From: Collinsella sp. | Lineage (GTDB): Bacteria; Actinomycetota; Coriobacteriia; Coriobacteriales; Coriobacteriaceae | Assembly: GCA_019414645.1 (NCBI GenBank) | Contig: DXLP01000017.1 | Coordinates: 1 to 56,787, forward strand | Direction: 5' to 3' | Length of the DNA: 56,787 nt | Shown: in pieces, positions 1-56,787 of the stretch | Layout of the letters: the number at the start of each line of letters is the position of its first letter | Position numbering within the stretch: position 1 is the first letter of the stretch | Program-made: the position numbers and the translations under genes | Notes under the pieces: generated by a model | What the model was told of the DNA's origin: nothing | The model's database searches: none | Seen by the model: only the letters and a program-made list of their open reading frames with translations

Positions 1-54
1 CGCGAACGGCGCGCCTGTTTAGCGAAACTGGTGAAAAATAGATTGACGCTAACA
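1..54 (-). mobile_element. Terminal end of a second IS21-like element (cut by window edge)
   Basis: Read on the minus strand, positions 54 to 47 give TGTTAGCG, followed by GTCAATCTATTTTTCACCAG. The same TGTTAGCG tip occurs at 1294-1287 at the start of the neighbouring IS21-like element, which also carries a closely similar GTCAAACTATTTTGACCAAT motif just inside. Both tips point the same way. The simplest reading is that a second IS21-family copy, extending left out of the window, inserted into istA of the first. Only 54 bp are visible, so the identity of this second element is inferred. Confidence 0.5.
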
Positions 55-1157
55 TGCACCACGCGCCCCTCCCGGTTCACCCTGCACTCGCGGCGGACGT
101 ACCAGTAGGGCACGCCGTAGCGGTGCCCCTCGAAGCTCACGAAGCCGTCGAAGGAGATCTTCCGGCGCGGGCACAGGTACCGCTCGACCTCGGCCGTGAC
201 CTCGAGCGGCCTGGTGTTCGCCGAGCACGCCGCCTCGTGCTCGCGCATCGGGACGCATGCCGCCGCGCGCCGCCAGCGGCCTCCCTGCTCGGCGCACCAG
301 AGGGCGGCCTCCCGGTTGAGGGCGTCAAGGTCGGTAAAGGACCTTCCCGCGAGGAAGTTCCCCTTCACGAAGCGGACGAGCCTCTCCACCTTGCCCTTCG
401 TATAGGGGTGGCGCGGCCTGCACAACCTGGTGCGGAAGCCGACGACGCCCATGAACTCGGCGTAGTCGGCCTGCCAGACGGGCCGGCCGTCGGCATCGCG
501 GCGGACGACCACGCTCTTCATGTTGTCGGTGAGCACGGTCGCGGGCACGCCCAGCGCCGAGAACGCGTGCAGCATCCCGATGAGGAGGTTCTCCTGGCGC
601 GCGTTCGGGAAGAACTCGACGTGGGCGCCCCCGCAATGGTGGCAGACCATGGCGAAGCAGGCGATCCGCGCCCGCTCCCCGCCAGGGCGCTCGACCGCGA
701 CGAAGCCCCAGTCCATCTGGTAGGCCTCTCCGGGCGCCGTCCTGAAGCGCTGGCCGCGGCAGCCCTGCGGGGCCGCCTGCCGCCTCTTCGCGGGCACGAG
801 GTCCCGGTGCGCGGCGATATAGGTCTTCACCGTGGTGAGGCCGCCGGCGTAGCCCTGGCCGAGCAGCCGCTCGAATATCACCTGCGAGTTGGTGACGCCC
901 TTCCGCAGGAGGTCGTCCACCAGGCCGGTGTGGCCGGCGAGCACGCCCGGCGCGGCCCTCCTCCCGCTGTTCCCGTGGGGCAGGGCCCTGAACCCGTGTG
1001 CCCTGACCGTCCTCGCGCGGGAGCGGGTGAGCCCCGTCCTCCTGCAGAACTCCGCGAGGTTGCATGCCTGCGGGTCGAACCCGTCGCCCTCCTCCGCGGC
1101 CATCTCCCGGAGCGCCGCGTCTATAATCTCCTGTAGGTCATCGTGTCTCTCGTTCAC
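55..1157 (-). pseudogene. istA: IS21-family transposase IstA, C-terminus truncated
   Basis: DDE transposase of the IS21 family, which catalyses cut-and-paste movement together with the IstB ATPase. The minus-strand frame from the GTG at 1157 (AGGAGG nine bases upstream) encodes an N-terminal HTH-like region and then an rve integrase core. The three catalytic blocks are visible as YQMDWGF, VLTDNMKSV and HPYTKGKVERLV. About 367 codons belong to istA. After that the frame runs without a stop into the tip of a second element, so the C-terminal DNA-binding part and istB are missing. The long plus-strand frame over the same bases is an antisense shadow. An inactive remnant is the most likely state. 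Confidence 0.75.
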
Positions 1158-1294
1158 CTCAATGGTCCTCCTAACGCCGGCGTGTTGGCACCACCAGCGT
1201 AGTGGCGGCGGGGAGGCACGGTGGCCATTATTCGGTGACCGGGATTGGTCAAAATAGTTTGACTATTAGCGGCTAAAATCGCCCGGCGCTAACA
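55..1294 (-). mobile_element. IS21-family insertion sequence, truncated after istA core
   Basis: The element starts at 1294 (tip TGTTAGCG, 1294-1287) and carries sub-terminal repeat-like sequence and istA on the minus strand. It stops abruptly at about 55, where another IS21-type tip begins. The istB ATPase gene and the far terminal repeat, both expected for IS21, are not present here. The tip at 1294 abuts an IS256-type transposase fragment that is cut mid-gene, which marks the insertion point. Confidence 0.65.
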
Positions 1295-1505
1295 ATGCGC
1301 AGCGTCAGCGTGCCGGCGCAGGTGCGAGCGACCTCTCGCGGTAGCCGTTTCGGCTGTTCGCCCCGCCACCGCTCAGCTGGTCGGCCTCGGCGTCCATCGC
1401 GGCGTTCACGACCTGTTTGGCGAGTCTGGGGAGCAGCTCCCGCATGTCGATGGCGCCGTCGCTGAAACGGGGCATGGCGAGTATGTCCGGCGCCGGGTCT
1501 GACAA
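1295..1505 (-). pseudogene. IS256-family (mutator-type) transposase, N-terminal fragment
   Basis: The minus-strand reading contains LLPRLAKQVVNAAMDAEADQ, then a GGGANSRNGYRERSLA segment. This is the typical N-terminus of IS256/mutator transposases, just ahead of their zinc/DNA-binding region. The frame breaks after RERSLA. One frame over it continues as TCAGTLTLRI, the expected family sequence, so a one-base deletion lies near 1322-1325. The gene is then cut at 1295 by the IS21 tip. The start could be the TTG at 1505 or the in-frame ATG (MPRFSDG) about ten codons later. It is non-functional. Confidence 0.75.
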
Positions 1506-1531
1506 GATTTACATAGCGATCTTCGTCTTTT

Positions 1532-1568
1532 CCCGGAACCTGTTGTTGTGGTGATTTCTGGTTCCGGG
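1532..1568. repeat. Inverted repeat upstream of IS256 remnant
   Basis: CCCGGAACC (1532-1540) pairs perfectly with GGTTCCGGG (1560-1568) around a 19-base loop. Outside it CTTCGT and ACGAAG also pair, around a four-T bulge. It sits between the transposase remnant and the surface-polysaccharide genes. It may be part of the IS256 end or a terminator (TTTTTC follows at about 1580). Nothing else was recognised between 1506 and 1660. Confidence 0.35.
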
Positions 1569-1661
1569 ACGAAGGCCGTTTTTCGTTAAACGGGCACTAA
1601 GGGGTCACCCTTGCACCAACATTTTCGGCGCGATCCATGAGATTGAATTCCGCCATTCTTT

Positions 1662-1690
1662 TTGGATGCCAATGTGCTTGCTAGTATACT
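1662..1690 (+). promoter_or_regulatory. Probable sigma-70 promoter for the DUF2142 gene
   Basis: -35 TTGGAT (1662-1667), a 17-base spacer, and -10 TATACT (1685-1690), ending 53 bases before the ATG at 1744. Both boxes match the housekeeping consensus well and the spacing is ideal. Confidence 0.55.
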
Positions 1691-1743
1691 GATACCAGTA
1701 TTTTTAATTGCGTTCTATTAGTTTCTCGATTATAAGGATTTTT

Positions 1744-3282
1744 ATGACAAGTTCCATAAGATGTAAGCCTTTATTTGTTTTGTTTGCCGTTTTTTTCGCA
1801 TTCTATTCAGTCTATTGGTATCTAAATAATCCGAGATTACTTGTACTGCTTACAATTACCATCTCGTTGATTCTAATTCTTGGCCTTTGCGCTGCATATG
1901 CTAAGGTGTACCATCGTCTTAAAAGTGAATGGGTATTCTTGGCGCTGCTTATAGCATTTCTAATTATTTTTATCTTTATCTTTCCTCCGTTTACGGTTCC
2001 GGATGAAGGCCATCATTTTTTTTCAACTTATTGGATGGTTGATAGTCTTCCATTCAATGCGCATGTGACAAATGATGGTGGTTTTCTAGTACGGGATATC
2101 GATCTTTCCCTTTATAAGGGTCGCCAGAGTAACGCCATTGACTCCTCTTCATTTGATTCGATTATTCAGAATTATGCTCTGTTTGAGAATGGGAAGTGGA
2201 CTCCATTCAATGAGTTCTCATTTAGCGTCAGTAGTGAGAACGTTTCTGCGAAAATAGGATCTATCGTTGGGCTGCAAATCGGTCTGTTTTTCGGACTTGG
2301 TGCCTATCCTGTGTTCTATATGGGGCGCATTGGTTCGGCTCTGGTTTTTTGCTTTTGTGCGTTCCAGGCATACAGGATTGCACCTAAGGGCAAATCGGTT
2401 ATTGTTTTTGTTTCGCTTCTGCCTATGACGCTTCACTTGGCTGCTTCATACTCTTATGATTCAGGAATTATTGCGTACTCGCTTTTAGTATTCGCTTGTC
2501 TAATGCGCGGTTTTTTTGGAGAGCAGAAATCAATAGGTTGTAAAGAAATCGTCATTTATTTAATTATTTCGGCGTTTTTGGCTCCGTGTAAGGTTGTTTA
2601 TTCTGGGATGATATTACTTGGTTTGCTTGTGCCCCTTTCGCAGTTCCAAGATGTGAAAGTCGGACGTATCGGTAAGTGCATACTGATCTTTGCTGTTATA
2701 GCCTCCGTTCTAGTGCTGCGCATAGCATCAATGAGTACATTGGTGTCTCAGTCTTCAGATGCCTCTCGTGGCCAAGAGATCGGGCGGTTTTATACGCTCA
2801 GTGACATCATCATGCATCCAAAGAATAGCTTCGAGGTCTTTTTTAGGACATTAGATTCCCTAGGAGATTTCTATTGGGGATCCACCTTAGGTTATTCGCT
2901 TGGATGGCTCCAGAAAAACTTGCAGTTTCCAGCCTTTTTTATGATTCCTTATTTGTTGTTTGGGTTTATTTGTTGTTTGGATTCCGAAGATGAGCCCTCT
3001 TTTCTCAGCCCCATTTGTTCCATTCTGTTTATTATCGCTTTTGCTTTGGCTGCCCTTGGTTCCATTGTATCTATGTGGTTGGGCTGGACGTTCAATTACG
3101 AGAATGTAATACAGGGTGTTCAAGGACGATATTTTCTTCCTGTTCTACCAGCTTTGTTGTTTGGGTCGAGAACGCGCTTGTTTAAATTCAACTCATCTTC
3201 GCTTTCTGTCGTCTCTTTTGGCATGTGCGTGATGAATTGTTTATATCTTATTCGTTTTATTAGTATTGCATCCTGTGTGTAG
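1744..3282 (+). CDS. DUF2142-family polytopic membrane protein, surface polysaccharide locus
   Basis: Predicted integral membrane protein of about 512 residues with roughly ten hydrophobic helices. The segment FPPFTVPDEGHHFF after the second or third helix matches the DUF2142 hallmark (P-x-x-x-x-x-D-E-x-x-H). The C-terminal GVQGRYFLPVLPALL also fits. Members are typically found in O-antigen, teichoic or rhamnan clusters and resemble GT-C-like transferases or polymer-processing membrane proteins. The exact reaction is unknown. The ATG at 1744 was chosen because AAGGA lies five bases upstream; a TTG twelve codons earlier lacks a ribosome site. The gene is strikingly AT-rich beside the GC-rich rml genes, suggesting horizontal gain. 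Confidence 0.7.
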   Translation: MTSSIRCKPLFVLFAVFFAFYSVYWYLNNPRLLVLLTITISLILILGLCAAYAKVYHRLKSEWVFLALLIAFLIIFIFIFPPFTVPDEGHHFFSTYWMVDSLPFNAHVTNDGGFLVRDIDLSLYKGRQSNAIDSSSFDSIIQNYALFENGKWTPFNEFSFSVSSENVSAKIGSIVGLQIGLFFGLGAYPVFYMGRIGSALVFCFCAFQAYRIAPKGKSVIVFVSLLPMTLHLAASYSYDSGIIAYSLLVFACLMRGFFGEQKSIGCKEIVIYLIISAFLAPCKVVYSGMILLGLLVPLSQFQDVKVGRIGKCILIFAVIASVLVLRIASMSTLVSQSSDASRGQEIGRFYTLSDIIMHPKNSFEVFFRTLDSLGDFYWGSTLGYSLGWLQKNLQFPAFFMIPYLLFGFICCLDSEDEPSFLSPICSILFIIAFALAALGSIVSMWLGWTFNYENVIQGVQGRYFLPVLPALLFGSRTRLFKFNSSSLSVVSFGMCVMNCLYLIRFISIASCV

Positions 3283-3310
3283 GCCTTTGCGTAATGCTCT
3301 CGGGTTTTTT

Positions 3311-3336
3311 CTGCTATCTAACAGTTTAGATAGCAG
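3311..3336. repeat. Perfect 11-bp inverted repeat after the DUF2142 gene
   Basis: CTGCTATCTAA (3311-3321) and TTAGATAGCAG (3326-3336) form a perfect stem with loop CAGT. Six Ts precede it on the plus strand but none follow on either transcribed strand, so it is not a textbook intrinsic terminator. The rest of 3283-3569 holds no recognisable gene. Confidence 0.5.
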
Positions 3337-3472
3337 GCGATGATTCGGACGCCGCAGGGTCCCCGAAAGCTATGCTTTTCCAAGCCAAGCAGAGACTTTG
3401 ACCGAGCGCTGGGTTGGCATGCGAGAGGCCAACATGAGGCCGTGCCGCGGGGCGGACCGCAGGTAGCAAAAC

Positions 3473-3502
3473 GGCACCGGAGCCCATGTCGGGCCCGGTG
3501 CC
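3473..3502 (-). terminator. Strong GC hairpin, possible terminator of the minus-strand glycosyltransferase
   Basis: GGCACCGG-A-GCCC (3473-3485) pairs with GGGC-CCGGTGCC (3491-3502), giving twelve pairs with one bulged A and loop ATGTC. On the minus strand it lies about 70 bases after the stop of the glycosyltransferase gene and is followed by GTTTTGC. The short T run makes termination plausible but not certain. Confidence 0.4.
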
Positions 3503-3569
3503 CAAGCGCGATATCGACGGCGCAGTTTCGCGATATTCAACAGCGCCCAAATGAGTAAATACTCATTAT

Positions 3570-5996
3570 CTATAAATGATAATAACGATTCGCGGGTTCC
3601 CCGACGGTGAAGTTTGGATTCATATAAGGATCGCCTTTGACGTAATACTTAGCCCATCGATAATTCATGTACGCGACCTCTTTGTGGAAGCGAATCTGCT
3701 TCTCCGTATTGTTTTCAACGCCTCTAGAAATCGACTCGTAGTGATAGAGCTCGACTTCGGGTGTGTATACAATTAGGTCGTTGATCTCGCGTAGCTTTAA
3801 GCAAAAGTCAACGTCATTAAATGCAACTTGAAGCTCTTCCGTGAAACCTCCGACTTTCTCATATTCATCACGCTTGGTCATTATGCAAGCTGCGGTGACG
3901 GCGCTGAAGTCTTGTTGTGCATCGTTGAGTGCAAAGTAGCCCCAGTTATCCCTTGGCATGCTTTGGCAAAGATGTCCTGCCACGCCACCAGTGACGCATA
4001 AGCCCGCGTGCTGGATGGTGTTGTCGGGATAGTAGAGTTTTGCACCAACTGCGCCAACATCCTCACGTGCGCAGATGCCAAGCATAGTCTCAATCCAATT
4101 GGGCGTAATTACCTCAGTATCGTTATTCAACAGCAAGAGATAGTCGCCCTTGGCGTGAGCAACGCCAAAGTTCATGAGCTTGGAGAAATTGAATTCGTGC
4201 TTCCAAGTTACAAGACGAACGATGTCAGGATATTTTGCTTGCAACTTATCGTAATAATCGAACGTCTCCTTTTCTGTGCTGTTGTTTTCGATTATGACAA
4301 GCTCGAAATTGTCGTACGTTGATTTCTCAACAATTGACTTAATGCAGTTGTCCAGAATGTTGGCGTGGTCTTTAGTTGGAATGATAATTGACACGAGTGG
4401 ATGGGAATCTGGCACAGCGTAGGTTACTTTATATGTAAAGGGACGACGCGCTTGTTCGACCTTCGCATTGAGCCCAAGCCTGTCCAAATGACTCTGGACC
4501 GCTTTGATACCTGCGATAGTGGCATACGGCTTGCTATCGGCATTTGCTGCGGTGGAGGTCTCGCTTAGGCGCCAGTGATATAGAACCTTTGCAACATGAT
4601 GAACTTTCCTTGCCTTTTCCACGGCGTGGAGAGTCAGATTATGATCCTGTGCTCCATCGAACTCTTTCGTGTTCGGTTCTAGAGTGTCAAGCAGAGACTT
4701 ACGGATGGTAAGCATATGGCAGATATAGTTATTGTTTCTGAGCAGATCGATATTGAAATCCGGCTTAAAGAACGGCTGCGCTAGCATTCCATCGGGCATG
4801 AGTTTATCTTCATCACAATAAAGAAGATCGACGTCATCATTGTTTTCAATTGCCTCGGTATATGAGAACAACAAGTCCGGTTCAAGAATATCGTCATGGT
4901 CAAAGAAGCTAACGAAATCACCCGAAGCGATGGCAACGCCGGCGTTTGTGTTTTCGGAAATGCCCTTATTCTCGGTAAGGTTAATTGATTTAATTCTGTT
5001 GTCGTGGGCCGTCTCCTGCTCAACGCGAGCCTTTAGTTCCTGATTGTCAGGGCTTGCATTAACTAGGAGGAGCTCCCAGTTTGCATAAGACTGGTTTTTT
5101 ACGGATTCGACCATATCGTTAAAAAACGAAATGGGCGTGTTGTAAAGAGGGACAATGATGCTGAATTTCGGAGCGCTATTGAAGACGATTTTTCTCTGCT
5201 TCTCCAGTGCACCAATGGTTGCCTTATGCTCTGTAAACCATTCGGGGTATTCAGGGTCAAACTGCGCATGGGTAAAGAGGAAGTTGGTCTCCTCAAGAAG
5301 CAAGCCTAATTTATCAGGCGTTAAGCAGTCAAATGCACTGAATGATGGGTGATTTTGATCGTCAATAATAAAATAGTAACGATCAAACGCCTTTGGCATG
5401 CGGATCGAGAGCTGCGTTTCAAGTTGCTTTTTCTCTGATGTAAATCCAACGCTCGTTACATTTGAACCGAAATTGACTATGCTCAGCCCAACCTCATTGA
5501 GGAACCGGTCGAGGCAGCGAAGTTTGATTTGCGAGTCATTGCGGTACGGTGTTCTAACCGTGCACCTCAGGATATACTCGTTTGAATCTTCGATGCACTG
5601 CCAAAAATCAATCGTCGCCATCTCAAACTCTGAAACGTCATCGTAATTTCGGAGTTTGCTGCACATGTCAGGTTTAATTTTGTAGTTAAGACGCGACTCC
5701 CATTTGATGTTCTTGCAATTGAGCGAAAGGGAGTCGCTGCTCAGGTTGCAACCGTCTTTGCCGATTTCGTTAAACTCAATTTTAATGGCTCGGGTATCGG
5801 GGTCGGGGATTACAAGAACGTATGAGTTCGATTCGCCGTTATTGTCCTTGAATTTTAGAAGAGACAAAGGTAAGCGGCGGTCGTCATCCGTTGCCGCTTG
5901 AGCTTTTATGCTGGAGCCTTCATGGATGCCTTCTATTTTAAGTTGCTGGTAGATTTTCCAGTTTCCTCTGCATACTCCGGTTGTTTCGACTCGCAT
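3570..5996 (-). CDS. Two-domain family 2 glycosyltransferase
   Basis: An 808-residue cytoplasmic glycosyltransferase. After an N-terminal all-beta-looking region (about residues 1-270) come two GT2 (GT-A fold) modules. The first begins FSIIVPLYNT and has the metal-binding motif FFDHDD. The second begins VSIIIPTKDH, has LLLNNDTEV and ends with the FNDVDFCLKLRE block. Such double enzymes add alternating sugars to surface polymers such as rhamnans. Sugar and acceptor cannot be told from sequence. The ATG at 5996 follows GAAAGG. The gene is AT-rich compared with the rml genes to its right and is transcribed away from them. Confidence 0.8.
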   Translation of the reverse strand: MRVETTGVCRGNWKIYQQLKIEGIHEGSSIKAQAATDDDRRLPLSLLKFKDNNGESNSYVLVIPDPDTRAIKIEFNEIGKDGCNLSSDSLSLNCKNIKWESRLNYKIKPDMCSKLRNYDDVSEFEMATIDFWQCIEDSNEYILRCTVRTPYRNDSQIKLRCLDRFLNEVGLSIVNFGSNVTSVGFTSEKKQLETQLSIRMPKAFDRYYFIIDDQNHPSFSAFDCLTPDKLGLLLEETNFLFTHAQFDPEYPEWFTEHKATIGALEKQRKIVFNSAPKFSIIVPLYNTPISFFNDMVESVKNQSYANWELLLVNASPDNQELKARVEQETAHDNRIKSINLTENKGISENTNAGVAIASGDFVSFFDHDDILEPDLLFSYTEAIENNDDVDLLYCDEDKLMPDGMLAQPFFKPDFNIDLLRNNNYICHMLTIRKSLLDTLEPNTKEFDGAQDHNLTLHAVEKARKVHHVAKVLYHWRLSETSTAANADSKPYATIAGIKAVQSHLDRLGLNAKVEQARRPFTYKVTYAVPDSHPLVSIIIPTKDHANILDNCIKSIVEKSTYDNFELVIIENNSTEKETFDYYDKLQAKYPDIVRLVTWKHEFNFSKLMNFGVAHAKGDYLLLLNNDTEVITPNWIETMLGICAREDVGAVGAKLYYPDNTIQHAGLCVTGGVAGHLCQSMPRDNWGYFALNDAQQDFSAVTAACIMTKRDEYEKVGGFTEELQVAFNDVDFCLKLREINDLIVYTPEVELYHYESISRGVENNTEKQIRFHKEVAYMNYRWAKYYVKGDPYMNPNFTVGEPANRYYHL

Positions 5997-6127
5997 TGTT
6001 TGCCTTTCGTTTGTTGGACACTGCTCATTGTACTAATTCATTTCCTACCTCGCGATAAATGCAGAAAGAGATGCGTGTTTCTGCTGTCCGTTTTAAAGAG
6101 AATGAGGAGGAAGCCGTTGCCGGCGCA

Positions 6128-6133
6128 TATAAT
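6128..6133 (+). promoter_or_regulatory. -10 box (TATAAT) upstream of rfbA
   Basis: A perfect TATAAT lies 77 bases before the rfbA ATG in the 214-base divergent spacer 5997-6210. No convincing -35 box is found at 16-18 bases, so only the -10 element is called. Nothing else was recognised in this spacer. Confidence 0.35.
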
Positions 6134-6210
6134 TTTAATAACTATGTTTGTCTAATCGTTATTTGCAATTAGCAGCTTTTGCTCAACGATTGTCAACTGA
6201 GAGGAATTCT

Positions 6211-7110
6211 ATGAAAGGCATCATCCTCGCCGGCGGTTCCGGCACCCGCCTGTACCCGCTCACGCTCGTGACCTCCAAGCAGTTGCTGCCGGTCTACGAC
6301 AAGCCCATGATCTACTACCCGCTGTCCACCCTCATGCTTGCGGGCATCCGCGACATCCTGGTCATCTCCACGCCGACGGACCTCCCCAACTTCGAGCGCC
6401 TGCTCGGGGACGGCTCGCGCTACGGCGTGAACCTCTCCTACGCCGAGCAGCCCTCGCCGGACGGCCTGGCGCAGGCGTTCACCATCGGCGAGGAGTTCAT
6501 CGCCGGCGAGCCGTGCGCGCTGGTGCTCGGCGACAACATCTTCTACGGCAACGGCCTTTCGCGCCACCTGACGCGCGCCGTCCAGAACGCCGAGTCGGGC
6601 CGCGCCACGGTCTTCGGCTACCACGTGGACGACCCCGAGCGCTTCGGCGTCGTGGAGTTCGACGGGGAGGGCCGTGCCGTCTCCATCGAGGAGAAGCCCG
6701 CCGAGCCCAAGAGCTCCTACGCCGTCACCGGCCTGTACTTCTACCCGGGCGACGTGGCCGCCAAGGCGCATAGGGTGGAGCCCTCCGCCCGAGGCGAGCT
6801 GGAGATCACCACGCTCAACCAGATGTACCTGGAGGAGGGGACGCTGTCCGTCGTGACGCTGGGCCGCGGGTACGCGTGGCTCGACACCGGCACCATGGAG
6901 AGCCTGCACGAGGCCGCGGAGTTCGTCCGCGCCGTGGAGCACTCCCAGGACCTGCCGGTCTCGGTCCCCGAGGAGATCGCCTGGGAGAACGGCTGGATCA
7001 CGACCGCCGGGCTGGAGGAGGCCGCGGAGGCCTACGGCAAGTCGGTCTACGGCCAGCACCTGAAGAAGGTCGCCGCCGGCGAGATCGTCAACAGCCCGCG
7101 CGAGTACTAG
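6211..7110 (+). CDS. rfbA: Glucose-1-phosphate thymidylyltransferase
   Basis: RmlA/RfbA makes dTDP-glucose from dTTP and glucose-1-phosphate, the first step of dTDP-L-rhamnose synthesis in the cytoplasm. The 299-residue protein has the nucleotidyltransferase start [16 protein letters not shown] (residues 3-18), [10 protein letters not shown], the sugar-binding EEKP block and the usual C-terminal region. Its length is typical. The start is the ATG at 6211, with GAGAGGAA upstream; an upstream in-frame extension is rejected. The gene is extremely GC-rich with a strongly biased codon choice, unlike the AT-rich genes on both sides. Its partners rfbB and rmlC-rmlD lie downstream beyond a two-gene insert. 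Confidence 0.95.
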
Positions 7111-7129
7111 CGCAAGCTTGTTTTCTTTA

Positions 7130-7160
7130 GGGGTCACCGTTTATCTGGTGGCCCCTTTCG
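7130..7160 (+). terminator. Intrinsic terminator after rfbA
   Basis: GGGGTCACC (7130-7138) pairs with GGTGGCCCC (7148-7156), with one G-U pair and a nine-base loop, followed by TTTCGTT. It isolates rfbA from the next genes. Confidence 0.7.
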
Positions 7161-7204
7161 TTATGATTACGTTGACCATAAAGACAATATGATTGGGAGT
7201 GGAT

Positions 7205-7642
7205 GTGTTAAGCGTCTACTTTGGCGATATGCCAGAAGCGATTTACAACACAGCGACATATTTCAAAAACTCTTACCGGTCTTCTTGGATTACGGATCCC
7301 TATGCAGTCTCGATAATTAAAGATGTCGATCGATCGGACGTTGTCTCCGAAAACGTCATCGAAAGCCCTGTGCTTGGATCCATCTCCCCACTCCAGCTTT
7401 CTGGTGGCGTGAAAACGTTGCTGCTTATGAGATTTGATCGTAAACATTTTTTTAACGCTTCGACCTGTGGCGATAACTGTGCCAGGTGGATTCTCGACAT
7501 GGCGAAAGACCGCAAGCTCGTTGTGAATCTCTATCATGTGATGGACTTTGGTCGCGAGGATTTTAAAATCAAAGTCGTGAACAGCGGTCGAATCGTTCAT
7601 AACATGGCCGAATTGATTCACGAGTCGATTCCGTATCTGTAG
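7205..7642 (+). CDS. DUF4869-family protein
   Basis: A 145-residue protein that matches the DUF4869 family pattern closely: YFGDMPEAIYNTATYFKN near the start, WITDP, ESPVLGSISPLQLSGGVK in the middle, and FNASTCGDNCARWIL. The family function is not established. It typically sits directly upstream of a P-loop ATPase gene, as here, where the two genes are nine bases apart. The GTG at 7205 is preferred because family members begin right at this beta-strand and GGGAGTGGAT precedes it; a TTG at 7193 is the alternative. Lower GC than the rml genes marks the pair as an insert in the rhamnose cluster. Confidence 0.75.
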   Translation: MLSVYFGDMPEAIYNTATYFKNSYRSSWITDPYAVSIIKDVDRSDVVSENVIESPVLGSISPLQLSGGVKTLLLMRFDRKHFFNASTCGDNCARWILDMAKDRKLVVNLYHVMDFGREDFKIKVVNSGRIVHNMAELIHESIPYL

Positions 7643-7651
7643 GTGCTGCTT

Positions 7652-8626
7652 ATGAACGGTTCGCATCTCGTTAAGATTTCCCGCCGCAGGGGAACCAAGT
7701 ACACATTTACCATCAAGCGGAACATCACTATTGTGCGTGGCGATAGCGGCACGGGTAAGACGACACTGTTTGACATGGTCGCAGACTACATGCGAACGGG
7801 CGAGCAGTCGGGTGTTTCCTTGCAATGCGATTGTCCCTGTGTCGCCCTGACCGATTATGATTGGCGAAACCAGCTTTCGTCTGTTCATGACTCGATTGTA
7901 TTTGTCGATGAGGGCTTAAAAGAGATTCATTCTGATGAGTTTGCCCATCATGTGCTGTATTCCTCGAATTATTTCGTGCTGATCTCAAGGGCTGATTTCC
8001 CTAATCTTCCGTATAGCGTGGATGAGATTTACAAGATTAAGACGAGCGGAAAATACCATTCTTTCGTCCCTGTTTATCAAGATCGCGGGAATCATCGTTA
8101 TGCCATTTCCCGGTCGGCGCCAAAACAGGACTTTTCTATCCTTCTATGCGAGGACAGTAAGTCTGGTTTCCAGTTCTTTGAACGGCATTTCGTCGACAGT
8201 GAGCTTACCTGTGCTTCGGCCATGACGAACAGCGCGATTTTGGGCTGGTTGGATCAGCATCTCGATGATCGCGTGTTTGTTGTTGCGGACGGAGCAGCAT
8301 TTGGGTGCTATGCGGACCGCGTCCTTAAGCTGCAAGACATTCATCGCGATACTGTTGCGGTTTGTCTTCCCGAGTCGTTCGAGTGGCTTTTGCTGAGCTC
8401 CGGCGTAATTTCAGGGTTAGATGTTAAGGCGGTTTTGGAAACCCCAGAAGCCTTCGTTAGCAGTGAGAAGTTTAAAAGCTGGGAGGATTTCTTCTATAAG
8501 TACTTACGTGATAAAACTGAGAATTCGGTCTTCCGGTACGACAAAGACTGCATTCCGGAGGCGTTTTGTACGGGAAGTAATTCTGCGAAGGTTATGGCTC
8601 TTATCGCATGCCGAAATGTCCGATAG
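7652..8626 (+). CDS. P-loop ATPase partner of the DUF4869 protein
   Basis: A 324-residue protein with a Walker A motif, VRGDSGTGKTTLF, around residues 28-40 and a candidate Walker B, SIVFVDEG, near residue 87. This is an AAA-like or ABC-like nucleotide-binding fold with a divergent C-terminal half. No transmembrane segment is seen. It follows the DUF4869 gene by nine bases, with AGGTG as ribosome site, so the two are surely co-expressed. Family members are often annotated only as ATP-binding proteins. A regulatory or defence role is possible but unproven. Moderate GC contrasts with the neighbouring rfbA and rfbB. Confidence 0.65.
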   Translation: MNGSHLVKISRRRGTKYTFTIKRNITIVRGDSGTGKTTLFDMVADYMRTGEQSGVSLQCDCPCVALTDYDWRNQLSSVHDSIVFVDEGLKEIHSDEFAHHVLYSSNYFVLISRADFPNLPYSVDEIYKIKTSGKYHSFVPVYQDRGNHRYAISRSAPKQDFSILLCEDSKSGFQFFERHFVDSELTCASAMTNSAILGWLDQHLDDRVFVVADGAAFGCYADRVLKLQDIHRDTVAVCLPESFEWLLLSSGVISGLDVKAVLETPEAFVSSEKFKSWEDFFYKYLRDKTENSVFRYDKDCIPEAFCTGSNSAKVMALIACRNVR

Positions 8627-8635
8627 TTTTGTTGA

Positions 8636-9721
<1,086 letters not shown>

Positions 9722-9747
9722 GACCGCATCCCGGCGAACCGCACCGC

Positions 9748-9808
9748 GGGGCGCCCGCGCGGGGATGCAGGGCATGGGGATGATCCTGCGTCCCCGCGCG
9801 GGCGCCCC
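9748..9808 (+). terminator. Very long GC hairpin between rfbB and rmlC-rmlD
   Basis: Arms 9748-9771 and 9785-9808 are 24 bases each and pair completely with a single G-T wobble around a 13-base loop. It lies 26 bases after the rfbB stop and 36 before the next ATG. No T-tract follows, so it may stabilise or attenuate the transcript rather than end it. Confidence 0.55.
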
Positions 9809-9844
9809 CGGTTATACAACCTCTTCGATAGGAGCTTTTCCCAT

Positions 9845-11299
9845 ATGGCAGACATCGCATTCGAGAAGGACCTCTCCGTCGCCGAGACCGGCATCGAGGG
9901 CCTGAAGGTCGTCGACCTCGCCGTCCACGGCGACTCGCGCGGCTGGTTCAAGGAGAACTGGCAGCGCGCCAAGATGACCGCCCTGGGCATTCCCGACCTC
10001 AGGGTCGTCCAGAACAACATCTCCTACAACGACAGCCGCGGCGTCACCCGCGGCATCCACGCCGAGCCCTGGGACAAGTTCATCTCGGTGGCGCGCGGCT
10101 CGGTCTTCGGCGCCTGGGTGGACCTGCGCGAGGGCAGCGCCACCTACGGGAAGGTGTTCACCTGCACGCTCGACCCGAGTAGGGCCATCTACGTCCCGCG
10201 CGGCGTGGGCAACTCCTTCCAGGCCCTGGAGGACGGCACCGCCTACACCTACCTGGTGGACGCCCACTGGTCGCTGGAGCTCAAGAGGACCTACACCTTC
10301 GTGAACCTCGCCGACCCCGAGCTCGCCATCGAGTGGCCCATCCCTCTCGACGAGGCCACCGTCTCCGAGGCCGACCTCAACCACCCGATGCTCGCCGATG
10401 TCGTCCCCATGGCGCCGAAGCGCACCCTCGTCACCGGCTGCAACGGCCAGCTGGGCCATGCGGTCCGCGCGCTCGCCGAGGAGCGCGGCGTGGCCAAGGA
10501 CTTCGACTTCTGCGACATCGACACCTTCGATATGTCAGACCCGGACGCCTACACACAGTACGACTGGTCGCTCTACGGCACCGTGATCAACTGCGGCGCC
10601 TACACCGCCGTGGATAGGGCGGAGACCGCCGAGGGCCGCGCGACCGCCTGGAAGGCCAACGCCACCGGGCCGGCCCTCCTCGCCCGCACATGCTCTGATC
10701 ACGGGATCACCCTCGTCCACGTGTCCAGCGACTACGTCTTCGACGGCACCGCCGAGGTGCATGACGAGGGGGAGCCCCTCAGCCCGCTGTCCGTCTACGG
10801 CCAGACCAAGGCCGCCGGCGACATCGCCGTGGCCGGGTGCCCGCGCCACTACATCATGCGCTCCAGCTGGGTCATCGGCGAGGGCCGCAACTTCGTCAAG
10901 ACGATGAAGGGCCTGTCCGACCGCGTCGCCGACCCCGAGGACGGGCTCGAGCAGGTCACGGTCGTTGACGACCAGCTGGGCCGCCTGACCTTCACGCGCG
11001 ACATGGCCGAGGCCATCTTCCACGTGCTGGGGACGCACGCCCCCTACGGCACCTACGACTGCACCGGCTCCGGCACCGTCAAGTCCTGGGCCGATATCGC
11101 CCGCGCCGTCTTCGAGGCCGCCAACGGCAACGGGGACAGGGTCGTGCCGGTATCGACCGCCGACTACTACGCGAGCGCCGAGGGCCCCGTCGCCCCGCGC
11201 CCGGTCCACTCCGCGCTCGACCTGTCCAAGCTCGAGGCTGCCGGCTTCCACATGCCCGACTGGGAGGAAGAGCTGGGGGAGTACATCAAGACGCTCTAG
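9845..11299 (+). CDS. rmlC-rmlD: Fused dTDP-4-dehydrorhamnose 3,5-epimerase / reductase
   Basis: A 484-residue bifunctional enzyme for the last two steps of dTDP-L-rhamnose synthesis. Residues 1-190 are an RmlC cupin: DSRGWFKENWQ, the catalytic-His segment RGVTRGIHAE near residue 72, and YVPRGVGNSFQAL. From about residue 192 a Rossmann domain begins, KRTLVTGCNGQLGHAV, with VSSDYVFDG and the Y-x-x-x-K motif in SVYGQTKAAG, typical of RmlD. The two are usually separate proteins in proteobacteria; fusion guarantees 1:1 expression. ATG at 9845 with ATAGGAGC upstream. Very high GC matches rfbA and rfbB. Confidence 0.92.
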   Translation: MADIAFEKDLSVAETGIEGLKVVDLAVHGDSRGWFKENWQRAKMTALGIPDLRVVQNNISYNDSRGVTRGIHAEPWDKFISVARGSVFGAWVDLREGSATYGKVFTCTLDPSRAIYVPRGVGNSFQALEDGTAYTYLVDAHWSLELKRTYTFVNLADPELAIEWPIPLDEATVSEADLNHPMLADVVPMAPKRTLVTGCNGQLGHAVRALAEERGVAKDFDFCDIDTFDMSDPDAYTQYDWSLYGTVINCGAYTAVDRAETAEGRATAWKANATGPALLARTCSDHGITLVHVSSDYVFDGTAEVHDEGEPLSPLSVYGQTKAAGDIAVAGCPRHYIMRSSWVIGEGRNFVKTMKGLSDRVADPEDGLEQVTVVDDQLGRLTFTRDMAEAIFHVLGTHAPYGTYDCTGSGTVKSWADIARAVFEAANGNGDRVVPVSTADYYASAEGPVAPRPVHSALDLSKLEAAGFHMPDWEEELGEYIKTL

Positions 11300-11321
11300 C
11301 CGCTATTAACTTTTCGAGAGT

Positions 11322-11351
11322 AAAAGCCGCCGTTCTTTAACGGCGGCTTTT
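11322..11351. terminator. Bidirectional terminator between convergent genes
   Basis: AAAAGCCGCCGTT (11322-11334) and AACGGCGGCTTTT (11339-11351) form a perfect 13-bp stem with loop CTTT. A on one side and T on the other let it serve rmlC-rmlD on the plus strand and the glycosyltransferase on the minus strand. Confidence 0.85.
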
Positions 11352-11401
11352 CTTGTTGGTGGCTATCTGCGCAGTGGTGCCAATAGTATTTTGCGGAAGA
11401 T

Positions 11402-12373
11402 CTACCTCTCGCTTGGCATGGAAGTAGGGTGGCCGGGCTGGTCGTCGTAGGCGTATTTGCTGTACACGTTGACCTCCCACTGCTTTTTTTCGACCTTTGC
11501 TACAGAATCTAGGATGAAGCCGGTCGCAAGGCTCAGGCCGCACAGGAACATAAACGAGGCGGCGAGCACAGCGGTGGGGAAGCGCGGGACGAGGCCGGTC
11601 TGGAAATATTCGACAACGATGGGCATGCCCAGGGCGAGGCCGAATACCGCGAACAGAAGCGCAACGAGGCTGAAGAACTTCAGCGGGCGGTAGTCCTTGA
11701 ACAGCGTGCCGATCATCGCAACGACTTTAATGCCGTCGCTCACGGTGTTGAGTTTGGACTCGGAACCCTCGGGACGGTCGCGGTACTCGATGGGCACATC
11801 TTTGATGCGCCAGCGGTGGTCGACGGCGTGGATCGAGAGCTCGGTTTCGATCTGAAAGCCCTCGGAAAGCACTGGGAAGGTTTTAACGAACGGGCGGCTC
11901 ATGGCGCGGTAGCCTGTCATGACGTCATCGAAGCTGTAGCCATAGATCCACTTGATCATGGCGCGGACCAGATTATTGCCAAAGCCGTGGAAGGCACGCT
12001 TGTTCTCCTCGGCGTAGGTGCCGTTGGAAAGGCGATCGCCTACGGTCATGTCGGCCGTGCCGTTAAGGATGGGCTCGCAGAGGGCCTTGGCCGCCTCGGC
12101 GGGGTAGGTGTCGTCTCCGTCGACCATCAGGTAGCAATCGGCGTCGATATCGCGAAACATCTGGCGGCACACGTTGCCCTTTCCCTGACGGGGCTCAAAG
12201 CGGACTGTGGCGCCGTGCTCGGTGGCAATGCGTGAGGTATCGTCCGACGAGTTGTTGTCATAGACATAGACCGTCGCCTGCGGAAGTTCGCGGTGAAAGT
12301 CGTCGATGACTTTACCGATCGTGAGCGCTTCGTTGTAGCAAGGGATGATGACGGCGATGGATTCAGAATTCAC
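11402..12373 (-). CDS. Polyprenyl-phosphate glycosyltransferase (DPM1/GtrB-like)
   Basis: A 323-residue membrane-anchored GT2 enzyme. Residues 1-230 form a dolichol-phosphate-mannose-synthase-like domain: IAVIIPCYNEALTIG at the start, metal-binding MVDGDDTY, then a DVMTGYRAMSR motif. Two C-terminal hydrophobic helices follow (FFSLVALLFAVFGLALGM and the AVLAASFMFLCGLSLATGF segment). Such enzymes load one sugar onto undecaprenyl phosphate for use outside the cytoplasm, here plausibly to decorate the exported polymer. The start is the GTG at 12373, supported by AAGGAG seven bases upstream. It is divergent from the ABC exporter genes. Confidence 0.85.
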   Translation of the reverse strand: MNSESIAVIIPCYNEALTIGKVIDDFHRELPQATVYVYDNNSSDDTSRIATEHGATVRFEPRQGKGNVCRQMFRDIDADCYLMVDGDDTYPAEAAKALCEPILNGTADMTVGDRLSNGTYAEENKRAFHGFGNNLVRAMIKWIYGYSFDDVMTGYRAMSRPFVKTFPVLSEGFQIETELSIHAVDHRWRIKDVPIEYRDRPEGSESKLNTVSDGIKVVAMIGTLFKDYRPLKFFSLVALLFAVFGLALGMPIVVEYFQTGLVPRFPTAVLAASFMFLCGLSLATGFILDSVAKVEKKQWEVNVYSKYAYDDQPGHPTSMPSER

Positions 12374-12403
12374 TTAATGCTCCTTATACATTCAATCCTA
12401 GAA

Positions 12404-12494
12404 AGTATAGCCGTTTGGGCCTGGCATCCTAAGATGTGGGTTAGTTCTCCAGTTTTGTTGCGCGAATCGTTTGCATGGCCGTCGGGTCTATACT
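12404..12494. promoter_or_regulatory. Divergent promoter region: two TATACT -10 boxes
   Basis: The 160-base divergent spacer holds TATACT on the minus strand (12409-12404), facing the glycosyltransferase, and TATACT on the plus strand (12489-12494), facing the ABC permease. Partners at -35 are weak (TTAGGA for the minus one), so only the -10 elements are supported. Confidence 0.4.
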
Positions 12495-12533
12495 GTTCGT
12501 TTGTCAACGATTACGAGTAAAGGAGTTGCATCC

Positions 12534-13379
12534 GTGTCGGATCAGACAAAGCAACAAGAAACTCGCAGTCTGCCTGCGACGTTTGCTAAGAATGAATTTG
12601 AGAAGGATGCGTTTATCCTTCGCCAGCTGGTTACCAAGGATTTTAAGATCAAGTATCGCCGTAGCGTTCTGGGCGTCGCATGGTCGGTGCTCAATCCGTT
12701 GCTGATGATGATTGTCATGGCCATCGTGTTCTCGACGATTTTTGGCCAGGGCCGCAATGGCTCAATGACGCCCGAGATGTACCCGCTGTACTTGATCGTG
12801 GGTAACGTTACCTTTGCCGTCATGTCAGAGTCTACGAACCAGGCCCTGACGTCGATCGTTGGCGCTGCCCCTCTGCTCAAGAAGGTTAAGGTGCACCGCT
12901 GGGTCTTCCCGGTGCAGAAGGTGCTCTTCTCGCTGGTCAACTTTGCCTTCTCGCTGGTCGCCGTCGCCATCGTTATGCTGTGGTTCCGCGTTATGCCTTC
13001 TTGGCATCTCATTTTGCTGCCTGTCTGCCTGCTGCTGCTTATGTGCTTCTGCATGGGCCTGGGCATGATGCTCTCTGCCCTTACGGTTTTCTTCCGCGAT
13101 GTCATGCATCTGTGGAGCGTTGTCATTACGGCATGGACCTACATTACGCCCATCTTCTGGACGACTGACTATATTGCGCAAATGCCGCATCTCGTGCGTA
13201 TCTTGATGTATGCGAACCCCATGTACAACTACCTGCAGTTTATGCGCGATATCTTCCTGTTCCAGACGACGCCCTCGCTTGTGACGTTTGGCATGTGCGT
13301 CGCTTGGGCGGTCCTTGCGCTTGTTATTGGCTACACTGTGTTCCATAAATCTGAGCGCAAATTTATCCTCTACATCTAA
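12534..13379 (+). CDS. ABC-2 type polysaccharide exporter, permease subunit (Wzm/TagG type)
   Basis: A 281-residue inner-membrane permease with about six transmembrane helices and the ABC2 exporter pattern. An amphipathic N-terminal segment (FILRQLVTKDFKIKYRRSVLG) leads into the first helix with the typical R-S-x-L-G-x-x-W motif, and VMHLWSVVITAWTYITPIFW precedes the last helices. With the ATP-binding subunit encoded 11 bases downstream it would export a lipid-linked glycan made in the cytoplasm. The GTG at 12534 is preferred since AAGGAG lies eight bases upstream; an in-frame ATG 21 codons earlier lacks one. Confidence 0.88.
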   Translation: MSDQTKQQETRSLPATFAKNEFEKDAFILRQLVTKDFKIKYRRSVLGVAWSVLNPLLMMIVMAIVFSTIFGQGRNGSMTPEMYPLYLIVGNVTFAVMSESTNQALTSIVGAAPLLKKVKVHRWVFPVQKVLFSLVNFAFSLVAVAIVMLWFRVMPSWHLILLPVCLLLLMCFCMGLGMMLSALTVFFRDVMHLWSVVITAWTYITPIFWTTDYIAQMPHLVRILMYANPMYNYLQFMRDIFLFQTTPSLVTFGMCVAWAVLALVIGYTVFHKSERKFILYI

Positions 13380-13390
13380 GGAGTGCTGTG

Positions 13391-14158
13391 ATGACTGAAT
13401 CTGTTGTTGATTACAGCGAGCAGCCTCTGGCTGTCGAGGTCGACGACGTCACCATGATCTTTAACATGGCGTCCGAGTCGCTGACCAACCTCAAGGAGTA
13501 CTTTATTAAGCTTGCCAAGCACGAGCTGTTCTTTGAAGAGTTTCGGGCACTTAAGCATATCTCGTTCGATATTCATCGCGGCGAAGTTGTCGGTCTGGTT
13601 GGTACCAATGGTTCCGGTAAGTCTACGATGCTCAAGATCATCGCCGGCGTGCTTGAGCCTAGTGAGGGCAGCGTTAAGGTTCACGGTAATATCGCACCAT
13701 TGATTGAGCTTGGTGCCGGCTTTGATCCTGAGTTGACTGCCCGTGAGAACATCTATCTGAACGGCGCTCTGCTCGGATATACCAAGGAGTTCATCGATGC
13801 CAACTTTGACGGCATTATTGAGTTCGCTGAGCTTCAGAACTTTGTCGACATGCCGTTAAAGAATTTCTCCTCGGGCATGGTTGCACGCATTGCCTTTGCA
13901 ATCGCGACGATCACCGAGCCCGATATCCTGATCGTTGACGAGACGCTGTCCGTCGGTGACGTGTTCTTCCAGCAAAAGTGCGAGGCGCGAATTCAACACT
14001 TTATCCAGAGCGGTGACGTGACGGTTCTTTTTGTTTCGCATTCCATGGACCAGGTTGAGCGCATTTGCCAGCGTGCCGTTTGGATTGAGAAGGGTGACCT
14101 TCGCATGGACGGCCCGGTTGATGAGGTCTGCAAGGCGTACCGCGAGCAGTTCAACTAG
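13391..14158 (+). CDS. ABC polysaccharide exporter, ATP-binding subunit (Wzt/TagH type)
   Basis: A 255-residue ATPase that powers the adjacent permease. Walker A is GLVGTNGSGKSTMLK near residue 70, the ABC signature is NFSSGMVARIAFAIA, and Walker B is DILIVDETLSVGD. It begins with the extended VDDVTMIFNMASESLTNLKEYF segment seen in O-antigen/teichoic exporters. It lacks the C-terminal carbohydrate-binding domain present in some Wzt proteins, suggesting that polymer end-capping is not checked here. AAGGAG sits six bases ahead of the ATG at 13391. Same operon as the permease. Confidence 0.9.
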   Translation: MTESVVDYSEQPLAVEVDDVTMIFNMASESLTNLKEYFIKLAKHELFFEEFRALKHISFDIHRGEVVGLVGTNGSGKSTMLKIIAGVLEPSEGSVKVHGNIAPLIELGAGFDPELTARENIYLNGALLGYTKEFIDANFDGIIEFAELQNFVDMPLKNFSSGMVARIAFAIATITEPDILIVDETLSVGDVFFQQKCEARIQHFIQSGDVTVLFVSHSMDQVERICQRAVWIEKGDLRMDGPVDEVCKAYREQFN

Positions 14159-14210
14159 GTTATAATTACTTGCGCTTGGCTGAGTTGCTTGGCTGGGCGT
14201 GCGGTCATTT

Positions 14211-14287
14211 GCTCCATTAGCTCAGTTGGATAGAGCAGGGGACTTCTAATCCCAAGGTCGACGGTTCGAATCCGCCATGGAGCACCA
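14211..14287 (+). tRNA. tRNA-Arg (anticodon TCT), CCA encoded
   Basis: A full cloverleaf can be drawn: acceptor GCTCCAT pairs with ATGGAGC, the D-arm is GCTC-AGTTGGATA-GAGC, the anticodon loop is CTTCTAA (anticodon TCT, reading AGA), the T-loop is TTCGAAT, and the 3' ACCA is encoded. A TATAAT at 14161-14166 lies 45 bases upstream, partly in the end of the ABC transporter gene region, and may be its -10 box. Confidence 0.92.
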
Positions 14288-14296
14288 TCGTTTATT

Positions 14297-14329
14297 AAGC
14301 CCAGACCGCTTGGTGGTCTGGGCTTTTTT
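14297..14329 (+). terminator. Intrinsic terminator after tRNA-Arg(TCT)
   Basis: AAGCCCAGACC (14297-14307) pairs with GGTCTGGGCTT (14315-14325) around a seven-base loop, followed by a T run. Confidence 0.85.
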
Positions 14330-14358
14330 CTTGTTGCTGCAGTTTTGAAGGGCGTGCT

Positions 14359-15345
14359 ATGAGCAGTAAAAGGCTCGATTGGATTGATATTGCTAAGGGC
14401 ATTGCAATTATTCTGGTCATTGTGGGGCACACTGTTCCAAATCCTTCTCCTTTGCGACATGCAATTTTCTCTTTTCATATGCCGGTGTTCTTTTTTCTTG
14501 CCGGGTACACATTCAGGCCTAAGCCGTGGCGTGAGCTGCTGAGCGGATCGGTGCCGCGTCTTCTAGTGCCATATCTGGTTCTTGCGTTGGCGTGGCAGGT
14601 ACCGACGTTTTTGATGAGCGGCGCTCCTTTGACGGGCGGTACGCTGGTTGCGGGACTTGAGACGATTGTGTTTGCCTCTGGCGTTGATGTGCCTGGGCTT
14701 GGCGTTGCCGCCGTCGGCATGGCATGGTTTCTGGCGGCGCTGTTTACGTCACGGTTGCTGTTTAATGCTCTGATGCTGTTGTTTGATGGACGCGAGGTTG
14801 GAGTTGTTTACCAGGGCGCCGCCTGTGCCGTAATTGCCTTCTGCGGGCTGAGCGTGTCTCGCCTTTTGGGTGTTTACCTGCCGCTCGATCTGGATCTGAG
14901 CTGCTATATCGTCCTGTTGATGTGGGCTGGCTATACGGTTCGTCATAGGGGGCTGGAGCCGAGCGTGGACAAGCCACTGCTGTTTATTGGCTTCGATGTT
15001 GTTTGGCTTACTTTCGCGGCTTTGAGCGGACTTGAGCTCTCGAGCCGCCGCGTGGATGGCTTTGTCATTGCCACGATTGCCGCTCTCGCTGGCAGTTACT
15101 GCGTGTGCTGGGTTTCTATGGCGATTGAAAAGATGAAGGCCATGCCGATTTTGGGGGCTTTTGGGCGAGGACTCGTGTTTTGTGGGCAGGCTAGCCTTGC
15201 CATCTTCGCAATCCATGCGGTTGATTGGTTTATCCCTTGGCAGACCATGCCTCTGCTTATGACACTGCCGGCATCGTGGCTCTTCGCATCGATTGTGCGC
15301 TGTGCCTGCGATATTGGATTGGCGTACGTGATTAAGAAGGCGTAA
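14359..15345 (+). CDS. Membrane acyltransferase family 3 (OatA/NodX type)
   Basis: A 328-residue polytopic membrane protein with about ten hydrophobic helices. The N-terminal RLDWIDIAKGIAIILVIVGH contains the family's near-invariant D-x-x-K-G and the His thought to act in acyl transfer; IFSFHMPVFFFLAGY is the second conserved block. Members O-acetylate sugars on surface polymers or peptidoglycan. Placed beside the exporter, it may modify the same glycan, but it has its own terminators on both sides. ATG at 14359, GAAGGG upstream. Confidence 0.85.
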   Translation: MSSKRLDWIDIAKGIAIILVIVGHTVPNPSPLRHAIFSFHMPVFFFLAGYTFRPKPWRELLSGSVPRLLVPYLVLALAWQVPTFLMSGAPLTGGTLVAGLETIVFASGVDVPGLGVAAVGMAWFLAALFTSRLLFNALMLLFDGREVGVVYQGAACAVIAFCGLSVSRLLGVYLPLDLDLSCYIVLLMWAGYTVRHRGLEPSVDKPLLFIGFDVVWLTFAALSGLELSSRRVDGFVIATIAALAGSYCVCWVSMAIEKMKAMPILGAFGRGLVFCGQASLAIFAIHAVDWFIPWQTMPLLMTLPASWLFASIVRCACDIGLAYVIKKA

Positions 15346-15347
15346 CG

Positions 15348-15386
15348 ACAGTGGGGAGGACCAACTTGGTCCTCCCCACTGTTTCT
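15348..15386. terminator. Terminator between the acyltransferase and aroQ
   Basis: ACAGTGGGGAGGACC (15348-15362) and GGTCCTCCCCACTGT (15368-15382) form a perfect 15-bp stem with loop AACTT, followed by TTCTAATT. It sits between convergent genes and can serve the plus-strand acyltransferase; minus-strand use is also possible. Confidence 0.8.
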
Positions 15387-15411
15387 AATTATCTGCAGTG
15401 TTGCAGCCTTA

Positions 15412-15846
15412 CTATTTGAGACGCTCCCTCAGCAGCTCCAGAGCGTGCGCATACCCCTGCAGGCCTTCGCCGGTGATGGTGGCAAAGCATGCTAGGCGGG
15501 CGTAGCTCACCTGACGGAAGTCCTCGCGGGTCTCGACGGCGCTAATGTGGACCTCCACAGCCGGGATGGCGACGGCCTTGAGCGCGTCGAGGATCGCCAC
15601 GCTCGTATGCGTATAGGCAGCCGGGTTGATGACGATGCCGTCGACCTTGCCGTATGCCTCCTGGATCTTGTCGACGATGCTGCCCTCGTGGTTGGACTGG
15701 AAGACTTCGACCTCGTCAAAGCCCTGCGCGGCGCCTGCCTCCTGGCAGATCTGGACCAGGCGGTCGTAGTTGTCGCTGCCGTAGATGCCCGGCTCGCGAA
15801 TGCCGAGCATGTTGAGGTTTGGGCCGTTGATGACGAGTGCTTTCAT
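15412..15846 (-). CDS. aroQ: 3-dehydroquinate dehydratase, type II
   Basis: A 144-residue type II dehydroquinase, which removes water from 3-dehydroquinate to give 3-dehydroshikimate. Starts MKALVINGPNLNMLGIREPGIYG, with catalytic Tyr in the flexible loop, QSNHEGSIVDKIQEA, INPAAYTHTSVAILDAL and EVHISAVETREDFR, all family hallmarks. The ATG at 15846 follows AAAGGAAGC; longer upstream readings are rejected. It is the last gene of the aro operon and is separated from aroE-aroK by a strong hairpin. Confidence 0.95.
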   Translation of the reverse strand: MKALVINGPNLNMLGIREPGIYGSDNYDRLVQICQEAGAAQGFDEVEVFQSNHEGSIVDKIQEAYGKVDGIVINPAAYTHTSVAILDALKAVAIPAVEVHISAVETREDFRQVSYARLACFATITGEGLQGYAHALELLRERLK

Positions 15847-15887
15847 GGTTGCTTCCTTTGTGGTTAGGCGGGCGGTGAGGCGGAATG

Positions 15888-15930
15888 AAAAACCACCACA
15901 AAGGTGCCTGTCCCCTTTGTGGTGGTTTTT
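15888..15930 (-). terminator. Strong hairpin between aroE-aroK and aroQ
   Basis: AAAAACCACCACAAAG (15888-15903) and CTTTGTGGTGGTTTTT (15915-15930) form a perfect 16-bp stem with an 11-base loop. With T runs on both sides it looks like an intrinsic terminator. It would reduce read-through into aroQ unless aroQ has its own promoter. Confidence 0.7.
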
Positions 15931-15931
15931 G

Positions 15932-17182
15932 TTAGAGAGCGGGTGGGAGGGTGTCGAGGACGGCGTGGGCGGTGTTGGCGGCGCAGTCGCGTGAGTCGAT
16001 GATGTAGTCGGCCCAGGCGCGGTAGTGTGACATGCGCTGTTCAGCCAGCTTATCGATGCCGTCGCGTGCGGTGATGGGGCGGCCCTTGTGTGCGAGCTCA
16101 TCGAGCTTACGGTTGAGCATCACGATCTGGCTGTTCTGGTGCAGCAGCGGGTAGTTCTCGTCGCGCGTTACCACGCCGCCGCCGGTGGAGAGCACCAGGC
16201 CGCTGCGCTTGGAGATGTCGGCCAGCGCCGCCGTCTCCTGCTTGCGGAAGGCCACCTCGCCGCGCTCGACGATAAAGTCGGCACAGGGCATGCCCAGACG
16301 CTCCTCGAGCGCGTGATCCAAGTCGATGTGCTCGCGACCCGTGAGCTGGGCGATCTGCTCGCCCACACGGGTCTTGCCCGAACCCGGCATGCCGATCAGG
16401 GCAATGTTCTGCTCGCGGTGGGACAGCCGCTCCGTCACATCCAGGATGCGCTTGCGCGGGGTGGCTTGGCCGGTGTAGCGCTCGACAGCTTGTGCCGCCT
16501 GGGCAACAAGCATGAGCAGGCCGCCGATGCAGGGGATGCTGCGGCGCTCGGCCTCGAGCATCAGACCCGTGCGGGCAGGGTTATAGACGATGTCGATGAC
16601 GCCCTCGAGCGCATCGAGTCCTTCGAGTGTGCAGGGAGCACCGGGGCAGTGGGGGAACATGCCGGCAGGCGTGCAGTTGACGAGCAGCGCGGCATCGGAC
16701 TGCTGCGCGATGTTGTCGTAATTGACCTCGCTCGTGCGACCCACGGGTACGACGATGGCGCCCAGGTCGTCGAGCACCATGCTGGCCGTGGTGCCGGCAC
16801 CGCCGGTGGCGCCGAGCACGAGGGCCTTCTTACCGGCAACCTCTACGCCTAGCTCCTCGACCAGGCATTGGAAGCCAAAGTAGTCGGTGTTGTCGCCGCG
16901 CAGGCGGCCGTCGGGCAGGCGCGTGATGGTGTTGACGTTGCCCATGCGCTCGGCGAGCGGACTCAACTCGTCCAGGTATTCCATGACGGCGCGCTTGTAG
17001 GGGATGGTCACGTTGGTGCCCTCCCACTCGTCACCCGTCATAAAAGCCTCGAGATCCTCGGGCTCGCGCTCAAAACGCGCGTACTCCAGGCCTGCGAGCT
17101 CTTTGTAGATGGTCGGGGTGTAGCTGTGGCCCAGCACGCGGCCCAGCACGCCGTAGGGACGGGTTGCGGCGGTATCGGTCAT
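15932..17182 (-). CDS. aroE-aroK: Fused shikimate dehydrogenase / shikimate kinase
   Basis: A 416-residue bifunctional enzyme doing two consecutive shikimate steps. Residues 1-255 are AroE: HSYTPTIYKEL, NVTIPYK, GDNTDYFGF and the nucleotide-binding GATGGAGTTA. From about residue 260 follows AroK with P-loop GMPGSGKTRVG, acidic D-L-D-H, STGGGVV and the lid KGRPI. In most bacteria these are two proteins. In this operon the ATG at 17182 directly abuts the pheA TAG, so translation is coupled. Nothing suggests that either active site is broken. Confidence 0.93.
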   Translation of the reverse strand: MTDTAATRPYGVLGRVLGHSYTPTIYKELAGLEYARFEREPEDLEAFMTGDEWEGTNVTIPYKRAVMEYLDELSPLAERMGNVNTITRLPDGRLRGDNTDYFGFQCLVEELGVEVAGKKALVLGATGGAGTTASMVLDDLGAIVVPVGRTSEVNYDNIAQQSDAALLVNCTPAGMFPHCPGAPCTLEGLDALEGVIDIVYNPARTGLMLEAERRSIPCIGGLLMLVAQAAQAVERYTGQATPRKRILDVTERLSHREQNIALIGMPGSGKTRVGEQIAQLTGREHIDLDHALEERLGMPCADFIVERGEVAFRKQETAALADISKRSGLVLSTGGGVVTRDENYPLLHQNSQIVMLNRKLDELAHKGRPITARDGIDKLAEQRMSHYRAWADYIIDSRDCAANTAHAVLDTLPPAL

Positions 17183-18328
17183 CTAGAGCACCTCCGTGTA
17201 GCTGCCAAAGTAGGTGAAACTCTCGCATACGTCGTCGATCGAGTCGAGCAGGTCGTCGAGGGCCTTGCTGCCAAAGGGGCAGTCCAAGTCAAAGTAGAAC
17301 ATAAACTCAAAGTCGTGGCCGGGGATGGGGCGGCTCTCAAGTTTGATGAGGTTGATGTTGAGCGCGTAGAATCGCTCGAGCACGCGGTAGAGGGCGCCCG
17401 GCTCGTTGGCCGTGGTGATCATGAGCGAGGTGCGGTTGGCGCCGGGGTATACGCGCGGCTCGCGGCTGATGACGACAAAGCGCGTGTAGTTGTTGTCCGA
17501 GTCCTGGATGTTGGGCTCCAGCACCTCCAAGCCGTAGAGTGCCGCACAGCTGCGCGAGGCGATAGCGGCGACGTCGGTGCGTTCGGAGTTGGCGACCATC
17601 TCGGCCGACATGGCCGTGTTGGGATACTTGGTGGCATGCAGGCCGTGGCCCTCGATAAAGCCGGCGCACTGGGCAATGGCTTGGCCGTGGCTGTAGACCT
17701 CGCGCACGTCGGCGAGCTTGGTGCCGGGTTTGACGAGTAAGTTGTGATCGATCTTGAGGCGCAGCGAGCGCACGATATGGAAGTCGAACTGTGCAAGCAG
17801 GTCGTAGACGGCGTTGACCGATCCGGCAGTTGAGTTTTCGATGGGCAACACGCCAAACTCGCAGAAGCCGTCGCGTATGGCGCGCATAACGCCCTCGAAG
17901 GTCTCAAAGAAGGCGATATCGGGCACGTCGAAGAGCTTGCACGCGGCGATCTGACTGTAGGCGCCTTCGACGCCCTGGCAGGCGACGGTGGCCGTCTGGG
18001 GGAAGGGCGTGTCAAAGACTGCGGCCGTGGCGCGGGCCTTTTGCGACACCGTGATGCCCTTGAGCTCGTTGATGTAGCGCTGCTGCTCGGCCTTGCTCAT
18101 GCTCATGAGGAGGCGGAACAGAGTGATGGTCTGGGCCTCATAGCGCTCGGGTGCGCGGCTGGCGAGATTGTTGAGCTTGGAGCGTTCGCGGGCGGGGTCA
18201 AAGACGGCCTTGCCCATCTCGATCTTGGATTTGGCGACTTCGGTGGCAATGTCCATACGCTCGACAAAGCTGTTGAGCAGGGTGGTGTCGATGCCATCGA
18301 TGGCCTGGCGAATATCGGCAAGGTCCAT
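17183..18328 (-). CDS. pheA: Bifunctional chorismate mutase / prephenate dehydratase
   Basis: A 381-residue enzyme committing chorismate to phenylalanine. Residues 1-90 form an AroQ-type chorismate mutase (MDLADIRQAIDGIDTTLLNS, then K-S-K-I). Residues 110-285 are prephenate dehydratase (CQGVEGAYSQIAA, IENSTAGSVNAVYDLL, and NNYTRFVVI, where the T-R-F motif lies). The C-terminal ACT domain has NEPGALYRVLERF and KLESRPI, the phenylalanine-binding motif, implying feedback inhibition. The ATG at 18328 is preferred over a GTG five codons upstream because AAAGGGG precedes it. Confidence 0.93.
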   Translation of the reverse strand: MDLADIRQAIDGIDTTLLNSFVERMDIATEVAKSKIEMGKAVFDPARERSKLNNLASRAPERYEAQTITLFRLLMSMSKAEQQRYINELKGITVSQKARATAAVFDTPFPQTATVACQGVEGAYSQIAACKLFDVPDIAFFETFEGVMRAIRDGFCEFGVLPIENSTAGSVNAVYDLLAQFDFHIVRSLRLKIDHNLLVKPGTKLADVREVYSHGQAIAQCAGFIEGHGLHATKYPNTAMSAEMVANSERTDVAAIASRSCAALYGLEVLEPNIQDSDNNYTRFVVISREPRVYPGANRTSLMITTANEPGALYRVLERFYALNINLIKLESRPIPGHDFEFMFYFDLDCPFGSKALDDLLDSIDDVCESFTYFGSYTEVL

Positions 18329-18400
18329 GGAGGCCCCTTTCACGTGTTGGTGATTTTTCTGGGACGGACGTGGGGGCCGGAGTTGGCCCCCCGGAGATTT

Positions 18401-19498
18401 TTAGAGCTGAGCGGCGTCCTCGAGGAGGGCGTCCCAGATGGCGAGGGCGGCGGCTGCTTCGGCTACGGGGACGGCACGCGGGACGATGCAGGGATCGTGG
18501 CGGCCGTGGACCGAGAGCTCGGCATTTTCCATGGCGTCCATGTCCACGGTCTGTTGCTCGCGACCGATGGAGGGCGTCGGCTTTACGGCCATCCGCCACA
18601 TGACGGGTGCGCCCGTGGAAATGCCGCCCAGGATGCCGCCGGCGTTATTGGACTCGACCGCAATCTCGCCGGTCTCGGCATCAACGCGATACGGATCGTT
18701 GTTCTCGCTGCCGCGCATGGCGGCCACGGCAAAGCCCATGCCAAACTCCACACCCTTTACGGCGGGAATGCCAAACGCGATCTGTGCTATGCGGTTCTCG
18801 ATACCGTCGAACATGGGGTCGCCGATGCCCGCGGGAAGCCCGTAGATGCCGCACTCCACGATGCCGCCGATACTGTCGAGCTCGTCGCGCGCGGCTAGGA
18901 TCTCCTCGCGCATGCGGTCGGCTGCGGCGGCGTCAATGCAGGGCAGATCGTTCGTGAGGATCGCCTTGCGGTCGGCCTCGCGATAGACCATGTCGTCCAT
19001 GGGCAGGTCGGAGATGCCGCCGATCTGCGCGACGTGCGCCATGACCTTGATGCCGCGGGCCTCGAGTGCCTGCAGCGCGATGCCGCCAGCGATGCACAAG
19101 GGGGCCGTCAGGCGGCCGGAGAAGTGTCCGCCGCCGGCGACGTCGTGCATGTTGTGGTACTTCACGCGCGCAGGAAAGTCTGCGTGCCCTGGGCGGGGCT
19201 TGCGGCGCAGCTCGGAATAGTCCTTGGAGCGCGTGTTGGTGTTTTCGATAATTGCTGCGATGGGTGCGCCAGTGGTGTGTCCATCGATCACACCAGCGAT
19301 GATATGCGCGGCGTCGGCCTCGCGGCGCTTGGTTGCGGTCTCGTCGCGACCGGGGGCGCGACGGTCCAAAAAGGCCTGCAGCTGCTCCTGGTCAACGGCG
19401 ATACCGGCGGGGATGCCGTCGAGCGAGCAGCCGATAGCAGGGGAGTGCGACTGGCCAAAGATGCTTAAGTGCAAAACGTTGCCAAAGGTCGAGGACAT
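18401..19498 (-). CDS. aroC: Chorismate synthase
   Basis: A 365-residue FMN-dependent lyase producing chorismate from EPSP, the end of the shared shikimate pathway. Signature blocks: FGQSHSPAIG near residue 14, RPGHADFPARVKY, DVAGGGHFSGRLTAP with the catalytic His, and GGILGGISTGAPV near the C-terminus. The start is the ATG at 19498, one base after the aroA stop, with GAGGAATAG as ribosome site inside the aroA end, so the two are coupled. The 18 extra upstream codons of the open frame overlap aroA and are not needed. Confidence 0.95.
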   Translation of the reverse strand: MSSTFGNVLHLSIFGQSHSPAIGCSLDGIPAGIAVDQEQLQAFLDRRAPGRDETATKRREADAAHIIAGVIDGHTTGAPIAAIIENTNTRSKDYSELRRKPRPGHADFPARVKYHNMHDVAGGGHFSGRLTAPLCIAGGIALQALEARGIKVMAHVAQIGGISDLPMDDMVYREADRKAILTNDLPCIDAAAADRMREEILAARDELDSIGGIVECGIYGLPAGIGDPMFDGIENRIAQIAFGIPAVKGVEFGMGFAVAAMRGSENNDPYRVDAETGEIAVESNNAGGILGGISTGAPVMWRMAVKPTPSIGREQQTVDMDAMENAELSVHGRHDPCIVPRAVPVAEAAAALAIWDALLEDAAQL

Positions 19499-19499
19499 G

Positions 19500-20819
19500 C
19501 TATTCCTCCTCGAGCGTGACCTTGCCGCCCAGCAGGCGGTAGTGGTCAAAGAAATCGGGATAGGACTTGTTGACGGCCTCGGCGCCGTGGATCACGACTT
19601 CGCCAGTGGCGCGGCTCGCAGCGATGGCGGCCATCATGGCGATGCGGTGGTCGTTGTGCGAATCGACCTCGCCGCCGGTAAAGGCGTCGACACCCTTGAT
19701 GATGAGGTCGTCGCCGGCAATGCGCACCTGTGCGCCCAGTGCGGTGAGCTCGCGGGTGGTGGTGGCCAGACGGTCGGATTCCTTGATGCGCAGGCGGGCG
19801 CAATCGCGGATGAACGTGCGGCCTTGCGCCAGCGATGCCACGGCAGAGATAACGGGCACCAAGTCGGGGATGTCGTGCGCGCTCATCTCAAAGCCGGCGA
19901 GCTTGTCGGACTGCACGGTGGCGGCGTTGGTGGAGCGCACGATGCGGGCACCGAAGCGCGAGAGCGCGGCAAGCACGTTGCGGTCGCCTTGCGCAGAGCT
20001 GAGCGACACGCCCTCGACGGTGATGGGGTCGGTACCGATGGCGCCGGCACACAGCCAAAAGGCGGCGTTGGACCAGTCGCCCTCGACAGCAACGTTGCCT
20101 GGAGTGCGGTACGAGCCGCTGTCCACGCGGAAGTTCGTGATCTCGGGCTGGCCGTCCTTGGCGGGGATACGCTCGACGTTGACCTCGACGCCGAAGGCCT
20201 TCATGGCCTGGATGGTCAGGTTGATATAGGGGCGGCTCTCGATAAGGCCGGTTACCTGCACGCAGGAGGGCTGGGCCAAAAGCGGGGCTGCCAGCAGCAA
20301 GCCGGAGATGTACTGCGAGCTCACATTGCCCGGCAGGATAAAGGTGCCCGGGCGCATGCGGCCGCTTGTCTTGAGCGGGAAGCCGCCCAGACCCTGCAGG
20401 TCGCAGCCGGCGGCAATGATCTCGTCGGAGAGCGGGGAGAGGGGGCGTGCGCCCAGGCGGCCCTGGCCCACAAAGGTGGCCTCTGCCCCCAGCGCGCAGG
20501 CGACGGGCAGCATAAAGCGGAGCGTGGAGCCGCTCTCGCCGCAGTCGAGCGTGCCGCCCGCAAGTGCCTTGAGCAGGCCAAACTCAATACTCTTCATGGT
20601 GGGATGGACTTGGAACCCGTCCTCGACGGTCTCGATGCGGGCACCCAGGGCCGTGAGGCAGCGCACCGTGGCCTCGATATCGGCGCAGGTGGTGTTGCAA
20701 GTGACGTGCGTCTCGCCGTTGGCGAGTGCGGCACAGATGATGAGGCGGTGCGCCATCGACTTGGACGCGATGGCGGGAACGGTGCCCTTGAGCGGGGAGG
20801 GGGTGATGCGGGCTAGCAT
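19500..20819 (-). CDS. aroA: 3-phosphoshikimate 1-carboxyvinyltransferase (EPSP synthase)
   Basis: A 439-residue EPSP synthase joining shikimate-3-phosphate and phosphoenolpyruvate. Typical features are the two-domain repeat structure, SKSMAHRLIICAALA with the substrate Lys at residue about 20, DCGESGSTLRFMLP, and RIKESDRLATT near residue 345, followed by HNDHRIAMM. The motif around residue 95 reads C-G-E-S-G-S-T, as in Gram-positive-like enzymes. The ATG at 20819 overlaps the aroB end by seven bases. Confidence 0.94.
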   Translation of the reverse strand: MLARITPSPLKGTVPAIASKSMAHRLIICAALANGETHVTCNTTCADIEATVRCLTALGARIETVEDGFQVHPTMKSIEFGLLKALAGGTLDCGESGSTLRFMLPVACALGAEATFVGQGRLGARPLSPLSDEIIAAGCDLQGLGGFPLKTSGRMRPGTFILPGNVSSQYISGLLLAAPLLAQPSCVQVTGLIESRPYINLTIQAMKAFGVEVNVERIPAKDGQPEITNFRVDSGSYRTPGNVAVEGDWSNAAFWLCAGAIGTDPITVEGVSLSSAQGDRNVLAALSRFGARIVRSTNAATVQSDKLAGFEMSAHDIPDLVPVISAVASLAQGRTFIRDCARLRIKESDRLATTTRELTALGAQVRIAGDDLIIKGVDAFTGGEVDSHNDHRIAMMAAIAASRATGEVVIHGAEAVNKSYPDFFDHYRLLGGKVTLEEE

Positions 20820-21919
20820 ACGGATGCGTCTCCCTTCTGGCCGAGGCCCTCGGCAATTAAATCATGGAAGGTGGAAAGCGGCGTGCGGTCGATGCTGCAG
20901 CGGCCAATACCGTGCGGAATCACCAGATCGATGGTGTCACCGGCGCGTTTTTTGTCGTGCAGCGCCTCGGCAAAGATGGCGTCGGCCGAAAGCTCACAGC
21001 GGGTCTTGAGGCCATGACGGGCGCAGAGCTCCTCGATGCGACCGGGCAGCTCGGCATCGCAAATGCCGTGCAGGGCTGCGGCACGCGTGATGATGCCCAT
21101 GCCGATCGACACGCAGTTGCCGTGTCCCAGCTCAAAGTGCTCGCAGGCCTCGACGGCATGTCCGGCGCTGTGTCCAAAGTTGAGGAGCTTGCGCTGGTTG
21201 GTCTCGCGTTCGTCGGCAACGACCACGGCGCGCTTAATGTCGATATTGCGGGCGATTATGAGCGCCACGCGGGCCACGTCGCGGTTCAGCAGCTCAAGCG
21301 TGAGCGGGGTCTTCTCCAGCTCGGCGAAGAGCTCGGGGTCGGCGATCACGGCGTGCTTGACGACTTCGCCGCAGCCGTCGGCGAACTGCTCGGGCGTGAG
21401 GGTGGCAAGGCATCCCACGTCAGCGATGACAACACTTGGCTGCCAAAAGGCGCCAGCTAGGTTCTTGCCGGCAGCCAGGTCGATGGCCGTCTTGCCGCCC
21501 ACCGACGAGTCCACCATAGCGAGCAGACTCGTGGGGATCTGCACAAACTTGCAGCCGCGCATGTAGGTGGCGGCCACAAAGCCGGCCACGTCGCCCACGA
21601 CGCCGCCGCCGAGTGCCACGATCACGTCGGAGCGCGAAAGCTCGTGCTCGGCTACAAACTCAAGAATGGCAACGTAGGTCTCGGCGCGCTTGTGTACCTC
21701 GCCGGCCTCGAAGGTGCAAATGCTTACCTCATAGCCTGACGCCTCCAGGCTCTGCTTAACGGGCATCTGGTAGAGCGGGCCCACGTTGGTGTCCGTCACG
21801 ATGACGGCGCGGGTGCCTCCGGCGGTGGCGCGAACGAGTGGCCCTGCCTGCTCCAGCAAAAACGTGCCCACGTGTACCTGGTAGTGGCGTGCGGTGTCGA
21901 TATCGATGGTAATCGCCAT
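20813..21919 (-). CDS. aroB: 3-dehydroquinate synthase
   Basis: A 368-residue NAD- and metal-dependent enzyme cyclising DAHP to 3-dehydroquinate. Conserved segments: GGGVVGDVAGFVAATYMRG (nucleotide loop), VDSSVGGKTAIDL, KNLAGAFWQP and the metal-binding LNFGHSAGHAVE. Its 3' end overlaps aroA by seven bases. The ATG at 21919 follows AGGACC. The gap to tyrA is 36 bases and holds no terminator. Confidence 0.95.
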   Translation of the reverse strand: MAITIDIDTARHYQVHVGTFLLEQAGPLVRATAGGTRAVIVTDTNVGPLYQMPVKQSLEASGYEVSICTFEAGEVHKRAETYVAILEFVAEHELSRSDVIVALGGGVVGDVAGFVAATYMRGCKFVQIPTSLLAMVDSSVGGKTAIDLAAGKNLAGAFWQPSVVIADVGCLATLTPEQFADGCGEVVKHAVIADPELFAELEKTPLTLELLNRDVARVALIIARNIDIKRAVVVADERETNQRKLLNFGHSAGHAVEACEHFELGHGNCVSIGMGIITRAAALHGICDAELPGRIEELCARHGLKTRCELSADAIFAEALHDKKRAGDTIDLVIPHGIGRCSIDRTPLSTFHDLIAEGLGQKGDASVC

Positions 21920-21955
21920 AAGCTATGGTCCTTTCGACCTGGCGTGATAGGTGGT

Positions 21956-22870
21956 CTAGTGGGCGCTCTCGTCGTCGAGTGCGCGCTTGATGCGATCGCC
22001 CTCGGCAAGGAGATTCTCAAGATAACGCTGGTCGCGGTTCTTGAGCGCACGGCTGTAGGCGCCGAGCGAATCGATCAGATGGTCGATCTCGAAGGCGAGA
22101 GCGTCGGCGTCGTCAATCATGAGCTCGGACCACATCTGCGGGTTGAGGTGGGCCACGCGCGTGAGGTCGCGGTAGCTACCGGCAGAGAAGCCGTGGTGGA
22201 CCTGGGCGGTGGGGCTCTTTACGTAGGCGTTGGACACCACGTGCGCGAGCTGGCTCGTAAAGGCGATCACGCGGTCGTGCTCGGTGGCGGTGGTCACGCT
22301 GAACTTGCCAAACCCCAAGGGACGCACCATCTCGCGAACCTGGCCCAAGAGCTCCAGCTTAAGAGCATCGTCTACCGCAGGCGGAACGAGCACGAGCGGT
22401 GCGCCCTGGAACAGGTCGGCGCTGGAATGGGCGTAGCCCGAGAACTGGGTGCCCGCCATGGGGTGTGCGCCCACAAAGTAAAAGCCGTGCTCTCGTGCGA
22501 GCTCAAAGGCCCGCTCACACACGATGCCCTTCACACCCACGGTGTCGATCACCACGGGGCCCATGATGGCATCGGTGTCGGTGGCGTCGGCGAGCGCCTG
22601 AGCGTGGGCCTCGAGCCACTCGATGCATCCTTTAGGATAGCAGGCAAGGACGATGATGTCGCACTCGCCGAGCGTCTCGTCGTTGAGCTCGCCGGCGACG
22701 GTACCCATGCTGGCGGCCGTCATCACGTCATCGTCGGGGTCCCAGGCAAGCACGCGAACGCCCGCCTGCGCATAGCCGCGGGCAAAGCTGCCGCCGATGA
22801 GGCCCAGGCCCACGATGCCGGCGCACTTGGGTCCACCCTGGTTGACGCGTGCGTTTCTCACCGTACCCAT
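21956..22870 (-). CDS. tyrA: Prephenate dehydrogenase
   Basis: A 304-residue NAD(P)-dependent dehydrogenase channelling prephenate to tyrosine. The N-terminal Rossmann motif is GIVGLGLIGGSFARG (about residues 18-32). HPMAGTQFSGYAHSSADLFQ contains the catalytic His region and substrate contacts. The C-terminal helical domain carries HVVSNAY and the AGSYRDLTRVA segment typical of the family. No ACT domain is attached, so tyrosine feedback control would have to be elsewhere. It starts three bases after aroF ends. Confidence 0.92.
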   Translation of the reverse strand: MGTVRNARVNQGGPKCAGIVGLGLIGGSFARGYAQAGVRVLAWDPDDDVMTAASMGTVAGELNDETLGECDIIVLACYPKGCIEWLEAHAQALADATDTDAIMGPVVIDTVGVKGIVCERAFELAREHGFYFVGAHPMAGTQFSGYAHSSADLFQGAPLVLVPPAVDDALKLELLGQVREMVRPLGFGKFSVTTATEHDRVIAFTSQLAHVVSNAYVKSPTAQVHHGFSAGSYRDLTRVAHLNPQMWSELMIDDADALAFEIDHLIDSLGAYSRALKNRDQRYLENLLAEGDRIKRALDDESAH

Positions 22871-22873
22871 GGG

Positions 22874-23899
22874 TTACTCCTGAACGGTCTCTTGGCAGAC
22901 GACCTCGCGGATGGCGCGGATGCGGCGCATGGTGTCGTCGAACTGGTCGGGGGTGAGGGCCTGAGCACCGTCGGACCAAGCGTGGCTCGGGTCGTCGTGG
23001 ACCTCGATCTCCAGACCGTTGGCGCCGCAGGCAGTCGCGGCGAGCGCCATGGGCTCGACATAGCGGGTGTAGCCGGTGGCGTGGCTGGGGTCGGCGACGA
23101 CGGGCAGGTGCGATAGGTGGTGCAGCACCGGCACGGCGTTGAGGTCGAAGGTGTTGCGGGTGCGGGTCTCGAAGGTGCGAATGCCGCGCTCGCACAGGAT
23201 GACGTTGTCGTTGCCCTCGCTCATGATGTACTCGGCAGCCATGAGCAACTCGTCGACGGTGCCGGACATGCCGCGCTTGAGCAGGACCGGGGTCTTGGTC
23301 TTGCCGACCTCCTTGAGCAGGGGGAAGTTCTGCGCGTTGCGGGCGCCGATCTGCATGACGTCGATCTTCTTATCCAAGAAGACCTGCACGTCGCGCGGGT
23401 CCATGATCTCGGTGACGATCGGCATGTCGAGCTCGGCGGATGCCTCGCATAGCAGGTCCAGGCCGGCGGGACCCATGCCCTGGTAGGCGTAAGGGGAGGT
23501 GCGGGGCTTGTAGGCGCCACCGCGCAGCATCGTGGCGCCGGCGGCCTTTACGCGGCGTGCGATGCGAATGAGGTTTTCGCCCTCGACGGAGCAGGGTCCG
23601 GCGATGACCTGGAACTGGTCGCCGCCGATCTTGACGCCGTGGCCGCAGTCGATGACGGAGTCCTCAGGGTGGAACTTGCGGTTGGCACGCTTAAAGGGCT
23701 CGGAGACGCGCTGCACGCGCTCGACGACATCCATGGACTCGAGCAAGAACGGGTCGATCTTGGTCGTATCGCCCACCAGGCCGATGATGGTCTCGTTCTC
23801 GCCGCGCGAGACGTCGGTCTTGAGACCCTTCTTCTCAATCCAGCTGACGATATGGCCGACGGCCTCGTCGCTGGCGCTCTGCTTTAAAATCGCAATCAT
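22874..23899 (-). CDS. aroF: 3-deoxy-7-phosphoheptulonate synthase (DAHP synthase, type I-beta)
   Basis: A 341-residue enzyme for the first step of the shikimate pathway, condensing phosphoenolpyruvate and erythrose-4-phosphate. Residues 1-70 form a ferredoxin-like regulatory domain, as in Thermotoga-type enzymes. The TIM barrel carries VIAGPCSVEG, LRGGAYKPRTSPYAYQG, LLKRGMSGT and VVADPSHATGY with metal ligands. The ATG at 23899 is preceded by GAGAGG; an upstream extension of the open frame is rejected. It is the first gene of the operon, behind a leader with a terminator-like hairpin. Confidence 0.94.
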   Translation of the reverse strand: MIAILKQSASDEAVGHIVSWIEKKGLKTDVSRGENETIIGLVGDTTKIDPFLLESMDVVERVQRVSEPFKRANRKFHPEDSVIDCGHGVKIGGDQFQVIAGPCSVEGENLIRIARRVKAAGATMLRGGAYKPRTSPYAYQGMGPAGLDLLCEASAELDMPIVTEIMDPRDVQVFLDKKIDVMQIGARNAQNFPLLKEVGKTKTPVLLKRGMSGTVDELLMAAEYIMSEGNDNVILCERGIRTFETRTRNTFDLNAVPVLHHLSHLPVVADPSHATGYTRYVEPMALAATACGANGLEIEVHDDPSHAWSDGAQALTPDQFDDTMRRIRAIREVVCQETVQE

Positions 23900-23932
23900 G
23901 GTGTGCCTCTCACCTCGATGGATAGCTCTTGC

Positions 23933-23958
23933 AAAAACGGCCCGCATCGCGAGCCGTT
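23933..23958 (-). terminator. Leader hairpin with T run ahead of aroF (candidate attenuator)
   Basis: On the minus strand AACGGCTCGC pairs with GCGGGCCGTT (one G-T pair, loop GAT) and is followed directly by Ts (plus-strand As at 23933-23937). It lies 34 bases upstream of the aroF ATG and downstream of a TATAAA box, so it is inside the likely transcript leader. No T-box or leader peptide was recognised. Confidence 0.6.
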
Positions 23959-23975
23959 ATATATGTGCATGAGAG

Positions 23976-23981
23976 TTTATA
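23976..23981 (-). promoter_or_regulatory. Candidate -10 box for the aro operon
   Basis: The minus strand reads TATAAA at 23981-23976, about 77 bases before aroF. A good -35 partner is not evident (AACGCA at 16 bases), so this is tentative. Confidence 0.35.
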
Positions 23982-24060
23982 CTAATTGTTTCACTTTTGC
24001 GTTCTAAGGTGAGCCTCTGCGCCGTGTCTCCCACGTAATTGCAAAGCTTTTTCTATTCTT

Positions 24061-24090
24061 TTGTTAGCCCGTGGCGCACTTGGGTATAAT
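24061..24090 (+). promoter_or_regulatory. Promoter of tRNA-Arg(CCG)
   Basis: -35 TTGTTA (24061-24066), an 18-base spacer and a perfect -10 TATAAT (24085-24090). The tRNA begins 12 bases after the -10 box. Confidence 0.6.
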
Positions 24091-24101
24091 GCCAACCGTT
24101 C

Positions 24102-24178
24102 GCCCTATTAGCTCAGGGGATTAGAGCGTCTGCCTCCGGAGCAGAAGGCCGTTGGTTCGAATCCAACATGGGGCACCA
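24102..24178 (+). tRNA. tRNA-Arg (anticodon CCG), CCA encoded, prophage integration target
   Basis: Acceptor GCCCTAT pairs with ATGGGGC. The anticodon stem is TCTGC/GCAGA with loop CTCCGGA (anticodon CCG, reading CGG), the T-loop is TTCGAAT, and ACCA is encoded. The gene is intact. To its right everything is phage-like, and the serine recombinase gene on the opposite strand ends inside it. This indicates that the phage integrated into this tRNA and restored its 3' end. Confidence 0.92.
24113..24178. other. Probable prophage attachment site (attL) within tRNA-Arg
   Basis: The boundary between host (aro operon) and phage DNA falls in or just after the tRNA 3' half, and the integrase reading frame stops at 24113 inside it. 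The matching attR would be a direct repeat of part of this segment beyond the right edge of the window. The exact core cannot be fixed from one end. Confidence 0.5.
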
Positions 24179-25573
24179 TTCCAATTTTGCTCGAACCCGC
24201 TGGATGTCCAATCTGGCGGGTTCGCCCTTTTTATCGTAGTTCAGCGTGACCAGTATCTCGTCCTCCGAGACGACCGCCTGCCACACGAATGCCTTCAGCA
24301 GCGTCGCGTCGTCGAGTGCCGTCCCGCACTGCAGGAAGTCGGCGAAGCGCTCCGGGTCTATCCTCTCGTCCGTGATGGCCTCGAGGTCGTACCTCGCTCG
24401 CGCCTGCTGCTCCTCGAGCTCGGCTATGCGCTCGTTCACGCCCGGTGCTATCACGCCCTGCTCGATGGCGTTGAGGATGTTCCTCAGGCCCCTCTCGGCG
24501 GCCCTGAGCGAGTCCTCGGCCTGCATGCGACGCGCCCGCACCTCGGCCGTGTCCGCGCGCTCCGCTACCATGTTGGCTATCTGCAGCGCCTCGCCGCGGT
24601 CGCCGAGCAGCCCGCGCAGCGCCGAGGCTATGGAGCCCTCGAGCTCCTCGCGCCTGATGTTGCGGACGCACGACCCTGGGCAGCTGTAGTACTCGTACTT
24701 CACGTTGTTGCGGCCCCTGCCGCTCACGCCCTGCAGGTTCCTGCCGCATTCCGCGCACAGCGCCGTCCCCGCGAGGGCGAAGTCGCCCCAGTTCTCGCTC
24801 GAGCGCTGCTTGCGGCACTTGATTCCCTGGACCTCCATGAACGTCACCTCGTCCACTATCGCCGGCATCCCGCCCTCGCGGACGATGCCTCCCCACTCGT
24901 ACCTTCCCGTGTACCTGCGGTCACGCAGCATCTGCTGCACCATTGCTTGGCCGCACGGGTTGCCCTTGCGCGTCCTGAGGCCGCGCCGCGCGAACTCGCG
25001 CGCTATCGCGTTCATGGACATGCGCTCCAGCCTCAGCGCGAAGGCCTCGCGCACCCACGCCGCCTGCGCCTCGTCGACCTCGTACTCGTCGTCCTCGTTC
25101 CTGCGGTATCCGAAGATGCGCACGCCGTTGGTCTTGCACTTGAGGGCGTTGCCCTCCATTCCGCGCTTGGTCCTGATGGCGGTCTTCCTCGACTCGCAGG
25201 CGGCGAGCCCCTCGAGCAGCTTCTCGTAGATGATGCCCTCCGGGCTGTCGGGTATCTGCTCGAGCGCCGAGACCAGCTTGACGCCGTGCGCGGCGAGCTC
25301 GCGCTTGTATATCGGCGCGTCGTACTCGCCGCGGCTGAAGCGGTCCATCATGTAGACGAGGACGATCTCGCTCTCGCCGGCGTTGGCTATCATCCGCTGG
25401 AACTCGGGGCGGTCGTCGGTGCGCCCCGACACGGCGCGGTCGCAGTACTCCGCCGCGACCTCGTAGCCCTCGCGCGCGCACCACTCGCGGCAGACGCGCA
25501 GCTGGTCCTCGATCGAGGCCTCGCGCTGCCTGTTGCACGAGAATCTCGCGTATATCACTGCCTTCTTTGGCAT
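24113..25573 (-). CDS. int: Large serine recombinase (phage integrase)
   Basis: A 486-residue large serine integrase. The catalytic domain (residues 1-150) starts KKAVIYARFSCNRQREASIE, with nucleophile Ser12, and has the DRFSR motif. A recombinase domain with GYRRNEDDEYEVDEAQAAWV follows, then a zinc ribbon (C-A-E-C...C-P-G-S-C) and a long coiled coil. The last 20 or so residues (CPMLDSNQRPSAPEADALIP) are the antisense of tRNA-Arg(CCG), so the current C-terminus was created by integration and may differ in the free phage. Such enzymes join attP and attB; excision normally needs a directionality factor. ATG at 25573. Confidence 0.93.
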   Translation of the reverse strand: MPKKAVIYARFSCNRQREASIEDQLRVCREWCAREGYEVAAEYCDRAVSGRTDDRPEFQRMIANAGESEIVLVYMMDRFSRGEYDAPIYKRELAAHGVKLVSALEQIPDSPEGIIYEKLLEGLAACESRKTAIRTKRGMEGNALKCKTNGVRIFGYRRNEDDEYEVDEAQAAWVREAFALRLERMSMNAIAREFARRGLRTRKGNPCGQAMVQQMLRDRRYTGRYEWGGIVREGGMPAIVDEVTFMEVQGIKCRKQRSSENWGDFALAGTALCAECGRNLQGVSGRGRNNVKYEYYSCPGSCVRNIRREELEGSIASALRGLLGDRGEALQIANMVAERADTAEVRARRMQAEDSLRAAERGLRNILNAIEQGVIAPGVNERIAELEEQQARARYDLEAITDERIDPERFADFLQCGTALDDATLLKAFVWQAVVSEDEILVTLNYDKKGEPARLDIQRVRAKLEWCPMLDSNQRPSAPEADALIP

Positions 25574-25627
25574 AATGTAGAAGCCCCCTCAAGTTGTGAG
25601 TTTGCAAAGATGCTTGGGCGGTTGGAT

Positions 25628-25672
25628 GCCCCGTCGGCTAAAGCGGTACCAGCGCTGCCGACGGGGCTCTTT
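25628..25672 (+). terminator. Hairpin with T run upstream of the integrase gene
   Basis: GCCCCGTCGGC (25628-25638) and GCCGACGGGGC (25657-25667) pair perfectly across an 18-base loop, followed by TCTTTTTA. The orientation suits plus-strand transcripts, which would be antisense to the integrase. It may block read-through from the tRNA. Confidence 0.55.
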
Positions 25673-26104
25673 TTATATATATGCGCCATAAGGTGCGACG
25701 CAAATGCTGTAACTGTCGCTAATGGTGAAGCCGCGCGCGTAATCGCGGCACGGTGGCATAGAGAAAGCCCGGTATGTCCGATTGAACATGAAGTCGTGCT
25801 CCTCCATTTTCTTCGCGCTTATAGTGCCAAGCAAGGTACCGTCCTCGTCTAGTATTACAGCGGCTCCATCCTCAACTTCCCAATGCGGTGGCATGTTCCT
25901 CTTCGTTTGCCGCTTAAGTTTGACCGAAAACGGTGCGAATGGCTGGTGAGTGGACAAAGCGTCTTCAAATGCCGTATAGCTGTGGGTGTATAGGCAGTCA
26001 CTCGCTAGCGCCCAGAGGGCGAACGGCACGTCCATTGGCGGCTGTCCAGCTCCCTGCTGAGCCTTTGCCGCCGTTTTGCTCATTGACTTTTTAAAAAGTC
26101 CCAT
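25673..26104 (-). CDS. Hypothetical prophage protein next to the repressor
   Basis: A 143-residue soluble protein starting MGLFKKSMSKTAAKAQQ. No family was recognised. The ATG at 26104 was chosen because the repressor gene ends just five bases upstream; a longer frame would overlap it. Its place in the lysogenic, minus-strand operon suggests a role in lysogeny, superinfection exclusion or antirepression, but this is only positional. The charged N-terminus and the IVAPYGAYI-like C-terminal tail show no membrane segment. Confidence 0.6.
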   Translation of the reverse strand: MGLFKKSMSKTAAKAQQGAGQPPMDVPFALWALASDCLYTHSYTAFEDALSTHQPFAPFSVKLKRQTKRNMPPHWEVEDGAAVILDEDGTLLGTISAKKMEEHDFMFNRTYRAFSMPPCRDYARGFTISDSYSICVAPYGAYI

Positions 26105-26108
26105 AAAG

Positions 26109-26330
26109 CTATTCACCGTCCTCGTATGATTCCGCGCGCTCGAGTAGCTCGTCGACCGTGATACCCATCGCGTGCGCGATCTTGTAAACAATGCTTGCCT
26201 TGGGATCTTTTATCTTCCCACTGAAAATCTGGGAGACGTGGGCGTCGGATAACCCAGAAGCCCTGCAAACGTCGGCCTGCTTCATGCCGCGCTCGCCAAG
26301 ATAGTCAATCAATGCGCGTGAGAGCTGCAT
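26109..26330 (-). CDS. HTH repressor (Cro/CI, XRE family)
   Basis: A 73-residue helix-turn-helix protein: MKQADVCRASGLSDAHVSQIFSGK carries the two DNA-contact helices, followed by IVYKIAHAMGITVDELL. No peptidase or dimerisation domain is present, so it is shorter than lambda CI. It faces the divergent Cro-like gene across a spacer with three identical-pattern operators, the first of which overlaps its own probable promoter. It is therefore the likely lysogeny repressor and autoregulated. Confidence 0.8.
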   Translation of the reverse strand: MQLSRALIDYLGERGMKQADVCRASGLSDAHVSQIFSGKIKDPKASIVYKIAHAMGITVDELLERAESYEDGE

Positions 26331-26368
26331 TTGTAGCTCCTCTCCATCTAAAGACTGTACGAATAAAT

Positions 26369-26384
26369 CCTAACAGAAATTAGG
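26369..26384. promoter_or_regulatory. Operator O1 (CCTAA-N6-TTAGG)
   Basis: CCTAACAGAAATTAGG, an inverted repeat with five-base arms. It overlaps the candidate minus-strand promoter of the repressor: -35 TTGAAG, 16-base spacer, -10 TAGGAT. Confidence 0.75.
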
Positions 26385-26401
26385 AAAACTTCAACATTCT
26401 A

Positions 26402-26430
26402 TTGATTCCTAATGTGCATTAGGTTACTGT
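26402..26430 (+). promoter_or_regulatory. Candidate early (rightward) promoter
   Basis: -35 TTGATT (26402-26407), a 17-base spacer and a weak -10 TACTGT (26425-26430). Operator O2 fills the spacer almost exactly, so a bound repressor would block polymerase. Confidence 0.45.
26408..26423. promoter_or_regulatory. Operator O2 (CCTAA-N6-TTAGG)
   Basis: CCTAATGTGCATTAGG; the arms extend to CCTAATG/CATTAGG, so this is the most symmetrical of the three sites. It lies 39 bases centre to centre from O1. Confidence 0.8.
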
Positions 26431-26440
26431 ATCCAATGTA

Positions 26441-26456
26441 CCTAATGTAGATTAGG
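26441..26456. promoter_or_regulatory. Operator O3 (CCTAA-N6-TTAGG)
   Basis: CCTAATGTAGATTAGG, 33 bases centre to centre from O2 and just upstream of the ribosome site of the Cro-like gene. Confidence 0.78.
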
Positions 26457-26468
26457 AAGGAGGTACGG

Positions 26469-26672
26469 ATGAACAGCCTTCAAGGACTGGTGGCGGCCCG
26501 AGTTGCGGAGCTGAACATTACTAAGCAGAGTCTTGCCGACGCTGTCGGGGTATCGCTCGTCACCTTCAACAAGAAGGTATGCGGCGAGTCTGACATCACC
26601 ATCACAGAGGCACGAAAGCTCGCAAAGGCTATCGAGGTGAGCAGCGATGAAGTCTGCCGACTCGCGCCATAG
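26469..26672 (+). CDS. Cro-like HTH protein
   Basis: A 67-residue HTH protein: ITKQSLADAVGVSLVTFNKKVCGE is the helix-turn-helix and ITEARKLAKAIEVSSDEV completes the bundle. It is the first gene rightward of the operator array, with GGAAGGAGG ahead of its ATG. By position it should be the Cro or early activator counterpart of the divergent repressor; an excisionase role is less likely. Confidence 0.72.
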   Translation: MNSLQGLVAARVAELNITKQSLADAVGVSLVTFNKKVCGESDITITEARKLAKAIEVSSDEVCRLAP

Positions 26673-26781
26673 CGAAAGTAAGCCCAAGACCCCGCGCGAG
26701 ATAGCGCTCGACACCATGTGCTCGACGCTTCGGGCGGCGTACCGGGAATGGGAGAGGAAGGAGGGGAGCAAGAGACAGTGA
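26647..26781 (+). CDS. Small early protein (44 residues)
   Basis: The frame MKSADSRHSESKPKTPREIA through KEGSKRQ overlaps the end of the Cro-like gene and its TGA overlaps the GTG start of the next gene (GTGA). Chained overlaps on both sides support translation. Basic and charged; no family recognised. Confidence 0.5.
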   Translation: MKSADSRHSESKPKTPREIALDTMCSTLRAAYREWERKEGSKRQ

Positions 26782-27128
26782 GGCAATGGTCGACACGTGA
26801 GATCCGGTACCTGAAGGAACACGCCGGCGACGGCGCCAAGGAGATAGCCAAGGCGCTCGGACGGACTACCGAGGCCGTGAAGCTCCAGGCAAGGAAGTGC
26901 GGCATATCGCTCCGGCAGCGCTGGATGTGCCCGAAGTGCGGGCGCATGACGTTCAAGCCGCTGAACAAGGCGAACGGCTGGTGCGCGGAGTGCACGAAGG
27001 AGGGCCACGTGGCAGACCTCAGGGAGCAGGCCAGCGCGATGCGCGAGGAGGCTGCGAGGTCCAAGCGGAACGACCGCGAGCGGCAGAGGTGCTACAGCGC
27101 CAAGAGCCGCGCGAAAAAGTCCCAATAA
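26778..27128 (+). CDS. HTH / zinc-ribbon DNA-binding protein
   Basis: A 116-residue protein with two parts. The N-terminal WSTREIRYLKEHAGDGAKEI plus ALGRTTEAVKLQARKCGIS is a SANT/HTH-like DNA-binding fold common in phage regulators. CPKCGRMTF...CAEC is a zinc ribbon, followed by a basic tail. The GTG at 26778 overlaps the stop of the small upstream gene; AAGGAGG lies somewhat far upstream. Likely an early regulator. Confidence 0.65.
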   Translation: MRQWSTREIRYLKEHAGDGAKEIAKALGRTTEAVKLQARKCGISLRQRWMCPKCGRMTFKPLNKANGWCAECTKEGHVADLREQASAMREEAARSKRNDRERQRCYSAKSRAKKSQ

Positions 27129-27187
27129 TAAAGACCCTAAAAAACACCCTAGCCCTGACCTGCGGAAACATCAGAAGGGAACACAAG

Positions 27188-27469
27188 ATGTACACATACA
27201 AAGAAGCGAGCGCCCCCAGCTACCAACTTGTGAGCACTCGCCGAAACAGCCCCAGACATGAGGCTCAGACCATCATAGCACCCAAGCCATACCGACCGAC
27301 CGTCCGCGAGCAGCTCGACTCCGATGCGTTCAGGGCGGGGGCCATGGTCGGCTTCATCGCCGCCGCGGTCCTGTTCGCGGCGATCCTGACCGTCTTCGTC
27401 CTCCCGACGATGGGCGGCGCGGTCCAGGCTGCCAAGGCCGCATGCGCTGCGGGGGCCGTCAATGCGTAA
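27188..27469 (+). CDS. Small single-pass membrane protein
   Basis: A 93-residue protein: a polar N-terminus of about 50 residues, one strong transmembrane helix (GAMVGFIAAAVLFAAILTVF), and an Ala-rich tail. ATG at 27188 after AGAAGGGAACACAAG. It overlaps the next gene by eight bases. No family recognised; superinfection exclusion is one possibility. Confidence 0.55.
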   Translation: MYTYKEASAPSYQLVSTRRNSPRHEAQTIIAPKPYRPTVREQLDSDAFRAGAMVGFIAAAVLFAAILTVFVLPTMGGAVQAAKAACAAGAVNA

Positions 27470-27800
27470 CGACGAGAGATACCGCCAGAAGCCGATGAGC
27501 AACCAGCTCGAGATATTCGGCCTCGGCGCGGACGGCGAGCAGGACATGGCCGAGGCGCGCACATGGATAGGCGAGCACCCGCGGGCGTGGGACTTCATGG
27601 TCGAGCAGGCCACCCGCCTCAACCGCAAGGGCTACGTCTCGATCAACTACCTCATCCACATGGTGCGCAACGAGCTGCACGTCGGCGTGAAGAACGGCCT
27701 CGCGCCGAGCCTCGCCCGCATCATGGAGGCGCGCTACCCGCACCTGAGGCACGCATTCAACAAGCACCGCTCGAAATCGGACGGTTTTGTCGATGAGTAG
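27462..27800 (+). CDS. Hypothetical early phage protein
   Basis: A 112-residue soluble protein with MAEARTWIGEHPRAWDFMVE and LNRKGYVSINYLIHMVRNEL. This resembles a small phage family often annotated hypothetical near recombination genes. It overlaps the genes on both sides by eight bases, so it is part of a tightly coupled operon. Confidence 0.65.
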   Translation: MRNDERYRQKPMSNQLEIFGLGADGEQDMAEARTWIGEHPRAWDFMVEQATRLNRKGYVSINYLIHMVRNELHVGVKNGLAPSLARIMEARYPHLRHAFNKHRSKSDGFVDE

Positions 27801-28161
27801 GAGCAGGAGGACCGCCAAGGACGCGGGCACGAGGTTCGAGCGACTGGTCGCCGACTACCTCGCCGGGAGGCTGGGGAGCGACATCGACAGGCAGGTCAAG
27901 ACCGGCTCGCACGACACGGGAGACATCCGCGGCGTGTCGATGGCCGGGCGGGGCATCGCGATCGAGTGCAAGGACTACCAGGGAAGGCACGAGCTGCCCA
28001 AGTGGCTGCGCGAGGCGGAGACCGAGCGCAGGAACCGCGGGGCCGAATACGGCGTGGTCGTCTGGAAGCGCCGCGGGACCGCCATCCCCGGCGAGCAGTT
28101 CGTGACCATGACATTGGAGACGTTCGCGGCGATGCTCGCGGGCGCAGGCAGGGAGGAATAG
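27793..28161 (+). CDS. Putative PDDEXK-type nuclease / Holliday-junction resolvase-like
   Basis: A 122-residue protein: an N-terminal helix G-T-R-F-E-R-L-V-A-D-Y-L, then D-T-G-D-I-R-G-V and IAIECKDYQG. The D...E-x-K arrangement is the PD-(D/E)xK nuclease core seen in phage resolvases and Hjc-like proteins. It probably processes recombination or replication intermediates with the ERF protein encoded downstream. The ATG at 27793 overlaps the previous stop. Confidence 0.7.
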   Translation: MSRSRRTAKDAGTRFERLVADYLAGRLGSDIDRQVKTGSHDTGDIRGVSMAGRGIAIECKDYQGRHELPKWLREAETERRNRGAEYGVVVWKRRGTAIPGEQFVTMTLETFAAMLAGAGREE

Positions 28162-28163
28162 CA

Positions 28164-28376
28164 ATGGAGAGCACAAACATACCGGTGGAGATCGAGGCCA
28201 AGTTCAAGCAGGCCACCGTTAAGGGCGGCGTCGCCGTCCTGCAGTTCGAGGTCGACACGGAGGACAGCGCGGCGTTCGAGGCCATCCGCAAGAGCGGCGA
28301 GGAGGTCTGGCTGTCCATCCAGAGCAAGCAGCCCCAGATCCTGTTCGTGAGCCACGACGGGGAGGTGACCGAGTGA
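28164..28376 (+). CDS. Hypothetical early protein (70 residues)
   Basis: Starts MESTNIPVEIEAKFKQATVK; acidic, all-beta-looking, with VEIEAKFKQAT and VLQFEVDTED. GGAGGAATAGCA precedes the ATG. No family recognised. Its TGA overlaps the ATG of the next gene. Confidence 0.6.
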   Translation: MESTNIPVEIEAKFKQATVKGGVAVLQFEVDTEDSAAFEAIRKSGEEVWLSIQSKQPQILFVSHDGEVTE

Positions 28377-28597
28377 TGGAGGACTACAAGGGAATGTTCG
28401 CCGAGCTGGCCGACCTCGCCACGGAGGAGCAGGCGATGTTCACCATCTCGGTCATAACGAAGTCCGACGAGGCGTTCGACAAGTTCATGGACGCGCGCGA
28501 GAGGCTCGCCAAGTGGATCGTCGAGCACGCGGTGGTCATCGACGAGGCGCTAACCGAGAGGAAGTACAACCGGATGCTCAACGAGGAGGTCAGGTAA
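28376..28597 (+). CDS. Hypothetical early protein (73 residues)
   Basis: Small acidic helical protein, MEDYKGMFAELADLATEEQA at its start. The ATG at 28376 shares a base with the upstream stop, and its own stop forms TAATG with the next start. No family recognised. Confidence 0.6.
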   Translation: MEDYKGMFAELADLATEEQAMFTISVITKSDEAFDKFMDARERLAKWIVEHAVVIDEALTERKYNRMLNEEVR

Positions 28598-29490
28598 TGT
28601 CCGAGAAGAACGGGGCCGAGGAGGTCGTCGCCGAGGTCATCGAGGAGCAGGGGGCGTCCGACCTCGTCGTCACGTACTCGCCGTCCGTCATCAGCGCCAA
28701 CTTCGACGCGCTGGAGGCCCACGTCCGCGCGAAGGTCGCGGACTACGAGGGCGCCAAGTACGACTTGACCAAGGACGACTCCATCAAGGAGGCGAAGCAC
28801 GACCGCTCCTACCTCAACGGGCTCAAGTCCGAGATAGAGGAGCGCCGAAAGGCCGTGAAGCGCGAGTACAACAAGCCGCTCGCCGCCTTCGAGAAGCGCT
28901 GCAAGGAGATCACGTCCATCATCGACGGCGCGTCGGACGGCATCAAGGCGCAGCTCGACGAGGCGGAGGAGAGGCGCAGGGCGGGCGCGAGGGCCGCACT
29001 CGAGGCCCACTACAGGGAGTTCGCGGAGCTCCTCTCGCCGGTCGTGCCCTACGAGCGCCTGCACGACGACAGATGGCTCAACAAGTCGTTCGGCGAGGTG
29101 AAGGCCAAGAAGGCCCTCGAGGACAAGGTCTCAGCCGTCGCGCGCGACTGGGACACGCTCAAGGCCCAGCGCGACTCCATGGCCCACTACGAGGTCGCCG
29201 AGCGCGAGCTGTTCCGCACGCTCGACCTTGGCTCGGCGCTCAACGCCGCCCGCGCCGCCGACGAGGAGGACGCCCGCATCGCCGCCATGCGCGAGGCGGT
29301 AGAGTCCACGCCCGCGCCGCGTCCCGCACCGAGGCGCCAGGCGGAACCCGCCGCCGCGGCGCGCCCCGAGCCGTCCTGCGCGTGGACGGTCGAGATCCCG
29401 TCCGCCACGCGCTCGCAGATGGAGCTGCTCGCCGCGGCGCTGCGCGAGCGCGGCATCACCGGCACCATCAAGTGCAAGGGGGTGTGCTAG
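28597..29490 (+). CDS. DUF1351-like phage recombination-associated protein
   Basis: A 297-residue protein with long coiled-coil helices (KSEIEERRKAVKREYNKPLA, AAFEKRCKEI, QLDEAEERRRAG) and the pattern of DUF1351, often found next to ERF or RecT annealing proteins. It has an Ala/Pro-rich linker (residues 245-265) and a C-terminal small domain with SATRSQMELLAAALRERGI. The ERF gene starts immediately after its stop, supporting a joint role in phage DNA recombination. Confidence 0.7.
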   Translation: MSEKNGAEEVVAEVIEEQGASDLVVTYSPSVISANFDALEAHVRAKVADYEGAKYDLTKDDSIKEAKHDRSYLNGLKSEIEERRKAVKREYNKPLAAFEKRCKEITSIIDGASDGIKAQLDEAEERRRAGARAALEAHYREFAELLSPVVPYERLHDDRWLNKSFGEVKAKKALEDKVSAVARDWDTLKAQRDSMAHYEVAERELFRTLDLGSALNAARAADEEDARIAAMREAVESTPAPRPAPRRQAEPAAAARPEPSCAWTVEIPSATRSQMELLAAALRERGITGTIKCKGVC

Positions 29491-30048
29491 ATGGCCGACG
29501 AGGAGATGACGCTCTCCCAGGCGATAGCCAAGGTGCAGCGCTCCGTGACAGTCCCCAAGGCGCGCTACAACGCATTCGGGAAGTTCAGCTACCGCTCGTT
29601 CGAGGACATCGTCGCCGCGCTCAAGGAGCCCTGCAAGGAGGCGGGCGTGGCGTTCACGCTCCGGGACGGCATCTGCAAGGTGGGCGACCGCTACTACGTC
29701 GAGGCGACGTGCACGCTGTTCTTCGAGGACGGGCACGGCGATGCGAGGGAGTTCAAGGCCTACGCCCGCGAGGCGGAGCACAAGAGCGGCTCCGACGACG
29801 CGCAGGTGACCGGGATGGCGTCGAGCTACGCGCGCAAGTACGCGCTCTGCGGGCTGTTCGCCATCGACGGGCAGAGCGATCCGGACGCGCTCTCGGACAA
29901 GCCCGAGAAGGAGCCGCCCGAGAGCGGCGGCTTCACGGCGAAGTGCAAGGCCTGCGGCACGGCCTACACCTTCGAGTCGAAAGAGCAGTACGAGGAGTTC
30001 AAGAAGCACCCCGGCTGCTGCGCCACGCCGACGTGGCGCGTCCTGTAG
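29491..30048 (+). CDS. ERF-family single-strand annealing protein
   Basis: A 185-residue recombinase. ERF core hallmarks are YNAFGKFSYRSFEDIVAALK (residues 26-45), the GVAFTLRD strand and GMASSYARKYALCGLFAID, the conserved S-Y-x-R-K-Y-x-L block. A C-terminal zinc-ribbon-like C-x-x-C...C-C follows an acidic linker. It anneals complementary single strands during phage replication, acting with the SSB encoded nearby. Confidence 0.88.
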   Translation: MADEEMTLSQAIAKVQRSVTVPKARYNAFGKFSYRSFEDIVAALKEPCKEAGVAFTLRDGICKVGDRYYVEATCTLFFEDGHGDAREFKAYAREAEHKSGSDDAQVTGMASSYARKYALCGLFAIDGQSDPDALSDKPEKEPPESGGFTAKCKACGTAYTFESKEQYEEFKKHPGCCATPTWRVL

Positions 30049-30051
30049 GCC

Positions 30052-30399
30052 ATGCAGGACATGTACGCGCAGCGCGAGGAGCTGTTCGAGCGCCTCATGG
30101 CGGAGCTGGACACGCTCAGGCGGACGGGCCAGCAGTACGCCGAGAACGAGGCGGACTACCGCAGGGCGCTGCGCATCGCCATCCTCGAGGAGCGCTCCAA
30201 GGGCACGCCGGTGACCATCATCGGCGACCTGTGCCGGGGGCGCGAGGAGATAGCCGAGAAGAAGCAGCTGCGCGACTGCGCCGAAGCTCTCTACAAGGCA
30301 TCGAGCGAGGCGATCATGGCCCTCAAGCTGCGAATCAAGACAGTGGACGCCGACATCCAGAGGACATGGACGAGCGGCGGAGAGGAGACATACAGATGA
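30052..30399 (+). CDS. Hypothetical coiled-coil early protein
   Basis: A 115-residue, mostly helical protein, MQDMYAQREELFERLMAELD at its start and IGDLCRGREEIAEKKQLRDC in the middle. Similar small proteins sit between ERF and SSB genes in other phages. Function unknown. Its stop overlaps the ssb start (ATGA). Confidence 0.6.
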   Translation: MQDMYAQREELFERLMAELDTLRRTGQQYAENEADYRRALRIAILEERSKGTPVTIIGDLCRGREEIAEKKQLRDCAEALYKASSEAIMALKLRIKTVDADIQRTWTSGGEETYR

Positions 30400-30995
30400 G
30401 CATCAACAGAGTGGTGGTGTCGGGCAATCTGACCCGAGACCCCGAGCTACGCGTCACGCCGGGCGGCACGCAGGTGCTGGGCTTCGGCGTGGCCGTCAAC
30501 GACCGCCGCCGCAACCAGCAGACGGGGGAGTGGGAGGACTACCCCAACTTCATCGACTGCACCATGTTCGGCAACCGCGCCGAGGCGCTCTCGCGCATCC
30601 TGCACAAGGGCATGAAGGTCGCCATCGAGGGGAAGCTGCGCTACAGCTCCTGGGAGGACAAGAACGGGGGCGGCAGGCGCTCGAAGGTCGAGATCATCCC
30701 CGACGAGGTCGTCCTCATGAGCCAGAACCCCAACGGCCAGCAGGCCTCGCAACAGTACGCGCCGCAGGGATACCAGCAGCAGTACGCGCCGCAGCAGGCG
30801 CCGCAAACCGCCCCGCAGGCGTATGTCCCGCAACCGGCGCCCCAGCAGCCCGCGCCGCAGTGGAGCGCCCAGCAGGCCTACCAGCAGGCCCCGCAGGCGG
30901 CTCCGCAGCGACCCCAGCAGGCACCGCAGGCCGCCCCGCAGCCGGCACCCGCCAAGCAGCAGCTGGACGTGTACGACGAGGACATCCCGTTCTGA
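30396..30995 (+). CDS. ssb: Single-stranded DNA-binding protein
   Basis: A 199-residue SSB: an OB-fold (residues 1-110) starting INRVVVSGNLTRDPELR, with DYPNFIDCTMFGNRAEAL and VAIEGKLRYSSWED. Then a Gln/Pro/Ala-rich linker of about 75 residues and the canonical acidic tip DEDIPF, which recruits partner proteins. It protects single-stranded phage DNA and works with the ERF protein. Confidence 0.95.
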   Translation: MSINRVVVSGNLTRDPELRVTPGGTQVLGFGVAVNDRRRNQQTGEWEDYPNFIDCTMFGNRAEALSRILHKGMKVAIEGKLRYSSWEDKNGGGRRSKVEIIPDEVVLMSQNPNGQQASQQYAPQGYQQQYAPQQAPQTAPQAYVPQPAPQQPAPQWSAQQAYQQAPQAAPQRPQQAPQAAPQPAPAKQQLDVYDEDIPF

Positions 30996-31105
30996 TGGGG
31001 CGCGTACCCGACATCATCCGCGACCACTGGGAGGCGGCCCTTTTCGCCACCTCCTTCTCCGCGGGTTTCCTGTTCTTCTCCTCGCTTCTATGGGGGTGGT
31101 TCTGA
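30995..31105 (+). CDS. Very small membrane peptide
   Basis: 36 residues, MGRVPDIIRDHWEAALFATS and then a hydrophobic helix AGFLFFSSLLWGW. It is linked to both neighbours by TGATG overlaps, which supports translation. Role unknown. Confidence 0.5.
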   Translation: MGRVPDIIRDHWEAALFATSFSAGFLFFSSLLWGWF

Positions 31106-31962
31106 TGGCATTCACCGTGTTCGACAGCTTCGCCGAGGTCTACGACGACTTCGACGAGAGCGACACCGAGGACATGCGCGACCGCGCGGTGCTCGCCGAC
31201 GCGATCATGATGTACGGCCTGCACGGAGTCGAACCCGACCTCCCGAAGCACCTGCGCCGCGTGTTCAAGGCCATGAAGAACGCCATCGACAACTCTAAGG
31301 ACGCGCGCGGCAGGGGCGGGAAGGGCGGCCGACCACGCAAGAAACCGACTGTCGACAAACCCGAATCGCAGGTTTCCGAAAGTGAAAACCTAGGTTTTCC
31401 AAACGTGAAACCAGTTTCCGACAAACCTGAAACGCAGGTTTCCGAAAGTGAAAACCCTAACCTAACCTACCCTAGCCTGTCCTGTACTGAACTGATCTGT
31501 GATGAGGGCGATGCCCCAGCCGCGCCGCCCGAGTTCGAGCCGCCGTCGCTGGAGGAGGCCCGCGGTTACTTCGGCGCCAACTGCCTGAACGGCGACCCGG
31601 ACGCCTTCTGGGCCTTTTTCGAGTCGCAGGGCTGGGTCAAGAGCAACGGCCAGCCGGTGAGCAACTGGGGCGCCCTGGCACTCGACTGGTCCAGGCGCCA
31701 GAAGCGCATCGACGCCGACGACCGTGCGATGGGCAAGCCGACCGCCTCGGAGGTCGAGGCCGCGACGTTCAGGCCCGCGAGGACGCCCGAGGAGGCGCTG
31801 GCCGAGCAGGAGCGCCGGTGGGCCGCCGAGCACCCGGGCATCGACCCGGGCAAGGTCGAGGCCCCGCGGGGCACGACCGCGAGCAGGGACCAGTTCGGGC
31901 TGTACCAGGACGCGCAGAGGCTGCTGGCCGCCCGCGCCGCGTGCGAGGGGAGGCTCTCATGA
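31105..31962 (+). CDS. DUF6291-type phage replication protein (replisome organizer-like)
   Basis: A 285-residue protein. The N-terminal 85 residues match DUF6291: a short acidic helix, AVLADAIMMYGLHGVEPDLP, a helix ending in KNAIDNSKDARG, then GGKGGRPRKKP. A repetitive linker follows (DKPESQVSESEN and DKPETQVSESEN), then a C-terminal domain with WAFFESQGWVKSNGQPV-type sequence common to replication initiators. The linker DNA is a tandem repeat that could be an origin. The TGATG start is coupled to the upstream peptide. Confidence 0.7.
   Translation: MAFTVFDSFAEVYDDFDESDTEDMRDRAVLADAIMMYGLHGVEPDLPKHLRRVFKAMKNAIDNSKDARGRGGKGGRPRKKPTVDKPESQVSESENLGFPNVKPVSDKPETQVSESENPNLTYPSLSCTELICDEGDAPAAPPEFEPPSLEEARGYFGANCLNGDPDAFWAFFESQGWVKSNGQPVSNWGALALDWSRRQKRIDADDRAMGKPTASEVEAATFRPARTPEEALAEQERRWAAEHPGIDPGKVEAPRGTTASRDQFGLYQDAQRLLAARAACEGRLS
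31353..31456 (+). repeat. Iteron-like direct repeats inside the replication gene
   Basis: Two 38-base copies (31353-31390 and 31419-31456) match at 36 positions. Within them AGGTTTCCGAAAGTGAAAAC recurs at 31370 and 31436, and a degenerate third copy, AGGTTTTCCAAACGTGAAAC, is at 31392. An AT-richer stretch follows (about 31455-31510). Origins built from iterons inside the initiator gene are known from lambda O. Confidence 0.6.
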
Positions 31963-32411
31963 TCCTCGACGCGGGCCTGCTGAGGGGATGGCCGAAGGAG
32001 CGCGCCGAGCTGTACGGCAAGCCCCACCTCGGGGCGAGGTACACGCACGACACGGCATATGAGCCGACGCAGGCCCGGTGCGCGGTGTGCGGAAGGCGCG
32101 CCTCCAACTGCCACCACGTCGCCCGCAGGTCATGGGGGAAGACGTTCAGGCTCGTCACGCCCAACGGGGTGTGGGAGCTGCGCAGCCCGCTGTTCGCCCT
32201 ATGCGGCTCCGGCACGACCGGGTGCCACGGGAAGTTCCACGACGGCAGCCTCAGGGCCGAGTGGGTATGGCGCACCGGGGCGGCCGAGGAGGCATGGTGG
32301 TCCGGCACACTGCTCAGGGAGTACCCGCCGCACAGCCCCGACCTCTACATGTTCGGCTACTGGGCCATCACCGACCGATACGGAAACGAGATCATCCGAG
32401 AGGTGAAATGA
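31959..32411 (+). CDS. Putative HNH/zinc-binding nuclease-like protein
   Basis: A 150-residue protein with C-A-V-C-G-R-R-A-S-N-C-H-H at residues 37-49, then C-G-S-G-T-T-G-C-H-G-K-F-H. This is the arrangement of a treble-clef HNH fold with an unusual spacer. The motif resembles phage 'HNH-like' proteins of Gram-positive hosts. Nuclease activity is not certain because the second histidine region is short. The start overlaps the upstream stop (ATGA). Confidence 0.55.
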   Translation: MILDAGLLRGWPKERAELYGKPHLGARYTHDTAYEPTQARCAVCGRRASNCHHVARRSWGKTFRLVTPNGVWELRSPLFALCGSGTTGCHGKFHDGSLRAEWVWRTGAAEEAWWSGTLLREYPPHSPDLYMFGYWAITDRYGNEIIREVK

Positions 32412-32818
32412 CGATGGAGATCACCAACTGCGAGCAGTACGTGCTCGCCGAGCTCGACTACGAGCAGCGCCGCAACGAGCGCCTCGTGGCCGAGAACAAC
32501 AAGCTGGCCAAGCAGCTCGACGCCATGACCAAGATGGCCAACGGCTACCGACAGATCATCAACCGGCCCAAGACGCCCATTGAGGAGCAGGCCGACAGGG
32601 TCATGCGCGAGGAGATGCTGACCCGCTTCACCTACGCCGAGGTCACGGACGTCAAGAGCGCGTTCAGCGGAAGGCTGCTCGACTTCGACGAATGGTGCCA
32701 CGATGCGATGCGATATGTGGCGCTGGCGGACGGCGTCGGCGAGGAGGAGTTCATCCGGTTCATGCGCCGGGACCTCAAGAGGATTTACGACAAGAAGGTG
32801 GCCAGGAGTGTCGAATAG
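32408..32818 (+). CDS. Hypothetical coiled-coil protein
   Basis: 136 residues with an N-terminal coiled coil (CEQYVLAELDYEQRRNERLV and AENNKLAKQLD) and a C-terminal helical part ending EFIRFMRRDLKRIYDK. No family recognised. The ATG at 32408 overlaps the upstream stop. Confidence 0.6.
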   Translation: MTMEITNCEQYVLAELDYEQRRNERLVAENNKLAKQLDAMTKMANGYRQIINRPKTPIEEQADRVMREEMLTRFTYAEVTDVKSAFSGRLLDFDEWCHDAMRYVALADGVGEEEFIRFMRRDLKRIYDKKVARSVE

Positions 32819-32855
32819 AGGCCGCCGTGCCCGACAAGAGCGGCAGGGCGGGCCG

Positions 32856-33254
32856 ATGAATGACGAGAAGGCCATCGCCGCGGCCATCCACGCCGGGCTC
32901 CAGAGCGACGACGTGACCGACCTGTACACGGGCGACTGCAGGGGCTGCGGCGAGTGCTGCTCGCGCTTCCTGCCCGTGAGCCCGTTCGACCGGGTGCGCC
33001 TCGAGGCGTACGTGCGCCGGAACGGAATCGAGCCCGCCGAGCCCAGGGCGGAGTACGACCTGCTGTGCCCTTACCTCACGGGCGGGCGAGAGTGCGCGGT
33101 CTACGCCGCGAGGCCCGAGATCTGCCGCGCCTACCGGTGCGACAGGCACAAGAGGGGCGAGCTGGGCATATTCTTCGGCGCTGAGTGCGCCGAGGTGACC
33201 GACATGCGCGCGCTCGCGGAATCCATGGCCGGCGACGTCTATGGATGCGAATAG
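32856..33254 (+). CDS. YkgJ-type cysteine-cluster protein
   Basis: A 132-residue protein with C-R-G-C-G-E-C-C near residue 25, then CPYL...C-A-V-Y-A-A-R-P-E-I-C-R-A-Y-R-C. This is the zinc- or iron-sulfur-binding pattern of the YkgJ/UPF0153 family. Function in phages is unknown. The ATG at 32856 is preferred; a GTG at 32808 that overlaps the upstream stop would add 16 basic residues. Confidence 0.7.
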   Translation: MNDEKAIAAAIHAGLQSDDVTDLYTGDCRGCGECCSRFLPVSPFDRVRLEAYVRRNGIEPAEPRAEYDLLCPYLTGGRECAVYAARPEICRAYRCDRHKRGELGIFFGAECAEVTDMRALAESMAGDVYGCE

Positions 33255-33276
33255 GAACCGAATGGAAGGAATACCG

Positions 33277-33555
33277 ATGACCGACGAGAAGAAGACCGGC
33301 GAGACGTCCGAGACGCCATACCCCGGGACGCTTAGCTGGGCGGCGACGCGGTTGCTGGAGGCAATCGGAGAGGCCGCGAAGGCCGCCGCCGAGATGCTGT
33401 GGGAGAGCATCACACGCGTGTTCAGAGACGCCCGCCGTCTCATGAGGAAGCTCGCGAAGGCGCTCGACCCGAAGTGGCAGCGCCGCCGCCGTCGCGCACT
33501 CGCCCGCTCGCGCCGCAACAACCTGTACCTGAAGAGTATCGGGAGGTGCCGGTGA
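33277..33555 (+). CDS. Hypothetical basic protein (92 residues)
   Basis: Acidic N-terminus, an amphipathic helix (ATRLLEAIGEAAKAAAEMLW), and a very basic C-terminus (QRRRRRALARSRRNN). GGAAGGAAT precedes the ATG at 33277; a start at 33241 is possible. Could bind nucleic acid; no family recognised. Confidence 0.55.
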   Translation: MTDEKKTGETSETPYPGTLSWAATRLLEAIGEAAKAAAEMLWESITRVFRDARRLMRKLAKALDPKWQRRRRRALARSRRNNLYLKSIGRCR

Positions 33556-33585
33556 TGGGCGGCAAGTACAGGAAGGAGCGGGGGA

Positions 33586-33810
33586 ATGGCTAGGAACGTC
33601 TACGGCGGCTACTGCCGCGAGTGCGGCAGGTGGACGCCTCCCGGGTTCGGGCACTTCGAGCGCTACCGCGGCGGCTGGCGCGTCCACTGCGTCGAGTGCG
33701 CGAGCGGGCGGAAGCTGCCGCCCGAGGGCGACCAGGCGGCGCGGGACATGCGGCGCCACGTCAGGAACATGGTGAACGACGGAAGGTACGGAAAGAGGGG
33801 ATACAGATGA
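33586..33810 (+). CDS. Small zinc-ribbon protein (74 residues)
   Basis: YCRECGRWTPP and HCVECASGRKLPP give two C-x-x-C knuckles spaced like a zinc ribbon, then a basic helix. GGAGCGGGGG precedes the ATG. No specific family. Confidence 0.6.
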   Translation: MARNVYGGYCRECGRWTPPGFGHFERYRGGWRVHCVECASGRKLPPEGDQAARDMRRHVRNMVNDGRYGKRGYR

Positions 33811-34004
33811 CGGGGAACGAGAGACCGGACATCTATGCGGACGGACTCCGGGAGGAGCGCTGCGAGAACTGCCTGCACTGCTGCGCGACGGTGCTGCGCA
33901 CCGTCCACGGCGTGGAGCGCACGGAGTACGAGTGCGAGCGGCGCCCGGAGTTCGTTCACAGGACGCAGGCGGAGGCCGTATGCAACTACTGGGAGGCGCG
34001 ATGA
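33807..34004 (+). CDS. Small cysteine-rich protein (65 residues)
   Basis: CENCLHCCATVL...YECERRPEF...AVCNYWEAR resembles small phage proteins with a C-x-x-C-x-x-C-C core, presumably metal-binding. Overlaps both neighbours by four bases. Confidence 0.6.
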   Translation: MTGNERPDIYADGLREERCENCLHCCATVLRTVHGVERTEYECERRPEFVHRTQAEAVCNYWEAR

Positions 34005-34111
34005 GCGGATGGGACGAGTTCGGCCGCGAGCAAGACATGGCCGCGGCGAGGGCCGTCGGCTACCTCGAGGGCATGTACGACGTGGCCGTCGCCAGGAAGT
34101 GGGTGGCGTAG
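34001..34111 (+). CDS. Very small protein (36 residues)
   Basis: MSGWDEFGREQDMAAARAVG... fits exactly between an ATGA overlap at its start and a TAGATG junction at its end. The neat junctions support it; role unknown. Confidence 0.45.
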   Translation: MSGWDEFGREQDMAAARAVGYLEGMYDVAVARKWVA

Positions 34112-34754
34112 ATGCGAGTTCTTATTGCCTGCGAGGAGTCGCAGCGCGTGGCGCTTGAGTTCAGGAAGATGGGACACGAGGCTTACAGCTGCGACCTTGA
34201 GGAAGCGGGGGGGGGGTCACGACCTCATGCACCTCAACGTCGACGCCCTCCAGATGCTCAAGCTCAAGTGGGACCTGGTGATCGCGCACCCGCCATGCAC
34301 GTATCTCACCGTCACCGGCAACCGCTGGTTCGACGAGGGAAAGTACGGTGACAGAGCGCGCGAGCGCAAGGCTAACCGTGAGGCCGCCGTCGAGTTCTTC
34401 ATGGCGTTCGCCAAGTGCAATGCGCCGCACGTCGCAATCGAGAACCCCGTCGGCTGTATGAGCACAAGATGGCGCAAACCGGACCAAATCGTGCAGCCGT
34501 ACATGTTCGGCGACCCGTTCGAAAAGAAGACGTGCCTGTGGCTGAAGGGGCTCGAGCCGCTCAAGCCGACTGATGAGGTCGAGCCTGAGCCGCGCAAGGT
34601 CTTCAAGTCAGGCAACTCCATGCCGGCATGGTACGCGGACGCCTGGCATCTGCCGCCACACGAACGTGCCAAGGTTCGCAGCCGCACGTTCCCGGGCATC
34701 GCAAAGGCGATGGCCAACCAGTGGTGCGAGCAGATCGGGATGGAGGGCGTATAA
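34112..34754 (+). pseudogene. Phage DNA (cytosine-type) methyltransferase, frameshifted at a G10 tract
   Basis: The first frame starts MRVLIACEESQRVALEFRKM and GHEAYSCDLEEAGGG, a typical S-adenosylmethionine-binding start. One frame over the protein continues GHDLMHLNVDALQMLK, DLVIAHPPCTYLTVTGNRWF, IENPVGCMSTRWRKPDQIVQ and FGDPFEKKTCLWLKGL. These are blocks of a common phage family annotated as DNA cytosine methyltransferase. The switch occurs exactly at ten Gs (34207-34216); nine Gs would restore one frame of about 213 residues. It is either phase-variable, decayed, or a sequencing error in the homopolymer. Confidence 0.75.
34207..34216 (+). repeat. Homopolymer tract G10 within the methyltransferase gene
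   Basis: Ten consecutive Gs at the point where the methyltransferase frame breaks. Such tracts slip at replication and are classic on/off switches. Confidence 0.8.
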
Positions 34755-34773
34755 CGCCAGATAAGGAGGAATG

Positions 34774-35178
34774 ATGATTCAACTGCTAAAGGATGCCGAG
34801 GGTCGAGAGATTCCGCTAGATACCAAGGTGCTGTACGGCGGCGGCGGCACGGCCCGAAACATCGTGTACTGGGTGTACACGGTCGATTCCGACCTCGAGA
34901 AAGAGTGGGGGAACTGCTGGCGTGCGGTCACGGACGCGGGCAGGAAACTCGACCCCGAGCTCATGTACCTCACCGAACCCGACAGCTGGGAGAAGCTGGA
35001 AGAGGACTTGGGCAGAGCGTCAAAGCGCGATGCTGTTGTCTCGTGCTGCCGGTACTTTACTGCCGATAAATGCGCTAATTGTCCGATTCACGGCAACGCT
35101 AGCTGCTGCTTACACAAAGAAGAGCTCGCATTCGGGGACATTCTCGACCGCATCCGCAAGCTGAGGGGTGAGGACTGA
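34774..35178 (+). CDS. Hypothetical early protein with C-terminal Cys cluster
   Basis: 134 residues, MIQLLKDAEGREIPLDTKVL at the start. The first 75 residues resemble small phage proteins with an SH3-like start; CCRYF...CANCPIHGNASCC follows, probably metal-binding. AAGGAGG ends four bases before the ATG at 34774; another ATG at 34771 is too close to it. Confidence 0.6.
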   Translation: MIQLLKDAEGREIPLDTKVLYGGGGTARNIVYWVYTVDSDLEKEWGNCWRAVTDAGRKLDPELMYLTEPDSWEKLEEDLGRASKRDAVVSCCRYFTADKCANCPIHGNASCCLHKEELAFGDILDRIRKLRGED

Positions 35179-35390
35179 TGTGCGTCTACTGCGAGAAACC
35201 GCGTAACGACATGAGCCTACAGGCCGACCGTTTCTTCCACAAAGACAAGTCCATGCGCATTAAAGAGACGGCGCCCGGCATGTTCCGAATCGCCGCCGTG
35301 TTCGGGGAAGATGAGCCGAGCTACATGGAGTCGGAGCGCATTAGCTACTGTCCTTTTTGCGGTCGGTTACTAAGGAGTGGGGACGAATGA
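35178..35390 (+). CDS. Small zinc-binding protein (70 residues)
   Basis: MCVYCEKPRND at the start and ISYCPFCGRLLR at the end supply two C-x-x-C pairs. Similar proteins ending in 'YCPFCGR' are widespread in phages of Gram-positive hosts. Overlaps the previous stop by one base. Confidence 0.65.
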   Translation: MCVYCEKPRNDMSLQADRFFHKDKSMRIKETAPGMFRIAAVFGEDEPSYMESERISYCPFCGRLLRSGDE

Positions 35391-35656
35391 CGACACATCG
35401 ACTCAAGGTTTTTATCAAATACGCCGACGCAATCATGAACGGCACCAAGACGTTCGAGGTCCGCAAGAACGACAGGGGCTACGAGGTCGGCGACAAGATC
35501 GTATTCGACGTCGTCACGAACGAAGGCTATGCCGTCGGGGCGGCGGCAAGGCATCCGCTCGGCGGGGCGACCTACCGAATCGACTACATCCTCGACGACT
35601 TCGAGGGCCTCGCCCAGAAATACGTGGCGCTGGCCATATCCAAGGTGGACGAATGA
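35387..35656 (+). CDS. ASCH-like / DUF3850 protein
   Basis: An 89-residue protein with RLKVFIKYADAIMNGTKTFE, VRKNDRGYEVGDKIVF and a terminal YIL-DDF-x-x-L segment, matching DUF3850 of the ASCH/PUA-like RNA-binding superfamily. In phages these small domains are thought to bind RNA or modified bases. The start overlaps the preceding stop (ATGA). Confidence 0.72.
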   Translation: MTTHRLKVFIKYADAIMNGTKTFEVRKNDRGYEVGDKIVFDVVTNEGYAVGAAARHPLGGATYRIDYILDDFEGLAQKYVALAISKVDE

Positions 35657-35700
35657 TTACCGATGAAGAACGCCGCAATGTAGCGGCGAAGGAGGTCTAG
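35653..35700 (+). CDS. Mini-ORF (15 residues), possible remnant
   Basis: MITDEERRNVAAKEV overlaps the preceding stop and resembles the start of the gene at 36199 (SDERREVAQKLRE). It may be a truncated relative, or just a leader carrying the AAGGAGG ribosome site of the next gene. Confidence 0.3.
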   Translation: MITDEERRNVAAKEV

Positions 35701-35702
35701 CT

Positions 35703-36212
35703 ATGGCATACAGCGACTATGGCGCGTTCGTGTACCTCAACGGCGAGCGCAGAACCGATAAGGAGGACGTAGGCGTATACGACACCGACGAGGCTTCCCT
35801 GCCTACTGGACTCCGCGTGTACGCGAACATCATGAAGCACTCTGGCGGCTGCGAGTGGTTCGAGTTCTCGCACCATGGAGTCATGGGAGACGGCAGCGTC
35901 CGCGTCGGGTGCTACAAGCAGTATTGGCCAGAGGTCTACGAGTGGGAGGAGGGTAAGGACAAGCCGACCAAATACACGTTCGATGACCTTTCCCGCAAGT
36001 TCGGGTGGGACGATTACGAGGAGTACGACAACACGAGGTACGCCGCCGACAAGTACGACAAGGAGTTCGACTTTTTGGGATGGCACTTCCACTTCTGGGG
36101 CGACGATAACGGCGGTACTCCGAGGTACGGAGCGACCATGAGCCGCGACGGAGAGATCTGGGAGTGCGACTATGACTGTATGTTCGGAGCTGGTTTCGAT
36201 GACATTCACTAG
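35703..36212 (+). CDS. Hypothetical phage protein (169 residues)
   Basis: Acidic and aromatic-rich: MAYSDYGAFVYLNGERRTDK, YDTDEASLPTGLRVYANIM, FLGWHFHFWGDDNG. No family recognised. AAGGAGGTCTAGCT precedes the ATG. The 3' end overlaps the start of the next gene. Confidence 0.65.
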   Translation: MAYSDYGAFVYLNGERRTDKEDVGVYDTDEASLPTGLRVYANIMKHSGGCEWFEFSHHGVMGDGSVRVGCYKQYWPEVYEWEEGKDKPTKYTFDDLSRKFGWDDYEEYDNTRYAADKYDKEFDFLGWHFHFWGDDNGGTPRYGATMSRDGEIWECDYDCMFGAGFDDIH

Positions 36213-36552
36213 CGACGAGCGCCGCGAGGTAGCGCAGAAGCTACGCGAGAAAAAGAAGGAATTCTTCGGCGAGCGCAGCTGGTTCCCGCAGGACCTGATT
36301 CTCTACCAGAGCATGTATCTCACGGCCATCGACGAGTGTCTGCCGGACGGCGAGTGCGGATTCGACGTCCTCGCCGACCTTATCGACCGAGGCGAGTGCG
36401 AGAACGTCTACGACGGGAGCGTCCAGGACTCATGCGACAACGGCTTCTTATGCTCGGTCTGCGGCTGCAAGGTCGAGGACGAGGAACACTACCGCGTGAG
36501 CGGCGTCTGGAACTTCTGCCCGGGATGCGGGAGGAGGGTGGTAAAGAGATGA
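36199..36552 (+). CDS. Hypothetical phage protein with zinc ribbon
   Basis: 117 residues: an N-terminal helix TSDERREVAQKLREKKKEFF, an acidic middle, and C-terminal FLCSVCGCKV...WNFCPGCGRRV, a zinc ribbon. This architecture is common in Coriobacteriia phage proteins. ATG at 36199 or, nine codons earlier, 36172; both have weak ribosome sites. Confidence 0.6.
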   Translation: MTFTSDERREVAQKLREKKKEFFGERSWFPQDLILYQSMYLTAIDECLPDGECGFDVLADLIDRGECENVYDGSVQDSCDNGFLCSVCGCKVEDEEHYRVSGVWNFCPGCGRRVVKR

Positions 36553-36725
36553 TCGTCGTCGAGAAGAAGGGCGTGCCCGAAAACTGCACGACATGCCTTT
36601 ACGGACGACCCAACGGTTGCGCCCACGCCGACCGCCAGAAGGACTGGATGCGCTACCGCGTGTGGATGGGCCTCGAGCGGTGCCCGAGTTGGTGGCTCGA
36701 CCAAAAACGATTCGAGAGGGCGTGA
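36549..36725 (+). CDS. Small protein with Cys residues (58 residues)
   Basis: MIVVEKKGVPENCTTCLYGR... holds C-x-x-C, a third Cys and a final W-W. Overlaps the preceding stop. No family. Confidence 0.55.
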   Translation: MIVVEKKGVPENCTTCLYGRPNGCAHADRQKDWMRYRVWMGLERCPSWWLDQKRFERA

Positions 36726-36729
36726 CGCG

Positions 36730-36966
36730 ATGGCGACCGAGTACGTTCTGGATGCCGATAAGATCGCGCACTGGCGCATCGACAACCACGTGCCGCTGAA
36801 GCAGCTGGCGCGCGCCGCCGGGGTGAACCTCAGCAGCCTGAGCCACGCCATCTGCGGCGGCAGGGAAGTGAAGATGAACCTGCTGCTCAATCTGGCGAAT
36901 GCGAGGGGCGAAGACCCGCGGGACATCGTGAAGCCCAAAGCACTTGCAAGTCAGGAGACAAAATGA
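36730..36966 (+). CDS. XRE-like HTH protein (78 residues)
   Basis: DKIAHWRIDNHVPLKQLARA plus AGVNLSSLSHAICGGREVKM forms a helix-turn-helix, with a short tail. It sits at the end of the early region and might regulate later genes; no operator was found nearby. Confidence 0.68.
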   Translation: MATEYVLDADKIAHWRIDNHVPLKQLARAAGVNLSSLSHAICGGREVKMNLLLNLANARGEDPRDIVKPKALASQETK

Positions 36967-37151
36967 GATTCGAGATAATCGAGCGCCACATCATCGACGT
37001 GCCGGACAGCGAGCTCACGGACGGCGGGCGCCCACTGGGCGAGATGACGCTCACCGATGTTCTCGACGTCATCGCGGAGAACCCGCACAGGTTCATCGAA
37101 CAGTACGAGGTGTACTGCGAGGAGGTGATTCGCCTTGGGGGCAAGCTGTGA
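36963..37151 (+). CDS. Hypothetical small protein (62 residues)
   Basis: MRFEIIERHIIDVPDSELTD at the start, acidic, ending EVIRLGGKL. Overlaps the genes before and after. No family recognised. Confidence 0.55.
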   Translation: MRFEIIERHIIDVPDSELTDGGRPLGEMTLTDVLDVIAENPHRFIEQYEVYCEEVIRLGGKL

Positions 37152-37419
37152 GCCGGGCTACAATCTCCCGGACGGATGCACCGACGCGGCAATCGACAGG
37201 CACTTCGGCGAGGGCAAGCCCACGTGCGCCGAGTGCGCCAAGATGCACGAGTGCTGCTGCGACTACGGCATCTGCGAGGTGGAGTTCGACGACGCCTTCC
37301 GGGAGAAGTTCGACGGGGCGGACGCGGAGCCGAGCGACGTCGCCTACTGGGCGCTCCCATGGATGGCTAATCATATGAGGGACATGCAGGAGGAAGCGTG
37401 CGCCATGTTCTGTGGCTGA
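37135..37419 (+). CDS. Cysteine-rich protein (94 residues)
   Basis: CAECAKMHECCCDYGICEVEF is a dense Cys cluster, then acidic helices. The start appears to be the TTG at 37135, preceded by GGAGGTGATTCGCC, inside the previous gene. Unusual start, but no ATG is available before the Cys cluster. Confidence 0.5.
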   Translation: MGASCEPGYNLPDGCTDAAIDRHFGEGKPTCAECAKMHECCCDYGICEVEFDDAFREKFDGADAEPSDVAYWALPWMANHMRDMQEEACAMFCG

Positions 37420-37520
37420 TGCCGCTGGCGGCGCTCACCGCGCTGCTAGCGTTGGCGGCGAGGTCCGCATGGGCGCTCACCGTGGTTTTGACTGTTCTCG
37501 TGCGCATGGCGTGCGGGTGA
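37398..37520 (+). CDS. Small membrane peptide (40 residues)
   Basis: The GTG start at 37398 has CAGGAGGAAGC directly upstream. Almost wholly hydrophobic (LWLMPLAALTALLALAA then ALTVVLTVLV), so two short membrane helices or one long one. Role unknown; a holin-like peptide would be unusual here. Confidence 0.5.
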   Translation: MRHVLWLMPLAALTALLALAARSAWALTVVLTVLVRMACG

Positions 37521-37534
37521 GATTGGAGGTTTGA

Positions 37535-37657
37535 ATGGACGAGATCGGAAGGCTAATTGGCAAGCTCATCGGGTGCCTCATCATGGCCGCGCTCGTGCTG
37601 CTTTGCATCGCCGCCGTGCTGTGGTGCATGCAGCTGGTCGTGGGGCTGGTCGCATGA
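37535..37657 (+). CDS. Small membrane peptide (40 residues)
   Basis: MDEIGRLIGKLIGCLIMAAL, then VLLCIAAVLWCMQLVVGL: one long membrane helix with a polar N-terminus. TTGGAGGTTTGA precedes the ATG, and the stop overlaps the next ATG. Confidence 0.5.
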   Translation: MDEIGRLIGKLIGCLIMAALVLLCIAAVLWCMQLVVGLVA

Positions 37658-37854
37658 GCGCCGCAGATATGGTGGCGCGGCAGCTCCGCGATGCCGCGTC
37701 CCTGCTGTATTCCATGGCGGACGACGTGAGCAGGGACATCGACGAGAGGTTCGTGCTGCCGCCCATCACGCTCACCATCGAGATAGGCGCCACCGACGAG
37801 ACCCCGACCCTGTCGGTGAAGAAGCGTTATATCGCGAGGAAGCGCCTGGCATGA
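37654..37854 (+). CDS. Hypothetical protein (66 residues)
   Basis: MSAADMVARQLRDAASLLYS, an amphipathic helical N-terminus followed by a beta segment ITLTIEIGA. Overlaps both neighbours. No family recognised. Confidence 0.55.
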   Translation: MSAADMVARQLRDAASLLYSMADDVSRDIDERFVLPPITLTIEIGATDETPTLSVKKRYIARKRLA

Positions 37855-38132
37855 CGTGGAGCTCCAACGGCAACGCCGAGCGCAAGCTCAAGGCGAGGCT
37901 CCGCGCCGAGGGCAGGCCGTGCCACATATGCGGCCAGCCCATAGACTACAGCCTGCCGCCCGGCACGCCGTGGAGCTTCGAGGCCGACCACGTGGTGCCG
38001 AGGGCGAGGGGCGGCGCGGTGCTGGACTACTCGAACCTCGACGCGGCGCACCGCATCTGCAACCAGAGGAAGGGCAAGCACATGCCGGGCGACGCGAGGC
38101 CCGTCGAGATAAGGCGCACGAGGCTGTTCTAA
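37851..38132 (+). CDS. HNH endonuclease
   Basis: 93 residues: CHICGQPIDY, FEADHVVPRARGG, LDAAHRICNQRKGK, the full HNH pattern (C-x-x-C, D-H, H-x-x-C-N-x-x-K). Phage HNH proteins next to terminase genes assist DNA packaging cleavage. It lies 250 bases upstream of terS, fitting that role. Confidence 0.9.
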   Translation: MTWSSNGNAERKLKARLRAEGRPCHICGQPIDYSLPPGTPWSFEADHVVPRARGGAVLDYSNLDAAHRICNQRKGKHMPGDARPVEIRRTRLF

Positions 38133-38379
38133 ACGTTATGGACAACTGAATAGGCGGGACTGAAAGGTCTAACTGGAGGCGCGGTCGTCGGCACGGCTGC
38201 GCCTCACTGCTTTTCTGGGGCGCCTAGCCGCCGATGGCGGGGGCATCGCCCCTCCCCGGGGGTGCACGGACACCCATCGCTGCCAGTGCCGATTTCCCCC
38301 CGCCCTATGACCCCAAGGCGGGGGTGGGCCGCGAATCTCACCCGCATCGCACAATGCGGGCACGAGAAAGGAGGCCGGG
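38133..38379. other. 247-base non-coding stretch before the terminase genes
   Basis: No credible gene. It holds several GC-rich short inverted repeats (around 38215-38270). A late promoter or a packaging start (cos/pac) is possible by position, between the HNH gene and terS, but no defining sequence was recognised. Confidence 0.4.
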
Positions 38380-38811
38380 ATGCCTGAGATGCCGGAATCG
38401 GTCGCATCCGACGACTATCAATCGCAGATCTGGGCGAGCGTCACCGCATCGGGGCGATTCTCCGACGAGGACGCGCCGAACCTCGCGCTGCTGTGCTACT
38501 GGCACGCCGTGGCGAAGGCCGCCGAGGACGCGATGAGCAAGGGCAAGTCCGTGAAGGTGCTCGACCCCGTCGGGTACAAGCCCATCAAGGCCAAGAACGG
38601 GCGGCATGCCATCATGGAGCGCCCGCACCCCGCCGTGTCCGTGCTCAAGCAGGCGACCGCCGAGATACGCGCACTCAACGAGCTGCTCGGGCTGTCGCGC
38701 AAGGCAGTGCCCATCCAGGTGCAGCAGGCGCGTCCGCAGAGCGACGGCGCTAGGGTGTTGAGCCTGATGTTCGCTGACCGCGAGCGCAAGGCCAAGGCGG
38801 CGGGCGCCTGA
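38380..38811 (+). CDS. terS: Terminase small subunit (P27-like)
   Basis: A 143-residue protein with SVATDDY-like start (VASDDYQSQIWASVTASGRF), a helical middle and RPHPAVSVLKQATAEIRALN followed by LLGLSRKA, the C-terminal pattern of P27-type small terminases. It recognises phage DNA for packaging with TerL. AAAGGAGG lies five bases before the ATG. The stop overlaps the terL start. Confidence 0.82.
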   Translation: MPEMPESVASDDYQSQIWASVTASGRFSDEDAPNLALLCYWHAVAKAAEDAMSKGKSVKVLDPVGYKPIKAKNGRHAIMERPHPAVSVLKQATAEIRALNELLGLSRKAVPIQVQQARPQSDGARVLSLMFADRERKAKAAGA

Positions 38812-40232
38812 TGGAGCCAAGGCAGACGCCGACATACGAGGCTAACGTCCCGGAGGACCTCAGCGGGGACGGCGAGATGGCCTGCGAGCTCGCGACCGCG
38901 TACTTCGGCGACCCGCTGCCGTGGCAGCCGCACCTGCTCGACGCGATGCTCGCCCGCGACGCGCGCGACAAGTACCTGCTGCGCACGCTGGGCATCTCCA
39001 TCCCGCGCCAGAACGGAAAGAGCTGGGTCGTGCGCGCAAGGTGCTTCTACGGCGCGCTCAACGGCGAGAAGATCCTGTACACCTGCCAGCATGGCGACAC
39101 CTCCGACCAGATGTTCAAGGAGCTGTCCCAGCCATTCGAGGACGAGGACGAGACCGAGCTGCATGACCTCCTGCTCGCCGTGCGCAAGACGAACGGGCAG
39201 CAGGCCATCAGCCTCAAGAACGGCGGCCTCATCCGCTTCACCACCCGCACCAACTCGCTGGCTCGAGGCAAGACCTACGACGTGCTCATCTACGACGAGG
39301 CGCAGGAGCTCACGGACACGCAGCAGGCGGCGTCCCTGCCGGCAATCTCGGCGAGCGCGATGCGCAACCCGCAGACCATCTACCTCGGAACGCCGCCAGG
39401 CCCCGACAACGTGGGCACCGTGTTCCGCGACCTCCACGACGACGTGCACGAAGGCGAGTCCGAGATGGCGTGGATAGAGTGGGGCGCGGACGAGATAGGC
39501 GACGTCCACGACGAGTCCCGCTGGTACGAGTTCAACCCGTCCATGGGCACCGTGCTCAACTACGAGGCAGTCAAGGGCGAGTCCGAGCAGATGCAGCCGG
39601 ACGTGTTCGCGCGCGAGCGCCTCGGATGGTGGGCGAAGACGGGAGGCTCGCTCCTCTACGCCCTGTCCTCCAAGAAGTGGGATGGGTGCCGGCGCGACTC
39701 GGCGCCCACTGGCGGAAAGCTCGCCTTCGGCGTGAAGTTCTCCGTGGACGGCTCCCGCGCTGCGGTGTCCTGGGCGCTCGCCGACAGGGACGGACCGTCC
39801 TACGTCGAGCTGTACGACGTGATGGGCGCTTCGGGCGGAACGGTCGCGATCTCGGACATGCTCCTGCGCAACCGAGACGAGATCGCGTGCGTCTGCATCG
39901 ACGGCAAGTCCGGAGCGGACGCGCTCAAGCGGCGGATGCTCGACGGCGGTTTCAGCAAGTGCGCACTCGAGATGGGAACCCCGGCAATCGTGCAGGCTGC
40001 GGCGTCGATGCTCAAAGACGAGGTCGACTCGGGCACGCTGTCGCACATCGAGTCGCCGGCGCTCGACGACTCGGCGCGCAAGTCGCTAAAGCGCGACATC
40101 GGCAGGGACGGCTGGGGCTTCGCGGACGGCCCCGACTCCATCGCAGCCCCCATCGAGTCCGCATCGCTCGCCCTCTGGGCGGCTAGAACAACGAAACGAG
40201 ACCCGCGAAGGGAACAGGAGGCCAGCTTCTGA
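38811..40232 (+). CDS. terL: Terminase large subunit
   Basis: A 473-residue packaging ATPase/nuclease. The N-terminal ATPase has Walker A-like IPRQNGKSW (about residues 64-72), Walker B VLIYDEAQEL (about 157-166) and the coupling motif YLGTPPG. The C-terminal RNase-H-like nuclease includes VSWALADRDG and CIDGKSGADA with candidate metal-binding Asp residues. It threads DNA into the procapsid through the portal and cuts it. Confidence 0.93.
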   Translation: MEPRQTPTYEANVPEDLSGDGEMACELATAYFGDPLPWQPHLLDAMLARDARDKYLLRTLGISIPRQNGKSWVVRARCFYGALNGEKILYTCQHGDTSDQMFKELSQPFEDEDETELHDLLLAVRKTNGQQAISLKNGGLIRFTTRTNSLARGKTYDVLIYDEAQELTDTQQAASLPAISASAMRNPQTIYLGTPPGPDNVGTVFRDLHDDVHEGESEMAWIEWGADEIGDVHDESRWYEFNPSMGTVLNYEAVKGESEQMQPDVFARERLGWWAKTGGSLLYALSSKKWDGCRRDSAPTGGKLAFGVKFSVDGSRAAVSWALADRDGPSYVELYDVMGASGGTVAISDMLLRNRDEIACVCIDGKSGADALKRRMLDGGFSKCALEMGTPAIVQAAASMLKDEVDSGTLSHIESPALDDSARKSLKRDIGRDGWGFADGPDSIAAPIESASLALWAARTTKRDPRREQEASF

Positions 40233-41650
40233 TGGCAGCAGTGAACATGGAACTGGCGGGGCAGGTAGCATCCGCCGCAGGCTTGGAGCCGGGGGACGCG
40301 GCGCTCGTCCGCGAGCTCATGACCGTTTGGCGCGAGCACAGAACGAGCAACCTCGAGCGCGAGGACTACTACCTCGGGCACGTGTCGGTGAAGGACCTCG
40401 GCATCGCCATGCCGGCGAGCCTCGCCAAGAAGATCAACCCGCGCGTGGACTGGCCCCGCAAGGCCGTGCACGCACTCGCCGACCGCTCCATCTTCAACGG
40501 TTATACGTGCGCGGATGAGCAGACGAGCAAGGCCCTCCGCGCCATCTGCGAGTCGAACCAGCTAGAGCGCCTCTACCGCAAGAACCTCATCGGCGAGCTG
40601 AAGCACTGCTGCGGCTTCTGGACCGTGACAGACGGCGGCGGCTACCCGGTCATCTCGGCGTACCCCGCCACCGCGGCGGCGGCGCTCTGGGACGACGCTC
40701 GCAAGGCCATCAGGGCGGGACTCGTCGTGGCTGAGTCCAAGAAGATGCCCGGCGACACCGAGCGCGTGCCGACCGTGGTGCACCTGCTCACCGACGACAG
40801 CCTCGTGGTGCTCACGCGCGACGGCGGCTCGTGGGTAGCCGAGTACCGCGAGCACTCGATGGGGCGCTGCCTCATGGAGCCGATGGCACACGGCGCGACG
40901 CTCGAGCGCCCCTTCGGCACCTCGCGCATAAGCCGCTCCGTGATGAGCATCACCGACGACGCCATCCGGCAGCGCGCCCGAATGGAGGTCGCCGCCGAGG
41001 CCGCGACCCTGCCGCAGACTTGGCTACTGGGCACCTACAAGAAGATGCTCAACGACGGCAACAAGTACGACGCCTCGATGGGCGCGGTCAACGAGATCAC
41101 GAAAGACCCGGACGGCGACAAGCCCACGGTCTGGCAGTCCGCGCAGCTCCAGATGGCACCGCTCACGGAGTACCTGCGCCAGCTCGCCTGCCAGATGTCG
41201 GCCGTGACCAACGTGCCGGTGAGCTTCTTCGGCGTGTCCAACGACAACCCGTCCTCCTCGGACGCTATCGCCGCGTCCCTGGAGCCCCTGGTCATCGACG
41301 CCAAGAACCTCAACCGCGACAACGGCACGGCGCTGCGCAACGTGGCCTACATGGCGCTCGCCGTGGCGAACGGCACCGATTTCGCCACCGAGCGCGACGC
41401 GGGGCATGAGATCAACCCGCGATTCCTGTCCCCGGCGTACCCGTCCACGGTGAGCCTGTCCGACGCGCTGCTCAAGCAGGTGCAGGCGCTCCCGAAGCTC
41501 GCCAACTCCACGGTGGCCTACGAGATGCTCGACTACACGGACGAGCAGATCCAGCGCATCGAGTCGGATGCCAAGAAGGCGCAGGCGGGCGCGGCTATCG
41601 CATCGCTGTTCGAGCCGAAGGAGGGCGAGAATGGCGGCGGTGCCGACTAG
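40232..41650 (+). CDS. Phage portal protein (SPP1 gp6-like)
   Basis: A 472-residue portal: NLEREDYYLGHVSVKDLGIA near the start, a beta-rich middle and the YLRQLACQMSAVTNVPVSFF segment with SNDNPSSSDAIAASLEPL, characteristic of portals. Twelve copies form the channel at one capsid vertex. It overlaps terL by one base and the MuF-like gene by 20. Confidence 0.9.
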   Translation: MAAVNMELAGQVASAAGLEPGDAALVRELMTVWREHRTSNLEREDYYLGHVSVKDLGIAMPASLAKKINPRVDWPRKAVHALADRSIFNGYTCADEQTSKALRAICESNQLERLYRKNLIGELKHCCGFWTVTDGGGYPVISAYPATAAAALWDDARKAIRAGLVVAESKKMPGDTERVPTVVHLLTDDSLVVLTRDGGSWVAEYREHSMGRCLMEPMAHGATLERPFGTSRISRSVMSITDDAIRQRARMEVAAEAATLPQTWLLGTYKKMLNDGNKYDASMGAVNEITKDPDGDKPTVWQSAQLQMAPLTEYLRQLACQMSAVTNVPVSFFGVSNDNPSSSDAIAASLEPLVIDAKNLNRDNGTALRNVAYMALAVANGTDFATERDAGHEINPRFLSPAYPSTVSLSDALLKQVQALPKLANSTVAYEMLDYTDEQIQRIESDAKKAQAGAAIASLFEPKEGENGGGAD

Positions 41651-42902
41651 CCTGCTGGACGAGCTGACCGATGAGGTGAACGCGCTGTCGGCAGACGCCC
41701 ACGCGAAGGTGAGGCCGGCGCTCGAGTCCCTGCTGTCGAGCTGGGAGCGCGGAGGTGGCGGCGATGTCGCCTCTCTCCGCGAGAGGGCCTACGAGACGAT
41801 CGAGGCGGTGCTCGGGTACTACGCCGACACGTGCGCCGCCGCGAGGGCCGCAGAATACTACGACGCGGTCAGGGCGTCGCAGGGCTTCCCCGGGAAGTAT
41901 CGGGCGGTCGCCGAGTCCATGCGAGACCCGGACGCCACGCTCGGCGCGGTTAGATATTTCATCGGCAAGGTCGTCGAGGGCGCCCCCGAGGTGTTCGTCT
42001 CGCGGTGCGTCACGAGGATCGACGAGGAGATCAGGCGCGCCGCCAACAGGTGCGTCGCCCACAACGCGCGCAAAGACCCGGCGAAGCCGTGGTACGCCCG
42101 CGTTCCCCGTGGCGAGACGTGCGGGTTCTGCCTCATGCTCGCGTCGTTCGGCTTCTACGCCAAGACCGAGGCGGCGGCGGAGCACTCGCACGCGCACTGC
42201 GACTGCCGAATCGTTCCCGGCTTCGACGGGGTGACCACAGTCAAGGGATACGACCCTGACGGGATGTACGAGAGGTATAACGACTGCCTGGCCGCGCTCG
42301 GAGGCCGCGACGGCATCGCCTCCGACTGGTACGCAATGCCGGAGGACGAACGCGAGGCGCTCGTGAGGCGCCACGGCAACAAGGAGGGGAAGGCGTACAC
42401 CGCCTACCTCAACAACCGCGTCGCATCCGAGATAGAGCTACGCGACCCGTCCTGGTACGCCGGCGGCGAGCATAAGGGCATAACGTTCACGGACGATGCG
42501 GTGAGGCGCGACAAGGTAAAGAGGTGGAGGGTAGACCCCGGAGAGAGGAGAACCGCAGAGAAGTTAGCGACTCTGGGCTACAAGACTGAGTTCTGGGAAG
42601 ACGAGGTGCACCTGAAGAGCGAGAACGCGCAGGGAAAAACGACCGTAAGCCGCGCCGACCTGTCCACAGGCATCGAAATCAAGACCGTGTACACGTCGAA
42701 ATCGGAGAACACGTTCAAGTCGCACATGAAGTCCGTGGCCAACAAGAGCGGGGTGCGGTTCGCCGTCTTCGACGTCAGCGAGAACAAGTCGGTCACCGAC
42801 AGCCAAGCCGAAGCGTGGATACGCAAGTACATGAAGAGGTACGGAATCTCTGAGGTGCGGATGCTGGGGCACGACGGGTCGCTCCAAACGATAAAAAAAT
42901 AG
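41631..42902 (+). CDS. MuF-like capsid protein fused to a PD-(D/E)xK-type nuclease/toxin-like domain
   Basis: 423 residues. Residues 1-230 form a minor-capsid (VG15/MuF-type) domain with RGETCGFCLMLASFGFYAK and the later H-A-H-C-D-C motif. After a linker, residues 300-423 look like the C-terminal toxin of CDI/polymorphic toxins: ERRTAEKLATLGYKTEFWED, then Asp343, Glu349 and Lys351 in ADLSTGIEIKTV, giving a D-x5-E-x-K nuclease core, then AEAWIRKYMKRYGISEVRML. MuF proteins of some phages carry such effectors into hosts with the DNA. No immunity gene is obvious next to it. Confidence 0.75.
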   Translation: MAAVPTSLLDELTDEVNALSADAHAKVRPALESLLSSWERGGGGDVASLRERAYETIEAVLGYYADTCAAARAAEYYDAVRASQGFPGKYRAVAESMRDPDATLGAVRYFIGKVVEGAPEVFVSRCVTRIDEEIRRAANRCVAHNARKDPAKPWYARVPRGETCGFCLMLASFGFYAKTEAAAEHSHAHCDCRIVPGFDGVTTVKGYDPDGMYERYNDCLAALGGRDGIASDWYAMPEDEREALVRRHGNKEGKAYTAYLNNRVASEIELRDPSWYAGGEHKGITFTDDAVRRDKVKRWRVDPGERRTAEKLATLGYKTEFWEDEVHLKSENAQGKTTVSRADLSTGIEIKTVYTSKSENTFKSHMKSVANKSGVRFAVFDVSENKSVTDSQAEAWIRKYMKRYGISEVRMLGHDGSLQTIKK

Positions 42903-42966
42903 GCGGGAGCTGCATGTCTCAATAGGTGAGTCAAACAGCTTCCGCCTAACCCCATCATACCGCATG

Positions 42967-42988
42967 GCCGCCCACGGGCGGCTTTTTT
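42967..42988 (+). terminator. Intrinsic terminator after the MuF-like gene
   Basis: GCCGCC (42967-42972), loop CACG, GGCGGC (42977-42982), then six Ts. Upstream, 42903-42950 also contains a longer imperfect inverted repeat (GCGGGAGCTG / CAGCTTCCGC). Confidence 0.7.
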
Positions 42989-43048
42989 CATGCCGAAAAA
43001 CGCCAAACAGGCCAAATCTCACGCCCGTAGGACACTGCCGCGCGACAG

Positions 43049-43114
43049 GGCCGCACGGCCCGAAACGCACATCTAAGGGGCTCGGCCGCACGGCTGGCCC
43101 GACGGGCCGCACGG
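43049..43114 (+). repeat. Three direct copies of GGCCGCACGG upstream of the scaffold gene
   Basis: Identical ten-base copies at 43049, 43084 and 43105. Each is embedded in a partly palindromic context (GGGCCGCACGGCCC and similar). Together they fill the spacer between the terminator and the scaffold ATG. They may be binding sites or RNA structure controlling capsid expression. Confidence 0.5.
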
Positions 43115-43132
43115 TCCGGGAAAGGACGCGAC

Positions 43133-43591
43133 ATGGCAGCAGAGACCAACACGGAGCCCACGGGCGGTACGGAGCCGACCGGGGGCGAGGAGCCCGACTA
43201 CAAGGCGCTCTACGAGGCCGAGAAGGCGCACTCCCGCAAGTGGGAGAAGCAGGCCAAGGCCAACAAGAGCGCGGCAAGCGCACTCGACGAGGCCAACCAG
43301 GCGAAGAAGACCGCCGACGAGAAGGTCGCGGAGCTCGAGAAGCGACTCGACGCCAAGGAGAAGGCCGAGGCACGAGCCAAGACCGCCGCCAAGGTCGCGC
43401 AGGAGAAGGGAGTCCCCGCGGACCTCATCGTCGGCGAGGACGAGGAGAGCATGGCCGCATGGTGCGACAAGATGCTCGCCGCATTCAAGACAAAGCCCGC
43501 GCCGCGAGTGGAGAAGCCCGGCAGCTTCGACAAGGGCGGTAAGGGCGGGGACGAGGCACTGCGAGACTTCGCCAAGCGCCTCCTGAAGTAA
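43133..43591 (+). CDS. Capsid scaffolding protein
   Basis: 152 residues, mostly one long coiled coil (KALYEAEKAHSRKWEKQAKA and DEKVAELEKRLDAKEKAEAR), then GVPADLIVGEDEE, a basic/Gly linker and a C-terminal helix DEALRDFAKRLLK, as in DUF4355-type scaffolds. It sits directly before the major capsid gene. It guides capsid assembly and is removed. Confidence 0.82.
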   Translation: MAAETNTEPTGGTEPTGGEEPDYKALYEAEKAHSRKWEKQAKANKSAASALDEANQAKKTADEKVAELEKRLDAKEKAEARAKTAAKVAQEKGVPADLIVGEDEESMAAWCDKMLAAFKTKPAPRVEKPGSFDKGGKGGDEALRDFAKRLLK

Positions 43592-43616
43592 GCCAAACCC
43601 GAAGAAAGGCACAGAA

Positions 43617-44504
43617 ATGGCTGCAAACGACACCCAGAAAATCAAGCTGCCGTCCAGCGTGGTCTCCACCATCATCGGCAAGGTGAAGGACACCTCCACC
43701 ATCGCCACGCTGAGCCCCAGCACGCCGCAGAAGTTCGCCGACACGACCTATCTCGTGTTCAACCCGACCGCAGAGGCCGAGGTCGTCGCCGAGGGCGGCA
43801 AGAAGTCCGGCTCCGAGATCTCCACCGACCCCGTGGTCGCAAAGCGCGCCAAGATCGTCACGACCACGCGCGTCTCCGACGAGCTGAAGTGGGCCGACGA
43901 GGACAACCAGCTGGAGATCATCTCCAACATCATCGCCGACCAGACCGCCGCCGCGGGCCGCGCGCTCGACTACATCATCTACCACGCCATCAACCCCAAG
44001 ACTGGCCTCGCCCTCAGCGGCTACACCGCCCTGACCGCTGACAAGGACGTCCACAGCGTCGCCAAGACCGACTCCCCGGTCGACGACATCGACTTCCTCT
44101 CCGACGCCCTGCTCGACTACGGCATCAACGGCATCGCCATGAGCCGCCAGTTCGCCTCAGAGCTGCGCAAGCTGCGCGTCCCGGCCACCGGACAGCGCCT
44201 GTACCCCGAGGTGCCGCTGTCCCTCAACGTGGGCAACCTCGACGGCATCCCCGCCTCCGTATCCGGCACCGTGAACGGCCGCCTCGCCAAGACCCCGACC
44301 AAGGTCTCCGCGATCATGGGCGACTTCTCCGCCATCAAGTGGGGCATGGTCCGCGACATCACCGCCGAGGTCATTGAGTACGGCGACCCCGACAACACCG
44401 GTCAGGACCTGAAGGGCTACAACCAGATCGCCTACCGCACCGAGGCCGTCCTGGCATACGCGGTACTCGACCCGAAGGCCTTCGCCGTCCTCAAGAGCGC
44501 CTAG
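43617..44504 (+). CDS. Major capsid protein (HK97-like fold)
   Basis: 295 residues: KLPSSVVSTIIGKVKDTSTI, an E-loop-like segment, KRAKIVTTTRVSDELKWADE and the C-terminal QIAYRTEAVLAYAVLDPKAF, features shared by HK97-fold capsid proteins of siphoviruses. GAAGAAAGG precedes the ATG. Expected as the most abundant virion protein. Confidence 0.88.
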   Translation: MAANDTQKIKLPSSVVSTIIGKVKDTSTIATLSPSTPQKFADTTYLVFNPTAEAEVVAEGGKKSGSEISTDPVVAKRAKIVTTTRVSDELKWADEDNQLEIISNIIADQTAAAGRALDYIIYHAINPKTGLALSGYTALTADKDVHSVAKTDSPVDDIDFLSDALLDYGINGIAMSRQFASELRKLRVPATGQRLYPEVPLSLNVGNLDGIPASVSGTVNGRLAKTPTKVSAIMGDFSAIKWGMVRDITAEVIEYGDPDNTGQDLKGYNQIAYRTEAVLAYAVLDPKAFAVLKSA

Positions 44505-44515
44505 GGGGTACCGAG

Positions 44516-44713
44516 ATGGCTCAGCTAGTCCAGAAATTCATCGTGGAGGACGCGGGCAAGGCGTCCAGCATCCTCCCGCAGCACGTTGCGCTCGTCTCGC
44601 CCGACGGCAAGCCGCTCGTCGTGCCCAAGAAGGTCGCTAACCCCGGCGCCAGCCCGACCGTCGCGAAGGTCGTTCAGGCCCTCATCGACGCCGGGATCAT
44701 GGAGGCCGAGTAG
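44516..44713 (+). CDS. Small head protein / head fibre-like (65 residues)
   Basis: MAQLVQKFIVEDAGKASSIL, then a short domain ending KVVQALIDAGIMEAE, the pattern of small proteins encoded just after the major capsid gene in many siphoviruses. Position suggests a capsid decoration or fibre role. Confidence 0.6.
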   Translation: MAQLVQKFIVEDAGKASSILPQHVALVSPDGKPLVVPKKVANPGASPTVAKVVQALIDAGIMEAE

Positions 44714-44715
44714 CC

Positions 44716-45111
44716 ATGGCCGCGCTCGCCAGCGTGGACGACTACAAGGCCCGCTACGCCGAGCCCGCGGACTCGGCGCGCACCGAGGCGCTGCTGCAGG
44801 ACGCATCCGACCTGTTGCTCGCGGCATTCGAGGACCGAATCGGCGAGTACGCCGAGGGGGCGTGCCCGGCGTTCGACCGCGCCGCCCCCGCCGTGTGCTG
44901 CCTGCTCGTCAACCGCGTGCTCTCGGCACCGTCCGCGATGGCGGGCGCCACGCAGTACAGCCAGGGGGCCGGAATCTACACCGCATCGGTCACCTACGGC
45001 TCGGCGCTCGGCGAGATGTACCTCGGGAAGAGCGACCTCAGGCGCCTCGGCCTCACCGGTCAGGCGCTCGGGTCGCTCACGCCGCTGGAGAGGGGAGGGG
45101 TGGCCGAATGA
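44716..45111 (+). CDS. Head-tail connector (adaptor) protein
   Basis: 131 residues: ASVDDYKARYAEPADSARTE, LLQDASDLLLAAFED, a helical bundle typical of gp6/gp15-type adaptors that bind the portal ring. First in the connector gene set; overlaps the next gene. Confidence 0.75.
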   Translation: MAALASVDDYKARYAEPADSARTEALLQDASDLLLAAFEDRIGEYAEGACPAFDRAAPAVCCLLVNRVLSAPSAMAGATQYSQGAGIYTASVTYGSALGEMYLGKSDLRRLGLTGQALGSLTPLERGGVAE

Positions 45112-45449
45112 TGTGCCTCATCTCCGGCGAGACCGTGACCGTGCGCAATGCGGCCCGGTCGCTCGACGAGCTGGGCGAGCCTGCCGGCGAGACGGTGACC
45201 GAGGCGGAGGTCGACAACGTCGTGGTGTGCCCCGGCGCGACCGCCGACCTCGACTCGACGCGCCCGAACGGCGTGACGGTCGCCTACACGCTCTGCTTCC
45301 CGAAGGGCGCGGACGTGTCCCTGAAGGACGCGACGGTCACGGTGCGCGGCACCGACTACAAGGTGGTCGGCGACCCCAAGCGATACACCGCGGCCAACAC
45401 GCCCGGCCCCTGGGACCTCACCTGCGAGGTGACCCGAACCGATGGCTAA
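45108..45449 (+). CDS. Head completion / stopper protein
   Basis: 113 residues, beta-rich: MCLISGETVTVRNAARSLDE, VAYTLCFPKGADVSL, GTDYKVVGDPKRY. Its size and place between adaptor and tail-completion genes fit the stopper (gp16/gp9-like) that seals the head. Two adjacent ATGs at 45108 and 45111. Confidence 0.65.
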   Translation: MMCLISGETVTVRNAARSLDELGEPAGETVTEAEVDNVVVCPGATADLDSTRPNGVTVAYTLCFPKGADVSLKDATVTVRGTDYKVVGDPKRYTAANTPGPWDLTCEVTRTDG

Positions 45450-45732
45450 GGCGAAGTGCGAGGTCAAGATCAAGTGGAAGGGCTGGAACCGCGGCGGATA
45501 CGCCGAGGTCATGAACGGCGGGGGCGTGCAGGCCATGCTCACCGAGAAGGCCAACGCCGCCGCTGCCGCATGCAACTCCACGTTCACGCCGAAGTACGGC
45601 GAGGGCGGCTATAGCACAGCGACCATAGGCGGCTCGCTTGCGAGGGGCCGCGTCGTCTACACGGACAGCAAGCACGCCAACGTGAGCGAGCGCAGGCATA
45701 ACCGACTGCAATCGGCATTCGGAGGTGACTGA
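45442..45732 (+). CDS. HK97 gp10-like tail completion protein
   Basis: 96 residues: AKCEVKIKWKGWNRGGYAEV, a helix, then a GYSTATIGGSLARGRVVYT strand and NRLQSAFGGD. Position and shape match gp10/neck proteins. TGATG junction with the next gene. Confidence 0.65.
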   Translation: MAKAKCEVKIKWKGWNRGGYAEVMNGGGVQAMLTEKANAAAAACNSTFTPKYGEGGYSTATIGGSLARGRVVYTDSKHANVSERRHNRLQSAFGGD

Positions 45733-46073
45733 TGGACATCGAGAGGGTAGTGGCCCAGCGCCTCATGGACGCGACCGGAATTAAGTGCGTGCCCGACGTG
45801 CCGCGCGAGAGACCCGATGAGTTCGTCCAGGTCACCCTCGCCGCCACGAGCGCGACACGGTTCATCCAGTCCCCGCGAGTGCTCGCCACGTCGTGGGCGA
45901 AGACCCGCAGGCGCGCACGCGAGATCGCCGAGGCCGTCGAGCGGGCGTGCGCCGCCATCGAGGACGAGCCGAACGTGTTCTCCGCCGTGCCCGACGGCAC
46001 CTACCGATGGGACGACCCCGACACGGGGACTCCCAGATACCAGACGAACATCAACCTGACCATCTGCGAATAA
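45732..46073 (+). CDS. Tail terminator-like protein
   Basis: 113 residues: DIERVVAQRLMDATGIKCVP, ERPDEFVQVTLAATS, NINLTICE. Alpha-beta pattern and gene order (just before the tail tube) fit the ring that ends tail assembly and joins head to tail. Confidence 0.7.
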   Translation: MDIERVVAQRLMDATGIKCVPDVPRERPDEFVQVTLAATSATRFIQSPRVLATSWAKTRRRAREIAEAVERACAAIEDEPNVFSAVPDGTYRWDDPDTGTPRYQTNINLTICE

Positions 46074-46082
46074 GGAGCAATC

Positions 46083-46661
46083 ATGGCAGAAAGCAACAAA
46101 AACAACGTCGCCAACGTCTCCAGCGCCAAGGGAGTAAAGGGCGGCTACATCTTCACCGCGCCCGCCGGAACGGCGCTGCCGACCGACTACAGGACCGCGC
46201 TGCCCGAGGCGTGGAAATGCCTCGGCTACATCAGCGAGGACGGCTACGTCGAGACGCTCGACAGCGACTCCGAGGACATCAAGGACATGAACGGCGACCT
46301 CATGGCGTCGCCGCAGACCTCCCGCGTCGAGAGCGCGCAGCTCACGCTCGCCGAGATCAAGGCCGCGACCCTCAAGGTCATGTACGGCTCCGACAACGTC
46401 AAGGACGAGGCCGGCATGATCACGGTCAAGCACAACGGCGACTCCACTGAGACGTGGCCCGCCGTGCTCGAGCTCGTGCTCAAGGACGGCCGCCGCTGGC
46501 GCAAGGTGGTGCCGCTCGCCCAGTCCTCCGAGCTTGACGACCTCACCCTTGCCGTGGGCGAGCTCGCCGCGCGCGCCCTCACGGTCAAGTACCTCACCGA
46601 CGAGGACGGCAACACCTGCTACGACTACATCCAGTCCACCGAGACCGCGGAGGGCAAGTAA
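46083..46661 (+). CDS. Major tail (tube) protein
   Basis: 192 residues: VSSAKGVKGGYIFTAPAGTA, WKCLGYISEDGYVETLDSDS, a beta-sandwich typical of siphophage tube subunits. AAGGAGCAATC precedes the ATG. The stop joins the next gene as TAATG. Confidence 0.85.
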   Translation: MAESNKNNVANVSSAKGVKGGYIFTAPAGTALPTDYRTALPEAWKCLGYISEDGYVETLDSDSEDIKDMNGDLMASPQTSRVESAQLTLAEIKAATLKVMYGSDNVKDEAGMITVKHNGDSTETWPAVLELVLKDGRRWRKVVPLAQSSELDDLTLAVGELAARALTVKYLTDEDGNTCYDYIQSTETAEGK

Positions 46662-46954
46662 TGACCGAGCTCACGTTCACCATCCCCGGCATTGACGGCG
46701 AGTTCACCGCCGACCTCGACGAGCTGCTCAGCTACAAGACGAACAAGCAGTTCGCCAAGAGCGAGACCGAGCCGGGCGGGATGTTCGAGGCCTTCGAGCG
46801 CGTCTTCGCGGGCCGTGACGAGGAGTACATGGAGCGCCTCGGCGGCTCCGTCGAGTCCACGGGCGTGCTCATGCAGGCCGCATTCGAGGCGGCGAAGGCA
46901 AAAAACTCCCAGGGTTCGTCCTCGAGCTCGAAGGGAACCGCGCGGAAGTCGTAG
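46661..46954 (+). CDS. Tail assembly chaperone (gpG-like)
   Basis: 97 residues in the unshifted frame: MTELTFTIPGIDGEFTADLD, a helical middle with AFERVFAGRDEEYMERLGGS. It ends after a low-complexity SQGSSSSSKGTARKS tail, typical of a product whose last residues are just the wrong frame after a slippery site. It coats the tape measure during assembly. Confidence 0.82.
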   Translation: MTELTFTIPGIDGEFTADLDELLSYKTNKQFAKSETEPGGMFEAFERVFAGRDEEYMERLGGSVESTGVLMQAAFEAAKAKNSQGSSSSSKGTARKS

Positions 46955-47304
46955 CGGACTTCCGCCAGTACTACGGCATCGACCTCCCGCTCGAGGACGG
47001 ACCGGACGACCTCCGGCGCGCCGCCCTCCTGTGGGAGCAGCTTCCCAAGGAGTCGAGGTGCGCGCGCCGCATGTACCCGGAGCTCAAGTGGAGCGAGGAG
47101 ACGTACATGCTCTGGCGCATCGAGCACCAGCTCAGGAGCCTCGCGTGGGGGCTGAGCGACAAGAAGCACCGGCCGCCGCAGGAGCCGCAGCCGCTCAAGA
47201 CGCCCGGGCAGCTCGCGGAGCTCAAGAGGCACCAGCGCAACGCCCTCGCGAACAGGGCGGAAATCGACGAGATTCTAGGATTAGGAGGACGGGATGGCGA
47301 CTAG
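46661..47304 (+). CDS. Frameshifted tail assembly chaperone (gpGT-like fusion)
   Basis: Ribosomes slipping back one base at 46900-46906 would read on from CTC at 46906: LPGFVLELEGNRAEVVADFR, then a helical domain ending EIDEILGLGGRDGD at 47304, giving about 214 residues. The second frame has no good independent start before residue-rich sequence begins, which is why it needs the shift. The ratio of gpG to gpGT controls tail assembly in lambda-like phages. Confidence 0.82.
46900..46906 (+). promoter_or_regulatory. -1 ribosomal frameshift site A AAA AAC
   Basis: In the chaperone frame the codons are GCA AAA AAC, so the heptamer is X-XXY-YYZ with X=A, Y=A, Z=C, a strong slippery sequence. The -1 frame stays open for 132 codons downstream. 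Confidence 0.85.
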
Positions 47305-49765
47305 CGTAGGCTCGGCATGCATCACGCTCATGCCGTCCATGAAGGGCTTCGCCGGCAGTATCTGCTCGGAGTTCGGCGACACGGGCTCCAAGGCCGGAAA
47401 GTCATTCGGCGACTCGATGACCTCCGGCGTGGACGGCGGGGTCAAGCGCTCCAGCGGGCTGCTGAGCGGGCTCGGCACCGTCGCAAGGGGCGTGGGCACC
47501 GTCGCCGCGGCTGGCATGGGCGCGCTCACCACGGCGGTGACCGCAATCGGCGGCGCTGCGGTATCCGCATACGCCGACTACGAGCAGCTGGTCGGCGGCG
47601 TCGATACGCTCTTCGGCTCCGCGTCCGGCAAACTGCAGGGGTACGCCGCGGAAGCGTACAAGACGTGCGGCATGAGCGCAAACCAATACATGACCCAGGC
47701 GACCAGCTTCGCCGCATCGCTCGTGAGCTCGTGCGGCGGCGACGTGGCGAAGGCCGCCGAGTCCGCCAACACGGCGATGGGCGACATGGCGGACAACGTC
47801 AACAAGATGGGCTCGGACATGGCCGACGTCCAGAACGCGTACCAAGGTTTTGCCAAGCAGAACTATACGATGCTGGACAACCTGAAGCTGGGCTACGGCG
47901 GCACGAAGTCCGAGATGGAGCGACTCATCGCGGACGCCAACAAGCTGCGCGCGGCGCAGGGCAAGACCGCCGACCTCACCATCGACAGCTACGCCGACGT
48001 GGTCGAGGCCATCCACACCGTGCAGTCCGAGATGGGCATCACCGGCACGACCTCCAAGGAGGCCGCGACGACCATCTCCGGCTCCATCGGCATGGCCAAG
48101 GCATCATGGGAGAACTTCCTCACCGGTCTGGGCCGAGACGACGTGGACTTCTCGCAGCTCACCGAGCAGCTGCTCACGTCCGTCGGCGCCGTGGCCAAGA
48201 ACATCGCGCCGCGCGTCGCGCAGATCGGGCAGGGCATCATCAAGGCGCTCCCAGCGGCGCTCTCCGGCATCGCGTCGGTGCTCACGCCCATCGTGTCCGA
48301 GGCGCTCGCCACGGCGTGGAACATCGCCGTCGGTGCGCTCGCCGGCATCGGTATCAAGCTGCCGAAGGTGGACTCCTCGCAGATCTGCTCTGCGCTTCAG
48401 GCCATCCTGGGCGTGGCCACGTCCGTCGGTAACGGCATCAAGGCGGCAATCGGGTTCATCGCGCCGCTCATCGCGCCAATCGGCACGGCTCTGCTCAACA
48501 TCGCGCAGGCCGTGCTGCCGGTGCTCTCCACCGGCATACAGGTGGTGCTCGGCATCGTGCAGGCGCTGTCGCCGGTCATCGGCTTCCTGGTCGGTGTCAT
48601 CGCGGACGTGATGACGACCGTCTCGCAGCTCGTCGCCATCGCCATGCCCGCCGTGCAGTCCGTGCTGTCCGCCGTGCTGGCGGCGATGCCGCTCATCCAG
48701 GGCGCTATTCAGGTGGCGATGGGCATCATCTCCGCCGTCTGGCACGCGGTCTGGCCGGTGATCTCCGCTGTCCTGTCTGGCGTGATGGATGCAATCTCCA
48801 CTGCCGTCCAGGTCGCGATGGCCGTGGTGCAGACAGTCATCTCCACGGTCACCGCCGCGATAAGCGGCGACTGGGATACGGTCTGGAACACAATCAAGTC
48901 GGTAGCCGAGCTCGTCTGGTCGCAGATTGAGTTCGCCGTGCGAGCGGCCATCGGGGTCGTCGAGTCCGTGATAACGTCCACGCTCGATGGAATCAGCTCG
49001 ATTTGGTCAAGCGTGTGGGACACCGTCCGCGATTTCGCCGAGGTGGTCTGGGGACGCATCAAGTTTGCCGTCAACTCGGCGATAAATCAGGTCAGCGGCG
49101 TGATCAGCTCCGTGCTCAACAGCATCAGCTCCACGTGGTCGAGCATGTGGGGGAGCATCAAGAGCGCCTGCTCGTCCATCTGGGAGGGCATCAAGAGCGC
49201 GGCGTCCAACGGAATCAACTCCGTCTACAGGACCGTCACGAGCATCAAGGGCAAGATCACCGGATTCTTCTCGGGTGCGCGCAACTGGCTCTTCAACTCC
49301 GGCAAGTCGATACTCAACGGCCTGAAGGACGGCATCATGTCCGCTATCGGCTCGGTGACCTCGGCGGTCTCCGGCGCAGTCTCCAGAATCCGCTCCTTCT
49401 TCCCGTTCTCGCCGGCAAAGGTCGGCCCCTTCTCCGGGCACGGCTACACGACCTTCTCAGGCAAGGCCCTCATGCAGGGCTGGGCGCAGGGCATCGGCTC
49501 CGGCACCGGCACCGTGGTCTCCGCAATCAGCGGCGCCATGGACACCGCGCAGGGGATGCTCTCGACGGGCCTGACCGTCGCGCCGTCCGCGGTCTACACG
49601 CCTGCGCGTCCCGAGGAGGATTCCGACGACGCCCTCGCCGGCATCCTGTCCGTCCTCGAGCAGATCCGGGACAAGGACGGAAACCTGTACATCGACTCGG
49701 AGCGCGTCTCCTCCGCCATCGCGATGCGCGGCAGGCACACGCTCGCCGCAAGGGGGTTCGCATGA
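47294..49765 (+). CDS. Tail tape measure protein
   Basis: An 823-residue protein, the longest of the tail cluster except Tal. A conserved N-terminus (STLMPSMKGFAG-like start, GALTTAVTAIGGAAVSAYAD), then many hydrophobic helical repeats (residues 320-500) and Trp-spaced helices (WDTVWNTIKSVAELVW). C-terminal FFPFSPAKVGPFSGHGY is typical of Gram-positive phage tape measures. Its length sets tail length and the hydrophobic part helps DNA pass the membrane. Overlaps the chaperone fusion end. Confidence 0.93.
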   Translation: MATSVGSACITLMPSMKGFAGSICSEFGDTGSKAGKSFGDSMTSGVDGGVKRSSGLLSGLGTVARGVGTVAAAGMGALTTAVTAIGGAAVSAYADYEQLVGGVDTLFGSASGKLQGYAAEAYKTCGMSANQYMTQATSFAASLVSSCGGDVAKAAESANTAMGDMADNVNKMGSDMADVQNAYQGFAKQNYTMLDNLKLGYGGTKSEMERLIADANKLRAAQGKTADLTIDSYADVVEAIHTVQSEMGITGTTSKEAATTISGSIGMAKASWENFLTGLGRDDVDFSQLTEQLLTSVGAVAKNIAPRVAQIGQGIIKALPAALSGIASVLTPIVSEALATAWNIAVGALAGIGIKLPKVDSSQICSALQAILGVATSVGNGIKAAIGFIAPLIAPIGTALLNIAQAVLPVLSTGIQVVLGIVQALSPVIGFLVGVIADVMTTVSQLVAIAMPAVQSVLSAVLAAMPLIQGAIQVAMGIISAVWHAVWPVISAVLSGVMDAISTAVQVAMAVVQTVISTVTAAISGDWDTVWNTIKSVAELVWSQIEFAVRAAIGVVESVITSTLDGISSIWSSVWDTVRDFAEVVWGRIKFAVNSAINQVSGVISSVLNSISSTWSSMWGSIKSACSSIWEGIKSAASNGINSVYRTVTSIKGKITGFFSGARNWLFNSGKSILNGLKDGIMSAIGSVTSAVSGAVSRIRSFFPFSPAKVGPFSGHGYTTFSGKALMQGWAQGIGSGTGTVVSAISGAMDTAQGMLSTGLTVAPSAVYTPARPEEDSDDALAGILSVLEQIRDKDGNLYIDSERVSSAIAMRGRHTLAARGFA

Positions 49766-50460
49766 TATTCGGCGGAATCGACCTCACGCCGTACCTGCTG
49801 GTGACCAAGGTCACGAGACCGATTGTCCCCAAGGTGCGGCTCGATGAGACCGAGGTCCCCGGCATGGACGGCTCGCATATCCGCGCCACGGGCCTCGAGC
49901 CCGTCGAGATAGCGGTCGACTGCAACATCGTCGGCGGCTCCCTCGACGAGGTCGCCGAGGCAAGGGCCGTGCTCGCCTCGGCGCTGTCCGGCGGCGAGAA
50001 GGCCCTCGTACTCGACGACGCTCCCGAGCGCTACATGCTCGCGCGCTACAGGGGAGGGGCGGAGCAGGGGCGCAACGCGCACATGCCGAATCTCACGCTC
50101 GGGTTCTACTGTGCAGACCCCGCCGCCTACGGGCAGCGGCGCTCCGAGCAGGTGTCGGCATCCCAACGCGCCGTCGCCGCCGGGGGCAACTACAGGGCCT
50201 ACCCTACGGTCACGTGCAGGCCCCCGGCAGGCTCGAGCTGGACATTCACTAATGTCTCGACCGGGCGCTTCGTCCGTGTCGAGGCGTCGTTCACCGGCGC
50301 GCAGACCGTCGTGCTGGACATGCGCGCGGAGCGCTGCACGGTCAACGGCGCGGACTGGCCCGTGACCGTCGCGAGCGACTTCTTCTCGCTCGACGGCGTG
50401 CAGCAGATCAAGACGAGCGGCGGCACCGCGATGCTCGAATGGGAGGAGAGGTGGCTCTAG
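49762..50460 (+). CDS. Distal tail protein (Dit)
   Basis: 232 residues. The N-terminal ring domain holds GIDLTPYLLVTKVTRPIVPK and DETEVPGMDGSHIRATGLEP. A galectin-like C-terminal domain starts near YPTVTCRPPAGSSWTF. Position after the tape measure and before Tal confirms Dit, the hub of the tail tip. It overlaps the tape measure by four bases. Confidence 0.85.
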   Translation: MIFGGIDLTPYLLVTKVTRPIVPKVRLDETEVPGMDGSHIRATGLEPVEIAVDCNIVGGSLDEVAEARAVLASALSGGEKALVLDDAPERYMLARYRGGAEQGRNAHMPNLTLGFYCADPAAYGQRRSEQVSASQRAVAAGGNYRAYPTVTCRPPAGSSWTFTNVSTGRFVRVEASFTGAQTVVLDMRAERCTVNGADWPVTVASDFFSLDGVQQIKTSGGTAMLEWEERWL

Positions 50461-53292
50461 GTGCGAATTGACGTATACACGTGGCAGGACGCCTACGTAT
50501 CGACAATCGGCCCCGAGGAGCTGCTCTCCCTCACCCATACCGACGAGCTCAACGGCGAGGACAGCGTGGACATCGTCACGACCTTCGCGCTCAAGCAGGG
50601 CTACCGCCTCGTGTGGGCCGACCGCCTCGGCAAGGTCCACGAGCACGTCTGCCAAGACCCCAAGGGCCTCCACGCCGGAGGCGATACGGTCTACACGGAC
50701 ACGGCTATCAACTCAATCTGCGAGACGTACGGCGACTATATCGAGGACAAGCGCCCCTACGGCTACGGCTTCTTGCAGGCGCTGAATGTCTGCCTTGGGC
50801 CGACCCGCTGGACCGCCGGAAAGGTCGACCGGACCGGCACCGTCGACAAGGGCCTGACCTTCTACCACACCTCGGCGCGCGAGGCGCTCCAGTCAATCTT
50901 GGAATGCGGCGGCGAGCTTGAGACTGAAATCACCGTATCCGGCGGAAAGGTGACCTCTCGCAGGGTGGGCATCCGCTCGCACCGAGGCGCGAAGGGCGGC
51001 CACCGCCGGTTCACCTACACCAAGGACCTGGCATCCGTCTCCCGCACCGAGCACTACGGGGCGATCACCGCCTGCTACGGCTACGGCAAGGGAATCGAGA
51101 CCGACACGGGCGGCTACGGGCGCAAGCTGACGTTCGGCGACATCAACAACGGCAAGAACTACGTGGAGGATGCGACCGCGCTCAGGCTGTACGGGCGACC
51201 CGACGGCAGGGGCGGGCGCGCGCACGTGTTCGGACAATATGAAAATTCAAATTGCGAGGACGCGGCAACCCTGCTCGCCGAGACCCGCGCATACCTCGAC
51301 TCCCGCAAGGAGCCGGGAATGACCTACGAGGCCGACGCCGTCGACCTCATGCAGTTCGGGCGCGACTGGGAGGGCGTCGCCGTGGGCGACGACGTGCAGA
51401 TCGTCGACACGTGCTTCTCGCCGGCGCTGCGCTGCGAGGGCCGCGTGACCAAGCTCGTGACCGACGAGCTCGGGGGCGCCATGCGCGTGACGCTCGGCAA
51501 CATAACCGAGACCATGACGGACATGTGGCTGTCGCAGCAGCAGAAGCTGTCGAGCCTGTCCAAGCGCTCGTCCAGCTGGGACGTGGCGGCATCCACGCCG
51601 CCGTCGTACCTCCAGCAGGTCATGGACAGCATGAATGCGCAGTTCAACCTCGCGGGCAACAGCTACGTCCACACGAGCTTCGAGCGCGGCCTGATCTTCG
51701 GCTCCGTGCCCCTCGACGCGGACGGCCGCTCGACGACCGGCGACGGCATGGCCATGCAGCTGTGCTCCCAGGGCTTCCGCATCGCCGACGGCTGCAAGGC
51801 GGACGGCTCGTGGGACTGGCACACATTCGGAACGGGAAAGGGCTTCTTCGCCGAGTTCATCTGCTTTGGCACGATGCTCGGCGACTTGATCAAGGCCGGC
51901 ACCATTCAGGACAAATCGGGCAAGAACTATTGGAACCTCGACGAGAGTGAGGTCCATCTAGGCCCCGGCGCCAAGCTCGACGGCAAGGACATCGCGACGA
52001 CGAACACCGTGGTCAAGTCGACCGTGAAGCTCTACGCGAAGAATCAGTCCGACAGCGTGCCACCAATTAATGCACAGAACCCAGAGCTGGGATGGTCCGA
52101 GGACCTCCCGCAATGGTCGAACGGATACTTCGTCTGGTCGATGGAGCGCGTCACCTACGGCGACGGCAGCGTCACCCACACGGCGCCGGTGCTGGAGGCC
52201 GCGTACAACAAGGCCTACCAGAGCGCACACGACCTCACAGGCTCGCTCAATGGCCTCGACACGACGGTGCAGGACCTCGCCAAAGACGGTGTGGTGACCG
52301 AGGCGGAGAAGGCGGCGGTCAAGAAGGCCAAGCAGGACGTGGACAAGGAGCGCGAGGAGCTCACGAGCCAGTACAACGCGCTGAAGTCGAACAAGGCCCT
52401 CAGTGCCCAGTTCCTCTCGTCCGTCCTCGGCCCCCGCTACACCAAGGCCTTCGGCACGACCGACGAGGGCGGCACGTACGGCGCCTACGCCGACAAGGTC
52501 GACAAGGTGCTCATGTGCAAGACCGCCGAGGAGCTCAAGGCCGCCATGTACGAGTACGACGCGGCCTACGGAGCCTACTCGAGCGCGGTCAAGGACTACG
52601 CCGATGCCGCGACCGGGGCGCGCCACGCCATCGAGCAGAAGAACGCGTCGGACTACGCCGACGGCATCCTTAGCGCCTACGACGAGCAGATGGACCAGAA
52701 GGCCATCTTCGACCGCCTGACCAACGGCGGCGCCGAGCAGGGCCTCTACATGAGCAACAACAGGGTCTACCTCAACGCGAGCTACGTGGCCACCGGTACC
52801 ATCGCCGACGCCAAGGGCCGGAACACGTGGAACCTCAAGGAAGGCGTGCTGACGACCAACTACATGACGGCGAAGAACATCACGGCGACCGGAAGCTTCA
52901 CCGGTGGAAACCGCAGCAGCGGGTACGCCATGGAACTCGACTCGAGCGGGAAGCTGGCTGGGTTCAAGGACGGCACGCAGTACGGATACATCGAATGCTC
53001 CTCAACGTCACATGACATCGACAATCCGTCGATTATCTACCACGGACTGCAGCTGCAGGGACAGGGCGTCGTGCGAGTCTCGACCCCGAGGCTCAGTGTG
53101 AGCGGCAGCGCCGACACGAGCGTCACGACGTGGTCGGGCCTGACGACCAAGGTCGGAGCGGCATACCATCCGCTTTACACGGAGAACGGCAAGAAATATT
53201 TCAACGACCAGTCCCAGACATCGTCGGTGCTCGAGTTCAAGAACGGCCTGCTGATCGGCGTGTCGACCATGCCGTCCGGGTGGAGCGGATAA
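50461..53292 (+). CDS. Tail tip / tail-associated protein (Tal-like)
   Basis: A 943-residue protein. The first 370 residues match the prophage tail (Tal/gp27-like) domain: SLTHTDELNGEDSVDIVTTF, HEHVCQD, TYEADAVDLMQFGRDWEG. The middle has a coiled coil (EKAAVKKAKQDVDKEREELT). The C-terminal beta region (from about residue 760) has GTIADAKGRNTWNLKEG repeats, resembling IQDKSGKNYWNLDESEV near residue 485, a repeat seen in structural fibres. GTG start directly after the Dit stop. It forms the trimeric spike and leads toward host adhesion proteins. Confidence 0.82.
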   Translation: MRIDVYTWQDAYVSTIGPEELLSLTHTDELNGEDSVDIVTTFALKQGYRLVWADRLGKVHEHVCQDPKGLHAGGDTVYTDTAINSICETYGDYIEDKRPYGYGFLQALNVCLGPTRWTAGKVDRTGTVDKGLTFYHTSAREALQSILECGGELETEITVSGGKVTSRRVGIRSHRGAKGGHRRFTYTKDLASVSRTEHYGAITACYGYGKGIETDTGGYGRKLTFGDINNGKNYVEDATALRLYGRPDGRGGRAHVFGQYENSNCEDAATLLAETRAYLDSRKEPGMTYEADAVDLMQFGRDWEGVAVGDDVQIVDTCFSPALRCEGRVTKLVTDELGGAMRVTLGNITETMTDMWLSQQQKLSSLSKRSSSWDVAASTPPSYLQQVMDSMNAQFNLAGNSYVHTSFERGLIFGSVPLDADGRSTTGDGMAMQLCSQGFRIADGCKADGSWDWHTFGTGKGFFAEFICFGTMLGDLIKAGTIQDKSGKNYWNLDESEVHLGPGAKLDGKDIATTNTVVKSTVKLYAKNQSDSVPPINAQNPELGWSEDLPQWSNGYFVWSMERVTYGDGSVTHTAPVLEAAYNKAYQSAHDLTGSLNGLDTTVQDLAKDGVVTEAEKAAVKKAKQDVDKEREELTSQYNALKSNKALSAQFLSSVLGPRYTKAFGTTDEGGTYGAYADKVDKVLMCKTAEELKAAMYEYDAAYGAYSSAVKDYADAATGARHAIEQKNASDYADGILSAYDEQMDQKAIFDRLTNGGAEQGLYMSNNRVYLNASYVATGTIADAKGRNTWNLKEGVLTTNYMTAKNITATGSFTGGNRSSGYAMELDSSGKLAGFKDGTQYGYIECSSTSHDIDNPSIIYHGLQLQGQGVVRVSTPRLSVSGSADTSVTTWSGLTTKVGAAYHPLYTENGKKYFNDQSQTSSVLEFKNGLLIGVSTMPSGWSG

Positions 53293-53295
53293 GAG

Positions 53296-53712
53296 ATGAA
53301 AGGACAAGAAGGAATGGAAGCAAGCAAGAAAATCGTCGTGGGCTACGCCGTCCACGACATCATCGGAAACAACGAACAGTGCCTGACGGAGTACGACCCG
53401 GACGTGCTCCGGCGCGCCGAGGACGCCGGACTCATATTTGTCGCCCAGTACGACGACGGCTCGCGCGAGGTCGTCAAGGCCGCGGACGTCCGCAAGCCAG
53501 ACCCCACGGTCAACGGCATCCCGCTGGCGACCGCCGGGTACGTCGACAAGCGCACGGCTGCCACCGTGGCGTGCTTCGATGCGCTCTCGGCCATCGTCGA
53601 CCCGCAGCCAGCCACGGCCGACGAGACGGGGGAGGGGACTGAGGCCGTCGACCCGGTCGAGGCCTTCAGGTCCGCGCTCGCCGCCCTCAAGGCGCTGGAG
53701 GCCACGGAATGA
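53296..53712 (+). CDS. Hypothetical tail-region protein (138 residues)
   Basis: KKIVVGYAVHDIIGNNEQCL at the N-terminus, acidic and Ala-rich C-terminus (AFRSALAALKALEA). Sits between Tal and the BppU-like gene, so probably structural. ATG at 53296 or 53314. Confidence 0.55.
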   Translation: MKGQEGMEASKKIVVGYAVHDIIGNNEQCLTEYDPDVLRRAEDAGLIFVAQYDDGSREVVKAADVRKPDPTVNGIPLATAGYVDKRTAATVACFDALSAIVDPQPATADETGEGTEAVDPVEAFRSALAALKALEATE

Positions 53713-54446
53713 TCAACCACGCCATATCACTCGACATGCGCAAGCGCCCGGGCACCGTCCCGCAGCGCGTCACCGTGCGTCGGGGCGAGACCCAGACCCA
53801 GCGGGTGACCGCGACACTCACCACGGACGGCGCCGCCTACACGCCGACCTACCAGTCAGCGCGCCTGTGCGTGCTCCATTCCGACGGCACGTGGGCTCGC
53901 TGTGCCGCCACCGTCGGCACGGTATCGGTGAGCGCCACGCTGGCGCCGGAGGCCGTCAACGGCACCGGCAGGTGCAGGCTGGCATACTTCGAGTTCTACA
54001 GCGCCAACGGGGCCTCCGAGACGACCGAGGACTTCGCGCTCGTCATCCTGGGAAATGTGGACGGGACAACAGGGCCTGCCGTCAGCTACGACCAGGAGCT
54101 CGACGAGCTCTATAGGAAGTGGAGCACTGAGCTATCTCGGCTCGGTCAATCCGCGTTCGATGCGGCATCCGCCGCTAGCGGTGCGGCGTCGAGGGCCGAT
54201 GCGGCGGCAAGCGCGGCATTGCAGATCGCGAACGCGGCGGCGCAGGGCGCCGCCGGCGAGTCCGACATCGCCGAGCTGCGCCGCCAGAACGGCAAGCTCG
54301 CGACGATGCTCGCCGACGCGACAGACAAGTTCATCTACATGGACGGCACGGTCTACTGCCCTGCCGGCAAGGCGTCGGTATCCGGGGACACGGTGACGTT
54401 CGGCAGCACGTGCTCGGTATCGGGCAGCACGGTAACCCTTTCCTAA
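53709..54446 (+). CDS. BppU-like baseplate / fibre anchor protein
   Basis: 245 residues. Residues 1-125 form a beta domain (PQRVTVRRGETQTQRVTATL, CRLAYFEFYSANGASETTED) like the N-terminal domain of baseplate upper proteins. A coiled coil follows (SRADAAASAALQIANAAAQG, ELRRQNGKLATML), then a beta tail. Such proteins hold receptor-binding proteins at the tail tip. The DGR target gene follows nine bases later with AAGGAGGATAA. Confidence 0.7.
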   Translation: MINHAISLDMRKRPGTVPQRVTVRRGETQTQRVTATLTTDGAAYTPTYQSARLCVLHSDGTWARCAATVGTVSVSATLAPEAVNGTGRCRLAYFEFYSANGASETTEDFALVILGNVDGTTGPAVSYDQELDELYRKWSTELSRLGQSAFDAASAASGAASRADAAASAALQIANAAAQGAAGESDIAELRRQNGKLATMLADATDKFIYMDGTVYCPAGKASVSGDTVTFGSTCSVSGSTVTLS

Positions 54447-54455
54447 GGAGGATAA

Positions 54456-55364
54456 ATGGCAAATGCAAAGACGCTGGTCGTAGGCGGCCAGCCGCTCAAC
54501 GTCATCGACGATACCGCGCGCAGCAACGCGCAGACGGCGCTCAACAACGCCGAGTACAACCGCCAGGGCCAAATCGGCAAGTACGGCGGGCAGAACATCG
54601 CCACCATCCTGGCGGGAGAGATCGGCAGCGGCAGCGTGTACGACGCGCTGCATAAGCGCATCGCCGCCGCGAACTTCGCAGGCCTGCGCGTGAGCGACTA
54701 CCTGGACGTGCCCCTCGTGAGCGCATCCGCCGTCGCCGCCCAGCAGTCCGTGCGCTTCCTGCTGGCGCACATCGACCCGTACCTTTACTGCGGCGACAAC
54801 AGCAAAGGCCACCACATCGCCTTCGTGGCCTCCGCGCCCATCGCCGTGGCCAAGACCGTGACCGGCGTTGCCAACGACAGCTTCCTGATGTGGAACACGA
54901 CCAACACGAACCAGGGCACCGCCGACCAGAAATGCCCCTACCCCAACAGCAACCTCAAGGCGTGGGAGACGGCCTTCGAGGCGTGCCTGCCCGAGGGGCT
55001 GACCAAGTACCTGCTGACCCAGCGCGTCCTGCTTGAGGAGCGTTACAGCGCCAGCGGCGCGCTCAACGACTCCAACTCGTGGAGCTGGCAGGATATCGGC
55101 AAGGTGTTCTCGCTGTCCGAGATGGAGGTGTACGGCTGCCCCGTGTGGGGGACGAAGGGCTACAGCGTGGGCTTCGACTGCCAGTGGGACCTGTTCCGCG
55201 ACACCGCGCACCGAATCAACGGAAGTCGGTGCACTTGGTGGTTGCGTTCCGTCATGGGTGGCTCCTCGTCCGACGTGTGCTGCGTCAGCTACAACGGCAA
55301 TGCCGGCTGCAATTCGGCGACGCACGTCTGGGTTCGCCCCCGCCCCGGCTTCCTCGTCGGCTAG
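54456..55364 (+). CDS. DGR target protein: tail-tip protein with variable DUF6273/C-type-lectin-like C-terminus
   Basis: 302 residues. The N-terminal ~100 residues (NVIDDTARSNAQTALNNAEY, RVSDYLDVPL) probably attach it to the tail. The rest matches DUF6273, with FSLSEMEVYG, WDLFRDTAHRI and the C-terminal TWWLRSVMGG...VWVRPRPGFLVG. This is the W-W-L-R-S to R-P-x-F pattern of the formylglycine-like C-type lectin folds used by DGR targets. Residues 257-299 are the variable region; changed codons affect residues 257, 259, 260, 273, 278, 279, 284, 285 and 290. It likely binds host receptors. Confidence 0.88.
   Translation: MANAKTLVVGGQPLNVIDDTARSNAQTALNNAEYNRQGQIGKYGGQNIATILAGEIGSGSVYDALHKRIAAANFAGLRVSDYLDVPLVSASAVAAQQSVRFLLAHIDPYLYCGDNSKGHHIAFVASAPIAVAKTVTGVANDSFLMWNTTNTNQGTADQKCPYPNSNLKAWETAFEACLPEGLTKYLLTQRVLLEERYSASGALNDSNSWSWQDIGKVFSLSEMEVYGCPVWGTKGYSVGFDCQWDLFRDTAHRINGSRCTWWLRSVMGGSSSDVCCVSYNGNAGCNSATHVWVRPRPGFLVG
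55225..55353 (+). repeat. DGR variable repeat (VR), 129 bp
   Basis: Aligns with TR at a constant offset of 738 bases, with no gaps. Eleven differences, at 55225, 55231, 55234, 55272, 55288, 55290, 55305, 55306, 55309, 55323 and 55349, all opposite an A in TR. Seven are A to G, three A to C and one A to T. The last 29 bases are nearly free of A, with a 24-base identical block (55325-55348) that would serve as the initiation-of-homing part. Confidence 0.96.
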
Positions 55365-55392
55365 CCAGCCGAGTGCTCTATACTCTGCTTTT

Positions 55393-55417
55393 AGGCGACC
55401 GCCTTGCGCGGTCGCCT
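55393..55417 (+). repeat. Hairpin/cruciform after VR
   Basis: AGGCGACCGC (55393-55402) and GCGGTCGCCT (55408-55417) form a perfect ten-base stem with loop CTTGC, 39 bases beyond the end of VR. Hairpins at this place help target recognition in known DGRs. Confidence 0.75.
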
Positions 55418-55420
55418 CCT

Positions 55421-55443
55421 GCCCGCGAAGCGGGCCGTTTTTT
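55421..55443 (+). terminator. Terminator-like hairpin after the target gene
   Basis: GCCCGC, loop GAA, GCGGGC (55421-55435), then CG and six Ts (55438-55443). Probably ends target-gene transcription, so avd may be expressed at a lower level or from another promoter. Confidence 0.7.
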
Positions 55444-55468
55444 CCGCCAGTTTCCCCAGGAGGTGCAC

Positions 55469-55939
55469 GTGAGCGGCGTCTACCAGCGCAACCGCGAGGT
55501 GTCCGAGTACAAGTTCTTCACACAGGCCATCGCCATCCGCGTGGAGGTCAACAAGCTGATGGCGTCCTCCTCAGTAGTGCCCAAGGCCTACAGGCTGCTG
55601 AACGCGGTGCCGACCGTGGAGACGGCGCGCAGCATCGTGTACAACGTCAACCGCGCCGACTGCTTCTACCCCAACACCTCGTTCAACGCGCTGGAGAGGA
55701 AACGCTACCTGACGCTGGCCATAGCTGACTGCGAGCAGCTGATGCTGGACATGCAGTGCCTCATGGATATCGGCCTGCCCGTGAACGCCAACCGCTTCGA
55801 GGAGCTGGCGGGAATGGTCGAGGAGGAGATCAAGCTGCTGAAGGGCGCACGCAAGAACGTGCGCGTGACGGGCAAGAAGTCCACCGAGGAGCGCATAGCC
55901 GAGGCCGAGGCCGAGCTAGAGCGCCTGCGTTCGCTATAA
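55469..55939 (+). CDS. avd: DGR accessory variability determinant (Avd-like)
   Basis: 156 residues, a basic four-helix-bundle type protein: VSEYKFFTQAIAIRVEVNKL, VPKAYRLLNAVPTVETARSI, NALERKRYLTLAIADCEQLM, RFEELAGMVEEEIKLLKGAR. Avd forms a pentamer that binds the reverse transcriptase and the TR RNA and is required for mutagenic cDNA synthesis. The GTG at 55469 is chosen because AGGAGG ends five bases upstream; the larger open frame is an overlap of the target gene. It ends 24 bases before TR, as expected for a DGR. Confidence 0.85.
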   Translation: MSGVYQRNREVSEYKFFTQAIAIRVEVNKLMASSSVVPKAYRLLNAVPTVETARSIVYNVNRADCFYPNTSFNALERKRYLTLAIADCEQLMLDMQCLMDIGLPVNANRFEELAGMVEEEIKLLKGARKNVRVTGKKSTEERIAEAEAELERLRSL

Positions 55940-55940
55940 T
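55935..55940 (+). promoter_or_regulatory. TATAAT box just upstream of TR
   Basis: A perfect -10 sequence overlaps the avd stop, in a very GC-rich setting. It could start the TR RNA about 16 bases before TR. No -35 match is present at 16-18 bases. Confidence 0.35.
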
Positions 55941-55962
55941 GGGCAGCGGTCGCGCCTTGTTT

Positions 55963-56091
55963 ATCGGTACAATTGGTGGTTGCGTTCCGTCATGGGTGGC
56001 TCCTCGTCCAACGTGTGCTGCGTCAACAACAACGGCAATGCCAACTACAATTCGGCGACGAACGTCTGGGTTCGCCCCCGCCCCGGATTCC
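55963..56091 (+). repeat. DGR template repeat (TR), 129 bp
   Basis: Non-coding template copied by the reverse transcriptase into VR. It has 24 adenines; 11 are changed in VR and 13 are not, while none of the 105 other bases differs. Read in the VR frame it offers AAC, AAT and TAC codons at the exposed positions, the typical design in which A mutation reaches many residues without making stop codons from AAY. The 3' end diverges from VR at 56092. Confidence 0.96.
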
Positions 56092-56303
56092 CTTACTGCC
56101 AGACCGAGTAGGCCCCAGGGCCGAAAGCAGAGCGCGGAGAGGAAGGAAGGCGCGACCATCGGGCATGCGCCCGTAAATACGCACCCCGCGAGGGTGGCCG
56201 GACGCTGCTTGCATGGCGCGGCGCTCCGTGGCTTCGCCGCGTTTCATGGCCATACCTCAAGCGGCTGTCAGAGCCACATTGCAAGCCGTGCGGGGTGCTC
56301 TCT
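56092..56303 (+). other. TR to reverse transcriptase spacer
   Basis: 212 bases with no credible gene. In known DGRs this spacer RNA is needed to prime and position cDNA synthesis. It is very GC-rich with several possible stems; none was singled out. Confidence 0.4.
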
Positions 56304-56787
56304 ATGAACTCAGAGCAAAGAAGGGCCGCACGCCGCAAGCGCCGCGAGGAGAAGCGGGCCAAGGCAAAGGCCGAGCGCGTCAAGGCGTGCACGCTTGAGA
56401 CCGTGGCCGACCTTAACAGCCTGTGCAAGGCTTCAAAGCAGGCCGCGCGGGGCGTCATGTGGAAGTCGTCCACGCAGAGGTACATGAGAAGCTACCTGCG
56501 CAACGCCGTCCTGTCCCGCCGCGACCTTTTGGAGGGCCGCGACATATGCCGGGGCTTCATACGGTTCGACCTATGGGAGCGCGGCAAGCTGAGGCATATC
56601 AGCGCCGTGCACTTCCCCGAGCGCGTGGTGCAGAAGTCGCTGTCGCAGAACGCGCTCGTGCCCGCGATCGTGCCCACCCTCATAGCCGCGAACTCCGCGA
56701 ACATAAAGGGGCGCGGCACCGACTACGCCCTGAAGCTGCTCAAGCGCCACCTGGCCGACCACTGGCGGCGGCATGGGCGCGAGGGCT
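56304..56787 (+). CDS. DGR reverse transcriptase, N-terminal part (cut by window end)
   Basis: The frame from the ATG at 56304 stays open to the last base, 161 codons. A basic start (RRAARRKRREEKRAKAKAER) is followed by the early reverse-transcriptase region of DGR/group-II-like enzymes: YMRSYLRNAVLSRRDLLEGR, KLRHISAVHFPERVVQKSL with the family's R-x-V-Q-x-x-L, then IAANSANIKGRGTDYALKLL, the conserved N-S-x-x-x-x-G-R-G-T-x-x-A motif. The catalytic Y-x-D-D block should lie about 60-100 codons beyond the edge. It would copy TR RNA with adenine-directed errors. A GTG three codons earlier is an alternative start. Confidence 0.9.
   Translation, partial: MNSEQRRAARRKRREEKRAKAKAERVKACTLETVADLNSLCKASKQAARGVMWKSSTQRYMRSYLRNAVLSRRDLLEGRDICRGFIRFDLWERGKLRHISAVHFPERVVQKSLSQNALVPAIVPTLIAANSANIKGRGTDYALKLLKRHLADHWRRHGREG

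What the first reader, a model, noticed from the sequence alone, without database searches (positions are those of the whole stretch)
54456..56787. A diversity-generating retroelement in a Coriobacteriia-type prophage
Seen: equal-length VR and TR (129 bp), an Avd-type gene between them and a reverse transcriptase N-terminus after TR. Known: this order and content define DGRs such as that of phage BPP-1. Inferred: the prophage rewrites its tail-tip protein to change host range. It would be an attractive system for studying receptor switching in gut actinobacteria and phages.
Basis: partly seen in the sequence, partly recalled or inferred. Interest (0 to 1): 0.96.

Follow-up and report, generated by a model that had tools for sequence, protein, structure and literature searches.

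The report
Tail-rewriting retroelement in a Collinsella prophage
A prophage, likely of the gut bacterium Collinsella, carries a cassette whose template repeat differs from the tip of a predicted tail gene only at template adenines, so a reverse transcriptase encoded beside it likely rewrites that tip, and the RNA between template and enzyme gene matches the Rfam family RT-2.

Summary
VR 55225-55353 and TR 55963-56091 differ at 11 of 129 positions, all TR adenines. A gene with a predicted Avd-like four-helix fold lies between them. An RT gene starts after TR and runs off the window; 5 Collinsella loci continue it to YMDD. Across 8 Collinsella VRs, pairwise differences are 262 of 476 at template-A columns and 7 of 2352 at other TR-invariant columns. 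The target ends in a predicted C-type-lectin domain.

It is a diversity-generating retroelement: a new member of a known kind. (1) The TR-RT spacer is Rfam RT-2 RNA (143.6 bits). All 22 RT-2 matches in 396 Coriobacteriia genomes have an RT frame after them and a repeat pair before them; in 21 at least 98% of non-adenine letters match. (2) The hairpin after VR has a 5-nt CTTGC loop, not BPP-1's 4-nt GRNA; in 70 loci such hairpins occur only at VRs. (3) The 3'-most mismatch is a near-fixed VR-C/TR-A boundary mark, not mutagenesis. Activity and host-range change are untested.

The parts
24113..25573 (-). Integrase (likely serine type: also hits a DNA-invertase family), left side of the prophage; its end overlaps a tRNA-Arg (24102-24178 +)
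   Evidence: phrog_95 integrase E 1.1e-93, phrog_125 DNA invertase E 1.5e-22; tRNA by ARAGORN
47294..49765 (+). Tail tape-measure protein
   Evidence: phrog_58 E 8.5e-99
50461..53292 (+). Prophage tail endopeptidase / tail-tip type protein
   Evidence: Pfam PF06605 E 2.1e-20; phrog_12312 E 3.3e-99
53709..54446 (+). BppU-N-type protein
   Evidence: Pfam PF10651 E 4.4e-05, 23.7 bits against a cut-off of 23.1; no PHROG hit
54456..55364 (+). DGR target gene (302 aa), C-terminal DUF6273 / predicted C-type-lectin domain
55225..55353 (+). Variable repeat VR
   Evidence: 11 mismatches to TR, all at TR adenines
55335..55348 (+). 14-bp G/C-only run identical in VR and TR, followed by C (55349) in VR and A (56087) in TR
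   Evidence: sequence; like the (GC)14/IMH of BPP-1 (passages of PMC3240598)
55393..55417 (+). Target-site hairpin: 10-bp stem, 5-nt loop CTTGC, 39 bp after VR
55421..55445 (+). Intrinsic-terminator-like hairpin with T run, separate from the CTTGC hairpin
   Evidence: 2 overlapping sites found, mean 1.4 in shuffles
55469..55939 (+). Avd-type accessory gene (156 aa, GTG start), predicted four-helix bundle
55963..56091 (+). Template repeat TR
56094..56318 (+). RT-2 RNA (Rfam RF03077), structured spacer from TR into the first RT codons
   Evidence: 143.6 bits, full model 1-222; covariation in the clade
56181..56189 (+). 5' arm of the RT-2 closing helix; pairs with 56290-56298, which holds the GGGG just before the RT start
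   Evidence: helix 2: 100% of cells paired, 6 of 9 pairs with double changes
56304..56787 (+). Reverse transcriptase gene, N-terminal part, cut by the window end
   Evidence: open frame; relatives complete with YMDD

Best explanation
The right end of the window holds a phage-type diversity-generating retroelement (target gene with VR, Avd-type gene, TR, RT-2 spacer RNA and the start of an RT gene) that likely rewrites the lectin-like tip of a predicted tail protein. Predicted steps: the TR-plus-spacer transcript folds; its RT-2 part recruits RT and Avd and primes cDNA synthesis; RT copies TR with errors opposite adenines; the cDNA replaces VR up to a boundary in the G/C-only run before the VR-C/TR-A site, helped by the CTTGC-loop hairpin after VR. 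Eight codons (259, 260, 273, 278, 279, 284, 285, 290) encode a residue other than the template's, all of them AAY or TAC in TR. Shown here: the sequence parts, the adenine bias within and between strains, the conserved RNA fold and the hairpin's link to VR. Inferred from BPP-1: RNP assembly, priming, homing and receptor switching.
For: All 11 VR/TR mismatches are at TR adenines (P 2.8e-8 for 9 of 9 without the near-fixed site). Between strains: 262/476 comparisons differ at TR-invariant A columns against 7/2352 at TR-invariant non-A columns. RT complete with YMDD in L004-L008; the RT profile A1 (8 relatives) hits the BPP-1 DGR RT 8ub7_A best among PDB sequences, E 2.9e-17. Accessory fold is Avd-like. 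Target lectin fold; DUF6273 in 25 of 25 targets aligned, about half of those that one search listed. Spacer is RT-2 RNA, with 25 of 38 pairs doubly changed and covariation 0.393 against 0.132 shuffled. BPP-1 as positive control gives 19 of 19 mismatches at A, loop GAAA, and its spacer is Rfam Phage_DGR.
Confidence: 0.95

Rival explanations
1. The cassette is a decayed or silent DGR: the parts remain, but in this strain RT no longer works and VR is frozen.
For: G001, the nearest held genome, keeps VR and hairpin but carries a deletion from the Avd-type gene into the RT C-terminus (5-nt shared CGCGC at the junction), removing TR and the RT core. The window does not show its RT core.
Against: In the window the Avd-type ORF, TR, RT-2 RNA and 161 RT codons are intact, and the 7 related Collinsella VRs differ from it at template-A columns (sequences printed).
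Confidence: 0.04
2. The repeats arose by duplication and drift, and the RT belongs to another class (group II intron-like, retron or defence RT).
For: NCBIfam hits of P0001 to group II RT, retron St85 and Drt5 models (44.6, 23.6 and 21.9 bits), far under their cut-offs of 300, 235 and 550.
Against: Adenine-only mismatches, Avd fold, lectin target, best PDB sequence match to the BPP-1 DGR RT.
Confidence: 0.005
3. The CTTGC hairpin is an ordinary transcription terminator and not part of DGR targeting.
For: It lies shortly after the target stop codon; many terminators are GC-rich hairpins.
Against: The T run follows a second hairpin at 55421-55435. All 27 CTYGY-loop hairpins (stem 7 or more) in 70 loci lie within 75 bp after a VR and none elsewhere in 717,687 bases on either strand. 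26 of 40 such pentamers near VR have 8/8 stem pairs, against 0 of 2485 elsewhere. Some loci are near-copies (L107, L108).
Confidence: 0.12

Closest known systems
DGR of Bordetella phage BPP-1 (mtd-avd-TR-brt)
   Same: Gene order target-Avd-TR-RT, adenine-confined mismatches (19 of 19 in the control), Avd fold, GC-only run and hairpin after VR, structured spacer RNA between TR and RT.
   Different: Hairpin loop CTTGC (5 nt) instead of GAAA/GRNA (4 nt); spacer is Rfam RT-2 (222-position model) instead of Phage_DGR (127); RT motif 4 GSEPNQ in the Collinsella relatives instead of GSLTSQ; target has DUF6273, and no sequence link to Mtd was tested.
DUF6273-target DGRs of Faecalibacterium phages (PMC11792537, passages read) and tentaclins (PMC10743442, passages read)
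   Same: VR in a DUF6273 / C-type-lectin domain of a phage protein.
   Different: Here Collinsella and other Coriobacteriia. 'Collinsella' does not occur in the main text of either; 'Coriobacter' and 'Actinobacter' were looked for only in the second and do not occur.
Rfam RF03077 RT-2 RNA and RF03022 Phage_DGR
   Same: The window spacer is a full-length RT-2 match; RF03022 sits at the same place in BPP-1.
   Different: Rfam's name for RT-2, as printed, gives no DGR role; the two are separate Rfam families.
Global DGR survey, clades 1-6 (PMC8144416, passages read)
   Same: Adenine bias across clades; clades 1, 4 and 6 mostly from viruses of gut bacteria.
   Different: This locus was not placed in those six clades here; 'Actinobacter' does not occur in its main text.

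Membership tests
Diversity-generating retroelement | TR/VR pair with mismatches confined to template adenines | tested here: met
   11 of 11; between strains 262/476 against 7/2352
Diversity-generating retroelement | RT with catalytic YxDD beside TR | tested here: inconclusive
   Cut by the window end; YMDD in L004-L008, 5 of 5
Diversity-generating retroelement | RT sequence nearest to DGR RTs | tested here: met
   Profile A1 (8 relatives, not the cut window RT): best PDB hit 8ub7_A, DGR RT, E 2.9e-17; next a group II maturase E 3.2e-08
Diversity-generating retroelement | Target ends in a ligand-binding (C-lectin) domain carrying VR | tested here: met
Diversity-generating retroelement | GC-rich inverted repeat after VR | tested here: met
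   10-bp stem at 55393-55417; the loop departs from the GRNA consensus of PMC3240598
Diversity-generating retroelement | Mutagenic retrohoming | not testable with these tools
   Needs culture and VR sequencing
Avd (accessory protein) | Four-helix bundle of the Avd fold between target and TR | tested here: met
Avd (accessory protein) | Sequence match to Avd models | tested here: inconclusive
   Window protein: none. Of 37 aligned proteins (window included) 15 match phrog_3206 Avd, 1 matches Pfam bAvd, 5 match 23S_rRNA_IVP
RT-2 RNA (RF03077) | Score over the gathering cut-off of 40 bits, full model | tested here: met
   143.6 bits, 1-222

The most novel reading that the evidence does not exclude
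RT-2 RNA, an Rfam family known to me by name only, is the protein-binding and priming scaffold of the template RNA in a large DGR lineage. In its Collinsella-like branch that lineage uses its own target code: a CTTGY-loop hairpin and a VR-C/TR-A boundary base, distinct from the GRNA code of BPP-1. DGRs would then fall into classes with separate RNA scaffolds and matched target hairpins.
Probability: 0.5. Interest if true: 0.6.

Novelty: new member of a known kind. Interest (0 to 1): 0.45.

Why it matters
It gives Collinsella, a common gut actinobacterium, a set of related, integrated DGRs (RT relative in 9 of 43 genomes of the genus, one of them the deleted G001 copy) in which strain-to-strain VR variation can be read directly. 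It ties an Rfam RNA to a concrete place and likely job next to an RT, so DGRs could be found by their RNA alone. It also offers a second hairpin loop class to test how the machinery recognises its target; PMC12875486 (passages read) calls the homing step incompletely understood.

Tried and rejected
Considered and rejected: chance repeats; a group II intron or retron; the CTTGC hairpin as terminator. CTTGY as a universal DGR loop: rejected. In the 28 distinct VRs found through the RNA core in viral contigs only 4 have it, 5 have GRNA and 19 have others or none (four of the 28, L241, L251, L308 and L322, overlap earlier loci). On the RT tree (69 rows, window not included because its RT is cut; L008, whose stem has one mismatch, added to the group by hand) CTYGY needs 7 changes (13.8 in shuffles, 0 of 500 as low), so it is clustered but not of one origin. 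The VR-C/TR-A mark is likewise not universal: L046, L047 and L052 have C in both repeats, and in the second set the script found the mark in 21 of 28.

BPP-1 and the RT-2 loci share the letters CTNCTTGCATGG (28 of 28 rows of A4; 12 with the exact CTTCTTGCATGG of BPP-1), but in BPP-1 they straddle the TR end (2881-2893) and in the window they start at 56205, 114 nt after it, so I draw no homology from them. My first test for BPP-1 returned False because the stretch was cut too short. 25 of 70 loci lack CTTGCATGG within 330 nt after TR.

Led nowhere: RT of L035 in viral contigs (none); Pfam and PHROG for the window's accessory protein; Foldseek alone for the lectin domain (VIA was clearer); papers on RT-2 RNA (0 papers; capped listings, no title linking it to DGRs; passages of PMC10589994 and PMC8040213: nothing on it). 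The paper that I recall as the source of RT-2 is not held, so whether it already suggests a DGR role is unknown. PMC4159848 and PMC12629997 (term searches of the main text) do not name Collinsella.

Full report
WHAT IS THERE. The window is a chromosome segment whose left part carries ordinary genes and whose right part, from an integrase ending on a tRNA-Arg, is a prophage with terminase, portal, capsid, tape measure and tail genes. The host is inferred: the nearest matches of the cassette are Collinsella chromosomes, RT N-terminus identity 92-95%. The window's own assembly is not held. The cassette lies at the end of the tail genes: target gene 54456-55364, VR 55225-55353, a hairpin, an Avd-type gene 55469-55939, TR 55963-56091, a 212-nt spacer and the start of an RT gene.

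THE REPEATS. VR and TR are 129 bp each, 738 apart, with 11 mismatches, all at TR adenines. In the 128-bp core without the near-fixed last site, 9 of 9 mismatches in 127 sites fall on the 22 adenines (P 2.8e-8). Eight Collinsella-type VRs (window, L001, L004-L008, L029) were compared with the 7 TRs available. At 17 columns where every TR has A, 262 of 476 pairwise comparisons differ; at 84 TR-invariant non-A columns, 7 of 2352 differ, all from one site in L005. At 22 columns where TRs differ among strains, 280 of 616 differ, so the template itself also changes over time. Within strains, L005 has 1 and L007 has 2 non-adenine mismatches; the other 5 have none.

BOUNDARY. A 14-bp G/C-only run (55335-55348) is identical in both repeats, then VR has C and TR has A, then similarity soon ends. 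One search found 71 VR/TR pairs; I dropped one (the L003 minus strand, an echo of the plus-strand pair), leaving 69 plus BPP-1. The selection required at least 75% of mismatches at adenines, so these rows do not test the bias itself. The script printed the C/A difference in 65 of 70 rows. By eye I take L047 out (C in both repeats; the script caught a later site), which gives 64 of 69 without BPP-1; in L065, L066 and L069 the script printed a later site than the one seen. Not showing it: L046, L047 and L052 (C in both), L074 and L184 (not in register). At other mutated adenines VR has C in 203 of 910 cases. In a second set found through the RNA, the script saw it in 21 of 28. In this clade the site is therefore not copied from the template; it likely marks where transferred sequence stops, in keeping with the (GC)14 boundary mapped in BPP-1 (passages of PMC3240598).

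SPREAD.

THE SPACER IS RT-2 RNA. Rfam RF03077 covers 56094-56318 at 143.6 bits, cut-off 40. A hand-picked 28-row alignment of the nearest clade (27 distinct rows) supports the fold: 38 pairs, 25 with changes on both sides, 96.5% of cells paired, covariation 0.393 against a shuffled mean of 0.132 (0 of 500) and at most 0.090 when slid. The structure was derived from the same alignment, which favours it against the slid control. Of 26 loci scanned, picked from those found through their RT, 21 have RT-2 over the cut-off; L078, L035, L140, L175 and L185 do not. The reverse test starts from the RNA. In 396 genomes of the class there are 22 RT-2 matches in 19 genomes and none in 14 control genomes; fewer genomes have RT-2 (19) than an RT relative (35), so not every related RT has it. 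All 22 have an RT-like frame with a YxDD-type motif after them. A strict repeat finder saw an adenine-biased pair in 17 of 22; a scan in which template A may match anything found a repeat just upstream in all 22: in 21, 98-100% of non-adenine sites match; the exception L212 matches at 91% with only 4 of 10 mismatches at A. I kept the 36 with RT-2-like flanks; 29 of 36 have a repeat pair with at least 97.8% of non-A sites matching, and the 7 misses all have the core within 1303 bases of the upstream end of the held DNA. 23 of the 29 also show an RT-like frame in the held DNA, and 5 of the 29 overlap earlier loci. Of the 29, I sent 17 to Rfam; 17 of 17 are RT-2. BPP-1 has another family, RF03022 Phage_DGR, at the same place. 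I conclude that RT-2 in these sets is the DGR spacer. That it binds RT-Avd and primes cDNA is inferred from BPP-1 (introduction of PMC12875486, passages). The closing helix pairs 56181-56189 with 56290-56298, which holds a GGGG 8 bases before the RT start codon; folding would likely hide the RT ribosome site, so template and messenger use may exclude each other (inference).

THE HAIRPIN. PMC3240598 (passages) reports 7-10-bp GC-rich stems with 4-nt GRNA loops, 4-34 bp after VR, in phage DGRs. Here the stem is 10 bp, 39 bp after VR, with loop CTTGC. In 70 loci (717,687 bases) CTYGY-loop hairpins with stems of 7 or more occur 27 times, all within 75 bp after a VR, and nowhere else on either strand, while 131 other 5-nt-loop hairpins lie elsewhere. 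Tested without requiring a stem, and without BPP-1: 26 of 40 such pentamers near VR have 8 of 8 stem pairs, against 0 of 2485 elsewhere; 12 different 7-nt stem arms are used. The loop is clustered on the RT tree but not of one origin, and other loops are common in the wider RT-2 lineage.

A LOCKED COPY. G001 carries a prophage end 96% identical over 1630 bases in which a deletion joins Avd-type codon 54 to RT codon 291 of the L006 numbering, removing TR and the RT core but keeping VR and hairpin. If it is not an assembly error, its VR is likely frozen.

KNOWN AND NEW. The system is a DGR. DUF6273 lectin targets are known in Faecalibacterium phages and tentaclins (passages of PMC11792537 and PMC10743442). 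Of 4 held papers with both 'diversity-generating retroelement' and 'Collinsella', 2 were listed and neither title concerns Collinsella DGRs (listing only). No held paper contains the whole-word phrase 'RT-2 RNA'. The publication that I recall as its source is not held, so priority for the RT-2 link is open.

Noticed in passing
L001 2514-3038 (G001:C4); L038: In the nearest held genome a deletion with 5 nt shared at the junction fuses the Avd-type gene in frame to the RT C-terminus (174 aa), removing TR and the RT core; VR and hairpin remain.
   Followed up: partly
L005 6156-9206 (+) and 14711-16486 (-); L036: One C. aerofaciens contig holds two DGRs facing each other, RT ends about 5.5 kb apart, each with its own RT-2 RNA (L207, L221), likely two adjacent prophages; cross-talk between one TR and the other VR is possible but untested.
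   Followed up: partly
L007 and L008: Two DGR cassettes on two contigs of one strain (BSD2780120874b), with different TRs.
   Followed up: partly
L116 7366-7595: A second RT-2 RNA downstream of the first RT in the same viral contig, suggesting a second cassette.
   Followed up: no
L169 5645-5681: Rfam abiF RNA (RF03085, 43.1 bits) near a DGR in a viral contig.
   Followed up: no
window 24102-25573: A likely serine-type integrase whose 3' end overlaps a tRNA-Arg; such integrases are, from recall, less often tied to tRNA sites.
   Followed up: no
window 56205-56216; L148 2881-2893: BPP-1 and RT-2 loci share CTNCTTGCATGG, but at different distances from the TR end; significance unclear.
   Followed up: partly
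L035 (G008:C2): A more distant Collinsella DGR (RT 32% identical) with 20 of 21 or 21 of 22 mismatches at A, hairpin loop ATTC and no RT-2 match over the cut-off.
   Followed up: partly
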